From Ditylenchus dipsaci (lineage: Eukaryota; Nematoda; Chromadorea; Rhabditida; Anguinidae), in the NCBI GenBank assembly GCA_004194705.1, contig SADC01000025.1, positions 124,001 through 188,000 on the forward strand: a stretch of DNA of 64,000 bases. Direction: 5' to 3'. The position numbers and the translations under genes are program-made. Shown piece by piece: positions 1 to 64,000 of this stretch. The notes beneath the pieces were generated by a model. The model was not told the origin of the DNA and made no database searches. It saw only the letters and a program-made list of their open reading frames with translations. Position 1 is the stretch's first letter, and each line of letters starts with the position of its first letter.

Positions 1-220
1 ATGACACCATCAACGCACAGTTGTACAATAATCTCGGCTGAGTTGCAGACCAAAACACTACCCGTAACCCGCTTTTGTCCGAAAATCCACCATTTTGGGG
101 TTTTTCTCTTATTAATTTCGTTAAAGTTCTCTGATTTTTTTCACAACTGCATATGTTTCATATACTAGTGTGTAGCCAAGACTCTAAGCTTTCATTTGAG
201 CTATCAAACAGAAAAACTAA
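1..220. other. left edge, no feature recognised
   Basis: AT-rich sequence before the first foldback element. No coding exon, RNA gene or repeat boundary is recognised; it is interrupted by the window edge. Confidence 0.5.
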
Positions 221-650
221 TACAGTCGACGCTCCCAATAACATACACCCCAAAAGTTCGTTCCGCCTAGGGTCCGACACTTTTTTTAGCCCCATTTTTT
301 CAAAATTTTTCCATTTCTGTTTTGACAGTCTGGTCGCAAATATCGCAAGGATTCCGATTTTGCCGATCATTTTTGCAGAAAACAACGATTTTGACATTTA
401 AAAATCAAAAACTCCCATTAACATACACCGAAATCCAAAACAGGTGTATGTTAATGGGAGTTTTTGCTTTTTAAATGTCAAATCATTGTTTTCTGCAAAA
501 TGATCGGCAAAATCGGAATCCTTGCGATATTTGCGACCAGACTGTCAAAACAAAAATGGAAAAAATTTGAAAAAATGGGGCTAAAAATAGTGTCGGACCC
601 GAGGCGGGAACGAACTTTTGGGGTGTATGTTATTGGGAGCGTCGACTGTA
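221..650. mobile_element. foldback MITE, Tc1/mariner-like ends
   Basis: Nearly the whole element is one inverted repeat. The left arm starts TACAGTCGACGCTCCC and the right arm ends GGGAGCGTCGACTGTA. The arms meet near 420-440 around a GTGTATGTTAATGGG motif. TA at both ends fits a Tc1/mariner-type TA target duplication. Open frames inside are mirror images of each other and are not genes. Diverged relatives lie at 24831-25262 and 47520-47850. Confidence 0.75.
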
Positions 651-1672
651 CTTAGTTATGGGCAAAATTAAAAAAAACACGCAACCATGTCTAATTCGAT
701 ACACTCGCACCCAGGGCTGTCACCGAAATTTCCGGTATTGTTTTGGAACTAACGTTTTTGCAATTTTCATTTACATGATAATTTACAACCTTATACTCAA
801 AATGTAGCGCTGCTTCTTGCCGTTATTTTCAGTATATGGTTGTAAATGATAATGTGAATTAAAATTGCGAAAAAATGTCAGTGCCAACATAGTACCGAAA
901 TCCTGCCCTCAAAAATACTCTTTTATTCCTTGGTCATAACTTCGCTAGCTACCTTATTTTTCTGGAGTGATTTTGTGTGGAAAAATTTCTATCCGATTCT
1001 CCGTGAAATTCTGACTCTAAAAAGTCACTTAACGCATCGACAAATAAATATAATTGGTAGAGGTTGAGGCGATATAAAACTAAGTGGGTAGCATTTATGC
1101 TGGTTTCCTTTCATTTTGATGGTCATTTGCTTAATTCGCAAAATTGAGGCAGTTGGTGACAGCAAAGCAATGCTGGAAATGGTTGCAATCGATTGCTCGA
1201 TAGTTTTTGGCCCTAGAGGTCAGTGAACTTACTAAAATGTCGAATAAAAATAGGTTATGCAGCCAGTGGGAATCGAACCTGAGAGTTCAAAATATTCGCT
1301 CCTCGATGTGCAAACTCCCCCTTAAAATATTCGCATTATGATTTGCCCCCCCCCTCTTTAATTCAGCTCACTCACTGAAAAAAAGTGAAAAATAAACTTT
1401 AAACCCAAAAATTATTTCGCACATATATTTATTACGTTTTTTTAACTCCATGAGCTCTACCGATTCCGCGTTTTGGATTCGGGTTGAACACCCAAAAATC
1501 TCGAGATCGACCTCAAAATTGTTCGATTTTGGGCATCCAAAAAATAAACGCCCGGGTCGTTAGTTAGAGAAAATACGGTAATAATAAATTGAAACGGCTT
1601 CCATGCAGGACCAGATACGAAAAAAAGATACACACTCCTTTTAGATAAAAATTATTAATGAAAGCCGTTTAA
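651..1672. other. intergenic, no gene seen
   Basis: AT-rich intergenic DNA. A T-arm-like stretch on the minus strand near 1262-1285 (GGTTCGATTCCCACTGG when reversed) looks like a tRNA-derived fragment. An AATACGGTA end-motif near 1575 belongs to the TACCGTATT MITE family seen at 23064 and 27768. Nothing else is supported. Confidence 0.5.
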
Positions 1673-2470
1673 CACTCCAAAGGCCGAAAAGCACTTTTAC
1701 CTGATTGGACTCAGAATTCAGCGCTGAACATGATGGTTCCGGTCCTTTCCGCTCCAATGATGGTTTAAGTAGGTGTAAAGAGGTCTAGGAGACAACGAAT
1801 TGTGCATAGTCAAAATCCATCTGTGCAGGTGAACCCCTGATTCTGACACCGGATTCGTGTTCAGTGTGTTCAATTTGCATATAAAATTGCTTTTCAAATT
1901 TTGAAGTCACTGTCAAATTTAACTCAACCACTGATTTCCGCTAAAGACAATAAAGATTCAAATATTGAAAATCGATGTCTAATGTTTATTGTCTTGCGCG
2001 GAATTCGAAATTTGACAGTGACTTCGGAATTTAAAGGGGCATGCCCGTGCGTTAAGGCGCGAACCAGCAGTTTTTTTCGAATTTTTTCGAGTCGTCCCAT
2101 TTTTCACTCGTTCTGCGTCAAATCTGATATAGATGACCTTATACTGCTTTTAAAAACTAGACAGAAAACTAAAAAATCTAGACGAGAACGAATGTAAAAA
2201 TTTATCGAGAAAGAAAGAACTGCTGGTTCGCGCCTTTTCTCCCCATCGGGCACGATCATGCCCCTTTAAAGCAATTTTACATGCAAGCGAATCCGGTGTC
2301 AGAATCGAGGTTTTACCTACCCAGGTGAATTTTGACCATGCACAATTCGTTACCTCCTGGACCCCTTTACACCTACTTAACCCATTATTGAAGCGGAAAG
2401 GACGGCACCATCATGTTCAGCGTTGAATTCTGAGTCCAACTAGGTAAAGTGCTACTCGGCCTTTGGAGTG
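1673..2470. mobile_element. TTAA-flanked foldback element
   Basis: The left end CACTCCAAAGGCCGA and right end TCGGCCTTTGGAGTG are perfect inverts, with TTAA immediately outside both (1669-1672 and 2471-2474). The inverted arms continue for about 200 bp. The loop holds a second nested inverted repeat, roughly 2032-2275, with ends AAAGGGGCATGCCCGTG and CATGCCCCTTTAAAG. End and subterminal motifs (gactcagaattc, gctgaacatgatgg) recur in the element at 16288-21125, so the two are related. Confidence 0.7.
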
Positions 2471-2625
2471 TTAAAAGGCACATCTTTAGCATTTATGGAA
2501 GAAGTTACGTGCCATAACCCAATGCTTGATCTAAAGATATCAAAAAAATAATGTGCGGTTGCCAATTTCAGGATGAATTTTTAAATAAAGTAAAAATAGT
2601 AAAATTAGCTTGAAAGGTTGAAAAT

Positions 2626-4010
2626 AGAGACAGAAACGGGACGGGATCCCGTCGGGATCCCGATCCCGCCCGAGCCGATTTCGGGCCAAAATCCCGTCCC
2701 GAAATCCCGCCCGATCATTTCTAAAAATCCGATCCCGATCCCGAAATTCGGTGAATCCCGAGCGACAATTTCAGGCCTTTTTTGTTCGAAAAACCACCAA
2801 TTTTCCACTTTTTCACTTAAAAATTTCATCCAAATTAAAAATTTTATAATTTTTTCTTTTATATGATTTTTGCGGAATTTTCGGGTTGTTTTTATTTGAT
2901 TAATTTTTCTAAAGTAGCCATACAGATTTTCACCCATTAATAATATGGACGAGCACTTTCTCCAATGGTATTGTTTTGATAAAAATATGGGCAACGAGAG
3001 ACAGCGCCATTTCAGATTGCGCCATTTCAAATTGCGCCATATTCAACTTGCGCCACTGCATATTGCGCCAAAATCAAATTGCGCCATTATAAAGCTTCCA
3101 ATTGTTGGCCATCTGTCAGAAATTGGTCATTGAAGGACATGAAAACATGTTGAAAGCACAAGATCCATTAAATAAGTTCAATAGACGCATTCAATCACAA
3201 TTTTGTGAAAATATATTTGAAAAATAAGCTTGGGGGACCAAGGCAAATGACTGAGGAGTACACTTTGCTTGAGTGGCTATGCACACCAAACTCTACTCTT
3301 CCTAAAGTCACCTTTAATACCGAATTAGAACAGATTTTGTTAAAATTTAGTCTGCAAAATGCATTTGCCTATTTGTGATTACACCAAATAAAGGCGCAAT
3401 TTGCAGTGGCGCAATTTGAATATGGCGCAGTTCGCAGTGGCGCAATCTGCATTGGCGCAATTTGAATATGGCGCAGTTCGCAGTGGCGCAATCTGCATTG
3501 GCGCAATTTGAATATGGCGCAATCTGAAATTGCGCTGTCTCTCGCTGCCCAAAAATATACCTGGATCTATAGTTCCTAACAAGCTATCAACTGATCCACT
3601 GTGGTTAAAAAAATTATTTTTTAATAACAACTGAATGTTTTCAAGTCATAATATGTTAATCGAATAGCATGTAAAAAAATGAAGCGATAAATGATAATCT
3701 AAAATAATTATGATCAGAAAAATCACTAAAAAATATTAGATCGTATTATTCACAGGTAAATTATTATTAAAATAAAGTAAACTATCAGTAGCAAACCATT
3801 TGAGTCGTTAAAAATAACCAAAATTAGAAAAATTTAGCACAAAGATGCGAATTTTTTTCTGAGTTTACGATATTTTTAAAATCCCGAAATTTTTTCGGGA
3901 TCCCGACGGAATCCCGAACTTTATTTTCCAAAATCCCGATCCGATCCCGAATTTTTTTCGGCCGAAAATCCCGTCCCGAAATCCCGCCCGAAGGCCTTTT
4001 TCTGTCTCTA
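2626..4010. mobile_element. tandem-array-TIR element, gggatcccg type
   Basis: The element starts AGAGACAGAAACGGGACGGG and ends with the invert, CTGTCTCTA. Both ends are runs of short GGGATCCCG/CCCGATCCCG units (2636-2760 and 3880-3995). The 9-bp GTTGAAAAT lies directly outside each end (2617-2625 and 4011-4019), a clear target duplication of MULE-typical length. No transposase is visible; a second element (2989-3550) is inserted inside. The same end sequence recurs at 47902-48977 and, solo, at 27147-27290. Confidence 0.8.
2989..3550. mobile_element. nested tandem-array-TIR element, attgcgcca type
   Basis: The inverted ends GGGCAACGAGAGACAGCGCC and GGGCAGCGAGAGACAGCGCA (right end reversed) lead into arrays of an ATTGCGCCA-type unit of about 15 bp: about five units on the left (3007-3090) and about ten on the right (3392-3535). 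AAAAATAT flanks both ends (2981-2988, 3551-3558), an 8-bp duplication. It sits inside the 2626-4010 element, so it is the younger insertion. It is non-coding. Confidence 0.8.
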
Positions 4011-4019
4011 GTTGAAAAT

Positions 4020-5650
4020 ACAATGCGGACTCAGAATTTATGTCCTGTTTTCGCCTTATTTTCAAACTAAAAATAAAAAGCCAAAGAAACCAATTTTGTC
4101 TGATTTAAAAAATATTAATAAATGGAAACTATCATTTTTTCAAACACTAAATTTTTCAACCTCTATTAAAATAGGCTATTATGCAGTTTTTCGTTTTTTT
4201 CCCAAGCTCATCCAGCGAATTTATATAAACCTGTGAATCTAAAAGAGATGAAAAACACATTTGAGTGGCTGGATGGTCTCGAAGCATTTGCGCCTGAATC
4301 GATTTCCATTCATTGCCCCCCCCCTCCTCACATCCACTTCTTGCACTTCCCCTCATTGTTTCTTGTGGGTGTTGTGCCGGACAGAATTATGCGCAGAATC
4401 TTGCTGCTTTCCCTCTTCACTCATCTGCTTTTTCTGCTTGCGCCTATTTCTAGTAATAACAACAACTTAGGGCTGTGTGTGTTATATGGAGAAAGGGGCT
4501 AGACCAGAGCACAACTTTATCAAAAGTGTGTAAAATCTATATATTTGCTTAATTCCAAGTCACTTGGCTTATTAAGGTGCAGCTGAGTCTCGATATAACG
4601 CCACCCTCGATACGAAACCACATACATTTTATTTTAGTTGGCCGACAAAGAATTTACCCTCGATGTAAGAGCACTGATAGGTGGTATTCAGGAGGTCCCA
4701 CTCTACCTCAAAAACTTGGTAAAGTGATATGGAATTCTAATTTACGCCGATCCCATGGGGGTCATTTGATTCTTCAAAAACTACGATAGAAGGGCAACAT
4801 GCTGATCACAAAAATCAAAAAAATATTTATGAAAAGACCGGTAACGACGGCTTTTTGAGATTTGGTAAAGAGTTGGCCAAAAGATTTGACGAAAACGACA
4901 TTTGACACAATCACGATTTGCCAAAACGGCGTTTGACAATTTGACAACTCGAATTTACACGAAAGTATTCGTTGTTTAACTAGTAAAAGAGGTAAAAGTT
5001 TTTTCATGCATAACAAAACCAACATACAGTCTGTCTTCCACGTAATAATAACCTTCACCTCGACCGCTTTTTGCTAAAAAAAACAAAGGCACAAATTAAA
5101 AACACCCTTTAAAATTTGTGAATCTTCCATTCAATTAAAATCGAGAAGTAAAAATATAAATTTCAGTGGAACTTTACATATTTTAGGGGGAAGAGTTACA
5201 AAATTTGAGGGTGTTTTCATCTAAAACCAAAAAAAAAACAGATAGTTCGTAAAATTCCGTTCTGTAGGGTTTCGATTTTCGTCGAATGTCTCCTAGCCAT
5301 AAAATTACATTGTTTAATGGCTTGTTCACGTTGTTCGAGTTAGAGTTAGAGTTCGGGTTTTTGGTTACGTGAACACCTCTGATCCGAACTCTAACTCTAA
5401 CTCGAACAACGTGAACAAGCCATAATAGGTAAATTTTAATAAGGCTCGATTTAATTTGGTTGAATTTTTGCGATACACTAGGTTTCAGCGTGACTATTGA
5501 GCGTTCGTGTTTTGCTATGCCATATTGGTTTTACATACTCACGTAAAAAATAACTGTTTCTCGTGCACTAACCTTCAGATCCGCTTCAGATTATTTCGCA
5601 GTAGTGAGAGCTGGGTTGTTTCAGCTACCCAATAACCATAACTCCCGACC
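4020..5650. other. intergenic, upstream of macoilin
   Basis: No supported gene. An open stretch at 4389-4502 would encode a short signal-peptide-like Leu-rich segment but has no supporting context. A MITE remnant at about 4579-4740 carries GAGTCTCGATATAACGCC. A perfect 106-bp hairpin lies at 5318-5423, arms ATGGCTTGTTCACGTTGTTC and its invert, with tandem GAGTTA units next to the tip. The macoilin promoter should lie here, but no element is recognised. Confidence 0.45.
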
Positions 5651-8600
5651 ATGATGAAAAGAATGCGAACTGTGGATGTGCCTCCCAAATTTCGTCGTCC
5701 CCTCAAAACCGCACATCCAGCAGGCTTGGTGAATCTGCGTATTTTAAGTAGGTCTCACTTTTTCAGTTTCGGAATTTGTCTAAAAAGGCTAATTTCTCGT
5801 GTAGTAGCACCAAAAACTCAATTTGCTTGCAGATTCTTCAGCCCGAACAACCTAATCTACTTGAAATTTGTTCTGATGTGGCTTGGTTGCATTGCCCTCG
5901 ACTTCGTCGTTGGCTTCCGATTCGAGCTGTTGTGGCCAGTGTGGCTGCTGGTTCGTCACCTGTATGAGTCGTTCCGTGTGCATGCTTTCTCCTCTTCCCT
6001 ACACTACTCTGTGAGCTATTTTCCCTTCCTGTAAAGGAATGCTAAATGAGCAAGCTATTACGTCTCTTTTTAGGCTTTTTCTGTTTTCTTTGTTTGCGTC
6101 ACAGCCACTTCAGGTATTTGACCTTTTTCGTTCTATGAAAAAATATTTTTTTTTCAGATCTCGTCTGCTATTTATTTATACCTATTCAAGTTTTACTGTT
6201 CATTGCTAGCACATATGTTGGGTACAGTTCGTCTATCAGTCCAGTAGGTTTTTAATTGTTGGTTTTGACTGTGCCTCTTTAGGGGTTATGCGTAGGCTTG
6301 CCAGTTCGCATTTTTTTTGAGATAGGGATTTTTTTATTTTTTGCAATTTTAGGATTTCTGTAATTTCTGGGATTGGAATCCCGAGAATCCCAGAAATCCC
6401 ATAAAAGTTGGGATTTTTTTATTAAGAAATATAAATCGATTGGGTTCGGGATTTTGGTCATTGCGCCGGTGGGATTGGGATTTCTGAAATTTCTATGATT
6501 CCTATCCCGGGAATCCCTTGGGCTTCTAATTCCACTGCCAAGCATAGTTTTGCGTGCTTTTTAACAGAAAAAAATTGTTTAACCTGATATTGAAAATTAT
6601 ATGCCCGGTTGCGTAAACACCTTTCCAGAAACTAAACGGATTTACGGACCGATTGTTTTGGATAATCATTTTCGGGAGAGGGCTGATTCGCCATCGCTGA
6701 ATTCGCCGTCGCAAAACGGAATTTTGCGCCAGTTTTCCCTGAATTCACCGTTTGCGACGGCGAATTCAGCGACGGCGAATTAGCCCTCTCCCTCATTTTC
6801 TTTGGCGCAAATACACTTTTTCATGGCGCAAATTATTTGGTGCAAATGAACTTTTTTCAGCTCAAATAAACTTTTTACTGCGCAGATTTACTTTTTCTTG
6901 GCACAAGTTCAGTAAAAATTGACGCAAATTTAGTGAATTTGCGCCGAGAACCAGTAAATCTGCGCCACAATAAAAAGTGTGTTCGCGCCAAGGAAACTTG
7001 AATTTGAGCCATCGAAAATGATTATCCGATTATTTTATCCAACACCTGTCTTTTTTTCGATTTTATCTGGGATTAATTTTTTTTGCTCTCTGGTTCAGAA
7101 TTTCTGGTCAAAATGAGAAGGACCAAAAAAATTCTTTGAATTTGTCTGAACAATTATCCTAATTCGGAAAGCAAACTCAAGAAGATAACCCTACCAAAAA
7201 TTTGAAGGCATAGTTGTGCAGTAGGGTTGTACAGCCTGCGGCCCGCAAAACTTGCATCCACCACGATATTTTGGAAAGGTAAATAGCTGTGCAACCCCGC
7301 AGGAGACATCTTCGGTATCAGATATCTTCGGATACTTTTAAGATCCTGCTTTGAAATCCTAGAAAGCCTTTATCCCGCACTTAATATTTTTCGCGGAGTA
7401 TGAGACAAAAAGGCCATGTAATTTCACTGAAGTGGTTTCTTAAAAAGGTCGCGTACAATTTGATTAAGAATTACGATTTTTCGTGGTCCTCTCTATGGTT
7501 TTGATAATGGTCAGGTTGGGTAGGGCCTAAACTACAAGGAGGACCTCCGACACGATAAAAAAAATTAAATTTCACTCAAATCATGTTGAACACAAAAGCC
7601 CGTTTTTTGAAATCGGGAACAGGAAAAGTTATGGCTCTTTATAACCACAACCTGGCCAAGCTGTGAAAACTTAAAAAAGTTTTTTCAACACAAAATGTAG
7701 ATGACAATAATTCTTGTTTTATTTAGCGGACAGAGGTATTTGCCTGCCTTCCCTGTTTCTCTGGACTTTATTTCTCGCCTTTGAATACTCAATGCGCTAC
7801 AGGTTTGACAATGCTACATGGTATTTGACGCGTTCTTCGTGGCTAACTGCCGTCTTTTCCCGTCAACGGCTGGTAAGCAAATTTTTACTCACATTTATTT
7901 ATTAATCATTTTTGTTGCAGACAATGTATCAGTTGGATCAGCTAGTGGGTCGTCTCCGCCGCCTTCTCTATCACCTAGACTAGAGTTGTACAGGCCTTTT
8001 GCCGCCCATTGCTTAGGCTTTCCCATAGTCACTCTGGGCTTCCGGGTCAAATCCTTCTTCAGGTATCCAAGTCTTATTATGTGTAAAGGTAACAAAGATA
8101 GATTTCATTGTGACATTTTCAGCAAGTGGAGAATGAGGGTTCGTAAGGAGGAAGTAATGCGACAAAATGAGTTCTTCGAACGGATACTTGCTAGTGCGGT
8201 GCCCTCGACATTTGAAGACCGTCGCCACTTTATTTCGTCTAGGCACTACTTGGACTTGGAGCAGGATGCGATAGGTCAGTTGTCGCCCAGGCAAATCCCG
8301 AACCCAAGTTCTAAAATGCCTGTAATTACCAAGAAGCAATTTTCAAATGGATGTCAAGCTTATATTGCTGTTACTTAATTTTTCCTAATGAGCATCAACA
8401 ACCCCCTCCCTCATTCAAAATCGTGTTCTTGTGTTGAATTTTTGACTCATTTTTTTGAAAACTTCTCTCAGCCAACTTACCACCCAGGCAACTTCATTTC
8501 GTAGCTCATTTGACTACATTTCGAGTCTTTGAAAAATGAACCAAAAAAACACCATGAGCACGATTTTGAGCGAAGAGGCGGGCGCTAATTAGGAAAAATA

Positions 8601-11600
8601 CGGATATAATGGTTGTTACATGTGACTAAACATTTACTTTGTGTGTTTTCTACACGATGTGCAAAAGAAATTCGAAGTGCGATGAGCTATACAGTCTCCT
8701 CTCGCTATAGTGCAGTCGCTGAGGGTGCCAAAAAACCGTACTGTATCGAGAGTCGCACTGTAGCGAGAAGGGACTGTAGCCAATTTAATTTGAGGGGTCC
8801 CAGAAAATGAGTTGTTAAATAAGTTTGCCCATAAATATCATTTTTTGTGGGGACACCCAGGTTTATACTCGTCTTGTATCTGAAAAAAGGCTATCCAACG
8901 ACATGTTGATTGCCTCCATGTGGCTCGAAAATTACGGGATACAAGAGCAGTTATTAAAAAGTTGCATTTTTAAATGGAACTTTTTACTCTAAAATGTGAC
9001 TTTATACTATAAATGGGCTGTTTTTGTCCTGTAAATGCCCGGTAGCTCAGATTTGATTTCAGAATTCCACCTTAAAGGGACATTGCCGTCTCCGACAACG
9101 GTTGTCCCCGCCAATTCAAATTTTTTCTTTATCGTTGGACTTTAGTACGAATTTTCAACTTGATTTCTAACAAAACTATACCTAAAATTAAATTCTAGGC
9201 CTTGTTTTGTTAGAAACCAAGCTGAAAAACCCGTACAAAAGTTTAATGATTAGGCAAAAAATTTGAATTGGCGGGGAACAATTCAAAACAGGTGGCAATG
9301 GCCATACCTGCACGGGCGCCGGGCGCCGGCGCTGGCGCCCGGCGCCACTTCAGCTGCGGCGCCGGCGCCGGCGCCTGAATGTTAAGATTTCAGCTGTCTT
9401 GACAATGTTTTAGTAAATTCAAATTTTCTCAGATTTTTAATTTCTCATAATTGTTGCTATTCCTAATACAAAAAATTTCTATTTAAAAACATAAAATGTT
9501 AGATTAGTCTTTGTTACATTCTATTATTTTATTTACAAAATGGCTTGATGCCGGCGCCTGGCGCCGTATTTCCTCTTTTAGGCGCCGGCGCCGACGCCCG
9601 GCGCCGAATTAATTGTGGCGCCGGCGCCGACGCCGGCGCCCGGCGCCGATTTTTAGTAGACCCGGCGCCTGGGTCGGCGCCCGGCGCCGATTTTTCTCAG
9701 CGTGCAGGTATGGCAATGGCCCTTTAAACCAGTCATAACCACCACTAACCTGAAATTCTTAGCGATTAAGTCGATCGGACCGGAACTCTGATCAGCTCAA
9801 TCGAATGTTTGCGAAAACTTTAGTAGTTTGTAGATTAATGCGACTCCTAACGTGGTCTGATTCACCTCATCACATGCTTCAGGGCCCCGAAGTAAACAAG
9901 TTCGGGGGTACCGAGATAAGGGTATTCAGGTGTATGGTATCCAGTATCCAATGGTACTCAGGTGTAAGTGTAAACATTGAGGGTCAACTTAGTTGACCCT
10001 CAACTAAAAGTTGAGGGTCAACTAAGTTGACCCCGGCTATAGTTACAGCCATTGCCGTGAATGAAGCTGAAGAAATATTCAATGACAATCTCAATAGAAC
10101 TGTACCCCCACATTTTTACCTTGGCCCCACTGTTGTTTTTTGTGATCTTTTTAAGCTTTAGGCTTAGGCGAAAAAAATCACAAAAAAATCAACAGGTGGT
10201 TTCAAGGCAAAATGGAGATGTGGGGTATAGTTCAATTGAGATGTGGGGTTATAGTTCAATTTAGCCCAGAAAAAAGCCAAAGCGGGCAGAAAAAATATTT
10301 TCTAATATAAACTTAAAAAAACGGGCACAAAAAGCTAAAAAACAAAGGGGAGAAAAAAGCAATACGCTGGCAGAAAAAATATTTATCCAAAAAAACAAGT
10401 TCAAAAAACTTTTTGACTGAAAACTTTTTTACGCTAGGTGAACCTGTAATTTCAGAATCTAAAATTTAGATACCCGATTCGTGTTAAACGTGATCAATTT
10501 GCTTATAAAACTGCTCTTAAAATTTAAAAATTACTGCCAAATTTAAAAGTCCGCTTAGAATAAATACCGAATTTTTGTGAATTATACTCGCAAAGTCATA
10601 AATTTTAATAATGAAAAATTTCGGAAAAAGGACATTCGGGCAACAAAAGATTTCACTTCATTTTATCCAGTGCTTATTGCTATTTTGGAGCGAAAAAAAA
10701 AAGATTTTTACCAAAAACTTCAAAAATAAAAAAGATTTTGGGTCCCAAAAAGGACAAATCTTTTTAAAAAGGACGATTACGAACCCTGTTATACGTTAAT
10801 GCTACATTATATAGTTTCAGATTACGAGCTAGAATCTGCCTACAACGAAGAGAATATGGGCAGCAATTTGGCAGAGAGTCGCCTTTACTCGCAGCCTTCC
10901 TGTACTGGAAACAGTGAGAGCAGCAGTCCCCATCTAGCACTCTGCAATCTAGCTGGGGTCAATTCCTCTACCATTCAGCAGAGCACAATTCCACGCAAAA
11001 ATTCTCAAAAGTGTACTCTAGAGCATTGCCCAGCGGCTTGAGGGGCCAACAACAAATTCAGCAGCAGCATGCTGGCCAACAAATTAGCACTACATTTAGT
11101 AACAACAATGGGTTGAGCTCATCATCTGGATTGCACAGGCGAAATGGTGGGACAGCCGTAAAATCGACATCGAATTGGGCTAGCACGAACTTGGTATGCA
11201 ACAGCAATGGCGGTAACACCGCACCCAGTTTATTTGGCAGAAAGAACAAGCAGAACCTAACATACTCTAACAGGAATAAACATTTGTGTACGTTTATTTA
11301 TGGAAATTTTAAGGGGTAAATTAAAGTGGTTTCTGATCAGCCCTAGTTCCACCGGTACTTCAGGCTAAGAATTATTACCATGCAGACCAATGATAAAAAA
11401 TAATGGCTTTGATTTGGGAAACCAAGGTGAACCGTCGTATATTAGAGTATACTTCCGAGGGATTTGGAATGTGCTCGCATAATCAGTATCGGCCACGGAC
11501 AATTCCCTGCCGCGCCAATTCCTGCTGGGAAATATACGGCTAAAGTGCATAATCCGGTTTTCACTCAAAATAAGGTTTAAAGGGCTTTCTCAGGTGTTTT

Positions 11601-14600
11601 AGCATCTGAAACGTGTAGAAAATATGTTTTTAGGGGCCCAGTCGACCATTTTTGATCAAAAATTGACTTTTTGCCCTGAGTATTAATGTAGAGGGTACTG
11701 GAGGATACCTGAATTGCCTTTCTTATTATTTGTTTTTCTCACTAGAACTTGGCAAAAAGAATCTCTCTCTCAGGGATGAGCTTGTGAATGTTTTCAAAAT
11801 TAGTCAAACTTTGAATTTCAAGCTACGGCAAAACCATCGGTTAAATAGGATAAATTCAGGGCTTCGAATCGTCCTTTTAAAAAAGATTTGTCCTTTTTTG
11901 GCACCCCAAACCTTTTTTTATTTTTGAAAATTTAGTCAAAATCTTTTTTTTTCGCTTCAAAATGGAAACAAGCACTGGATAAAATGACCTTTTTACTTTA
12001 AAAACAGTCAAAATGTCCTTTTTTACCCAAATGTCCTTTTTTTCGAAATTTCTCATTCGAAGCCATGGATAAATTCAATTAAAAGCCTTCAACATTGGGG
12101 TTGATTTCAGTTTTCGGAATTTTTCAGTCGAGTCCAACTGAATAAATTAATGTGTCTACATCTGAGATAAAAGTGTTGTTTCAGACAGCCGCCTATGGGG
12201 TACATTTGTCCTTCGAATACTCAATATACTTACTTCTTTTCTCTGCTCTGCCATCATAAATGTGTATAAAGTGTGTGGCTGTCCTGTCATAAACATTATT
12301 AACAACTTTTTGCACGGCCTTCGAGGTTCCGATCCTCGACAACTGCAACAACAAGATGATCTGATATCTTCCAGTGGAGATGGTGATGGATCACACATTG
12401 CAGACGATGAGTCAGACCAAGAAGAGCAACTGAACTATCAATACACATGTTTAGGTAACTTATCCCTCAACAAAACTGCCTAAAACTTTTTTTCAGCAAA
12501 CGGGACTTCATCCACCAATTCATCTGTTATAGCTGGGGGTAAAAAGAAAAGTCGCCGAACTAGAGGGAGGACACCGCTGTGTGGGGGCTTTCTACTAGAT
12601 GTTTTTAACTCGCAGTCATCTACAGTCCCTTCATATTCAGAAGTGCCAGGTGGTGTGCAACGAACTAGCAGAGCATCTTCTTCATCCAACTTAGCCCTGT
12701 TCTCCGCTTCTAACACTCAAGTGAATGGGCATGTAGGCAATTCAACGGGACCTAGCAGTCAGTTTCTTTTTTCTTTACTCAAAGCCCTTCTTAACCTCAT
12801 TTACTTGGTTTAGTTTATGCAGATGCCAAATTGGAGAGCAGGTCAGCAGATGGCTCTAGCAATAACCTGGATAACTACGCAACATGCAATGGAAAGACTG
12901 GAACTGAAGATTCTTCTCTTAACCACTCAGCCCTGAAAGATGCACCGATTGGAAATGGAAAAGCGATGGAGCTAAAGCAAATATGCAAGGACAAAGAATT
13001 GTGAGTATTTATTTGTTGATGGTTTTTATTGTAAAAATGGTACCTTGTAAAACCGCACTCGGCGGGGTTCCGTGGCTGGGTTTTGTGTCCAAGATAGAAA
13101 TTCTGGTTTTGGAATTGAAATTTTTGAGAAAGAATAGTAAAACCAACTTTTTCATTTTGATTACAAAAAGCCTCAGAATAAATATTTTTCGTGCGACGAT
13201 GTAATCCAGTATCTTGCAGTATCCTAGTCATAATACCTCTGAGATGGGCCCTTGGTATCCAATTTTTTATTGCTGATTAGGATTGGTAAATAAAAAACCC
13301 ATTTTCTCAAACCGACTATCTAAATTTTGAGTATCTAGCCTTGACATAAATCAACCGGGTGATCGTTTTTAGATGTCTGAGTAGTTATATATTTACGTTT
13401 TATTACGGAGAAAACAAAAATGTGAATTTTGGAGAAAATAAAAAAGGTATGATTATTAAACTCCATAATTTACATTTTAATCTCTAGCGTTATTTAGTTT
13501 AATTATTTTAGAGAAAAACTTAAAGCCGAACTGAGAACAGCCAGAGGCGGTGAGCTGGAGCTTAGAGCTCAACTCAGTCAGGCTCAGCAACAGGAACGTC
13601 TATCAAGAAATGAGTTGGCACAGAGCAAGTGCAAGTTGGAGCAACTGGACAGCAAGTACAAGCAACTAAGCAAGCAGACCGACAACTACAAGGCCACTAT
13701 CAGTGTGTTAGACAAACGCATTGGTGAGGCCCAGCTCAAGAAAAATGAAGTGGAACAAGAGCTGGCCAATGAAAGGCTTCGAGTCGCTACTTCAACAGCT
13801 CTTGCAAACAACCCAAAGACGACTTGCTGGTCAAACAAAACCCTATGTAAATTTTTTGGGGAATTTTTCGGATTAGATAAATTAAGACCCTTATTTGGTC
13901 CGGGGGCGCATTTCATAATTTTTCGTAAATCGTGTTTAAAAGTCTCGTAAGAAATTTTTATACCCCAAAAACGTTGATTTTCGACACTTTTCTTGATAAA
14001 AATCAATTTTTCGAAAAGAAAATTTTTTGACTAAAATTTGACCAAAATCTTGATTTACCTTGGTCCTCCAAGGTAAAAAGTCAGATTTTAGTCAAAATTT
14101 TCTTTTCAAGAAATCGATTTTTAATTTAGACAAAATGTCGGATATTAATGATCTTATTGTTTTGGGGATATAAAAATTACTTAGGAGACTTTTAAACATG
14201 ATTTACGAGAAATTGTGAAATGCGCCCCCGGACTAAATAAGTTCCTGAACAATGGTTTATTTAGCCTATCAACTTCTGATTCGAATCAAACCAACAAAGC
14301 CAAAATGTTAGACAAAGAGCGCATAATAAACTCTCTAAAACTAGAGCTGCAAACCAAAGAAGAACACAACCAAAGACTGGAGAAGGAGCTGAAGCTTCTA
14401 CGAAACTCCGCCAACAAACAAAGTGACCAGGAGGTAATTTTATTATACTACAAATGTTTTTCAACCATAGTTGCACGGGCGCCGGCGCCGACTTTTTTTT
14501 TGTTTATAAAAATACTCCCAGCCTCTGCGGTAATAGCGAGTATGACCAATAAGTTTTTTCAATCTAAAAGTAAGTCATTGGCAGTCTCAAAAAAATGTTA

Positions 14601-17600
14601 TCAGCAATGTTGGCACCCAAAAATTGTCAGATCGGCTTAAAATTTTCCAGGTCGGCACCCGGCGCCGGCGCCCGTTTTGACTAGCGGCGCCGGCGCCCGT
14701 GCAACTATGCTTTCAACCGGTTCCATTTTTTTCTTTCATTTGCAAGCGAACAACTTGGGTCTTTACTAAGATGACGGAACTGGGTTTACTAGAAGCTTGG
14801 TTACTGACCTTCATTTATAGCTTTTGATATGCAATTCTTCGTCTGCATTTTGTTTTAGTTTCTAAACTGAATTTTTCGAGGTTGCAAAAAATGAGTGGCT
14901 TTCAACCATCAGTGTGTGCGTGGGTTTATGTTTTAAATTGTGGCATAAGGGAACTGAACTTTTCATTTATGTCGCCTACCTTGCTTTCCATCAAGCTAGC
15001 ACTAAAAGTAATGACTGGTTATTTAGCCAAATACTTGCGGAAGCAATAGATCTCTTATCAAAGCATTCAATACCGAGTACCGTATTTCTTATCATTGAGT
15101 TTCGGGCATGTATCCTAACACAATATTGATAGGAATTTTACAATTTTTGGTGTGTAAGGTGCCTAGGTATAACACCGAAAATGGAAAAAACAATGGAAAA
15201 AACACAAATTGTCAGTTTTAGGATTTTACTTGGATAAAATTTAAAATAATAGCTTCATGTTTTTTTAATTATATAAAATTTTCAGATCTACTTTAAGCAA
15301 ATTCGAGTGCTGGAGGAGAAGAATTCAAAGCTGGAGCAAACACTCTCCTCTGAAAACAGGCTCAAGCAAGATTTGTTCAGGGCGTTGAATGACTCCAAGG
15401 CACAAATCCAGGCTCTAAATGGTGATTCTACAATCATCAAAGCTGAATTTAAACCCATAATTTCAGTTCGACTTCGTTCTCAAGACCACAATGGAAGCGT
15501 CAGTAATTACTACAGCAACTCTAGTGCACGACCAGATGAGACCTGTGCCCTCCAACAGAATTCTCCCCACTCGTTTTCCTCCATCTCCGCATACTCACCT
15601 TCTTTTGCACAAATTCAGGACAGAACTCGCAGACCCCTCCACCAGCTTTTAGCAGCGCTCTCAGTCTGGATGCCTCAATCAATGCCATAATGCAGGCTAC
15701 TGGAGCTCAGCATATGTCAGTTTATTGTTTTTGGGGAGATTATGTCTGTATGGGAAGAGTAAGAACATTCGCGAACATTTTTTGCGATCGAGCATTAGAT
15801 AAAAATTAAGAATTCCAAAGATTTTAAATCGGTGTATCAGCTAGCTGTCACCTATCCCCGTTCACAGCTACTTATTGGACACCACACCCTAAAATTTTGT
15901 AGTACTGTCCATATATACTACAATGTGACTCTATTTTAATCAGGCTTTACTAGTCACATTATCCTGGATAGAATAAGAATAAGGAAATATATTTACCGAA
16001 ATCTGGATAAGAACTAGAGTAGCCCGCATGTGGGTAGTTTGACTCAACCCGGTTTTATCCGAGTCGAGTAAATTTTGAGGTTGATTTTCAAAAAACCCGG
16101 ATATTAGCGATATAGTCGAACCTCTGTTTAGGGACGCTCCATATAAGGACAGCCTCTATATAACACCATTTTTTACATTTAATTGGTCAAATCGGAATTC
16201 AGCCAAAATGACCCTCTATATAAAGACACTTTTAAAGGACACCTTTATTTAAGGACAGCGTTTGGCCGGTCCCTTGAGTGTCCTTAACACTTCGACTCCG
16301 GTGTGTTACTTTTTGGACTACTGACTCAGAATTTCACGACGAACATCATGTTGCTTTTGGTTTAAAAAATGTTGGAAGATCCCTCTGAAAATTTGAGGTT
16401 TCTTAATGTTTTGTCTTGTCATGGAAGTCAGAAAAATTGTATAACTTTTTTTATGTATTTAACATTTTAATGATCTATGGAATGTATCTTGTAGAGAAAA
16501 AGCTAGGATATCTTTTGTCATTTTTTGCCGAGGTTTTCATAAAATTCAGGCGCTGAGAAGCCCAGAAGTTTATAATGTCAGCCTCTGATAAGGACTCATT
16601 TTCAAATGACTATAACCTTTTTACGATCAACAGACTAAGTCTAGACAGGATATTTTTTGTAGGAAATTTTATGGAGATTCTGAATCTGCAAAAAAAATAT
16701 AAAAATCTTTTTTCCCAGTGAGTTATGGCCTCTGTAAGATAGGTTATTTTTACAGCTATCATTTTCTTACGTTGGATTGAAAACTGTCAATTGTGATATT
16801 CTGACACCACATGGTCGATTTGCTCAGAAAAGAACTCTCTAAAGCTAAGTACCCAATGGGAGCCGCACCCCCGCACTCCGCACTCCCGCGCAAATCTTCA
16901 CTCCCGCGGTGCGGCGCCAGCGTGTACACAATAAGGCGACACATTTTTGGAGCCGCACTCCCGCGCTCTTTCATTCTGAGTGAGGCGATTTTTTATTCGG
17001 AGTGCGGCGCATCATCCTTGTTTCATTTTATTTTGCTCTTTTCCTTGAAACTTTTTATTGCACCTGTTTCATGCAAGAATCTTCACTCAGAATCTGTTGT
17101 GCTATGTATTGCGGAGCTTGTGGTTTTACGCTTTTTACTTTGATATTTTAAGGCTGCTTTCAGAAGTGTCGATTTCCCAAGCTGCTGTAATGGAACCTGT
17201 TAGTACGATGAAACCTGCTGCCACGATGGTATCTCCTACTAGCGGTACGATTTCCAAGGTGATGTTGAAATTTGCAGTGTGTTGTTATTAGTGCTTATTT
17301 TTGCAGAAAACCAGGAAACAAGAGGAAGAAGAGCGTGCGAGTCAGCTTATCGCTCTGGTGCGAGATGAGCCTCTTCTCTACGACATGTCCAATGCCGACT
17401 ACAAGAACAACTCACGCAAGGTGCTTGTCTGGGGAGGTATCGCGACGAAATGTGGCTTCAAAGGTGAGATTTTTTTACAGTCCTGATCGAGAACCTATGT
17501 TTAAGCAGAATTTGTTTTCAGATGGAAGGGAGGCAATGTCGGTATGGAAGAATCTGCGCTCATCGTACAAGAAAAAGAAAGACAAGAAGCTACCGAGTGG

Positions 17601-20600
17601 AAGTGCTTCCGAGCCCGAGAAACAGAAGTGGGTACACTATGCAGAAATGAATTTCTTGAAGAACCACATCGTAGATCGCATCGCCCAGTCGTCTACTCTT
17701 GTTCAGTGTTCGGAACTTGTCATCGATGAGGAGGGAGAGAATCAATGTAAGGATAATTGTGAAGTGGAATTTTGTTCTTTTTACGCTTTTTTTTGTTTTC
17801 AGCGACGTCCAAGCGTGAGTCTCAATCCAGTTGTCTATCGCAATCCAGTCCCGTTGTGCGGAAGAAGGAGCGCGTAATGGATGAGTTTGAATCGAAGATG
17901 CTAGAGCTGGTGGAGAAGGAAGAAATCTGCACCTTGGCTCGAGATGTCGATGAGAAGATGAAGAAAATATCTGGTGCTCGGCATGCGCGGATAAAGATGG
18001 CTTTCGAGCGGGCTGTTCGCGAGCAAATTTATCAAGTGGATGAGTATTTGCTCGATAATCAGTAGTTTTTTGTCGGGGTTGTTGTCAGTTGGTTACTCAA
18101 AATAAAAAGTGATGTTGAAAAACGCTTGTGTTACTTGTTGTGATTCTATGCACATATGTTATGTGTTGTTAGTGGTAATGGATTGAAACAATTTTGCTAA
18201 TTCAGAATGTTGCGCTCAAAACTGGCTTTGCTTGTGCTACTTCGCAGACGCAAGAGGCAGAAGAAAGGAAGGAGGTACTGGGTGCACCCGCTATGGAGAA
18301 ATCGACCGGAGCTTGGTGCTTATTTTGCTCTGCTGCCGCAGTTGAAAGTCAATCCAGATAAGTTCTTCGACTACATGAGAATGAATCCTGAAGTTTTCGC
18401 AACTCTACTGCGGGTTCTTAATGAAAAGTATTTTTGTTCGTAATCCAGTCCTTGAATAACTTTGCAAACTTTCAGGTTGACAAAGTACTCGATTCGGACT
18501 CCGATCTGTGCCGAAGAAAGACTGATGCTCACAATTCGCTATCTGGCCACAGATGAGAGCTACCGTTCGTTGTCTTTCCAATTTCGAATGGGGTGTATGA
18601 CAGTTTGCCGGATCATCTCTGATACTTGCTCGGCTATCTACGAAGTTCTTCATCAAGATTATCTCGCTATGCCGAAGACGGCGGAGGAGTGGCATCAGGT
18701 TGCTCTTCGGTTCTGGGAAAAATCAAACATTCCAAACACTCTAGGTATCGATTCAGTCCCGTTTCTTTATCGTTGAGTTTAACATCTCAGGTGCGATCGA
18801 CGGGAAGCATATTTTGATTCGGAAGTGGAACAAATTTTTTTAACTACAAAGGCAGAACATCGACAGTCCTAATGGCAATCTGCGACGCGGACTACAATTG
18901 CATCTACGCTTCCTTCGGCCACTACGGACACATGAGCGATGGGGGTAACATGTTTATTACGTCTTTTTTTGTGCCATGTATAATCTGTCTTGTATCTAGG
19001 CATTTATGACAAGAGCGATTTTAAGAGGAGGCTGCGAACGGGCGACTTCAAGATTCCTGTCGATTGCAACTTTCCAGGGACATCGACGCAAGCGCCTTTC
19101 TTTTTCATTGGGGATGGCGCCTTTCCACTATCGCGGCGAATGATGAAGCCATTTTCTGGCAATGATCTGTCATACGAGCAAATGATCTTCAATTACCGGT
19201 TGGGATGACTCGTAAAACATACATCTTTGCTATTTATCATTTGTTTGCAGGCTCTCTCGCGCTAGGCGTATGATTGAAACTTCTTTGGTATTCTGGCAGC
19301 CAAGTGGAGAACACTTCTCAAGCCTATGGAGCAGGAGGTGACTAATTCGGATCTGATGGTCAAGGCAATTCTTGTTCTTCACAACTTTCTCATAAGGCAC
19401 TCTACGACAAACAGGCCCAGAGGTAATATTACGCATCAAACTTTATATTAAACGCTTTGTTTTCTAGATCTCGCTGACGTTGGAGAAGAGGACAATGGTG
19501 CATGGAGAAGGTACATCGAGCCAATGGAGTCAGTCACTTTGGCTTCTGGAGCACGGTCTGTCGTCACCGAAGATGGAAGAGAAGTTCGCCGGCTGTTCAT
19601 GGAGTTTTTCATCAGCAATGCAGGAAGTCTTAATTTTCAAGATCGTATGATTGGTTTAATCTAGTCGTTGTACCTGTAGTAATGTTTATCGTAGACTTTC
19701 ATATTGCGCTATTATGAATAAAATGTCGGCGGTAGAGTAGATTGGTGTCGAGTTTTTGGGGAAGTATTGTTTTATTGTGTTAGGATTGATATACCAGTAA
19801 CGCGCATTGATAATTCAAAACATAGTACAGGGCAGAGAGAACATGGTACAGGGTAGACTTAGGAAAATCGAGGTTTTCCGGGATCCGAGCTTATTTTGGA
19901 CCAAAACCCCAACCCGAAACCCGCCCTCAGCAACGTGGAAAACCCAGACCCCGACCCGGAAATTTTCGGCAAAAAAGCCTGACCCGAAACCCGCCCTGAA
20001 GCACAATAGTCAGCTCTGGTAAGTCAAGAAATTTATACATTTTGAGTGGCTATAAGTTTTTTCTAGGATGAATTCCGAAATTCTATGAATGTCAATCAAC
20101 TCAGAAAAAGAAATACATTTTTTGGCATATATCACGTGGGAAAAAATATCCGACTAAATTCTGAATATGCAAAAAATGCATTAAAAAATTGAGTGCGGCG
20201 GTGCGGATTTGCACCCGCACTCGAACTCCTCACTTTCTCACTCCCGCGCCGAGGAGGCAAAACCTCATTGGGTACAGTCGAGTGCCGCACTGCGGTGGTG
20301 CCGCTCTTAGTGCGGGAGTGCGTAGGTGCGGATCCAGTGTGTACTCAATGAGCTCTGCACCCTCAGATCTGCACCCTCACCCCCTCATTGGGTAAGCACC
20401 TTAAATCCAAAACCTACTGTCAAATTGTAAACTTCTCTCGAGACAGAGATCATTCCAAATTCGAATTTTTTAGTATTTTTTTGAAATATAAATGATTTTC
20501 ATCAGAGCACTTTTATATGTAAATCGACCATGCTGAACACGAATATGGTGTCAGAGCATCACAATTGACAGTTTTCAATGCAGTGAAAGCCAATGATAGC

Positions 20601-22144
20601 TCTAAAAATATGCTATCTTGAAGAGGCCATAACTCACTGGTCTTAGAGTAAAAGAGTCTTATATTATTTTTGCAGATTCAGAATCTCCATAAAATTACAA
20701 AAATATCCTGTCCAGACTTAGTCTGTTGAGCGTAAAAAAGATTATAGTCATTTGAAGATGAGTCCTTATCAGAGGCTGACATTATAAACTTCGGGCTTCT
20801 CAGCGCCTGAATTTTATGAAAAACTCGGCAAAAAATGACAAAAGATAGTTTTTTCTCTGCAATATACATTCAACAGATCATAAAAATGTTAAAAACACAA
20901 AAAAGTTATGACCATTTTTTCGGTCTTACGTGGCAAGACAAAACATTAAAACCTCAGATTTTCAGAGGGATTTAGCCCAACTTTTTGTCGAAGATTTTTC
21001 AAATTGAAAAGTTAATTTTTCAAGTCGATTTTCAAGTCCAAGATTTTTCAAATTGAAAACGCCATCGTGTTCAGTGTGAAATTCTGAGTCAGGAGTCCCA
21101 AAAGTCACGCTCAGGAGTCGGAGTGTTAAATACAGGTTCGACTGTATTCAGGCTAGGCATACGCCCGCAAGAACCTATAACTCCCAGATTTATTTTGGCT
21201 ACTCTTATAAAAAATAATCGACCCTACTAGCGAATACCCCCCCCCCAACAAATTTTTTTTCAAAATCAGGTTTTAACCATTTCTAAGTAATTCTTATGCG
21301 CTGAAAACGATAAAAAAGTTGTTTTCAGACGTTTTCTGACTAAAAAAGTCGATTTTTTGAAAAAAAATTTTGGCCAAAATCGGACATTTTCGGGGTTTTT
21401 ACCGCATTTTGGTCACTGGAGCTGGGCAAAAAGAGCCTATATATGCATTTTATGGTCAAGAGTCTTCTCGGAATCATGTCTAAGGTAAGTGAGTGCGCGC
21501 ATCTCTAACTCTCAAGCCCCCTGCGCCCCCTTCGGGGGCGCAGGGGGCTTGGGGGCTTGGAGTTGAGATGCGCACACACACATACCTTAGACACAAATCA
21601 CTCGAAAGTGACTCTGGATGCATGAAAAAGCATGCATACCAGAGTTTCTTTATGCGGTAGGCCCCAGTTAACAAAACTATGTTCAAAATCCCATCTTTTC
21701 AGGACTCTAGGTACCATTTTCAGGTGGTTTACCTTGGTCCCCAAGGCAAAAAGTCAAATTTTGGTCAAAAATTTTTTTTCTTAAAAATTAACTTTTTAGG
21801 TCAGAAAATGCCTGAAAACACCTTTTTTATCGTTTTCAGCGCATAAGAATTACTTAGAAATGGTTAAAACCTGATTTTGAAAAAAATTTGTTGGGGGGGG
21901 GTATTTGCTAGTAGCGCCAAATAATCATTCGAAACATTGCAGGTCCTACTCATTTGGTCAACTGGAGGAGAGCAATCAGCAAAGTCGATCAGACAGTTTA
22001 GATGCCGACAACCATCATCAGCCGAGTCTACCGTCTGACCTGCTCATAATTGGCAGTCACCGCACAGCAATGCAACAGCAGCACAACAATCTAGTCAACA
22101 ACACAGCCAACAACTCAGCATCAACCACCACAAGAACCAATTAG
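5651..22144 (+). CDS. maco-1: macoilin (ER/neuronal multi-pass coiled-coil protein)
   Basis: Macoilin is an ER membrane protein that tunes neuronal excitability. Diagnostic matches are the first segment (IYLKFVLMWLGCIALDF, FRFELLWPVWLLVRHLYESF), AFSVFFVCV, LFIPIQVLLFIASTYV, DRGICLPSLFLWTLF and RPFAAHCLGFPIVTLGF, then a long coiled coil (EKLKAELRTARGGELELRAQ; SSENRLKQDLFRALNDSKAQ). Exons by eye: 5651-5751, 5833-6010, 6074-6113, 6158-6247, 7727-7872, 7921-8062, 8123-8274, 10821-11287, 12185-12454, 12497-12757, 12814-13000, 13512-13846, about 14324-14433, 15286-15421, about 15465-15715 (internal splicing unclear), 21943-22144. Most junctions agree in phase; the 7872/7921 pair does not, and exon 13512-13846 may end earlier. 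One -1 shift lies in an A-run near 11010 inside an otherwise open exon, either an assembly error or a mutation. The predicted length of about 1000 residues exceeds the vertebrate protein (about 660) through a Ser/Asn/Gln-rich middle. Introns are swollen by transposons. Confidence 0.88.
6294..6546. mobile_element. tandem-array foldback in macoilin intron
   Basis: Opposed arrays of a GGGATTTCTG/AGAAATCCC unit. The ends AGGCTTGCCAGT and its approximate invert are flanked by GTTATGCGT (6285-6293) and GTTTTGCGT (6547-6555), 8 of 9 bases alike. This resembles the other tandem-array-TIR elements, but its ends are less certain. Confidence 0.5.
6674..6792. mobile_element. 119-bp palindromic element with 8-bp target duplication
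   Basis: The element is almost entirely palindromic: GGGAGAGGGCT at the left end and AGCCCTCTCCC at the right end, with repeated GAATTCGCCGTCGC-like units between. TCATTTTC flanks it on both sides (6666-6673, 6793-6800). It interrupts an older inverted repeat of about 0.4 kb (about 6630-7050, arms with GGATAATCATTTTC) whose loop carries tandem TTGGCGCAAAT motifs. Confidence 0.7.
8380..8605. mobile_element. degenerate MITE, TACCGTATT family
   Basis: A diverged inverted repeat sharing TTCAAAATCGTGTTCTTG and the matching right arm with the better copies at 23064-23308 and 27768-28005. The ends are decayed. It lies in the macoilin intron 8275-10820. Confidence 0.45.
8688..8780. mobile_element. 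short hairpin MITE
   Basis: The left arm ACAGTCTCCTCTCGCTATAG pairs with the right arm CTGTAGCGAGAAGGGACTGT, with an inner repeat of GTATCGAGAGTCGCACT. It is intronic and non-coding. The CTCGATATAG-like words resemble the hairpin at 43889-44060. Confidence 0.5.
9072..9727. mobile_element. TTAAAGG foldback split by GC-rich insertion
   Basis: The left end TTAAAGGGACATTGCC and right end GGCAATGGCCCTTTAA are inverts. Inner arms carry CCCCGCCAATTCAAA and its invert, as in the foldbacks at 30421-30660 and 51107-51303. A second element (9304-9711) is inserted close to the right end. Confidence 0.6.
9304..9711. mobile_element. tandem-array-TIR element, ggcgccggcgcc type
   Basis: The ends ATACCTGCACGGGCGCC and its invert (GTGCAGGTAT at the right) lead into arrays of GGCGCC/CGGCGCC units, extreme GC in an AT-rich locus. 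The 10-bp GGCAATGGCC is repeated exactly outside both ends (9294-9303, 9712-9721). The loop is AT-rich and non-coding. A sister copy lies at 14467-14710. Confidence 0.78.
13860..14245. mobile_element. foldback MITE inside macoilin intron
   Basis: Inverted arms include CCGGGGGCGCATTTCA (about 13899) and TGAAATGCGCCCCCGG (about 14216), then AAAAATTGA-rich arms closing at CCTTGGTCCTCCAAGG near 14060. It almost fills the intron between two coiled-coil exons and obscures the splice acceptor. Confidence 0.6.
14467..14710. mobile_element. tandem-array-TIR element, ggcgcc type, copy 2
   Basis: The ends ATAGTTGCACGGGCGCC and its invert are followed by CGGCGCC units. TTTCAACC lies outside both ends (14459-14466, 14711-14718), an 8-bp duplication. 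It has the same family of ends as 9304-9711 and lies in a macoilin intron. Confidence 0.72.
16115..16283. mobile_element. MITE with internal direct repeats
   Basis: Starts near TAGTCGAACCTCTGTTTAGG and ends near CCCTTGAGTGTCC, with repeated TATATAAGGACA-like words between. A partial relative of its end, ACAGGTTCGACTGTA, lies at 21132, just outside the right end of the 16288-21125 element. Confidence 0.4.
17190..18065 (+). CDS. MADF/Myb-like partner protein of a PIF/Harbinger transposon
   Basis: Four exons (17190-17258, 17307-17463, 17522-17746, 17803-18065) join in phase to an intact frame of 237 codons. Residues about 35-110 read as a MADF-type DNA-binding domain: LIALVRDEPLLYDMSNADY, then WGGIATKCG, then VWKNLRSSYKKKK after the intron. 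The C-terminus is a charged helical segment. Harbinger transposons usually encode such a DNA-binding partner beside the nuclease, which it helps bring to the ends and into the nucleus. AATAAA follows at 18101. The transposase starts 142 bases downstream on the same strand. The start is the first ATG in frame with the first exon and is not otherwise proven. GC content is clearly higher than in the surroundings, as in the transposase. Confidence 0.8.
18207..19664 (+). pseudogene. PIF/Harbinger DDE nuclease, two frameshifts
   Basis: Exons 18207-18427, 18476-18744, 18791-18944, 19000-19198, 19251-19422 and 19468-19664, all with consistent phases. Landmarks are FDYMRMNPEVFATLLRVL, then RLMLTIRYLAT, GAIDGKH (first catalytic Asp), ICDADY (second Asp), FIGDGAFPLSRRMMKPF and SRARRMIE (catalytic Glu region). 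Family members are endonucleases that cut at TTA/TAA targets. Two single-base lesions break it: a run of seven T at 18835-18841 puts a stop after RKWNKF, and a T is missing in TTCTTTGG near 19284. Every other exon is open, so the copy is young or the lesions are assembly errors. AATAAA is at 19717. Confidence 0.82.
21220..21912. mobile_element. foldback element around a structured 260-bp core
   Basis: Left arm from about 21223 (GAATACCCCCCC, then AACAAATTTTTTT) and right arm ending near 21905 (GGGGGGGGTATTTGC). The arms share AAATCAGGTTTTAACCATTT and AATTCTTATGCGCTGAAAAC. The loop is the separate repeat 21407-21667. The right end stops about 30 bases before the last macoilin exon. Confidence 0.65.
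21407..21667 (+). repeat. 260-bp structured repeat, copy 1
   Basis: Shared almost base for base with 43023-43282, while the flanks differ. Order: TTTTGGTCACTGGAGCTGGG, a splice-donor-like TCTAAG|GTAAGTG at 21480-21490, a very stable GC hairpin with tip CCCCCTTCGGGGG, the returning strand CACATACCTTAGAC, and a second small hairpin CTGGATGCAT/ATGCATACCAG. It could be a structural RNA gene family or just the conserved core of a MITE. No Sm site or promoter is recognised. Confidence 0.55.
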
Positions 22145-22286
22145 TTAGCTAATAATTCAACTGATTTCAAGCATCCTCCTCTCTCTTGTCTGACAGCATT
22201 TTTGAGCGTGCGTGTGTTGTGTATTTGTTCCCATTGTATCTATTTCTTGGACTTGAGTTGAAGTGTTGAAACCATGTTTTTGGTTG

Positions 22287-22292
22287 AATAAA
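22287..22292 (+). promoter_or_regulatory. AATAAA poly(A) signal of macoilin
   Basis: AATAAA about 145 bases after the macoilin stop codon, in TTGAATAAAACTGC. It is the first such hexamer downstream and marks the probable end of the transcript. Confidence 0.6.
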
Positions 22293-22889
22293 ACTGCAAA
22301 ACCGAGCTAATTGAAACATCTAAAAAATGCTTATCCTTTTTTTGACAGTTGACCATATTTCGGTCAGTTTAGAAATACTTTTTGGCTCCTTTTTCTAGTT
22401 TTTTGAATCCGCGTCTTTTTTACTTTTCGATGCGTTTTTTTTTAATTCAGGCGAAGCCTTAGACGCAATATAGACCAGTGCATTTTAGGACGGGCTCAAA
22501 CGAGTGGCTCAAACAGCAAAAATACCAAGCTCAAAAAGGCATGAATTCAAAAAATGGAAAAAGGGCCAAAAGCCTACGACCAAAAATACACCCAAAATAA
22601 AATTAATTGAAAAATTAATCGCCTTCAGATATTTTTTTATGAAAATATAGAGAAAAGGTAGCACACATTTTGGTGCCCATGAAAAGTTTTACGCATTTTT
22701 AAGGACTCCACTAAAATTTCAATTTTTTTATAATTAAAAATAGCTGTCATTTATTTCGTCAACGGCTTTTCCAACCAATTTCCTAACCAAATACAAATAA
22801 AAAGTAGAGACAAGAGCAAGGAGGTTAATTATAGCGCCGAGTTTTATTGGATTGTACGGGCGGTCTGAGTGCTCAAAAAGAGGACATAG
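22293..22889. other. intergenic between macoilin and minus-strand gene
   Basis: AT-rich, with no exon recognised. TTGGATTGT and CCAATAAAAC (minus-strand AATAAA-type words) near 22846 could end the minus-strand membrane-protein gene. Confidence 0.4.
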
Positions 22890-24425
22890 TCAGGCAGTGC
22901 CAATGGGTTGAAGATCATAACGCAATTGATCAAAATAAATAACACGATGAAGAATAGGCTCCAGAAGTACTAAAGCTAGAAGTATTTTAGTATAAGGATC
23001 ACAACTAATATTCGGATGTGTCAGAAATACGCGGAATTTAGACTTATTGATACAAAAACAATATACCGTATAACCTCTAATAAACGGGCACCCCCTGGAT
23101 TCAAAATCGTGTTCTTGGCATTGTGTTTTAGCCCATCTTTTATAGTTTGATCTTGGAAAAGTTACCACCCAATTGGTAGCCAATGAGATGAGCTACAAGA
23201 TGAGTGGTAATTTGCCTGAGAAAATTCTTCAAAAAATAGGTGAAAAACATAATGCCAACAACAGGATTTTGAATTAGGGGGTGCCCGTTTATTAGAGGTT
23301 ATACGGTAATTTCGAAATTTATTCAGAGTAAAATATTGATATATTTTTTCAACTGTTCAGTTTTGTTTAACACGAACGAAATTATGCAGCGAGCAAGGGT
23401 TGGAAAGCGAAAAATAAAGCTTATTTCATATACCGTCAGAAATCCATTTTGAAAAATGTGCCAAAACATAACAGGGGTATCAAGTCTAAATTCCGGATAT
23501 TTTTTACACAACCTTAAATTTAAAAAAATTTTCCAACAAAATGTTTTTGTTATAAAAAAAACTTTTAGTTACATCTTCCAATAAAATATTTAATATTAAT
23601 GGGTTATCTCGGCGCATTTTACAAATTTTCTTGTTTTATTTTTTTTTGTTTAGGCTTAGGTTAAGACGGCCTTAAAGGAGGAAGAAAAGCCATTTAGGTT
23701 TGAAGAAGTGGCCCTGGTGGTGCAGTGCGTAAGCATTTGTGTTTTTGGTTGAAAATGGTGTTACAGGTTCGATCCCACCTGGTAATATGCTACTTATTTT
23801 GGCTTGTTTGACCAGTTTTAGAAGTAATAAGACTTTTTTGACGCCAGATTCGGAACCAGCGACCCAAATTACCTCTAGAGCTGGTCAAACAAGCCAAAAA
23901 AGTAAAGTGTAACACTATTTTGCAACACTATTTTGGGCCAAAAAAATACAAACGTTTACGCACTGCGCCACGGAAGCCACTTTTTCAAACCTAAATGGCT
24001 TTTCCCCTTCTTTTAAACTCAATGAACTCCATTCTAAAGTAGGCTGCCCTAACCTGCACAAGCAACTTTAAAATTAGAAAAAAAGTCAAAAATGTTCCAC
24101 AAATAGGCCTCATAATACTATTAATATTAACATATAAAGTACCGAAGATTTTTTTCAAAATGTCAAATAAATATTTAGAATCTCCCAAAATACAAATATT
24201 AAAAATACATATGGCGCATTTTCTAGACCTTACACTGTAGAAAAGATAGATTTGCATAACTAGTGTGTTTTTGTTTGCACTTCCAATTAGACAAATCACT
24301 GGGAATAAACAGCTGACAAATAGCAAACAGAGATGTATTATCCGCAGGGGATTAAAGCCATGCACACTGTCTTTGATTGTTAGAAATGTGGCGTATGAGA
24401 TCAAGAAAAGCAATTCAACAACCAT
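22890..24425 (-). CDS. putative multi-pass membrane protein
   Basis: Not recognised as a known family. The ATG at 24425 begins a hydrophobic exon (MVVELLFLISYATFLT; LRIIHLCLLFVSCLFPVICL), which can splice near 24232 to a second exon, about 24125-24058 (YYEAYLWNIFDFFSNFKVAC). A last open segment, about 23044-22890, holds ILLALVLLEPILHRVIYF and ends at a stop before AATAAA-like words. Together they give about four membrane spans, like small tetraspan proteins. The splice phase into the last segment is not resolved, and a MITE (23064-23308) and a tRNA-derived foldback (23691-24007) lie between. It may be a real gene with repeat-filled introns or a decaying one. Confidence 0.38.
23064..23308. mobile_element. 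MITE, TACCGTATAACCTC family
   Basis: Inverted ends of about 32 bp: TACCGTATAACCTCTAATAA and its invert, followed by ACGGGCACCCCC. Relatives are at 27768-28005 and, degenerate, at 8380-8605; end fragments occur near 1575, 15080, 32022 and 35463. Confidence 0.7.
23691..24007. repeat. tRNA-derived inverted repeat
   Basis: The left arm contains a box A-like TGGTGCAGTGCGTAAGC and box B-like GGTTCGATCCCACC. The right arm is a diverged inverted copy (GCCATTTAGGTTTGAA and GGCGCAGTGCGTAAAC when reversed). This suggests two tRNA-related SINE copies head to head, or a foldback built on one. No cloverleaf with a paired acceptor stem is visible. Confidence 0.5.
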
Positions 24426-24830
24426 GTAGTAGTTAGAAAAAGTCTTAAATTATTTAACTTTTACACACCCCTTTGTGCCAATAACAAACCTGACAGCTGT
24501 GCTTACCAAATGGCATTTTTTATTGATAAATATACAAATAAATAAAATACTTTTGTTACGCAAGAGCTGTCTGGTAAACACTAATAAACATAAAAAATAA
24601 GAACAATATTTGTTTTTGCTGACCAGAAGATGGGTATCATCAAGTGTCCCGATAAGCGTTTCGAAAATTTAAGCTGCTTACTATTTGCCTAAGAATAAAA
24701 AAATGTAAAGTGGAAGCTAGCCTAAATTTATTAATGTTTGAAATTTAAAAATTCTCTTTGCGATTTATAAAATGCCTGATATAACGACTCTCTTAGACTG
24801 CCCATATATTGTAAAAAGATTGTAGTGTAG

Positions 24831-25262
24831 TCAAAACTCGATACAACGAATATTTAGGGTTGGAAGTTCGTTCCCACCTAGGGTCCGACACTTTTTTACC
24901 TTCATTTTTTCAAAAATTTGCCAGTTCTGTTTTGATAGTTTTGTCCCAAATATCGCAAGGATTCTGATTTTGCCAATCATTTTTCGGAAATAGAAATTTT
25001 TTCTCACTAAATAAGCAAAAACCCGATTTAACGAATTTCGAGTTAACGAAAAACCTCTTTTTTATCGAGTTTTTGATTTTTTAAAAGAAAACAATTTGAA
25101 TTTCCAAAAAATGATCGGCGAAATCGGAATCCTTGTAATATCTGGGACCAGACTGTAAAAACAGAACTGGCAAAAGTTTGAAAAAAGGGGGTGTAAAAAA
25201 GGTTTCGAACGCGATAACTTGGTCGGTCCCTTGAATTTCGTTAAATCGAGTTTCAACTGTAG
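24831..25262. mobile_element. foldback MITE related to 221-650
   Basis: Inverted arms share TCCGACACTTTTTT, ATATCGCAAGGATTC and GATTTTGCCAATCATTTTT with the 221-650 element. The ends read GTCAAAACTCGATACAACGA and TCGAGTTTCAACTGTAG. It is more diverged than the first copy. Confidence 0.6.
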
Positions 25263-25559
25263 TTACCATTTCTCTTTGTTTTTATGCTTCCAATCCGACT
25301 TTCGTAGTTGATTTACCCTGGTTGAAGGACGCTAAATATGAAAAATATTTTTGAATGCTATCATTCATAGTATTTGTCACTTTTTAGATCAATAATTTAC
25401 ACGAAATATTTTTTTAAATTGACATGTAATGCGATGCAATAAAAAAGTGAGGACCAGCAGTGATTTTCAAGTTAGGACGCTAAAAGTCGCGTGTCCCGTA
25501 TTTGTTATACGTTTTCGCTGTGATATTAAAAGTATTTGTATATGCGTCATAGCGGGAAA

Positions 25560-26500
25560 CAGTAAATTTGCCCACAGGTCGATTCGTCCACGGTAAATTC
25601 GCCCACAGGTAAATTTGCCCACAAATTTTTTGAGTTTTTTTCTGAGGTACAAAATAGCCATGCTATCCAAACCGAAATTGCGTGCTGAAAACGGTTTGTG
25701 AAGACCAAAATCATGTTTTGACTAATCTACAAGTTTGAAGAGTTGTTCTGAATAGGCATGCAAATTATGCTATCTTTATTAAAAGTAGGTGCCTGAAACT
25801 ATTTGTGAAGAGAAAAACCTGGTTTTGACTGATTAACACGTTCGAAACAAATGGAGTCCCCCGTCATGAAGATGGACGTTTAACTTTCAACTTTCAATAA
25901 CGTACTCAGGCCACCATTATATAAGATAAAAGTGTTTTTCTGCTTAATCACAATGATTACCCAAACTTTGCGATCGACCCTTGACTGAGTACTAGAGTTG
26001 GCACGGAATTCCGATCCTTTTTTAGATTCCGGCTCCGGTCGCGAAAAAATATGTAATTCCGGTTTCGATTTTCACAAAACTAAAATTCCTGTTCTGGTCC
26101 AAATATCAATTCCGAGCCCAACTGTATCATGATTTTGCTCTTGGTCGGCTAATTTTGAACACGTATTTTCAACTTTTGAACAAAATTTTCGTGTTAAATA
26201 TCAATATATACAAAAATCGTGTGAACCGGCAGCGATTTTTCGCAAAAACTTTTTTTTCGACTCCGTTTTTTGTTTTGATAAAAGTGAAATTCCGGTTCCG
26301 ATTGTGGTTTCTAGGAAAATCAAATTCCGGTTCCGGTCAAAAATCGATTTCGGGCCAACTCTACTGGGTACCTTTCTAGAGTATTCCAGTTCCTGATTAG
26401 TCAAAACAGATTTTGGTCTTCACAAACCGTTTTCAGCACGCAATTCCGGTTTGGATAGGATGGTTACTTTGTACCTAAGAAATAAAAAAATTGAATAACT
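25560..26500. mobile_element. tandem array plus foldback with nested element
   Basis: The array at 25560-25624 repeats a GGTAAATTCGCCCACA unit, close in style to the GGTGAATTCATCCAC ends of the MULE at 59420-60417. Next to it, inverted arms about 25640-25735 and 26390-26490 share AAACCGTTTTCAGCACGCAA. Inside lies a third inverted repeat, about 25994-26365, ends TAGAGTTGGC/GCCAACTCTA. No target duplication was settled. Confidence 0.5.
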
Positions 26501-27146
26501 TTGACTGGATCAGGTTGTTTAACCGGGCGGAACCCGAAGATTGTCGTTTAATTTTTGGATGGCTGAGCCTTTGGCTCGAAGAAACAGACTGGAAAAGAGG
26601 GATCCTTTTCGGCCAAATAGGGGTATATCATAGTAGCGTCAAACTTTCTTTTCTATAGGTGAACTTCGAATTCGGACACTAGATTCATGTTCAACGTGGT
26701 TGATTTGCTAATAAAACTGTAACACAGCCCACTGAGATTCGAGTTTTAGTGAAATATCGAAAAATTGCGCGAAATTCAAATTTTTGAAACCAGACACTTT
26801 TGAAGTACCTAAGTACGTTTTATATAGATGTTTTTCTGCTGCTTATGCAGGGCTTGTTTCTAAAAAACTCCCTGATCATAGGGCTTCCGAATAAGCCATC
26901 ATTTGCCCATGAAACATTCAAAATTTGAGAAGTTGAGTTGTTGGAAAGACTTAAATTGAATAAAGTTAATGTTGGGGTAGATATTCTAGAGCAAACATGG
27001 TGAATCATCACCTAGACTGCAAGTTCGAACTCAGCGTTTTTGTGGAAAGCATTTTTGTTAAAAATTTTGACCCTCAAAAATTTCGATGTCGATTTCACTC
27101 AAAAAAAGATTTTGAAAATCTTGGCGTTTTGTTGATTTTTAATTAG

Positions 27147-27290
27147 AGACGGAAACAGGACGGGGTCCCGCACGGGATCCTGTCCGTCCCGCACGATTTT
27201 CGGCTAAAATCCCGTCCCGCAATCCCACTCGCACCATTTTGGAGTCCCGTAATCCCGTCCCGTTTTTCGACTCAATCCCGCATGCCATTT
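27147..27290. repeat. solo gggatcccg-type end array
   Basis: Begins AGAGACGGAAACAGGACGGG, the same end as the elements at 2626 and 47902, followed by CCCGTCCCGC/AATCCCG units. No partner end is seen nearby, so this is probably a truncated copy. Confidence 0.5.
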
Positions 27291-27767
27291 TGTTATTTTA
27301 CAGAAAATTTTTGTTACAAAATGGAACGTTTTTTCTGTTCATTTATTGCTTGTTTTTAGATGAGTGCAATATGAAAATCAGTCAAATTCTTCCTTAAAAA
27401 TTCTTCAGATGATTCAGTGTAGTTTGATAGCTCGAAAGAAATCTGAAACCTCGGGCTACATGATAGCTTTAAAATTTTTGAAAAAAAGAAAAAATTAAGA
27501 AAAAAGTTCAATTTAAAATTAGGGGGCATTTTTCAGCGAATTAGGGGGAATTTTTCAGTAATTAGGGGCGAAATTAAATACTACCCTCGGAAAATTCGAT
27601 GTTTGAATATTTATCGTCTCGAGAAGAATTTAAAACTGACAGTGATTTTGAGAATATAAGATTCGAAATCTGTTTCCAGATTCTGAATCTGCATGAAAAA
27701 TTAATCAAAACTACACAAAAGCTCTGCTCAACCATTGGAGTGTTAAATAAAGAGTTTTTATACTTAC

Positions 27768-28005
27768 CGTATTCTCTCTTATAGAACCACACCCCTTGGT
27801 TCAAAATCGTGTTTGTGGCATTGCGTTTTTGACCCACTTTTTGAAGACTGTTTTCGTGCGAATTTACACCAATTTTGTAGCCAGTGAGATGAGCTACAAA
27901 ATGAAGAGTGACTTGCAAAAGAGAAGTTTTCAAAAAGCGGGTCAAAAACATGCCAAAAACACGATTTTAAATTAGGGGGGGTGGTTTTATTAGAGAGAAT
28001 ACGGT
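27768..28005. mobile_element. MITE, TACCGTATTCTCTC family
   Basis: Ends TACCGTATTCTCTCTTATAG and GAGAGAATACGGTA. The arms include TTCAAAATCGTGTTTGTGG and its mirror. Same family as 23064-23308. Confidence 0.65.
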
Positions 28006-28538
28006 ATCACCTTACTTTTAACTATTGCGTTTTATTCCGATAAATTTTAATATAATATTTAAAATATTTTTTTGCAAACTAAGTGTATACAGTTGCAGAC
28101 CACATACTCCTTTTTACTCCAGAAAGTTTTGCATTTGAATAAATTCAGCTTACTGGAATAAACATCACATTATCGTATTTTCAATTTAATTTTTATTTAT
28201 TTATTTAGCCGGTTTTCATCATCATTTCTTAGGGTATTTTTGAAAGTCTTTCATTTAAAATTGCAGAAATGAAATAAATTATTTTAGTTTTATTTTTCAT
28301 TTCTATGAAGTTAATATATTTTTTCGATTGTTAAAACGTGCAGGAAAATTCACATAGTGTTGTTTAACTATTAAAAATTTTAGAACTTTTCTGGTAATAA
28401 TGATGCCTATATTTTGTTACTTTGTGCTATAGTTCATTTAAGTTATGCCAAACATCCTATTTGTGTAGGAAGTAAGGAGCGAGCTTTGCAAAGTATACCT
28501 TCAATTTTTTCAGCATACTTTAAGATATATAAATTTAG

Positions 28539-31500
28539 TGTGTGATAAAAAACATATATGCAATACTAAAAAATCTGGCAACTGGATGTGCGAAATTCAT
28601 GACGGACAAGGGTGGTGCTGTAAGTTTTATAATTTATGAGATTTATACACAAAGTTTTTAACAAATACTTTGAAAAATCTTTAAATTCGCAAAATTTCCT
28701 TAGTCTTGAACAAGTATAGTCCTGTCTAGGGTTGTCGACCTGTCGAAATTTTTGACGCGTCGAGTCGAAGGTCGAAAGTCGAGAATTTCTCGACTTTCGA
28801 CGTAAAAAGTCGAAATCGACGCGTCGAGTCTACAACCCTTTCCTTGTCAAAAGTAATGTACAGTCAAACCTCGGTTATCTTCTACCTTGGGACTGACATT
28901 AGAGTGGCGCATGACTAGCGTGTCAAGCCAAGGCAGATATCTTCAGCCGGCTGAGACTGAGGCCGACGGCTGAGGTAAAATTTGTTTCCCGGCTAAGGCT
29001 AAGAAAAAATTTTTGGAAGTCAGCTGGCTGAAATTTTTTTGGTCTTTTTGTCATTTTTTTTATTTTTCTGACAATTTTGAAGTGTTTAGTTAATAAAAAA
29101 AATTCCACGGTGAAATTTTATTCCAGGCTATTGCTAATTGTTAAATTTAAGTTAACCGACTTAGCTTGAACTCAGCCATCAGTTGGCTGAGGCTAACGGC
29201 TGAATCCAATCTCTAGAACCGAAATTGTTGAATAAAAAATTGTCTCATTGTGTCCAGCAAAAAAATTAGCTAAATGTGGACCGCAGCACCAAACTTGTGA
29301 AATCCAGCGCCAAAATTTGTTATTTTACGCAAAAAAAATTTAAAAAAGCAAAACAAAAAGTTATGTGCTAACAAATTAGGTTTTTACACCAAGATTTGAA
29401 AAGATGCTGAAATTTTTTTGTATTCGATTTAGTTATTTAGTGCCGTAATTCAATTATAACAAAATTGAATTACGAATCAAATTTCGACAAATATTTACGA
29501 ATAAAATTCGAAATTAAAACCGTAAATTTTTGAATTATTGCGACCTGAATTGCTGCGGATTTAAATTTTGCAAACTTCAGCTTATTCCCATTTTCGCAAG
29601 TGATCATAATTCTTAAAAGTATAAATTATTCCGAAATAAAATTGCGGAATCTCGAAGATTTTAAATTACCAAAGAAATGTTAAAAGGGCATGCCCGTGCC
29701 CAACACGGAGAAAAGGCGGGGACCACCACTTTTTTTCTCTCGATCATTTTTTACATTCGTTTTCATCCAGATTTTTAAGTTTTCTGTCTAGTTTTTAAAA
29801 GTAGTATAGGGTCATAAATATTAGATTTGACGCAAAACGAGTGAGAAATGGAAGGATAAAAAAAATTTGCTGGTCCCCGCCTTAATTTTTTGAGACGCAC
29901 GGGCATGCCCCTTTAAAGGGGCATGCCCGTGCGTTTTCAAAAAATTAGAAATAACGAATTTTTTAATCGTTCCATTTTCCGTCTTTATACATCAAATCTA
30001 AAATTGATGATCTTACACTACTTTGACAACTAAGCAGAAAACTGAAAAAACCTAATTGAGCAGGCAAGTGTAAGCTTGTTTAGAAAAAAAGAACTGCTGG
30101 TCTCCACCAAAACGTGAAACCCACAGGCATGCCCCTTCAATTATATTAGGCCTATTTTCCCAATAAGACTTTTTTGTTAAGGCGAAAAGACTTCAGAAGA
30201 AGAAGATCCAGTAGGGAAAGATCAAACTGAAGAAACAAGTGCTGATTTGGAAACAGCTCCAAAGCCTGGACAATTGATGTGCAATCACCCTCATGTTATT
30301 CACTATACGCCACAACATCGTATGCTTAATTTCCTGAAAATCGGGTCATCGGTAGCCCGTGGTTGGGTCTTGCTCAACCTGATTATTAGCCTAACACCAA
30401 GATAGACCAAGACTATCTTAAAGAAGCATGGTCACCTGTTTTTGAATTTGTCCCCGCCAATTCAAAAAAATTTCCGAATCATTGAACTTTTGTACGGATT
30501 TTTCAACTTGGTTTCTAACAAAACAAGGTTTAGAATTTAATTTCAGGTACAGTTTTGTCAGAAACCAGGCTGAAAAATCTGTATAGAAGTTCAATGATTC
30601 GGAAAAAATTTTTGAATTGGCGGGGACAAAATTTGTAACAGGTGACCACGCCCCTTTAAGTCAAGTCTCGTCATCCTGCGTCAAAAGCACGCTATTTTAT
30701 AAAACAACTGGCTAATTTTCTTACACACACTTTTATTAAACTTAAGTGTAAAAAACTTAAAATATTGGATTGGACATTAATTATTGTCGCATTATTAAAA
30801 ATGGTTGTTTTTATAAAAGCGTTCTAATCTTTTTTCAATACGTCATACACTATTCGATAGCTTTTTCCTGGCCTTTCTAACGAGCCATCATTTGTTTATA
30901 ATCGTAAGTAAAGAGTATCCCGACGTTGGTGTGCAGGTGGTACTACCACCGTGGTAGTACCCACATGCAGGTTATTCTTTAAAAGAATGAGCTGCAAAAA
31001 TAGGAAGCTTATGGAAGAAGATTAATCACTTTAAGTGATTAAAGGTATGAATAAGCGTTTTGCGTTTTCACAACATCTCAACAACATAGCACTATGATGT
31101 AGTGCAGCTCAAGAGTTACTGAACCAATGTTACAGATTTTTAAAATTTAAAATATACGTGTTGAGACATGGCCTTTTGAAAAAAAATCAATTTCTTGAAA
31201 CAATGACCAAAATCTGAAAAATTTGGAAGAACTTGGGCTTTTTGGGTATTTTCAAAAAATTGGTTTTTTCCAGAATTCTATATCACAACACATCTTAAAA
31301 CTCATCTTGTAACATGGATTTCGTAGCTATCAAGCTGCCCTACAACATGGTGCTAAGATTTTGCTTAAGCGCTAAACTCTGCATTTAACTTTTGACCAGT
31401 TAAAGTGATGAAAATTTTTGCATGTACCCCCCTAAACCACCCAGTTTTGCACCTCATTTCTTTTAAATACTGATATCCTCAGTGTCAGTCGTTAATAAAC

Positions 31501-34500
31501 AAATGATAGCTCATTAGAGATGTGAAAAAGGGCTGTCGAACAGTGTATAACGCATCAAAAAATGATTTGAACGTGTTTATAAAAAAAACCATTTCTAAAA
31601 ATGCGACAATAATTATTGCTCAACCGAATATTTTAAAAAAGTAGGGTTGAGAAATACCCCGTTTTATTTTATATTCAATTTAGTATGTCAAGAAGGAAAG
31701 TGCAAACTGCATAAGCTACACAATGATGAACATTGGGGCTGTGAAAATCACAAAGGACATGACTACTGTTGTAATCTACAATTATGCTTGAAAAACTATG
31801 TTTTTGCCACCATCACTAATTTTAGGCCCAGCATCACCACCAAACTTTTTTAAAGGCGTTGGAAACGGTAAAAAGTGCAAATTCCCTCACAAAGTAGCTA
31901 TGGAAGCCAAACACTGTAATTTAGATTTCTTTATACTACTATAAATGGTCGTCCAAAATGACTTGGACAAAATTTCAGCTCACATTTCATAAAACGCATT
32001 TGTTTCAAAAAACCAAATACCGTATTTCTTCTAATAATTCCGACCGCCCCCCCCCCCGGGAGTTATTAGAAGATGTCCCGAAAATCAGAATTCGATGAGT
32101 TCGATCTCGAGATTTTTCTGAAAAATGGCTTGTTTTTTTCTTTTAGTCACAGCAGCAAGTATAGTAGCGATTTTTCCTAAGTGATAACACCAAAACGTAT
32201 TTGTCTTCATCTAGTTTCTTGTTTGTTGCATTGTATTGTTTGTTGCAACATCTCTTTAAAATTCAGCACAAAAAGGTGAAAGTTTGAATCAAATCATTTT
32301 TACGAATTGCTTTATATTTCGAGACGTCTCTGCTAGTTTGTGCAAAGATGTCGCAACAAACAATACGCCGTTAGAAACCAGAAGAGCAGGGCTACGTAAT
32401 GGTGTCATCACTTTAAAAAAATGGCAAGTATACATGCTGCTGTGACTAAAAGAAAATAACAAGGCACCTTTCAGCCAAAAACAAGGCACTTTTCATCCAG
32501 AACAAGGCAGATATAAGATTTATCCTTATTAGAGACCCGAGAGTTATTAGAAGATGGTACATGGTACATAGATACATGGTACATATTAGATGGTACATAG
32601 AAATATAGAGCTAATCCTCCTCGAAGGCTATATTCACTTGTTATTTTGCTTAAATAAATAGCCATCGCTGGCCACATACAGTTACGACTGCATAGTCGAT
32701 CAGGAAATCGGTAATTGTATTTTGGATGAATGTTCTCCCATACAAGGTCGCTATCAGCAAAAGTTTACTTTCGGAAACGCTATTTTCATTTGAAAACGTG
32801 TTCAAAGCCTCACAATTGGCTATTTTAACAGGAGCACGCCTAACCGGTACAAGCGTGCATACTGGTGCAGTTTTTCACCTAGATCATTTTCGTATATAAA
32901 ACTATGGGTGTTTGGATGTGGTGAAGTGACCTAATACCCTGTTTCCAGCACGCTACCAATTCGAGGAAAGTGGATTTTCTGACCTGTCAAATTTGACTTA
33001 TGTTAAATTTTCGTGCCGATTTTGCCTTATCTTGTAGCTCTTGAATTTCTCTTCAAATATTGACCAGGCATTGAGCAGTTATACATAGGTGCGACATGCT
33101 CTTGAGCGACTCTAAGTGGAAATTTGACAGGTCAGAAAATGGTGGTTTTGTGAGTTGGACGCTGGTTGTCTCACTTTTTGCAAACAGATTGCAGTTCACA
33201 TATACTCATTCGGAAGAGCATATTGCAGCAGTCATTTTGACATATTACAGTCATAGATGTGGTCTGAAGATGAGTAGTGTCAGCCTCCCGGGAGATGATC
33301 CACTCTCCTTGGGCATTAGGTCACTTCACCACATCCGAACACCCGTACTCCTATTTATGAAAATGATCTAAGTGAAATTCTGCACTAGAAACAACGGTTG
33401 TTACGTTCAGTCTTTCTCGCGTTAATCAGAGTATGTATAAAAGAGTATAAAAATTCCATTAATTATATTCAAAATACGATAGCCGACACCCTAGATCGAC
33501 GGCGTAACTGTATTGCGGCCAACGGTGGCTATTTTTTAAATTAACACGCCCACGGCCGGTGGTGAGTTTTGTTGATTCTGGCGAAAAATTTAACGCTGAA
33601 CACGATGATGCAATCAGTTTTTAAAAAAAGGCGGTTCTGGGGTTTTGTCGCCAAGTTAAAAAAGCGCAGTTTTCGAAAATGAGTTACTGCATATAAATGA
33701 CTCTAACGCAGCTTGGCAGGTGTATTAGCGAATAATTTATAGCTCATTAGAACCGCGAGGAGATGAGCTTTTGAATGTGCCATTACATTGATGCACTTTG
33801 TTTGAAAATTAAAATTAATTTAATAAAAAAACTGAAAATATTCATTTAAAAAACCAGACTTTTTTTACGTTTGGGCAGTGATCTTTTGTCCAGCAGGGGT
33901 GTGTCAAAATATGAACACAGAATCTGAGCTGAAAATGACCTTAAATGTTGGCGGTATTTTTAATTTTTTTAAATTTTTAGCAAAAAACTTTGGTTTCACA
34001 CGAAAAACCGGAGATTCTGACATCGGATTCGTGATCAGCGTACCCAATTTGCTTACAAAACTATTCTTAAAATGCTAAATTGAATGTCATATTTTTAATT
34101 CCTCTCGAGAAACATTTGAATTACAAAGTATTAAGCTTTTTGAATGTTTTTTGTCTCGAGAGGAATTCAAAATATGCCTTTTTTAAAAACTGATTTCATC
34201 ATCGTGTTCAGCGCTAAATTTTGCGCCAGAATCAACAAAACTCACCACCGGCCGTTCGCATGTTAAAGCAACAAGTGAGTATACCCTTCAAGTGACTAAG
34301 ATAAGCGCTACCTCCCAATGTCTTTGGTTTTTATAGTGAACTCAAACCGTCCTTTTTTACCAGTGTCTTAAAATATTTTTAACCCTAGGAAGACCACGTT
34401 AAAAATGTCGTTCGTGACCACGTTGACCACATTGTGGTCATATTTCATAAATTCAATTCTGAAATCATGATGGGTTACACAGTTAGATACATACTGTCGA

Positions 34501-37500
34501 AGTAGGTCTCATAATCGCGAATATGTAACCGATCTATGAAAGAGAAAATAAAAGATCAAGAAAACTATGCAACTGTGGAACCTATCATCATCTAAAAAAT
34601 TCATTCATAATGACCGCAATGTAGTCAACGTGGTCAGTGGCCTATGTAACTTCAAATTGGGTTATATTTCTGCCGGGTATTGTCCTATAAGCCCACAAAA
34701 TATCTCATTTTGCATCTGAGGTGGATTTTCAAACCTTTTTTTCTAAACGTGATTCATGGCAGCCAAAAAAAAAGGTTCACAAATATGACATAATCACTTT
34801 GTGGTTAACGCGGTCGTCGTAAGCTTAAAGGACCATGATTTTTGCGCGCAACAGCGTGTCTAAAATTCGGATTGGCGTGGGACAGTTCTTTTTCGTCTTT
34901 CCCTGTACTGAGTTTTTTTAGGAGCTCGCGGTGAGACGAAAGAGAAGTGTCCACCGCCAATTCAGATTTCGCACATGCCACTGCGCGCAAGAACCATGGT
35001 CTTTTAAGTAATTTTCTCGCAATAATAGCCTCAACATTTTAACTGAGAGAGGATAAAACTGTATTGGATGTTATTTGATCCAGTCAAAAAAATTTTAAAT
35101 TTTTTATTTTTAAAAAATTTTTGACTTTGGGGGGGGGGGGGGGGGGGTGGATTACTAATTGGAATAGTTTCTTTTTTTTATGTTTTTTGTAATAAAAGAC
35201 AAAGCATGTCTCCATGTAAGTTTATGAATGCTTAAGTTAACTATGACGACAAGTAGTTTTTCTTCAAATTATTTTCTTCAAATAACTGTGCAAATAAAGC
35301 TGTTTTGTATTTAGTATGTGTCAAAAACAAATGTACTCACAAAATGCCTCTAGGTCAACCTGCTCTTATATGTGAGAACCACAAAGGCAAACAGTATTGC
35401 TGTAAGTCTTTTAAAACAATTTTTTGAAAAATATTCAGCTTAAAATCTTTTTTCAAAGAACATACCGTATTTTCTCTTATACGGAGGGCCGCCTCGACTT
35501 TGAAGACCTATATCTCAGCCCGGGAAAAATATTATCAAAGTTTTTACAGATTGATTTCGGCTCAAATTGTTTTACCCCTTCAAATCATTCATTCATCCCG
35601 TATTTCTCGGTGTTTTTACGTCGTAATTTTTTTTCTTTTAATCATTATGTAGCCCTGAAACTGTAGTTTCTGATAAGCTATCAAATGACCCCTTGTTGTT
35701 AAAATTTTCTTTGAGAAATACCCGTTTTTATGAAACAACTCCTCTTTCATAAAAACGGGTATTTCTCAGATTTTTTTCAATAATAAGGAGTCAGTTTATA
35801 GGAACGACATCCAACTCGTATCAATCCCAACTCGTCTTAATTTTTTCTCGTCATAATTTCAACTCGTCCTAATCCTATATCCTAAGTAGTACCAGTGAAA
35901 AGTATTTTGACTAATCGCCTCCTCCCCTCCTCCAGCGCACACCTATTTAAAAAATGGTTGTTCAGTTGAGTCTCAATAAATCGCCGCCCCCGGAAACTCT
36001 AATTTGATGACAGTTTATTGCGGATGGCGACTTTTCGGGACCCCACTATAGGTCAAAAGGTCCTAATTTTATACTCTTTTTTTTATTACAAGCAAACCGA
36101 TTGAATCAAAAATAAAGGCGAATCGAAAACAAATTAAGGAGAAATATTCAACAAAAATTCAGCTGCATTCCTTTCTTCTTCTGAGCTGCTGACCACGTTC
36201 TGCTCTTCATTTGCATGCTCCTACGCTGCGTCATCATCCTCTTCATTGCCAGTTGGAACCTCAGTGTAGCCCATCATGTATCCAATTCTCAGCAGAAAAG
36301 TGCACAGTTTGTCGTCAAAGCTGTCATCATTGATCTGGTTCTGCAGGACAAGCTTGAACTCTTGCTGGGCGACAGCTATTTGTAATAACGTTTGAGCAGA
36401 TTTGGAAGATTCCTTGGACCTTAAGAGTAATGAAACAGTTGCTAGGAAAATTCAATAATACGGCAGAAACTTACCTCGCTTTTCTTCTTTGGCTGGCAGA
36501 AATGTCTTTTGCTGGGCTCAGAATCTATCCACACATCTTCACTTCGATTTGCTCTCATCATCGGCAGATGATATCCTCCACATGGCACTTTTTCTTTCTT
36601 CCAGGGATCAACAAGTGAACGGCAACTTGTGCGAACGTAGCGAACAATTTTCAAGGCATTGTAGATGCTGGACCACGTATAGCACATATTTGGGTCATCT
36701 GCTTGCGTGTCTGCCAGCTTTTTATACCCTATACGCTGCGATTATGTGAAATCGATCGATGCCATCTGAAAAATTAGAACTCATACTCCTAGGATAATGA
36801 GGGAAGCAGAAATTAGATCACTCAGGACATAGTTTTTTTTAGAAACGGCTCCACCAATGAATAAAGCATGAATTTGAAGTGAAAATAAAAATTTAACCAT
36901 GTACGGTTTTAAATGAAGACGAGTTAAAATGATGACGAGGTGAAATTGAGACGAGTTGGGATCGATACGAGGTGGGATTGATACGAGTTGGGACATGCGA
37001 GTCGGGATTGATACGAGTTGGGACATGCGAGTCGGGATTGATACGAGTTGGGACATGCGAGTCGGGATTGATACGAGTTGGGACATGCGAGTCGGGATTG
37101 ATACGAGTTGGGACATGCGAGTCGGGATTGATACGAGTTGGGACATGCGAGTCGGGATTGATACGAGTTGGGACATGCGAGTCGGGATTGATACGAGTTG
37201 GGTTTTTACCGTTTATAGCTTATCAGAAACAAGAGATTCAGGGCTACATGATAATTGAAAAAAATTACGACGTAAAAACGCCGCGAAATACTCATTTTTA
37301 CAATCTGGTGGGATAAAAGAACAATTTGGATGGGTTAAAGAATAATTTGGAGGGGGAGAGTACTCACAGCCATTGATTTTTCTCGCCGACAATTTTTTTG
37401 TGCATCATGTCAAAAACACGACTTTCACTTAGTCCCGCCTGTGGTTTCGTTCTGATGTCTGGTTTTCTCCTGGGTGGGCAAGGCCTAAACAAACGGAAGG

Positions 37501-39291
37501 AACAAAGTCACGGCTATTTGAAGTCCTAGGAATGTCTTGGACCATCCTGTAAATTTTTATTATAACTGTGTTGCAATTGTTTTGTTTTGCAAAATATTGA
37601 AAAAAAAATAAGATTTAAAAAAAAGTTAGAAATACGTTTTAGGCCCTCCTCCAGAAGGCAGTTACTGGAAGCGATGGTTTCCGACAATAAAGAAATCGAT
37701 TAAATCCTGAATAAAAATGCCGTTTATTACATGTGTTCAGAAAGCTGTATTATTTATTGTATTTGAAATAAAATTTTTAAAGATTACAATTTTTATTGCA
37801 GTGTGCTTAGCCACTGTTTTTAGAGTTCTCTATGATCAGAACAAAAGGTCATAGGCCTGCACTTGCGGCCGAAATTTTCTGGGACGGAAAGATTCAGACC
37901 GGAAAAAAACAACAATAAGAAACTTTCATTTTTGAAAATTTTTATTTTAATAGACTGTATACTTAGGTCAGAACATGTGCACGGGCTTTACTTTTCGGCA
38001 AAGCTCAGGCTGATCCGGCTTTTGTAAGGACTAAAATAAAAGTAAATATTTGTGTTTGTGTTTGTAATATTTGTGTGTAATTTTTTTCAAAGCTCCCTGG
38101 TAAATAATTTTTTTTTAATATTTTGAAACAAAAAAATAAAGAAAATTGGCGTTACTTGCATACAGAGTGACTGTAAAAAAATAGGAGAATTTCGGTTTTG
38201 AAAATTTTCACCTTCAACTTATTTCTATTTTTTGATGAATTTTTGCTAATCAAAGAGCTCTGAGGTAGCTAAACTATTGTCGTCGATTTTCATGGGGTAA
38301 TCGGTAGGAGCATAAGGCTACGAAAACTTTTCAAAACTCTAACTTCAAAATTTAAACGTGCAGATAGCTTTTATGGCTCGTTCAAGCAGTTGGAGTTTGG
38401 ATCTTCATAGCAAACTTTTGCTTCTATCCAAATAAGCAAATATCTGAAGGACTTTTTCCAAAATGATGAATTTTTCAGATAGCCCTGCGGTTCTAGTTTC
38501 TGGTGATACGTTTGCAAAATGTAGGACAAACACATTGAAGTTTAAAGCAAGTCAGAAAACAAAATTAATTTCTGGCTTGTTACATTTCGCTTACATGTTT
38601 TAACAAATGATTTTTCATCAGAAACTTGAATCATAGAGCTATCTTATAGATTTATCACTTTAGAAAAAAATCCTTTAAATATTTGCTTCTTTGACTGAAA
38701 GCAAAAAGACGAGTTCCATTTACGAGTTCCATGATTTTCGAAACTAGTTTTTACGAGTTATAATTTTACGAGTCTCATGTTCTACCAGTTCATAATTTAC
38801 GAGTTCAGATACAGCAGTGCGCAAAACCAACAAAATGCGCAAAGACCAATAAAATTTTGTGGCATTTCATTTTTAGAAGACCAGTAAAATACCAATAAAA
38901 TTTCGAATAAAATTTTGTTGGTGTTTTATTGGTCCTTGATTTTTACTTCACACCTACTCTTTTTTGAGGTTTAGGCTGTGAATTCGATAGAGAATGGTCA
39001 AGCGAGTCAATAGGAAGGCTTAAAAACTTCAGTAATTCGTTTCCATGTGGTAAATTTCACATAGATTCAGCTTTTTATTCATAATTCCAGTGTTTATTAT
39101 TTCTTGCATTAGAGTTTTTGTTCTCTTTACCGTTCTTAATTTATCTCTCCTATTTTAGGGCTCATCTGGCGATGGTAGAGTCTGTGCTGTGAAGACTATG
39201 CTTACGGTCACTTTTCCGATGGTGGTGGCAGGAGCAACAATACTGGCGGCGATGGTGGTCCCTCAAGCAACTCTGGTAGTGGTGGTCAGTG
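28539..39291 (+). CDS. cysteine-rich protein with repeated phase-1 exon modules
   Basis: Not recognised. Four short exons have AG...GT borders and are all phase 1-1: 28539-28619 (81 nt), 30182-30319 (138 nt), 31684-31770 and 35315-35401 (87 nt each). Three encode versions of one module: C-x4-C, then about ten residues, then C-E-x-H-x4-(W/Y)-C-C (KKSGNWMCEIHDGQGWCC; GCENHKGHDYCC; ICENHKGKQYCC). The 138-nt exon adds an acidic linker and MCNHPHVIHYTPQH. A possible last exon near 39180-39291 reads CCEDYAYGHFSDGGG and ends Gly/Ser-rich at a stop, but its frame does not join cleanly. The first exon and any signal peptide were not found; TGT-rich sequence at 28447-28490 might be another exon. The spacing looks like an extracellular disulfide-rich protein. 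Foldback repeats fill the introns. Confidence 0.45.
28729..29216. repeat. two foldbacks built from short arrays
   Basis: 28729-28838 is an inverted array of GTCGAA/TTCGAC words with ends AGGGTTGT and ACAACCCT. 28934-29216 has opposed arrays of GGCTGAGGC-like words (CAGCCGGCTGAGACTGAGG on the left; GGCTGAGGCTAACGGCTGAA on the right). Both resemble the tandem-array-TIR elements, but no clean target duplication was found. Confidence 0.45.
29681..30140. mobile_element. two adjoining ggcatgcccgtg foldback MITEs
   Basis: 29681-29917 and 29912-30140 share ends AAAGGGGCATGCCCGTG/CATGCCCCTTTAAA and arms with GGACCACCA/TGCTGGTCCCC. They sit back to back at TTTAAA, as if one used the end of the other as its target. 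Related sequence is nested in 1673-2470. Confidence 0.6.
30421..30660. mobile_element. foldback MITE, ccccgccaattcaaa family
   Basis: Arms GGTCACCTGTTTTTGAATTT and its near-invert, with TCCCCGCCAATTC on the left and GAATTGGCGGGGA on the right; ends near CATGG and ACGCCCCTTTAA. Relative of 9072-9727. Confidence 0.55.
30780..31625. mobile_element. foldback element, about 0.85 kb
   Basis: Terminal arms ATTATTGTCGCATT near 30781 and AATGCGACAATAATTATTG near 31599, with matching inner words GAGCCATCATTTGTTTATAA and AACAAATGATAGCTC. It is non-coding and lies between exons of the cysteine-rich gene. Confidence 0.55.
32020..33390. mobile_element. two foldback elements in tandem
   Basis: About 32020-32560: a TACCGTATTTCTTC-type left end and arms CTTTTAGTCACAGCAGCAAG / GCTGCTGTGACTAAAAG. 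About 32860-33390: arms GGATGTGGTGAAGTGACCTA / TAGGTCACTTCACCACATCC plus ACCTAGATCATTTTCGTAT and its invert. Neither shows coding sequence. Confidence 0.5.
33545..34262. mobile_element. TTAA-flanked foldback element
   Basis: CACGCCCACGGCCGGTGGTG opens the left arm and CACCACCGGCCGTTCGCATG closes the right. TTAA lies outside each (33541-33544, 34263-34266). Subterminal words AACGCTGAACACGATGATG and CATCATCGTGTTCAGCG place it in the same family as 1673-2470 and 16288-21125. Confidence 0.65.
34825..35007. mobile_element. foldback MITE, ttaaaggaccatg family
   Basis: Ends TTAAAGGACCATG and CATGGTCTTTTAA; the arms contain a GACGAAAGAGAAGTGTCC word and its counterpart. A close relative is at 51107-51303. 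Confidence 0.6.
35127..35148. repeat. poly-G run
   Basis: A run of 20 or more G, broken by one T at the right end, in otherwise AT-rich DNA. Its length is likely unstable and may be misassembled. Confidence 0.7.
36221..36765 (-). pseudogene. decayed two-exon gene inside a small transposon
   Basis: Exon 1 (36765-36475) starts MASIDF and meets an in-frame TAA, then reads on well: NMCYTWSSIYNALKIVRY, YHLPMMRANRSEDVWIDSEP, CQPKKKSE, ending at a strong GAG|GTAAGT donor. Exon 2 (36441-36221) reads QTLLQIAVAQQEFKLVLQNQ and ends EEDDDAA at a stop. The intron is only about 33 bp, and the phases differ by one base, so at least two lesions are present. The layout, a basic Trp-containing helical first part and an acidic tail, resembles MADF/Myb-like partner proteins of DNA transposons, but no clear family match is claimed. 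It is the only coding sequence in the element. Confidence 0.5.
36970..37203. repeat. 30-bp minisatellite
   Basis: About 7.7 near-perfect copies of a 30-bp unit containing GATACGAGTTGGGACATGCG. It is the expanded right end of the 35802-37210 element. Open frames on both strands across it are repeat artefacts. Confidence 0.9.
37219..39160. other. intron/intergenic, degenerate arrays only
   Basis: No supported exon. 38690-38815 holds loose repeats of TTACGAGTTC-like words, and 38820-38935 holds repeats of ACCAATAAAATTTT. The rest is AT-rich single-copy-looking DNA. It may be part of the long last intron of the cysteine-rich gene. Confidence 0.4.
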
Positions 39292-40318
39292 ATGTTTTGC
39301 GTACACATGTGAACGCTCAAATGCTTTGTGTTGCGGTTACATTTTTGTAAACAAATCTACACAATAGAATTCGAGTTTTGTTTTTGAATATTCATAAAAA
39401 TTTAAATTTTCTCATTTTCATTTCTGTACACAAATGAAAATCAGGAAATCTTTGTGTACGTTTGTGTACACAAAAAAGTCAAAAAGACTTGTGTAGGTTC
39501 ATGTACACAAATGAAAACCCTGAAAATTTTGTTTATGTTTGTGTACACATGGAAAAAATATTGTACGCAACACAATAAAAAGCAAGATACTGGTAAAAAA
39601 ACTCATAAAAGTGCATGAATGTGAAACCTCTATGTTCTTATTCGGTTTTCGAAATTCCGGAAATGAGATCGAGCTTCTAACATGACTCGTTATCGTGCAA
39701 AATATCCCCGACAAAGTATGTTTTTGTAATTTATTGGTATAGTACACATTGTTAATGCTGGAGAGTAGACTGTAATTGTGACCGACATCTTTTTTTCCTG
39801 CGTTGTAAAATCTCAAGTGTAGCGACCATCTAAAGGTTGCCCAGACCTCATTAATGATTTGCAAACTACCCAACAGAAGTTACTTTGAGGTATTTTTTTA
39901 TGAGGATAGTTGACTATTTTATGACACAAAGAGACTTATGATCTGGTGTAGAATCAGTTGTAAGGTAACCACTGTCTTAGTCTAGTGAAATCACGTAAGA
40001 AAGGTCATTTGAGTAAGACACTTGACTTCCTCTTTGACTGATTCCCAAATTTTCGTGTTAGTCTTCTGGATACTAACTTATATGGTGCTTAGAATGGAGG
40101 TAGGAAGTCGGATGTCGAAGTCATTGAGATGCCCGAATTCTGCGAGTTTTCATAATTTTGCGTTCTGAAAGGTGATTTAATCTATTGGAGGAGGAGCCAA
40201 TACTCTAGTTAAGTAATTGGTGAAGGTAGTTTGTTAACTATCAATGCTTGGAGTAGAAAACGACAAAGTTTCTCACTTCTTTGACTCTAATCAGACTCCA
40301 GCAAAACACGAGTCACGT
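39292..40318. other. intergenic before the 15-kb element
   Basis: About 39295-39580 is a weak inverted repeat with TGTGTACACAAATGAAAA words and ends GCGTACACATG/TTGTACGC. The remainder shows no exon. The final six bases before the giant element (AACGAA, 40319-40324) are its target duplication. Confidence 0.45.
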
Positions 40319-40324
40319 AACGAA

Positions 40325-42607
40325 AGTAGTCCTCCACCTAGATTTGTAACATTGTATGGGAAATGGACACTTCCTTATTAGGCGCCCAGGGGAAGGGTCA
40401 GAGACGGAGGCGATGTTATTTGGGGGTTTTCTTACAATAGCACTTTTTGCAAAAATGCTATTGGGCGGATCAGAATTCCAGTCCGATGGGCTTAATTACT
40501 CAGAAATTCACCCTGAACCATTCTCAACCATCTAAAACCACCCTAAGCACTGATTTAGGGTAGTTAGATACTGGTCTGGAGCAGTTTGGGATGGTTTAGG
40601 GTTCTTTAAGATGGTTGAGAATGGTTCAGGGTGAAATTCTGGTGCGTGAACGTTTCAGCACTTTTTTTCATTTGAACAAAGTGCTGAAACGTCACTTTAC
40701 CGAAATTCTGATCGATTCAGCCGATCGGACTGGAATTCTGATCCGCCTAATCGCATTTTTGCAAAAAGTTTACTCCCTCTTCAGTAAACCCCAAGAAACC
40801 GATTTTCAGGGGCTTCTGGCCACTCTGGGGTGGGATTTTGAGCGATCCAAGTCATTTTTGACTATAAAATTCGGATTCCCGCAAAATTTACTGCAGTTTG
40901 CGGCAAAATTCCGACTTTTTGCGGCAAAATTCCGACTATTTGCGGCAAAATTCCGACTTTTTGCGGCAAAATTCCGATTTGCCCGAGAATAAATGATCAA
41001 AAATAACACAGCAGACACGGGAATCGAACCTAAGACCAATATTTACCGCGCTGCTATGCCACTGAGCTACCTGGGCCACTTATATAAATTAAGTTTTTCA
41101 TTATAATATTCCAACAACACATAATTCAAAAAACATTTTTGGAGTAAAAAAAAGTATCCCGCGCGCATTCGAATTTCCCAAATTCCCATTGTCATCAACA
41201 AGTATGGTCCTTTAAACCGGTGGCGCGCCGGCGCCGGCTTATCACAGCCTTTCAAAATTTGAATTTCCTTGTAGTTCAACTCAAACAAAACGCCAAGAAT
41301 TAAGTTGCCGTTTTTACGCGCCTTTTTAATTTTTTTGTCTTTTCTTCACCGAAATGTACTGTTTTTTGCAAAAAGCACAGGGTCTTTTACTCCAAAAGAT
41401 CTTTTGTTTAGAAATTACATCGTATGCCTTTTTCAAAATCTTGTTTGTCCATTACATGAGCTCCGTTAATAATATTCTGGCATCCCATAACTAGTTATGC
41501 ATCATGTCAATAAATGTACTAAAAATGTCAGGAAAATTATGTCAGGCAAATTTTTCGGTGGGGACCAGCAATTTTTTTCTTGCTTTTTTTTTTGCTCTCG
41601 TTCTACCTCATCGGACGAAAATTTTCTGCATACTTTTTAAAAGTAGGATGAGGTCATAAATATTAAATTTCAGTTGAAACAAGTGATTAATGGTTTTGCC
41701 TTGATTTGCAGTGTAACGCGCTAGTACTCCCATTTAGACAGTCTGGTTGCGGGTTAGACAGTCTGGACCTCAAGCCGAACGTCCACGAACACCATATAAA
41801 CAACAGATACACAAATGACCGCTTATACATATACCTACATTTTACTTATGTGTATAATGTTTTAATCCAAACATTCTGTTCCTCATGAACCACATCTCAA
41901 TCTTTCATCTCTTATCGCACCTATTAACATTCACACCTTATAATCGGCTAGGACAGCAATCTTTATTCACTACTAAAAACATCTCTCAAACGCAGGCAAA
42001 AATAACAACAGCAAACATGACAACTGAAAAATATAACTATAATTGATTCTTGTTAGCGCCAGTTCCCTTGAATTGACGAACCACATTGCTCACCGCTTGA
42101 CTTGCCACTCCACATAGCTGCCGATTTGCACGAACCCAGGACCTCGATGACGAATAAGGACGAAACCGGCGCGTAGCTCCCTTCATTGTCTGCAGTAACA
42201 TCTGCAAATTGACGAAAATTAATTTGATGAACCGACCTCGAGCGTGCACGCAAAATATCATACAAAGGAAAATGGAAGAGACAACACAACAGACACTATG
42301 AGTTTCAATGGGCAAAATCCATGGCCATATTTTAGTTTATGGCCAAAATCCAACAATGTAAGACCGAAAGGCGGTATTTTATGGCCAAATTCGAGTTTAT
42401 GTCGAAAATTCAAAAGTTTACGGCCAAAATTCAGAAGTTTACGGCCAAAATTCAGTATTTTACGGCCAAAATTCAGTATTTTACGGCCAAAATTCAGTAT
42501 TTTACGGCGGTTCGAGTTTACGGCCAAAATTAAATATTTTACGGCCATTTTTCAGTATTTTACGGCCAAAATTAAATGCCACCCTGTTGTAAATGCTATC
42601 TTGGCGT
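40325..42607 (+). repeat. left arm of the giant element
   Basis: From the outer end inward: a 0.33-kb hairpin (about 40437-40770, arms GGCGGATCAGAATTCCAGTC and CACCCTGAACCATTCTCAAC), four tandem TTTGCGGCAAAATTCCGAC units (40895-40985), a tRNA-like stretch (41010-41077), a GGCGCGCCGGCGCCGG island (41222), a region with a small open frame on the minus strand (42037-42260), and five or six TTACGGCCAAAATTCAG units (42415-42560). It matches the right arm along its whole length. Confidence 0.85.
41010..41077 (-). repeat. tRNA-like sequence in left arm
   Basis: Reversed, it reads GGCCCAGGTAGCTCAGTGGC (box A) and ends GGTTCGATTCCCGTG (box B). The acceptor ends GGCCCAG and GTCTGCT do not pair, so it is a tRNA pseudogene or SINE head. 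It has one base more than the right-arm copy in the anticodon region. Confidence 0.5.
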
Positions 42608-43022
42608 TTTGATTTCACTAGACTTTACAAATGCTAGTAGAAATCGTTGGCAAAAAGGAAATTTCGTAAATGCTAGCTTGGAGTTTTGTTTTCACTAAAC
42701 TTTGCAAATGCTAGTAAAGATTTCCCGCAAAATTGAACTTTTGTAAATGCTAGTGTGGCCATTTTTCACAATTCTGTGGCCAAAATTAAATACCACCCTT
42801 TTGTTTTTACTAGACTTTACAAAAGCTAGTAAAATCAGTTTGGTGAGCTAGACTTTTAATATACTAGTGTTGGCGATTTGCCTTCTACTAGCATTCTCAA
42901 AAACAGGCCTTTTTTGCGAACCCTGCTTAGGAGTTCGAAAAAACATTATTTTCAAGTTCTGCTAAATAAAAAATTGAGTTTTGGACATTTTAAAATTTCG
43001 ACCATTTGCCTGTTTTGGCATG
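42608..43022. repeat. aatgctag-type irregular array
   Basis: Just inside the left arm, irregular repeats of GTAAATGCTAG / CTAGACTTTACAAATGCTAG with spacers. Non-coding. Confidence 0.5.
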
Positions 43023-43282
43023 TTTTGGTCACTGGAGCTGGGCAAAAAGAGCCTTTAAATGCATTTTTGTTCGAGAGTCTTGCTCGGAATTATGTCTAAG
43101 GTAAGTGAGTGCGCGAATCTCTAACCAACCAAGCCCCTTGCGCCCACGAAGGGGGCGCAGGGGCTTGGTTGCTTGGGGTTGAGATGCGCACACCCACATA
43201 CCTTAGACGCAGATCACTCGAAAGTTACTCTGGATGCATAAAAATGTATGCATACCAGAGTTTCTTTATGCAGTAGGCCCCA
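43023..43282 (+). repeat. 260-bp structured repeat, copy 2
   Basis: Copy of 21407-21667, including the donor-like TCTAAG|GTAAGTG (donor at 43101), the CCCCTTGCGCCC...GGGCGCAGGGG hairpin and the small GGATGCAT/ATGCATACC hairpin. Here it has no long foldback arms, so the core moves or is copied independently of the 21220-21912 arms. Stem changes look partly compensated. Confidence 0.55.
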
Positions 43283-43546
43283 GGGGTATACTCCGGTAGC
43301 GCCATTATTTCAATAATGATCAATTTTTAAAGTAAAAAATTTGTCACAGAACTTTTTTCACTATTCAGCAAGGCCGGCGGACGTCTGGCGTTAAAAATTT
43401 TTAGTCGGACGGCCGGCAGACGTATAATAATAAAATAATAATGGAATTCAAAAATATGTTATTTCGATAATGTTCACGAACAATAGAGTCATAGGCTATT
43501 CCCTTTTCCTGATATATCTCCTCTTTTCTACAAATGGTGGTGGGAT

Positions 43547-43667
43547 TTAAACAGGAGCAGACGCGGCCCCAGGTACAGCATCAAGCCAATCAACAGGTTG
43601 AGTGGTAGGCACATCAGCAAGAGCATTGGCAGGCACGGGAGCGTGCAGTCCAACATCATTACCAACT
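43547..43667 (-). CDS. alternative last exon of the F-box-like/PAT-repeat gene
   Basis: The acceptor CTTTCAG|AGTTGG opens a phase-2 exon reading VGNDVGLHAPVPANALADV, then TTQPVDWLDAVPGAASAPV and a stop. Its start parallels the last exon of the upstream gene (KGIDVGLGVPPPATP at 46539), and the same donor at 46659 fits either in phase. No own first exon was found. So it is probably an alternative terminal exon, made by duplication, for a short tail without the long Pro/Ala/Thr repeat, or a pseudo-exon. Confidence 0.45.
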
Positions 43668-43888
43668 CTGAAAGAAATAAAATTTAAGTGGTGGTTAAGG
43701 AAGGCCAATGTTTTGAATTTTTTCAGGGAAGTTCAGTTTTTAGCTGCCATATGCCGATTCTGAGGGAAAACTAATGAAAAAATTATCAAATTTTTGAAAT
43801 AAGGTCATTCGAAAATTGAGATTTCGCCTTGGTCTCTCCTAAAGTTCTAATTTTTTTAAATCACAAGGGGGAGGGTGGCTAGTAAAAA

Positions 43889-44060
43889 TACAGTGTCCTC
43901 TTGATATAGTGACCCCCTGATGTAGTGACCCCCTTCGATATAGTGACCCTTGAAGCGCGATTTGGTTGGCCAGCAGAGAAATAAGGAGAACTATACTCTC
44001 GATATAGTGACCCCCTTAGCTCATTCCCAATGGGGGTCACTATATCGAGAGTAGACTATC
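43889..44060. mobile_element. hairpin MITE, gatatagtgacccc units
   Basis: Tandem GATATAGTGACCCCC words on the left and the inverted GGGGGTCACTATATCGAGAG on the right. The ends ACAGTGTCCTCTTGATATAG and ATCGAGAGTAGAC are typical of small Tc1/mariner-type MITEs. Confidence 0.6.
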
Positions 44061-44109
44061 AATTTTCGATTACCTGATTTTATTTCTCTGGTTACATTTC
44101 TATGAGTAA

Positions 44110-44310
44110 ATGAGTTACTGCTTCAATAACACAGGCAGAAGGGTAGTTCTGACAGAAGCACTTTCACAATTTCGACAGTTGGTATCTAATGAAGTGGACA
44201 GAGGGGAAGATAACAAAAATAGCTACGTGAATGATGAGTTTCTTAAAGAACCATTGCCGTCTAAGAAAACGAGTTTTGTACGTTTGAATTCGCGGGAGAC
44301 AGCGTTTTTA
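44110..44310 (+). CDS. short unrecognised open frame, possibly cut by a MITE
   Basis: The ATG at 44110 opens about 67 codons with normal-looking composition (MSYCFNNTGRRVVLTEALSQ, then RQLVSNEVDRGEDNKNSYV, ending LNSRETAF) before running into the MITE at 44310-44814. It lies opposite in strand to the other genes of the giant element. No domain is recognised. It may be an exon or the 5' part of an interrupted gene. Confidence 0.25.
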
Positions 44311-44814
44311 CTAGGGTTGGGTGATGGAAATACTCCCGCTTTATTTCCGGTCCGAATCTTAGATTCAGACCGGCAATGAAAAATCGGTCCGAATCTTTTC
44401 GAAAATAAAAATTTTGGCTGGAGTACAGAATCCCTAAGTGACCTGAATTCACCCAAAATCATCTTTTTCAACGTTTTAGCACCTTATTTCTGCTTGAAAC
44501 ATGTTTTTAGGTGGCGTCTTGATAAAAAAAACTTGACCAAACTTTTTTTCTTGGGAGCCAAGGTAAGCCAACCTGAAAGGGTATCCAGGTACCCTACAAG
44601 ATATATGCACCGTATGTAATAGTATTCTATTTTGATGAAAATTTTGATGTGTTCTTTAACGATTTTCATTGATATTTTATGATTTTTTGAAAAAATTTAA
44701 TTATTTGGATATAAAAGATTCTGACCTAACCGGACCAGAATAAAAACATAGACCGAGAATATTACCGAAAATATTCTCGGAAAAGATTCTCACCAGTTTC
44801 ATTCCAACCCTAGT
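44310..44814. mobile_element. foldback MITE with ctagggttgg ends
   Basis: CTAGGGTTGG at the left and CCAACCCTAG at the right, with TTTTTAC-like sequence outside both ends. Inner arms repeat TCCGGTCCGAATCTTAGA and AGAATATT words. Non-coding. Confidence 0.6.
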
Positions 44815-44951
44815 TTTTACTCTAAAAATGCACGAAATTTTTTTTGAACTATAAAGTGATCAAAATAGTGATAAAATTATTTGTTTCGTGCATTTTATGA
44901 GTGAAAAAGCTGTCCCCCGCCTATTCAAACATACAAATTCAACCGTCCTAG

Positions 44952-45182
44952 TGCAGAAGCGGTTGCCAAAACTTACCTTGGTCCTCCCTGTTCTTTTTTT
45001 GCGAAATATGCCTTGGTCCCCCCCTGTTCATTATAGTTATATTAATATAGTGATTGTAGTGATCATGGTGATTATGGTTAACATCACCTTTACCATGATC
45101 ACCTTTACCATGATCACCTTTACCATGATCACCTTCAAAACAACAGGGGGACCAAGGCAAATTTTGGCAACCGCTTCTGCAT
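44952..45182. mobile_element. foldback MITE with accatgatcacc array
   Basis: Arms TGCAGAAGCGGTTGCCAAAA and its invert, then CCTTGGTCC / GGACCAAGG. The loop holds four copies of the 14-bp unit TTTACCATGATCACC (45085-45135). Confidence 0.65.
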
Positions 45183-45743
45183 TAGGGCCACATCAATTCA
45201 AACACATCAAACATACATCGTAGACGGCAATGGCCATTTAAATTTGAATACAATAAATAAAACACTCTGAACTAATGTTAGGAGTTAGAGTTTTGAGCAA
45301 AAAACAGAGCAAAAAATTATGAACTTTTTGCCTGAGTGAAAAACCGAGGAAATGAATAAAAGCATAGCCGAAAAAAATCGATTCGAAGGTAGATGTACCT
45401 ACACAATATATACAAACCTAGTGCAGAGGTTGCAGAATCAACAATGAAGGTATTTAGACACAACCACCGCTTCACTTTATAGCACCACAGAATACAGAAA
45501 CAAACAAAAACTTTTGCTGGTTTTGAAAAGCTCTTGGTAAAAAAACTTTTGGTGGTGTAAGTGTAAGAAAAAATATAGTCTGCTCTAACCAAAAATCCTA
45601 AAACACATCCTAGGCGCTACGAGAATTGTTTTCGATCAAAATAAAGTTCCTCACCAAAAACATCACACTCTAACAACCCAACAAAATAAATGGCCATAGC
45701 AATAATTTATTTCCACTAACGGTCATGCAACGAAGTCAAATAA
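45183..45743. other. no gene recognised
   Basis: AT-rich sequence downstream (on the minus strand) of the PAT-repeat gene stop at 45744. A 91-codon minus-strand frame here lacks any domain or splice support. The 3' UTR of the 45744-46987 gene should lie here. Confidence 0.4.
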
Positions 45744-46987
45744 CTACTTCGGCCCTATCTTGTATTTCTGCGACGGATGATTCGGAGTGATCTGAGTAGG
45801 GCGGCACGTAATTCTGGCTCCAGGGACCTGCCGAATGTTACGAATAGGACGAATACGACGGATCTTTGGCGCAGCAGGTGTAGCGACAGCAGGCGTAGCA
45901 GCAGCAGGAGTCGTAGCAGCAGGAGTCGTAGCAGCAGCAGGCGTAGCAGCAGGAGGCGTACCAGCAAGAGGCGTAGCGACAGGAGGCGTAGCGACAGGAG
46001 GCGTACCAGCAAGAGGCGTAGCGACAGGAGGCGTAGCGACAGGAGGCGTACCAGCAGGAGGCGTAGCAGCGGGAGGCGTAGCAGCGGGAGGCGTAGCGAC
46101 AGGAGGCGTAGCGACAGGAGGCGTAGCGACAGGAGGCGTAGCGACAGGAGGCGTAGCGACAGGAGGCGTACCAGCAGGAGGCGTAGCAGGAGGCGTAACA
46201 GCAAGAAGCGTAGCGACAAGAAGCGTAGCGACAAGAGGCGTAGCGACAAGAGGCGTAGCGACAGGAGGCGTACCAGCAGGAGGCGTAGCAGCGGGAGGCG
46301 TAGCAGCGGGAGGCGTAGCGACAGGAGGCGTAGCAGCGGGAGGCGTAGCGACAGGAGGCGTAGCGACAGGAGGCGTACCAGCAGGAGGCGTAGCGACAGG
46401 AGGCGTACCAGCAGGAGGCGTACCAGCAGGAGGCGTAGCAGCGGGAGGCGTAGCAGCGGGAGGCGTAGCGCCAGCAGGCGAAGCAGCAGCAGCAGGCGTG
46501 GCAGGAGGCGGCACCCCAAGACCAACATCAATCCCCTTTCTGAAGAAAAGAGGTTATTTAAAAGTGGTTATCAAGTTTTTGTCTAACTACTTCGGGACCC
46601 TTTGACCAGTTACAAAAGGCTACGAATTAGCAAGCCAGGATTAAAATCAAAAAGAAACCTGAGAGCGTATTGTTCCAAGTTCTCGATGCACAAATTGATA
46701 GTTTGCTTGATGATTTCCGTCTTATGGCGGTGCTCGTCATTGCCCAGCTTTTCCAACAATTCTCCAAGACGACGATAAGAATTCATCTTAAATCACATGA
46801 AAATGGTTTTGTACAGAAATAATGTCTTAGATTGAAGAATCATATGAATAAGTACCTCCCTGTGATGATGAGCTATTAATTTAGTGACAAGAAAGCCAGT
46901 CGTACATGACGACATTACCACTAATGTGCAACACGTATCAAAGTTCACAAAACTGGCTATGTCACAGAAAATTTCTGCCGGTATCAT
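45744..46987 (-). CDS. F-box-like protein with long Pro/Ala/Thr repeat tail
   Basis: Three exons in phase (46987-46856, 46786-46659, 46539-45744) give about 351 codons. Exon 1 is F-box-like: IPAEIFCDIASFVNFDTCC, then LVVMSSCTTGFLVTKLIAHH. Exon 2 is a charged helix (MNSYRRLGELLEKLGNDEH, IIKQTINLCIENLEQYAL). Exon 3 starts KGIDVGLGV and is then about 40 copies of a 5-residue T-P-P-[AVG]-[AT] unit, coded by a 15-bp repeat, before a basic tail (IRRIRPIRNIRQ, CRPTQITPNHPSQKYKIG). F-box proteins recruit substrates to SCF ubiquitin ligases. That role is inferred from exon 1 only, and exon 1 could belong to a separate gene. The 43547-43667 exon fits the same donor. It is cargo of the 15-kb element. 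Confidence 0.55.
45880..46500. repeat. 15-bp coding minisatellite
   Basis: About 40 copies of GCGACAGGAGGCGTA-like units, GC-rich, fully within the last exon of the 45744-46987 gene. Since 15 is a multiple of 3, all six frames are nearly open, which explains the other long open frames here. Confidence 0.9.
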
Positions 46988-47519
46988 AGTAATATTTTAA
47001 AATGACAGAACTTTTTTTTAAGCAATAATTTAAGAAATTGAACAAGCTAAGCAATCATTTTTAGAAGTACGCAGAAAGAATAACTTTTTGACTGACACTT
47101 CTCATCACATCTAAAAAACATTTATCGAAAACCTATAAAGTTTGAGCGTGAATTCAAAAAACATTTCTATATCTACATTTAAACATCGACGAAAACACGA
47201 AGAGCTGCGGACCGCAGCCTGTGGTTACTTCTCTAACATCTCTGTTTTATTATTAATGTTGACACCTTTTTTTTAATCCGACGATTTTCTATACACAATA
47301 ACATACGCGTGAAAAGTAGATGTTTTACGTCGCCCTACTTTGAAATCAAAACCACATGATGACAATATTCTGAACTAAAATTGAAGATTGATAAACCGTT
47401 GTGTAGAAAAATCGTAGAGAAATCGTCGCATTTTAAAAAAGGTACCAGCAATAAAAAAAAATAACAAGGGGTTGTCAGAGCTAAAAATCAAAAAGTGTTT
47501 AAAATAAACGAATTCCACG
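46988..47519. other. upstream region of the F-box-like gene
   Basis: AT-rich with no exon recognised. It lies upstream of the ATG at 46987 on the minus strand and may contain its promoter. Confidence 0.4.
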
Positions 47520-47850
47520 TCGATAACTCGATGCATTTTGCTCTCGAAATGTAAAAAATAATTTTTCCATGATCCGATTTGAAACCCGTCCGGTACTCAA
47601 ACGCCCAAGCCTACTTGGGTTGGACCCAGGGTTAGACACTTTTAGCCTTGATTTTGGAGACTTCTGCCATATCTGATTGGTGTCAGAAATCGCAAGGAAT
47701 CCAATTTTACAAGTCTTTTACCGATCGTAAGAGTTTTGCTCAAAGACCCGCGACTATTTGATATAACTTTTCATTTTATTTTCAAAAAAGGTGACATCAT
47801 ATCGAGAGGGTTTTTCAGCGAAACTGTCGCAATTTTTAAAAACTATTGGT
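47520..47850. mobile_element. decayed foldback related to 221-650
   Basis: Shares GTTAGACACTTTTAGCC, AGAAATCGCAAGGAATCC and TCCAATTTTAC words with the 221-650 / 24831-25262 family. The arms are too diverged to define the ends. Confidence 0.4.
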
Positions 47851-47901
47851 AAATTATCGATATCTTCGCAATCTTTCAGACTAGACCAGCCCAGGACAAC
47901 T

Positions 47902-48977
47902 AGAGATGGCGACGGGACGGGATCCCGTACGGGATCCCGTCCCGCCCGCCCCGATTTTGGCCCAAAATCCCGTCCCGTTATCCCGCCCGTTTTTTTCGAA
48001 AATCCCGGTCCCGTTCCCGTTTTTTGCCTAATCCCGCTAGTCATTTTCAGGAAAATTTTGTCCTAAAAAAAGCAATTTTGAGAGAATTTTTTTATGAATT
48101 CTCATTTTTTGCAGAAATTTCGAGAATTCGATTATTCCTTGTTTGCTATGTTTGTGACTTCCTTTATTTTTTCACTCTACTTTTAAGCAAGTTCACTGGC
48201 TTCTAGGCTAAAAATCATTGAGCAATGGATTGCAACCATTTGCAGCACTGTTTTACTGTTAGCAAATGGCTTGAATTTGGCAATTGAATGCGAATGACCA
48301 TCAAAGTAAAGGGAAATCACCCAAATTGATAAGTACTTAGTTTCATATCGCGTCAACCTCTACACATTTGTTTACTGCTCAAAATGTGATGGCAATTTTT
48401 TCAGTCAGAATCAGGGGTAATTTGCCTAATTTGCCTACTTTTTCGGTCAAGGGGCGTAATTACCCCATGACCGCACCTTCCCCTCCCTAAAATATAATCC
48501 AACCAGAGTTTTGAAACTTTCTGGAAAACAAACCATTTCGAGAAAACAAAAAATTTCAAAATAGAAGAAATATTTTATTAGTTTTCAGCAACAGGGTGAC
48601 CAAGCTGTTTTCATAAAAAAAAACGACAGGGGAAACCAAAATTTCTTCGGCACAGTAGAACCGGAGTAATCTTAAAATCAGCGAGGCAGAAATTTTAATC
48701 TTTTGAACAGAGTCCTAACGCAGTTGAATTATTGTTATTAAAATTATTTTGCATCGATGTACATCGAGGTATGTGAGAAAATTTCAATAAAAAACATCCT
48801 TTTGAAGCGCTGGGGCCACTTTTACTGTGAAATTAACGATAAAAGAAAATCCCGTTTTTCGGGCGGGATCCCGCGGGATCCCGTTTTTCAAACTCAAAAT
48901 CCCGTTCCCGTTCCCGTTTTTATTTTGGTCGAAAATCCCGTCCCGTTATCCCGCCCGCCCCCCATTCGCCATCTCTA
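47902..48977. mobile_element. tandem-array-TIR element, gggatcccg type, copy 2
   Basis: Starts AGAGATGGCGACGGGACGGG and ends CGCCATCTCTA, with ACGGGATCCCGT/CCCGTCCCG arrays at both ends (47913-48040, 48846-48960). AGGACAACT flanks it exactly (47893-47901, 48978-48986). It is non-coding and lies inside the giant element, between two cargo genes, so it arrived after that element formed. Confidence 0.8.
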
Positions 48978-49151
48978 AGGACAACTGGCAAAAGAATTCG
49001 AATTTAGGCCTCGAAATTGTTAGACCTAATCCAGGAACAAACTCCGTGGGTGACGTTACATAACGCTTTGTGAAGGAGACTGTACATACATAATGTAAAA
49101 GTCGTAGAGGATTTAATGAACGGAAAATAAAAACTAAGCCAGCACACTAAC

Positions 49152-49441
49152 CTGTAAATATACGCCTAGAAGACTGTCCGGAGCCATTTTTTTCCAAGTA
49201 TCGGGAATTGTCTCCTTCGCAACTTTTTTGACAGGCACTTCATCATTAATTGAGAAAAGTCTCTTGATTGATGGCGGAGACACTGGAGCAGCAAAGAGAT
49301 TATTCTTCGTCTTGTCAGAACTTTCTTTGAAAACTTCGACTTCTATTTTTACAGCTTCATCTTTGTTTGGTCGAGCCTTTGGAAGAGCACTTGCTTGTCG
49401 AACTATTTATTTGCTGGCGATAAAGATTTTCTTGTGCACAT
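49152..49441 (-). pseudogene. small Lys/Glu-rich cargo exon with a frame break
   Basis: The ATG at 49441 reads MCTRKSLSPANK and stops at TAG (about 49404). A one-base shift resumes VRQASALPKARPNKDEAVKI, then SPPSIKRLFSINDEVPVKK, WKKMAPDSLLGVYLQ, ending at the good donor CAG|GTTAGT (49152). The next exon was not identified; the MNSYRR exon at 46786 would fit in phase 0. The composition (Lys, Glu, Ser, Pro) and the Q|phase-0 exon end resemble the coiled-coil gene at 50438-51596. It could be a broken paralogue, or an intact gene with a sequencing error. Confidence 0.4.
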
Positions 49442-49735
49442 GATGACGGCAGCAACCAACGGCAACTTTGGCAACCAACAACATCAGAAAGCTGACTGAA
49501 TTTGACAAATTAGATAGATCGCATGCATACTTGCACGCTCGCCATAAATAAAAAAGCGCCGGCGCTTTTTCATTTACACCGCCGGCTGCAGCGCCAGGTC
49601 GTCAAAAATTTCGCAAAGTATTATAATTACGTCGCTATTTTTGTGTTTTATGAGAAATCGCTGTCGATTTGCTTCTTTTGTGTGCTGCTTTTCTAGATTG
49701 CGATTGATTTATTGTTTTCAGCTATTTGATGCAAT

Positions 49736-49925
49736 CGTAGGCGAACACGCCAATTAATTTTGCGATCGTATTGATCGAATTTTAGGCGTATACGCCAATT
49801 AATTTTGCGATCGTATTGATCGAATTTTAGGCGATTACGCAAATTAATTTTGCGATTTTATTGATCAAATTGTAGGCGAATAATCCAATTAATTTTGCGA
49901 TTTTATTAATCGATTTGTAGGCAAA
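49736..49925. repeat. four-copy 45-48-bp tandem repeat
   Basis: Unit contains CGCCAATTAATTTTGCGAT and TATTGATCGAATTTTAGGCG. Copies diverge progressively from left to right. It lies between cargo genes. Confidence 0.8.
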
Positions 49926-50136
49926 TCCGTCGGAAGAATATAATTTAAGATCATTTAGCTCACCAAATCAAATCATTTTAGAATCATACATCTGTAGAGC
50001 TGCTTGCGAAATGATATAAGAAAAGTAAAAGAAAGCATTCATTAATCTAATCAGTAACGAAAATCAACATATCCAATCACAAGTCAGTGCCTTAAATGCA
50101 CAACTTTATTAATAAGAACACACAATAATGCAAGTA

Positions 50137-50380
50137 CAGGGTGGCCAAAAAAAAGCGGCCACTTGAAAAAAATTGCGCAGATAGCTACTTGACACATCGA
50201 TTTCCCCAGAAAAATCGCTGGCAGTGGTTAAGCTACCTAGGAGCTTTGTGGTGTTTCTTTTTATCACCGGCATTGTCGAGGAGGTTTCCGACGGCTTGCC
50301 ACCCAAAAATCGGAAACCGACCGGGCAAGGGTCACGTACTTCAATTTTTTAAGGTGGCCGAATCTTTTTGGGCCACCCTG
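50137..50380. mobile_element. mariner/Tc1-type MITE
   Basis: Ends CAGGGTGGCCAAAAA and TTTTTGGGCCACCCTG, with TA immediately outside both. A TACAGGGTGGCC-type TIR with a TA target is typical of mariner/Tc1 elements. Short minus-strand frames inside look like fragments only. Confidence 0.7.
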
Positions 50381-50437
50381 TAGACCAGGTAACTACTTGG
50401 TTCAACAATAACAACAAGCATAAACACATGAACATTC

Positions 50438-51596
50438 CTATTTTCTCATAGTTGGAATAAGAGTTTCTACCGCCGTTTTACGCTGCGTCTCAAAGATACT
50501 AGTCGCATACTCCCTCTCCAATTCTTCCTTAGTCTTGGTTTCGTTGTCACGACCTTGCAGGAGATTGTCTTTTGCTATAGCTTCCTCTTCATACTTACTG
50601 CGATTCTCAAAGAAGAATAGGACCTTGTGTTCATATTGTAGAGACTTTTGCTGAGCTGCGATTTCATCCAGACGAAGCCGTAACTCAAGACGCTCGGCCT
50701 GAAAGCAACTTTATAAATGGATTTCATAAACAGACGTAGAGTAAAAGACAGATTGCAATCTTATGCATTATATTTTCTTAGCTTATTCATGGACCATTTA
50801 ACATACTCAACAAATTCTTGACTGATGTCCTTCAGGTTAACTTTTATGCCAAAAAAATTAGATTCCCTAAGGGTGAACATCCTAGAAAAATATTTAACGC
50901 TAGGCACATTCTTATTCTCCCTTTTATAAAATCTAGCTAATTTTCAGTCGAGCCTAAAACAAGAAGGGTCAAGTATTTTTCAGTCGCAGCATTCGAAAAA
51001 CTGAAACTGATTAGACTAAGAATTGGTCTGCGAAATGAGCGGCGATCCAAAAGTACCGCAAGAAATTTTAAAGCTCAACTAGAATCTGTGCGAGATAAAC
51101 TTAGTTAAAGGACCATGGTTTTTGCGAGCAGTGGCATGTGCAAAATTTGAATTGGCGGAAGACACTTCTCTTTCGTCTCAAACTTTACTCTTTGGAGTCT
51201 TCCACCGTAATCTCAAAGAGTACAGTTCGAGACGAAAGAGAAGTATACCCCGCCAATTCAAATTTTGTACATGCCACTGCGCGCAAAAACCATGCCCCTT
51301 TAAACACAAGAAAACACCTGCACTTCAATAAACTTGTATCTGGCGTCATTCCATTCTGAAAATTGCTTCTTCTGAAAATTCATCAACTTCTGCTCTTCCT
51401 CAGCAAGAATTGGAGAAAACATCTTGTGAAGCATCTTGGCAGTTGGAATTTCCGACGAAGGTTCCTCGAGAATTTCTAGCGATTTTGGTTCCTTAAGAGT
51501 CTCTAGCGATGCTTGTGGAACGACACTCTCTTCTTTCCCTGACTCAGCATCGAATTCAGCTGCATCATTAGACTGTTCGCCTATTGACTGAGATTT
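50438..51596 (-). CDS. coiled-coil cargo protein of the giant element
   Basis: Exon 51596-51318 (93 codons, phase 0-0) has a good CTGCAG acceptor and a CAG|GTGTTT donor. It is acidic (SQSIGEQSNDAAEFDAESG, PSSEIPTAKMLHKMFSPIL, EWNDARYKFIEVQ). Exon 50698-50438 follows a CTTTCAG acceptor and is a heptad-like coiled coil (AERLELRLRLDEIAAQQ, RDNETKTKEELEREYATSI) ending at TAG. Two other candidate exons lie in the intron: 50953-50933 (ARLKIS, stop), in phase after VQ, and 50881-50761 (MFTLRESNFFGIKVNLKD to LRKYNA, stop), out of phase unless it has its own start. At least one more 5' exon is missing. An open segment at about 53090-52985 with SKRRKKERLL is a weak candidate. No known family is recognised. 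Confidence 0.5.
51107..51303. mobile_element. foldback MITE, ttaaaggaccatgg family
   Basis: Ends TTAAAGGACCATGGTTTTTG and AACCATGCCCCTTTAA. The arms carry CATGTGCAAAATTTGAATTG and CTTCTCTTTCGTCTC with their inverts. It lies in the intron of the coiled-coil gene. Relative of 34825-35007. Confidence 0.65.
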
Positions 51597-51629
51597 CTGC
51601 AGAGATACACCAAAGGAGATCAGACTTTT

Positions 51630-51826
51630 ATGGCTTGGTTACAATGGCATGTCGATGTCGAAGTCGATGTCGAAGCAAAGTGGTTACAGTGACATGTCGA
51701 TGTCTATGTCTATGTCGATGTCGAAGGTGGTTACAGTGACGTGTCGAAGTCGATGTCGATGTCGAAGCAAAGTGGTTACAGTGACATGTCGATGTCGAAG
51801 TCTATGTCGATGTCGAAGTAGGCTTT
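51630..51826. repeat. gtcgatgtcgaag minisatellite
   Basis: Higher-order repeat of GTCGATGTCGAAG words separated by TGGTTACAGTGACAT. Small open frames here are artefacts of the repeat. Confidence 0.8.
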
Positions 51827-52158
51827 TTAATATAGATTTTGGGAATTCGAAATCGTTCGAATTTTTTTTTCTTCTGCTTCGACAAGAGCTAGGTTTTTAA
51901 CAGTCAAATACAATTATTTTTACTCATCTGGTGCGGAATTTCATGCGCTATCTTTTGTGCTATAAAATTTTAAAAAAGGCAATGAAAAACGTCTAACGAA
52001 TTGATTTTTCAGAACTACATCGAATTTTTTCTTTGCACTTCGATTCACCAAATGACCTGAAAGGTCAAACGTTAGTCTTTTTACATCTAAAATTATGGTA
52101 AAAAATAAAGTGTGCACCCAGGTGGATTCGAACCAGCAACATCGGCGGTGCATATCCA

Positions 52159-52936
52159 AGTGGTCGTCCACTTGGATCAAAAAAATTTATCACGTTTTTG
52201 GATTCCAAGATAATTTTTCTGAACTACTTTGAGCATGCTGAAGATGGTTTGACAGTGTTAAAATCACGTTTTATCGAGAAATTTTTCAGATGTCGTAAAT
52301 TCTTGATTTTGATAATCAAGAGTTCACAATAACTCAGAAATTTATCGATAAAACGTGATTTTACCACTGTCAAACCCTCTTCAGCATGCTCGAATTAGTG
52401 CAGAAAAATGGTTTTGGAACCAGAAAACGTTTTTGATCCAAGTGGACGACCACTTGGTTTAGTTGGTGCACGGATTATCCAGTAGAACTGAGGTTGGATC
52501 ATATAAAACATTTAAAATGATGGTAGTTCTTCACACGACAAAAATATTACTGCCCTGGTACCACTACATTACCTGAATTCCACAACCTGGGTGCGACTAC
52601 CTGGGTACAACAAAACCAAGTGGTCGTCCACTTGGATCAAAAAACAATTCACGTTTTTCAGGATTTGAAACCTATTTTCTGGACTGATTCGGGCATGCTG
52701 AAGATGGTTTGATAGGGTAAAATGAAGTCTTCCCGGATATTTTTTGAGTATTGAGCAATAATTGATTTTGGTGAAATCAATTATTGCCCAAAACTCAAAA
52801 AATACTCGAGAAAACGGCATTTTACTATTATCAAACCATCATCAGCATGCTCGAAATAATCCAAAAAATAGATTTTGGAACAAGAAAAACGTAAAAATTT
52901 TTTTAGCACCAAGTGGACGACCACTTGGTTTGGTTG
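52159..52936. mobile_element. two copies of the ccaagtggtcgtccacttgg foldback family
   Basis: Copies at about 52159-52460 and 52618-52936. Each end is itself a palindrome (CCAAGTGGTCGTCCACTTGG). Inner arms share GAGCATGCTGAAGATGGTTT and AAACCATCATCAGCATGCTC-like words. Further copies are at 57935-58115, 61295-61530 and 61540-61770. A T-arm-like GGTTCGAATCCACC (minus, about 52120-52134) abuts the first copy. Confidence 0.65.
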
Positions 52937-53241
52937 CTTCAGACTGAAAAATTAACAAATATTTTAGGAATTGTCTGCTGTTTCAAAGAAGTCGCTCCTT
53001 TTTCCGTCTTTTACTCGTTGGGGCTCTGTCGTTAGTGTGATTCAAGGATTCCTCAAATTGTGTCCGTGTCTGGTGTGAAATATTGTCATGGAGTGAATTA
53101 TCTCATCTAGGTTTGCCTTTTTTAAGTTAACAATTAACTGTCAGTGAAAAAAGCCTTATAAAAGCGCGTGTAATTAGCATAGATCCCATACATCTTGTTA
53201 ACAAGATTGTTAAAACGCTATTGTCAAAACGCCAAGATTGT

Positions 53242-55500
53242 CAAACGCCAAGATAGCATTTACAACAGGGTGGTATTTAATTTTGGCCGTAAAATACTGA
53301 AAAATGGCCGTAAAATATTTAATTTTGGCCGTAAACTCGAACCGCCGTAAAATACTGAATTTTGGCCGTAAAATACTGAATTTTGGCCGTAAACTTCTGA
53401 ATTTTGGCCGTAAACTTTTGAATTTTCGACATAAACTCGAATTTGGCCATAAAATACCGCCTTTCGGTCTTACATTGTTGGATTTTGGCCATAAACTAAA
53501 ATATGGCCATGGATTTCGCCCATTGAAACTCATAGTGTCTGTTGTGTTGTCTCTTCCATTTTCCTTTTGTATGATATTTTGCGTGCACGCTCGAGGTCGG
53601 TTCATCAAATTAATTTTCGTCAATTTGCAGATGTTACTGCAGACAATGAAGGGGAGCTACGCGCCGGTTTCGTCCTTATTCGTCATCGAGGTCCTGGGTT
53701 CGTGCAAATCGGCAGCTATGTGGAGTGGCAAGTCAAGCGGTGAGCAATGTGGTTCGTCAATTCAAGGGAACTGGCGCTAACAAGAATCAATTATAGTTAT
53801 ATTTTTCAGTTGTCATGTTTGCTGTTGTTATTTTTTGCCTGCGTTTGAGAGATGTTTTTAGTAGTGAATAAAGATTGCTGTCCTAGCCGATTATAAGGTG
53901 TGAATGTTAATAGGTGCGATAAGAGATGAAAGATTGAGATGTGGTTCATGAGGACAGAATGTTTGGATTAAACATTATACACATAAGTAAAATGTAGGTA
54001 TATGTATAAGCGGTCATTTGTGTATCTGTTGTTATATGGTGTTCGTGGACGTTCGGCTTGAGGTCCAGACTGTCTAACCCGCAACCAGACTGTCTAAATG
54101 GGAGTACTAGCGCGTTACACTGCAAATCAAGGCAAAACCATTAATCACTTGTTTCAACTGAAATTTAATATTTATGACCTCATCCTACTTTTAAAAAGTA
54201 TGCAGAAAATTTTCGTCCGATGAGGTAGAACGAGAGCAAAAAAAAAAGCAAGAAAAAAATTGCTGGTCCCACCGAAAAATTTGCCTGACATAATTTTCCT
54301 GACATTTTTAGTACATTTATTGACATGATGCATAACTAGTTATGGGATGCCAGAATATTATTAACGGAGCTCATGTAATGGACAAACAAGATTTTGAAAA
54401 AGGCATACGATGTAATTTCTAAACAAAAGATCTTTTGGAGTAAAAGACCCTGTGCTTTTTGCAAAAAACAGTACATTTCGGTGAAGAAAAGACAAAAAAA
54501 TTAAAAAGGCGCGTAAAAACGGCAACTTAATTCTTGGCGTTTTGTTTGAGTTGAACTACAAGGAAATTCAAATTTTGAAAGGCTGTGATAAGCCGGCGCC
54601 GGGCGCCACCGGTTTAAAGGACCATACTTGTTGATGACAATGGGAATTTGGGAAATTCGAATGCGCGCGGGATACTTTTTTTACTCCAAAAATGTTTTTT
54701 GAATTATGTGTTGTTGGAATATTATAATGAAAAACTTAATTTATATAAGTGGCCCAGGTAGCTCAGTGGCATAGCAGCGCGGTAATATTGGTCTTAGGTT
54801 CGATTCCCGTGTCTGCTGTGTTATTTTTGATCATTTATTCTCGGGCAAATCGGAATTTTGCCGCAAAAAGTCGGAATTTTGCCGCAAATAGTCGGAATTT
54901 TGCCGCAAAAAGTCGGAATTTTGCCGCAAACTGCAGTAAATTTTGCGGGAATCCGAATTTTATAGTCAAAAATGACTTGGATCGCTCAAAATCCCACCCA
55001 GAGTGGCCAGAAGCCCTGAAAATCGGTTTCTTGGGGGTTTACTGAAGAGGGAGTAAACTTTTTGCAAAAATGCGATTAGGCGGATCAGAATTCCAGTCCG
55101 ATCGGCTGAATCGATCAGAATTTCGGTAAAGTGACGTTTCAGCACTTTGTTCAAATGAAAAAAAGTGCTGAAACGTTCACGCACCAGAATTTCACCCTGA
55201 ACCATTCTCAACCATCTTAAAGAACCCTAAACCATCCCAAACTGCTCCAGACCAGTATCTAACTACCCTAAATCAGTGCTTAGGGTGGTTTTAGATGGTT
55301 GAGAATGGTTCAGGGTGAATTTCTGAGTAATTAAGCCCATCGGACTGGAATTCTGATCCGCCAATAGCATTTTTGCAAAAAGTGCTATTGTAAGAAAACC
55401 CCAAATAACATCGCCTCCGTCTCTGACCTTCCCTGGGCGCCTAATAAGGAAGTGTCCATTTCCCATACAATGTTACAAATCTAGGTGGAGGACTACTACT
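53242..55500 (-). repeat. right arm of the giant element
   Basis: An inverted copy of 40325-42607. Differences noticed: one fewer 21-bp TTACGGCCAAAATTCAG-type unit, GGGG against GGG in the AAGGGGAGCTACGCG word (53650), one extra terminal AGT, and scattered substitutions. The minus-strand frame near 42178 is therefore not conserved between arms. In this arm a plus-strand frame reads MKGSYAPVSSLFVIEV; in the left arm the same DNA reads GATRRFRPYSSSRSW. Confidence 0.85.
54751..54818 (+). repeat. tRNA-like sequence in right arm
   Basis: Box A TAGCTCAGTGG and box B GGTTCGATTCC at tRNA spacing, with a T run (TTATTTTT) just downstream as a possible Pol III stop. Acceptor pairing is absent. It could still drive Pol III transcription from the TIR. 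Confidence 0.5.
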
Positions 55501-56246
55501 AACGAACTATTAAAGGTTTCCACAACAATTTTTTTATTAGTTCAGTCATGTTATGCTCAAAATGACCGATAGAATCTAGCGAACATTTTGATAATCAGAG
55601 CTTTCAAAGATCATATATAATTTTTGAGAACCGACAAAAGTACAGCATGTTACGTAACTCGACAAACGTAATACGCTGTTACCTGACTTACTTTTGTCGA
55701 TTTCTCAAAAATTTGTAAATAAACCTTAAGAAATACTTATCACCAAAATGTTTGATAGATTCTAGCGGTCATTTTAAGTACAAGATGACAAAGGTTAAAA
55801 TAAAATATTAGTCGAAAAGGGCCGAAATCGGCCAACATTGAAACCAATAAAACACCAATAAAATCGATAAAACCAATAAAAGGGTACGTGACGTTTGATC
55901 GAAAAACCGTTTGACCGAAAATCCGTTTGATCGAAAACTGTTTCATCGAAAACCGTTTGATCGAAAACCGTTTGATCGAAAACCGTTTCATCGAAAGGGA
56001 CGTTTGATCGAAAGGGACGTTTCGTCGAAAATATTTTCATATGGCAGTCAAACCGTGTATACAAGATTGTCATTGCCTTCATCCCAATTTATTTTATCTC
56101 TAAACGCACACTGATTCACGCACTTCTAAAAAGGCATGTTTCCCAAAAATAGCCAGCGTACTTGTAAATGACTCTAATTTCTTACAACGCAAATATATTT
56201 GAATTTATTGTAGATTTCAGATGGCGTTTAACATTGATTCAATGAA

Positions 56247-57247
56247 TTGGCTACAATCATGGCTCCTTTCGAAGATGATTACAGTGAAGAAGATCTGGAG
56301 CGAACCGAACAAGTTGGAGAGCGAATAAATCAGGTAGTCGAACAGCAGGACGAGGAGCAAATCGATCGAGAGGTAATCATTAGTTCTTTTTTTGTATTCC
56401 GATCTTATTTCGTGCCCATGCTTAGGGAGCGGTTATTTCGAAAAGGGACAAGGACATTCTCACTTACGCTGGCTATCAGTACTAGAAAAACAAGTACTAC
56501 AAGGAGAAAAGCTGCTGAAGGTGCATCAAATGGAAGTTGACAATTGCCACGCTCGTCTTCACACAAATATTGCATCAGGTCAAGTGGTCAAGCGGATCGG
56601 GAATCACAGTTGCATGATATCTTCCGCTGCATTTCCTCTCCGTCGAATCAACCAACAAGTAAAGTGGCCGCCACCAGTAGTATTGAGGTATGACTTAATG
56701 TAAAAGTTTTTTGTTGTGCATGCTTTAGTTTCTTGATTTTAGCATCCTTCACGATTTTCAATAGGATACTGAACAATGTGCCGGAGGCAGTTCAGGCAAA
56801 GATAGACAAGTTAGCCGTTAGAAAGGTAGTGCAGCGGAAGTGAAAGCGTGTGAACTCCGAGCCAGAGGTGCCCCGGTATAAACTTTGCAATCTCCAAAGC
56901 TTATATGAACTACCGATGTGGATTGAATGAAGCAGAGCTATTTCTTCTAGGGGATGCAATGGATGCTGGTGTGAACAGGTAAGATTTCATATGCTGTGGT
57001 GTTATATCAAATAGCCGCCAATCACAGACTTCAAGTGGAGCTAGATGTCTGCCATCCGAGGCTGCTGAAATTTATCAATGCTCTTCGAGTGGTTCAGCAA
57101 GGTCGTGATCAGAAGTACATCCAATGGCAAGCGGGGAAACCTCCAAGAGGAAAGCGAATCAAATACGTAGAAGCGATTGTCGGATCTCTTTATCGTGCAG
57201 AACTACGAGAGACGGAGCACAGAAGAATTTTCAAAAGGGGTAGCTAA
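56247..57247 (+). pseudogene. MULE transposase remnant: FLYWCH-like N-terminus and C-terminal part
   Basis: The first exon, about 56257-56371, is acidic (MAPFEDDYSEEDLERTEQV) and ends CGAGAG|GTAATC. After 56426 a FLYWCH-type zinc-binding domain is readable but broken: ISKRDKDILTYAGYQY, then TAG and TGA stops and a frame change, then CHARLHTNIASGQVVKRIG and NHSC. The end (56996-57247) reads HPRLLKFINALRVVQQGRDQ and KRIKYVEAIVGSLYRAELRE and matches the usual C-terminus of MULE transposases. The DDE catalytic core that should lie between is absent. The element is thus an internal-deletion derivative and cannot encode active transposase. Confidence 0.7.
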
Positions 57248-57540
57248 CAATTTTTAAATGGAAGATTGAGTTTTGTTGTTTGCTCAAGTGTTATGTCGTT
57301 TAATAAAAAAAGGCTTTGAATGTGTAATGATCAGATGGGTGGTCTGAAAAGACAAAATTTTTTAGTGAAGTTTAAACAAATTAATTCTCGTTCTCCTTAA
57401 TTGAAAAGGTTCTTTACAGGGAAACGTCCCTTAAGGAGACGCCTAAAAAACAGGACTTCGTGTGCGTGAATTATTGTACGTTTAAAGATGAAATAAATAG
57501 GGAAGAAACATCCTAGGGACGAAACGGCTTATAAGAGTTG

Positions 57541-57668
57541 ATGTAGTGGTTGCTGGTTTGAATCCACTGGGCGCATACGTTATTTTTATTATAATTGTGA
57601 GTGTTTGAGTAGTTAGAGGTCCATATACTCATCACCAAGGTTGTTGGTTCGAACCCCTCTGGGCGCAA
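57541..57668 (+). repeat. tRNA-like fragments
   Basis: Two stretches carry T-arm-like sequence: GGTTTGAATCCACTGGGCGC (57554) and GGTTCGAACCCCTCTGGGCG (57646). The flanking parts do not fold convincingly, so they are called tRNA-derived fragments inside the MULE, downstream of its coding remnant. Confidence 0.35.
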
Positions 57669-57890
57669 TCAGTCTCGACTAGAGGTCTCGATTCATGGTC
57701 CTAGTCGGTCTAGTTGCTAAACAATGATTGGGAATGCAAGTATGTTAAATGCCCTTTAAAAATTATTTTCGATGAAACGTCCCTTTCGATGAAACGGTTT
57801 TCGATCAACCGGTTTTCGATGAAACGGTTTTCGATGAAACGGTTTTCGATCAAACGGTTTTTCGATCAAAAGTCCGTGTCCCAATAAAAG

Positions 57891-58511
57891 ACCAACAAAA
57901 TTATAGTCAAAAGTTAATTCTCGTTTGAATTCGGACATGCTGAAGATGGTTGTTAGAGGTAAAATGCCGTTTTATAAAGTATTTTTTGAGCTTTGGTAAA
58001 TCAATTATTTCCCTATAGTCAAAAAATACCATACAAAACCTTATTTTACTATTATCAAACCATCTTCAGCATGTACGTAAAAAATTTTGATCCAGGTGGA
58101 CGACCACTTGGATTTGTTGGTACATGGGACGGACCTCCAGCAAAACTGCATTTCCAGGTAGTGGTACTTAAATGGTAGTATTCAGTTGGCCGTACTCAGG
58201 TGGTCGTATATTAGACCATTTTTGAAGCCCACCATTTAAGTTGTATCGTCTTGGTGCCAGCACCTCGGTTCCCCCACCCGGGTACCGCTACTAAGGTATT
58301 ACCACCTGAGTACCAACGCATCAATTGGTATTTTAGATGCAGCCTGCACTGTGATACCTTATTTTAGAATAACACTGATCCATGACTCAGCTCCGGAATA
58401 AATTCCTCCTTCTTTCTGACGCTTTTGTTTTTCTTTCTGATCGATTACCCCTGGCAGACGGTCCAATACGCTATCTTCTCTGATCGCGCTGCTTTCTGCT
58501 TGCTCTGGTGC
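57891..58511. repeat. foldback remnant and unannotated DNA
   Basis: 57935-58115 is a shortened copy of the cactggtcgtccacttgg family (CATGCTGAAGATGG; AAACCATCTTCAGCATG; GGTGGACGACCACTTGG). 58160-58330 has several GGTAGT/CACCTGGGTACC words. No gene. Confidence 0.5.
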
Positions 58512-58680
58512 GGTAGGAATAAGCTTTACCTTTACTCTAGCTTTTACCTTACCTTTACCGTTACCTTCAGCTTAGGTATAAGCTTGACCCTGCTAAAGGG
58601 TCAAGCTAAAGGGTCATGCTTACCTTCTGCTAAAGGTAAAGCTAGGGGTAAGGGTAACCTTTTTCCTAAGGGTAAAAAAT
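58512..58680. repeat. opposed ctttacc/ggtaaag arrays
   Basis: CTTTACC and CTTACC words on the left give way to GGTAAAG and GGGTAA words on the right, around AGCTTGACCCTGCTAAAGGG, so the block is a foldback made of heptamer arrays. A second block of the same kind is at 60420-60580. Confidence 0.6.
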
Positions 58681-58854
58681 AAATAAGTACCCCAAAATTT
58701 TTCAAACCATCCCAAACCACAAAAAAGGAAAAATAGGTTCTTTCCATTGAATTCAAGAGAATAGGGAAGGGTGGTAGATATATTGGAGAGTTGAGACTGA
58801 AGATTTTATCCATTTGAATCTATAGGCCATATACAGCACAAAGGATAGTATATT

Positions 58855-59255
58855 TGAATTTTACATGTGAACCAGCAGATTTCCACAGATTGACGCGTGA
58901 ATTGACGTGTGAATTTTGACCCGTGAATTTGACATGTAAATTTTAGGTTAGAATCAGACTGACACGTGAATTTAAGTGTGAATTAGACTGACACGTCAAT
59001 TTGACGTGTGAATTTTACATGTGAATCAGATGGACAAGCAAATTCACATGTAAAATGACGTGAGAATCCGATTGATACCTGAATTCACATGTAAATTGAC
59101 ATGTAGATTTTTAGGTGAATTTGATATGAAATTTTTACATGTAAATCACATTGGCGCGTGAATTGACATGAGAATTCACATGTGAACCAAATTGACGCGT
59201 GAATTGACATGTAAAATTCACATGTGAATTTGACATGTCACTGTGACGTGTAAAT
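58855..59255. repeat. gacatgtgaatt array
   Basis: About 400 bp of irregular repeats of TTGAC(A/G)(T/C)GTGAATTT and its inverts (TTCACATGTAAAAT). The left half runs mostly in one sense and the right half in both. It resembles an end array but no partner or target duplication was found. Confidence 0.55.
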
Positions 59256-59419
59256 CATACGACTTCAGGGTTGCCCTGCATCTTTTATGAGGAATTTACA
59301 ACTAAAATGAAAAATGTCTAAATATCGATTTTTTTTGACGAAATACCGAAAATAATGTCAAATTCGTGCTCAGCGCATTTGAATTACCTTAGTGAGCATC
59401 AATGAGTAGAGATAGGAGG

Positions 59420-60417
59420 GGGCGACGGTGAATTCATCCACGGTGAATTCATCCACAGTGAATTCATCCATAGGTGAATTCATCCACAGGTGAATTCATC
59501 CACAAAAATAAAATTTATTGTTTTACACCTATTCAATTAGTTTTTGCGTAATTCACTGTGTTTAAACAATACATTTAACAAATTTCAAAGTTTTATTAGC
59601 AACGAGAAACAAACAAAATTGAACAACAAATTAAACATATTGATAACAAACGAATTTTTTTAATCGATTACTGGAATTTCTTCAAAGCGGCTAATAGTAT
59701 TCTTTAGACGAGCATCCAGATTACGATACGTGATTCCTCGCTGCGGCGTTTTTTCACCTCCCCATTTTGCAGACACTTTCTGTTCGGAGATTGCGAATTC
59801 ATTTCGGAGAGCTTCGATTGATTTCCAAATTGTTGGATGACTTGCAGCGATTGTTCGCACCAGCTGGCCATTGAAAGACTCGATGCTGTTGCTTGTTCTT
59901 GGCTCATCTGACAACACAAGCTTGATAACGTTCCACTTGACATTCGCGAATCTAAACGTAAAAATCATTACAACCATCAGTCAATAGCAATACCTTCGTT
60001 TCCTTCGTTTTCCCCCATATGGTCGGCCAACGTACGAGTCCTCGAAGTAATCCAGAATCGGCTCTATCTGCTCTGCAAAAGTTGAATCTTTCAGATACTC
60101 CTTGAAACAATAGTAATTATAAACAACATAACAACAACAATAATACCTTAGCTTGGTAAAGGCCATTGATACTTCCCCGAAAGCCAGTGCAAGAATCAGG
60201 TTTACTTCACGGCGAAACGCTTCATTGTTATCGTACAATTTCTGGCTCCCCTTGCGACGGCATTTCTAAAAACAGTTAGCAATAAAATTCACAGAATGAA
60301 ATGCATATTTACGTTAGAAAAATTTGAACAATCAAATTGAAGAAATAACGCGAAATTTTATTTTTGTGGATGAATTCACCGTGGATGAATTTACCGTGGA
60401 TGAATTCACCTAAAGCC
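59420..60417. mobile_element. internally deleted MULE with ggtgaattcatccac array ends
   Basis: Left end: five tandem GGTGAATTCATCCAC units (59427-59505). Right end: three inverted units (60365-60411). GATAGGAGG (59411-59419) and GATAGGAAG (60418-60426) flank it, 8 of 9 bases identical. It encodes the C-terminal MULE protein piece (minus strand). At about 1.0 kb it lacks the catalytic region. Confidence 0.8.
59660..60265 (-). pseudogene. C-terminal MULE transposase fragment, open
   Basis: Three exons with good borders: 60265-60147 (RREVNLILALAFGEVSMAF), 60100-59994 (EQIEPILDYFEDSYVGRPYG) and 59951-59660 (LSDEPRTSNSIESFNGQLV, ASHPTIWKSIEALRNEF, ending EEIPVID). The order, from the F-R-x-x-V helix through the YFE..Y-G motif to the N-x-x-E-x-x-N/H and HP-x-(I/L)WK motifs, is that of the C-terminal third of MULE transposases. 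No DDE domain or start codon precedes it before the right TIR. The frame has no stops, so the deletion may be recent, or the short product may be retained. Confidence 0.72.
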
Positions 60418-60419
60418 GA

Positions 60420-60580
60420 TAGGAAGACACATAGCTAAAGGTAAAACTTTTACCCTGTTCCCGAGCAGGGTAAAAGTTCCATGATAGCCCCCCCCCTGTT
60501 GCCTTCACCTCTAGCTACCTTATTCCTACGGGTAAAGGTAAAAGGTAGAATTAAGGTAAAGGTAAAGGTAAAAAAGCTTA
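60420..60580. repeat. second opposed ggtaaag/ctttacc block
   Basis: GCTAAAGGTAAAACTTTTACC, then a CCCGAGCAGGG hairpin, then GGTAAAGGTAAAAGG words on the right. Same type as 58512-58680. Confidence 0.55.
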
Positions 60581-60948
60581 TTTCTAATGCCTCTGACGGA
60601 TGCTATTCCACCTGAATTTTTCAGGTCTGGAATTTTTTTACTTTGTGAGACATAAGAAAGGCTGCAATTCTCTCACAGCACGCTTAAACACTACTTGCTG
60701 GATGCATCAACGAAATGGATGCATCAACCCATCCACGAAAATCGCTTGTCTAGAAGATGGCTCAGAGTCTCTGCCATATCTCTAGTTTCTTGAATTCCTT
60801 AAATAAATCTTTATCAAGAATCTTTCCATAAGCCATACACGACAAACCTTTATTTTACCAATCCCTCGCTTCATTGCCTTGTAATAGCCAAAACAGCTGC
60901 TGATGGTCACATTTTTTTCGGCTTGAATCCGGCAAAGTACTTTAACCA
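60581..60948. other. no gene recognised
   Basis: Short open frames on both strands lack splice or domain support. The last nine bases, CTTTAACCA (60940-60948), are the left target duplication of the next element. Confidence 0.4.
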
Positions 60949-61943
60949 CGGCCACGGACATAACATCGCCGTGCCAAAACATCGCCGCGGCCAAAATGTC
61001 GCCGCGCCATAACACCGCCGGACATAACATCGCCGGACATAACACCGCCGGCCATAACATTGTGTTCAAACCAACTCTAAACATATCAAACCATCCCCAA
61101 CCATTCCAAATACCCTCGAACCGCCCTAAACACCCCGAAACCTATCTCAAACCTGGAAATATCTCAAATCTCAAACCGAAAAAATAGATAAAAAGAAAAT
61201 ACCCATTTTTTCTAATTTTAAATTGTGTAAGAAATTGGGTTTGTTAGGAACAACACTGCGATTTTACCTGCCCAACAACAATACCTAGGGTAGGTAGCTT
61301 CTGGCCAGGTGTATATCCACCTGGATGGCCTGAAATCTTTTCTAACTTAAAATTGAGTGAGTTTTGATTGATCAAAGTCAAAACTCACAATAAGTTTCCG
61401 ATAAAAAGTGATTTCACCCCTGTTAGACCATCTTCAGCATGCTCGAATCAGTGCAGAAAAGTTGATTTGGAAGCCGAAAACGTAGAAAAAAGTTTTGATC
61501 CAATAGGACGACCACTTAGTTAGGTCACTCTGGATATGGTCATGAAAATGCTTTGATGATGGTAAAAAGCCGTTTTGCGGGGAATTTCTTGAGTTTTGAT
61601 AAAATCGAGTTTACGTAAAATTACTAATTTCCTAATATTCAAAAAATACCCTACAAAACTGCACTTAACCACTATCAAACAATCTCCAGCGTGCCAGAAT
61701 TAGTCCACAAAACAGGTTTTGAAGTTTCAAAAAAGTAAAAAAAATTCTCCAAGTGAACGACCACTTTTGAACAATTTTGATTCCCGAGAAATTTTCACTG
61801 AAAGTGGCTCAGCTGAAAACTTACTTAGCTCCACATTTTAGAATTCTTGAAGCCTTTGATCACTTTAAGCATAGCTTGGAACCTGATTGCCGTCGTTTTG
61901 GCCGCGGCGATGTTTTGGCGCGGCGCTTATGTGTCACGTACCG
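60949..61943. mobile_element. tandem-array-TIR element, gccggacataacatc type
   Basis: Left array 60955-61062 repeats GCCGGACATAACA(T/C)C / GCCAAAACATCGCC units. The right end, reversed, reads CGGTACGTGACACATAAG then GCCAAAACATCGCC. CTTTAACCA (60940-60948) and CTTCAACCA (61944-61952) differ at one base. There is no transposase; the interior holds two foldbacks of the ccaagtgg family (about 61295-61530, 61540-61770). Confidence 0.72.
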
Positions 61944-62039
61944 CTTCAACCATGACGCTTGATAATTTGTAAACACATCGAAGAAACTATATTAAAAATA
62001 AGTAGGCAAATGCTAGTATCTAAAAAAATTTAATTTAAT

Positions 62040-62365
62040 CAGCTGTTGGCCCATTCCACTTTTTTGTCGCCGCTATGTTAGCCACCACATCGTGCACTTT
62101 CAAAATCGACCAATGACCAGATATATGATGCCCACCTTGTTGTAAGAAGTGTTGAACCAGTCGAGTCATTCAGTTCCTAAATTTTAAACAGTCACGTATA
62201 TTATGATGCTTTATCAGACTTAATTTTGTGGCGCTAAGACAGTGGTGAAATTTATTGATGAGTGAGCGCATTTTCACGTATGAATCCTGGTTATAAAGAA
62301 AGGAGTTGAGTATCACGAGCTGTAAGCAGTGAGCGAAGCATCGGATACGGATGGGAAACGCCATT
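62040..62365 (-). pseudogene. hAT transposase fragment
   Basis: After the acceptor T-TTCAG (62366) the frame reads MAFPIRIRCFAHCLQLVILN, then INKFHHCLSATKLSLIK, and stops; further on another frame reads LTTRWASYIWSLVDF. CFAH-x-LQL, the F(H)H-S-x-(K/A)AT helix and the TRW-(N/A)S motif occur in this order in hAT-family transposases just upstream of the dimerisation region. The frame break and the absence of the rest show a dead fragment. No TIRs or 8-bp duplication were located. Confidence 0.65.
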
Positions 62366-62729
62366 CTGAAAGAACACGTGTCTAAGACACAAAAAATTAT
62401 CATATTCCCCCCTGTTCTATCGAAGTAAAATTAGTGGATTTCACTTCGACTCCCCTTGCTCTAATAACTCGCCACTCATCGGACCTTATATCTCAGCCTA
62501 GAGCAAACATTTCGCAAATCTGTTTTTTGCGTTTTTATTTATTATGAGTTAACCTGATTACACTTGGTGATAACACTTTCTTAGCTCAAAAATCTGTTGG
62601 ATTTTTTAAAGTAGTCACAATGCTAAAAATTAATCGAAAATAATTGTTTTACACATGCCAATCAAAAGAACGGATAATTAAATATCATTATATATTCATT
62701 TCATCACATATTTCGTCCAATATTACAAA

Positions 62730-63290
62730 ATGGATTGGGCAAATTTGAGTGTAATTGCTGCTTTTTTCTGTATTTTCTTGTTTGTTATTGTTAAAAAGCA
62801 TGCTAAATCAATAATTAAAAGTAATAAAAAGTACAAAACGGTAGTAAAACCAAACAGGTGAGACAATATATTTTCGCTGAATATCTGAAAAAGTTAATTT
62901 CAGTGCTTTTACATCAGAAATTCTCTACGAAATCCTCAGTTTTTTTGATCGACCAACCCTAACCGGTGGCAGCAGTGCAATGGCTTTATCAATCATTTTG
63001 TAGAGAAGCATTTTGCGCAGTATCCTTGTTTTATTTTTGGCTCTTTGACGTATTACCAAGGAGAATTTCTTCACAGAAATACCAAAGCCGATTGGCTTCA
63101 GATAACTAAAACTTGGCTTAGAAAGAAATTGTCAAGAAAATTTAAATCAAGCCTAGTGACTGAAACAATGCTAAAAAACCTGCGGAGTAAGCTGTATTTT
63201 CGAGCCTACTGTTTTGTATTATTTATTGATAAAAAATTGTTGGAGAACGCAGATGAGATCATTGAGCAAGTCCTGAAACCTCTGAGATGA
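62730..63290 (+). pseudogene. F-box-like gene with an N-terminal hydrophobic segment, one frameshift
   Basis: Exon 1 (62730-62857) encodes MDWANLSVIAAFFCIFLFVI, a signal or anchor segment followed by Lys-rich sequence. A 46-nt intron (GTGAGA...TTTCAG) joins in phase to exon 2 at 62904, which is F-box-like (SAFTSEILYEILSFFDRPTL). Near 62992 the frame stops at TAG. Shifted by one base it continues NHFVEKHFAQYPCFIFG, then GEFLHRNTKADWLQITKTW, and ends ADEIIEQVLKPLR at 63290. So either one base is missing or the gene is newly broken. The F-box-like part parallels exon 1 of the cargo gene at 46987. A membrane anchor before an F-box is unusual. Function is unknown. Confidence 0.5.
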
Positions 63291-64000
63291 GTTTATTTCA
63301 CAAATTTAAAAATATATAGGATGTGTGTTAGAATTTAAAAGATTTTGAAATGCCATAAATGTTTCCTAAAAATGTTTAAAAACTTCGAATTACAAAATTT
63401 CATCGGCCTTTTTATATAAACTCTTTTTCAGCTGACACGTAAAGTGCACGACACGATCGTGGCTTATTGAAAAAACTTATATACCAAAAGATGGTTCTAG
63501 TATTGCTGATTACGAAACCGCTAGCAGAACTGCTATTGAGCGATAAACGCCGAGAATTGAGCTTCGATAATTGTAAAATATATATATAGCTAATATATAG
63601 CTACCAAAAGTGCGATTTTATTTTTCCGACCCCAAACCTGGGGTGGCTACCACCTGTCTCTCTTAGCTGACTAACAGAGACATGTCATGTATGGTGTAGT
63701 GGGAACCGACGGCAACCCAAGTGCAAGCCACCATCCTCCCCCCCCCGCCCTGCAAAGAGTACTTTTCTCTAAGCAGACTTCCTTCATCTAAGCCTAAGGC
63801 CTAAGCCTAATCCTAAACCTAAACTCAAAATCACCTAATTTTACAAAAAATCTAATTTTTAATGACAAAATATTTTTACTTAACGAGGTAAACTACACAA
63901 CAAAGAAAGCCTAAAATTCAGCTTTCACACAGTATATAGATTGGCTGCGAAAAGAGGTGGAACCAGAGTCAAATGACCATTTGAAGTTGGCCAATCAGTG
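63291..64000. other. right edge, no gene recognised
   Basis: AT-rich DNA. 63786-63826 is a degenerate telomere-like run. A C-run (63739-63747) and a C-rich patch precede it. No exon is supported. Confidence 0.45.
63786..63826. repeat. degenerate (GCCTAA)n telomere-like run
   Basis: TAAGCCTAAGGCCTAAGCC followed by TAATCCTAAACCTAAACT: five to six imperfect copies of GCCTAA, the complement of the TTAGGC telomere unit of many nematodes. It is short and interstitial, so it does not prove a chromosome end. Confidence 0.5.

Follow-up and report, generated by a model that had tools for sequence, protein, structure and literature searches.

The 64,000-nucleotide stretch of the Ditylenchus dipsaci genome analysed here (hereafter the window) contains a giant element of 15,176 bp at positions 40325-55500. 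The element is real and has recently moved or been homogenised. Its ends are those of a Maverick-type element, but its gene content is not that of a Polinton. As judged from sequence, it is best read as a non-autonomous, non-coding satellite of Maverick/Polinton type that would be moved in trans, a reading given a probability of about 0.72. Polintons stand between viruses and transposons, and the copying of their linear DNA has mostly been inferred from relatives. What is new here is large size without genes, combined with a trace of end-to-end copying. A literature search on non-autonomous Polintons and Mavericks, judged mostly by titles and the beginnings of abstracts, returned no such element.

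Terminal arms and target site

The element is bounded by two long inverted arms. The left arm (40325-42609, plus strand, 2,285 bp) begins AGTAGTCCTCCACC, and the right arm (53243-55500, minus strand, 2,258 bp) terminates in ...CTACTACT, one ACT beyond the left end. When 40325-42609 is aligned in inverted orientation with 55497-53243, the arms are 98.25% identical over 2,289 columns, which bears out the end-to-end match claimed in the initial annotation and supplies the identity that it had proposed to measure. Only two substitutions occur in 2,251 aligned bases; beyond these, the arms differ by 17 one-base gaps and one 21-bp tandem unit. The one-base gaps, 16 of which sit in runs of at least two like bases, are probable sequencing errors. 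As the arms are nearly free of substitutions, the window copy has moved or been homogenised recently. The right end reads ...GGACTACTACT and carries one more ACT unit than the left, its outermost 3 bp being unpaired in the left arm; the element ends are thus (AGT)2//(ACT)3. The extra ACT is part of the element, because CGT is the triplet preceding the left copy of the target duplication. The left arm has 21-bp tandem repeats close to its inner end (42378-42573, plus strand), which are expanded in the related copy on contig C1170. Portions of the arms consist of dispersed repeats.

The 6-bp target-site duplication AACGAA, already noted outside both ends, is confirmed at 40319-40324 and, directly outside the element end, at 55501-55506 (both plus strand). 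The whole genome was searched for the joined 28-base flanks with a single AACGAA, allowing up to 3 mismatches, and five places matched with 2-3 mismatches in 28 bases. The best of them, C1304:173215-173242, reads CACGAGTCGCGTAACGAACTATCAAAGG and has a single AACGAA, no insert and 2 mismatches; its similarity to the joined flanks extends over 498 columns at 88.8%. The element thus inserted into a dispersed repeat, generating a 6-bp duplication. The empty-site check suggested earlier has therefore been answered by a related, paralogous site.

Related ends across the genome

The 226,978,389-bp assembly (1,359 contigs) was searched with the terminal 106 bp as query, yielding 28 matches. Four are the window's own two ends (96 and 100%), C97:188543 (98%) and C1170:31935 (99%). 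From the remaining 24, 17 ends were examined and two more matches fall inside those stretches; C308:130759, C1016, C1185, C460 and C1184 were left out of the examined set. Fifteen of the 17 have AGTAGT at their edge, the exceptions being the C308 and C398 ends; a 181-base stretch drawn at random from the window has about a 4% chance of containing it. Moreover, the same-contig pairs examined at both ends all have identical, perfect 6-bp flanks (4/4, or 5/5 with the window): GACTAG on C1105, with ends 19,826 bp apart, GCACTT on C1216 (24,107 bp), CTAGTA on C311 (26,147 bp) and GGCGTA on C1258 (27,089 bp). Additional candidate pairs occur on C230 and, at a length of 1.1 kb, on C1188. Such paired anatomy at four other loci excludes chance for the window element, and the inverted end pairs, 19.8-27.1 kb apart, constitute a family of giant elements. 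In the sampled C1258 element, one 1-kb piece holds reverse-transcriptase fragments and is probably a nested retroelement.

Mis-assembly might in principle have produced an inverted arm, and the one-base gap differences between the arms would be in keeping with an assembly problem. Such an artefact is nevertheless very improbable given the exact target duplication and the paralogous empty site, the four other loci with the same paired-end anatomy, and the features that tell the arms apart, namely (ACT)3 versus (AGT)2, two substitutions and a 21-bp unit. As for the refutation named in the initial annotation, the arms were not seen as free-standing 2.3-kb elements, either among the best 40 candidates scored in one search or among all 26 scored in another.

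The placement in the Maverick class proposed in the initial annotation holds as far as the ends are concerned, with an (AGT)2 start, a 6-bp duplication, a size of 15 kb and inverted arms, and the four further pairs are alike. According to a study of vertebrate Mavericks (PMC8097293), the commonest termini are 5'-(AGT)2//(ACT)2-3', and intact elements are 12.7-24.6 kb long, with 6-bp target duplications and with inverted repeats measuring 46-1,447 bp. The window element shares the duplication, the AGT-type ends, the inverted arms and, at 15,176 bp, the length range, whereas its arms are longer (2.26-2.28 kb) and its right end is (ACT)3 instead of (ACT)2. Unlike Mavericks/Polintons, it lacks PolB, integrase and any Pfam domain above cut-off.

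Interior and coding content

No coding sequence was detected in the unpaired interior (42610-53242, plus strand), stretches of which are common to the copies on C97, C1170, C332 and C1216. It includes a 15-bp tandem array of 39.5 copies (45900-46489), a 1.08-kb stretch (47902-48977) that is missing in the C97 and C1170 copies, having been either inserted here or lost there, and a 45-bp tandem repeat (49726-49926). When ten ORFs were scanned against Pfam, the only match was Extensin_1, a low-complexity match on the 15-bp array below the family cut-off; the other nine gave nothing. The six stop-masked frames of 42901-52800 returned Extensin_1 over the array and DUF1319 (E 0.077), both under cut-off, and nothing else. 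Pfam matches above cut-off, including those to capsid, protease and packaging ATPase, were thus absent from the masked frames in this general Pfam search, which had no dedicated capsid profile. Furthermore, PHROGs gave no match on three minus frames, Rfam and tRNA scans gave none across the window, and a protein-database search with the 112-aa ORF at 51303-51638 yielded four candidates, none at E 0.001.

Of the profile searches that had been recommended, those for PolB and integrase point the same way. At E 0.001 the genome contains 31 matches to PolB (PF03175) and 86 to integrase (PF00665), none of them inside the window element or its copies on C97, C1170, C332, C1105, C1216 (164-189 kb), C311, C1258 and C230. 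The asserted absence of polymerase and integrase is therefore substantiated at profile level.

As one-base gaps, probably sequencing errors, break frames, broken reading frames in the element tell little alone and the missing long ORFs are weak evidence by themselves. Outside tandem arrays the interior differs from C97 by mostly 0.5-2.5% substitutions per 400-bp block, with one block at 4.5%. Within the C97-alignable parts of 42938-46389 and 48978-50719, without the tandem array, 25 ORFs of at least 60 codons show 23 synonymous, 58 nonsynonymous and 7 stop changes, compared with 25.1 synonymous changes expected without selection; the ORFs partly overlap and some changes are counted more than once. 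Substitutions in the alignable parts thus look neutral, though small exons might escape the test. The earlier picture of an interior filled by minus-strand genes is not sustained, given nine scanned ORFs without a Pfam match and neutral substitution in the alignable ORFs. Likewise, the supposed PAT-repeat gene is the 15-bp tandem array, which is open in five frames simultaneously.

Two other explanations of this interior were weighed. The element may be a decayed Maverick whose own or captured host genes were lost through mutation and insertion. Its interior is indeed rich in dispersed repeats, short ORFs persist, and interior stretches are colinear across several copies. However, the six masked frames keep no trace of PolB, integrase or an above-cut-off Pfam domain, the four same-contig relatives likewise lack PolB and integrase matches, and the almost substitution-free arms indicate recent movement or homogenisation, so that decay appears unlikely. 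Alternatively, the element may belong to another class of DNA transposon with 6-bp duplications or employ an undescribed transposase; what links it to Polintons is its ends and duplication length, and it contains no Polinton core gene. Dada transposons, for instance, make duplications of 6-7 bp. An origin of this kind is quite unlikely, since no transposase domain was detected in the six masked frames of 42901-52800, and AGT-doublet ends with 6-bp duplications are the Maverick signature described in PMC8097293.

Proposed movement in trans

A non-coding satellite dependent on Polinton proteins may therefore be considered the preferred reading. Its AGTAGT ends would be recognised by a Polinton integrase supplied in trans, which would insert the linear DNA with a 6-bp stagger, and a protein-primed Polinton polymerase, likewise acting in trans, would copy the element from its AGT-repeat ends. 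Slippage at these repeats would account for the extra unit at one end. If one end served as the template for the other, the near-identical arms and the derived segment that they share would be explained as well.

Possible helpers, as predicted from profile matches, are the Polintons on other contigs in which PolB and integrase matches are separated by no more than about 10 kb, namely on C21, C1177, C1073, C1278 and C52, the C52 integrase match being weak and under cut-off. The related end at C21:316269 shares its contig with a PolB-integrase palindrome but lies about 11 kb outside its integrase. The C21 PolB is 40-55% identical to the best 120 of 876 database hits, one of which is named adintovirus PolB.

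Protein-primed replication is known from linear replicons such as phage phi29 and adenovirus. These also have short repeats at inverted termini, as the window element does. Nematode Mavericks with captured cargo (PMC10680173) are likewise giant elements, presumably of the same transposition class, whereas the window element has no recognisable cargo gene; large retrotransposon derivatives and Pack-MULEs (PMC6431247) also retain ends without machinery and presumably move in trans, whereas the window family measures 15-27 kb and has Maverick-type ends.

Probable copying from arm to arm

The arms appear to preserve a trace of how they came to match. The outermost 103 bp or so (40325-40427, plus strand) are common to the C97 and C1170 ends and occur in diverged form at further related ends. 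Immediately inward lies an 890-bp derived segment with dispersed repeats (40428-41317 in the left arm, plus strand), which is present in both window arms at the same junction. The corresponding place in the C1170 arm is taken by another segment, of 1.39 kb, which is missing from the window. Against C97 and C1170, the 890-bp segment gives only two weak matches of 76%, to C1170 tandem repeats. C97, C1170 and both C1105 ends have in common a conserved stretch located 100-270 bp from the terminus, which is missing from both strands of the window with up to 5 errors allowed. The shared derived segment would be best explained by a single change that was then transferred from one arm to the other, either by replication or, alternatively, by gene conversion in the host.

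The C97 and C1170 copies may illustrate the same process. The C97 end reads GACACT followed by AGTAGT and the C1170 end ACTACT followed by GACACT, resembling two sides of one insertion, and both lead inward into the same interior half. In this shared half 14 substitutions separate the two copies over 4,075 bases, and the outer 2,864 and 412 bases contain 19 and 3 differences, respectively; 16 of the 19 fall in one block, taken to be the tandem array. Each copy differs from the window by mostly 0.5-2.5% per block outside tandem arrays and by up to 6% beside the array. Three arrangements are possible. The two ends may belong to a single insertion whose arms reach about 9 kb, they may represent two alleles in which the interior is inverted, or they may stem from two insertions, possibly into the same site within a repeat family. 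The last is conceivable because the final 190 bp or so of the C97 flank consist of a dispersed repeat, whose members among the matches listed are mostly 81-93% alike. The C1170 contig exits the element at 23507, with only dispersed-repeat matches from there down to 15558, and the C97 contig terminates within the element. No empty site for GACACT was found within 3 mismatches of 28 bases, a weak test as the C97 flank is a repeat. For the remaining C97 left flank, the best match among the best 40 of 843 candidates scored is 81%, and this lack of a close second copy counts weakly against two alleles.

A comparable structure exists in the Polinton on C21, where the integrase and PolB matches each occur twice in inverted orientation. 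The 2.6 kb around PolB are 99.6% identical between the two halves, and identity is 99.4% at another sampled place, near 275.2-275.5/307.1-307.4 kb; if continuous between the samples, the arms would measure some 8.7 kb or more. The inverted match was no longer seen in samples taken near 272.6/309.8 and 270.2/312.0 kb in the search for the mirror terminus, and an insertion could shift the mirror. The seemingly 8-9 kb arms at the C97/C1170 locus and in the C21 Polinton suggest that one end has been copied onto the other, and that arms grow repeatedly among elements of this type.

Implications

A broader view, put forward tentatively, is that coding-free satellites of 15-27 kb accompany Polintons and are copied by protein priming in trans, their inverted ends growing and being renewed by end-to-end copying; the arms would have reached 2.3 kb here and about 9 kb at C97/C1170, and the same process would have led to the C21 palindrome. 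The view is weakened somewhat by the dispersed repeat in the C97 flank, given that C97 and C1170 may represent two insertions into one repeat site. If true, such satellites relate to Polintons as satellites do to viruses. A gene-free family with Polinton ends would reveal the cis signals sufficient for movement and would offer a natural substrate for tests of integrase and protein-primed replication. Moreover, the derived segment common to both arms would serve as a readable record of end-to-end copying.

Related elements elsewhere in the assembly

Nearly all differences between the two arms of the window element (40325-42609 and 53243-55500) are one-base gaps in base runs, which are a sign of long-read assembly errors; gene calls resting on reading frame need caution in this genome. 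On other contigs, opposite element ends are located at C97:188543-200598 and C1170:23507-31935, with GACACT at both, and they look like a single insertion. Inward, however, the same interior half is reached from both ends. Interior pieces of the window element are also present at C1216:355510-357742 and C1216:390365-390998, outside the element of that contig, in opposite orientations and about 33 kb apart. Additionally, an inverted pair of about 1.1 kb, similar to AGTAGTTATCC ends (81-82%), lies at C1188:194156-195293 and is possibly a miniature derivative.

PolB and integrase matches in inverted arrangement

Two inverted PolB matches, pointing outward with a spacing of about 13 kb, occur at C882:1127571-1128348 and C882:1141545-1142372. 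A palindromic Polinton is located at C21:275181-307400 (loci L082, L083, L102 and L103), each inverted half of which carries integrase and PolB matches. The halves are 99.4-99.6% identical in two sampled stretches, and the arms would be at least about 8.7 kb long if continuous between them.
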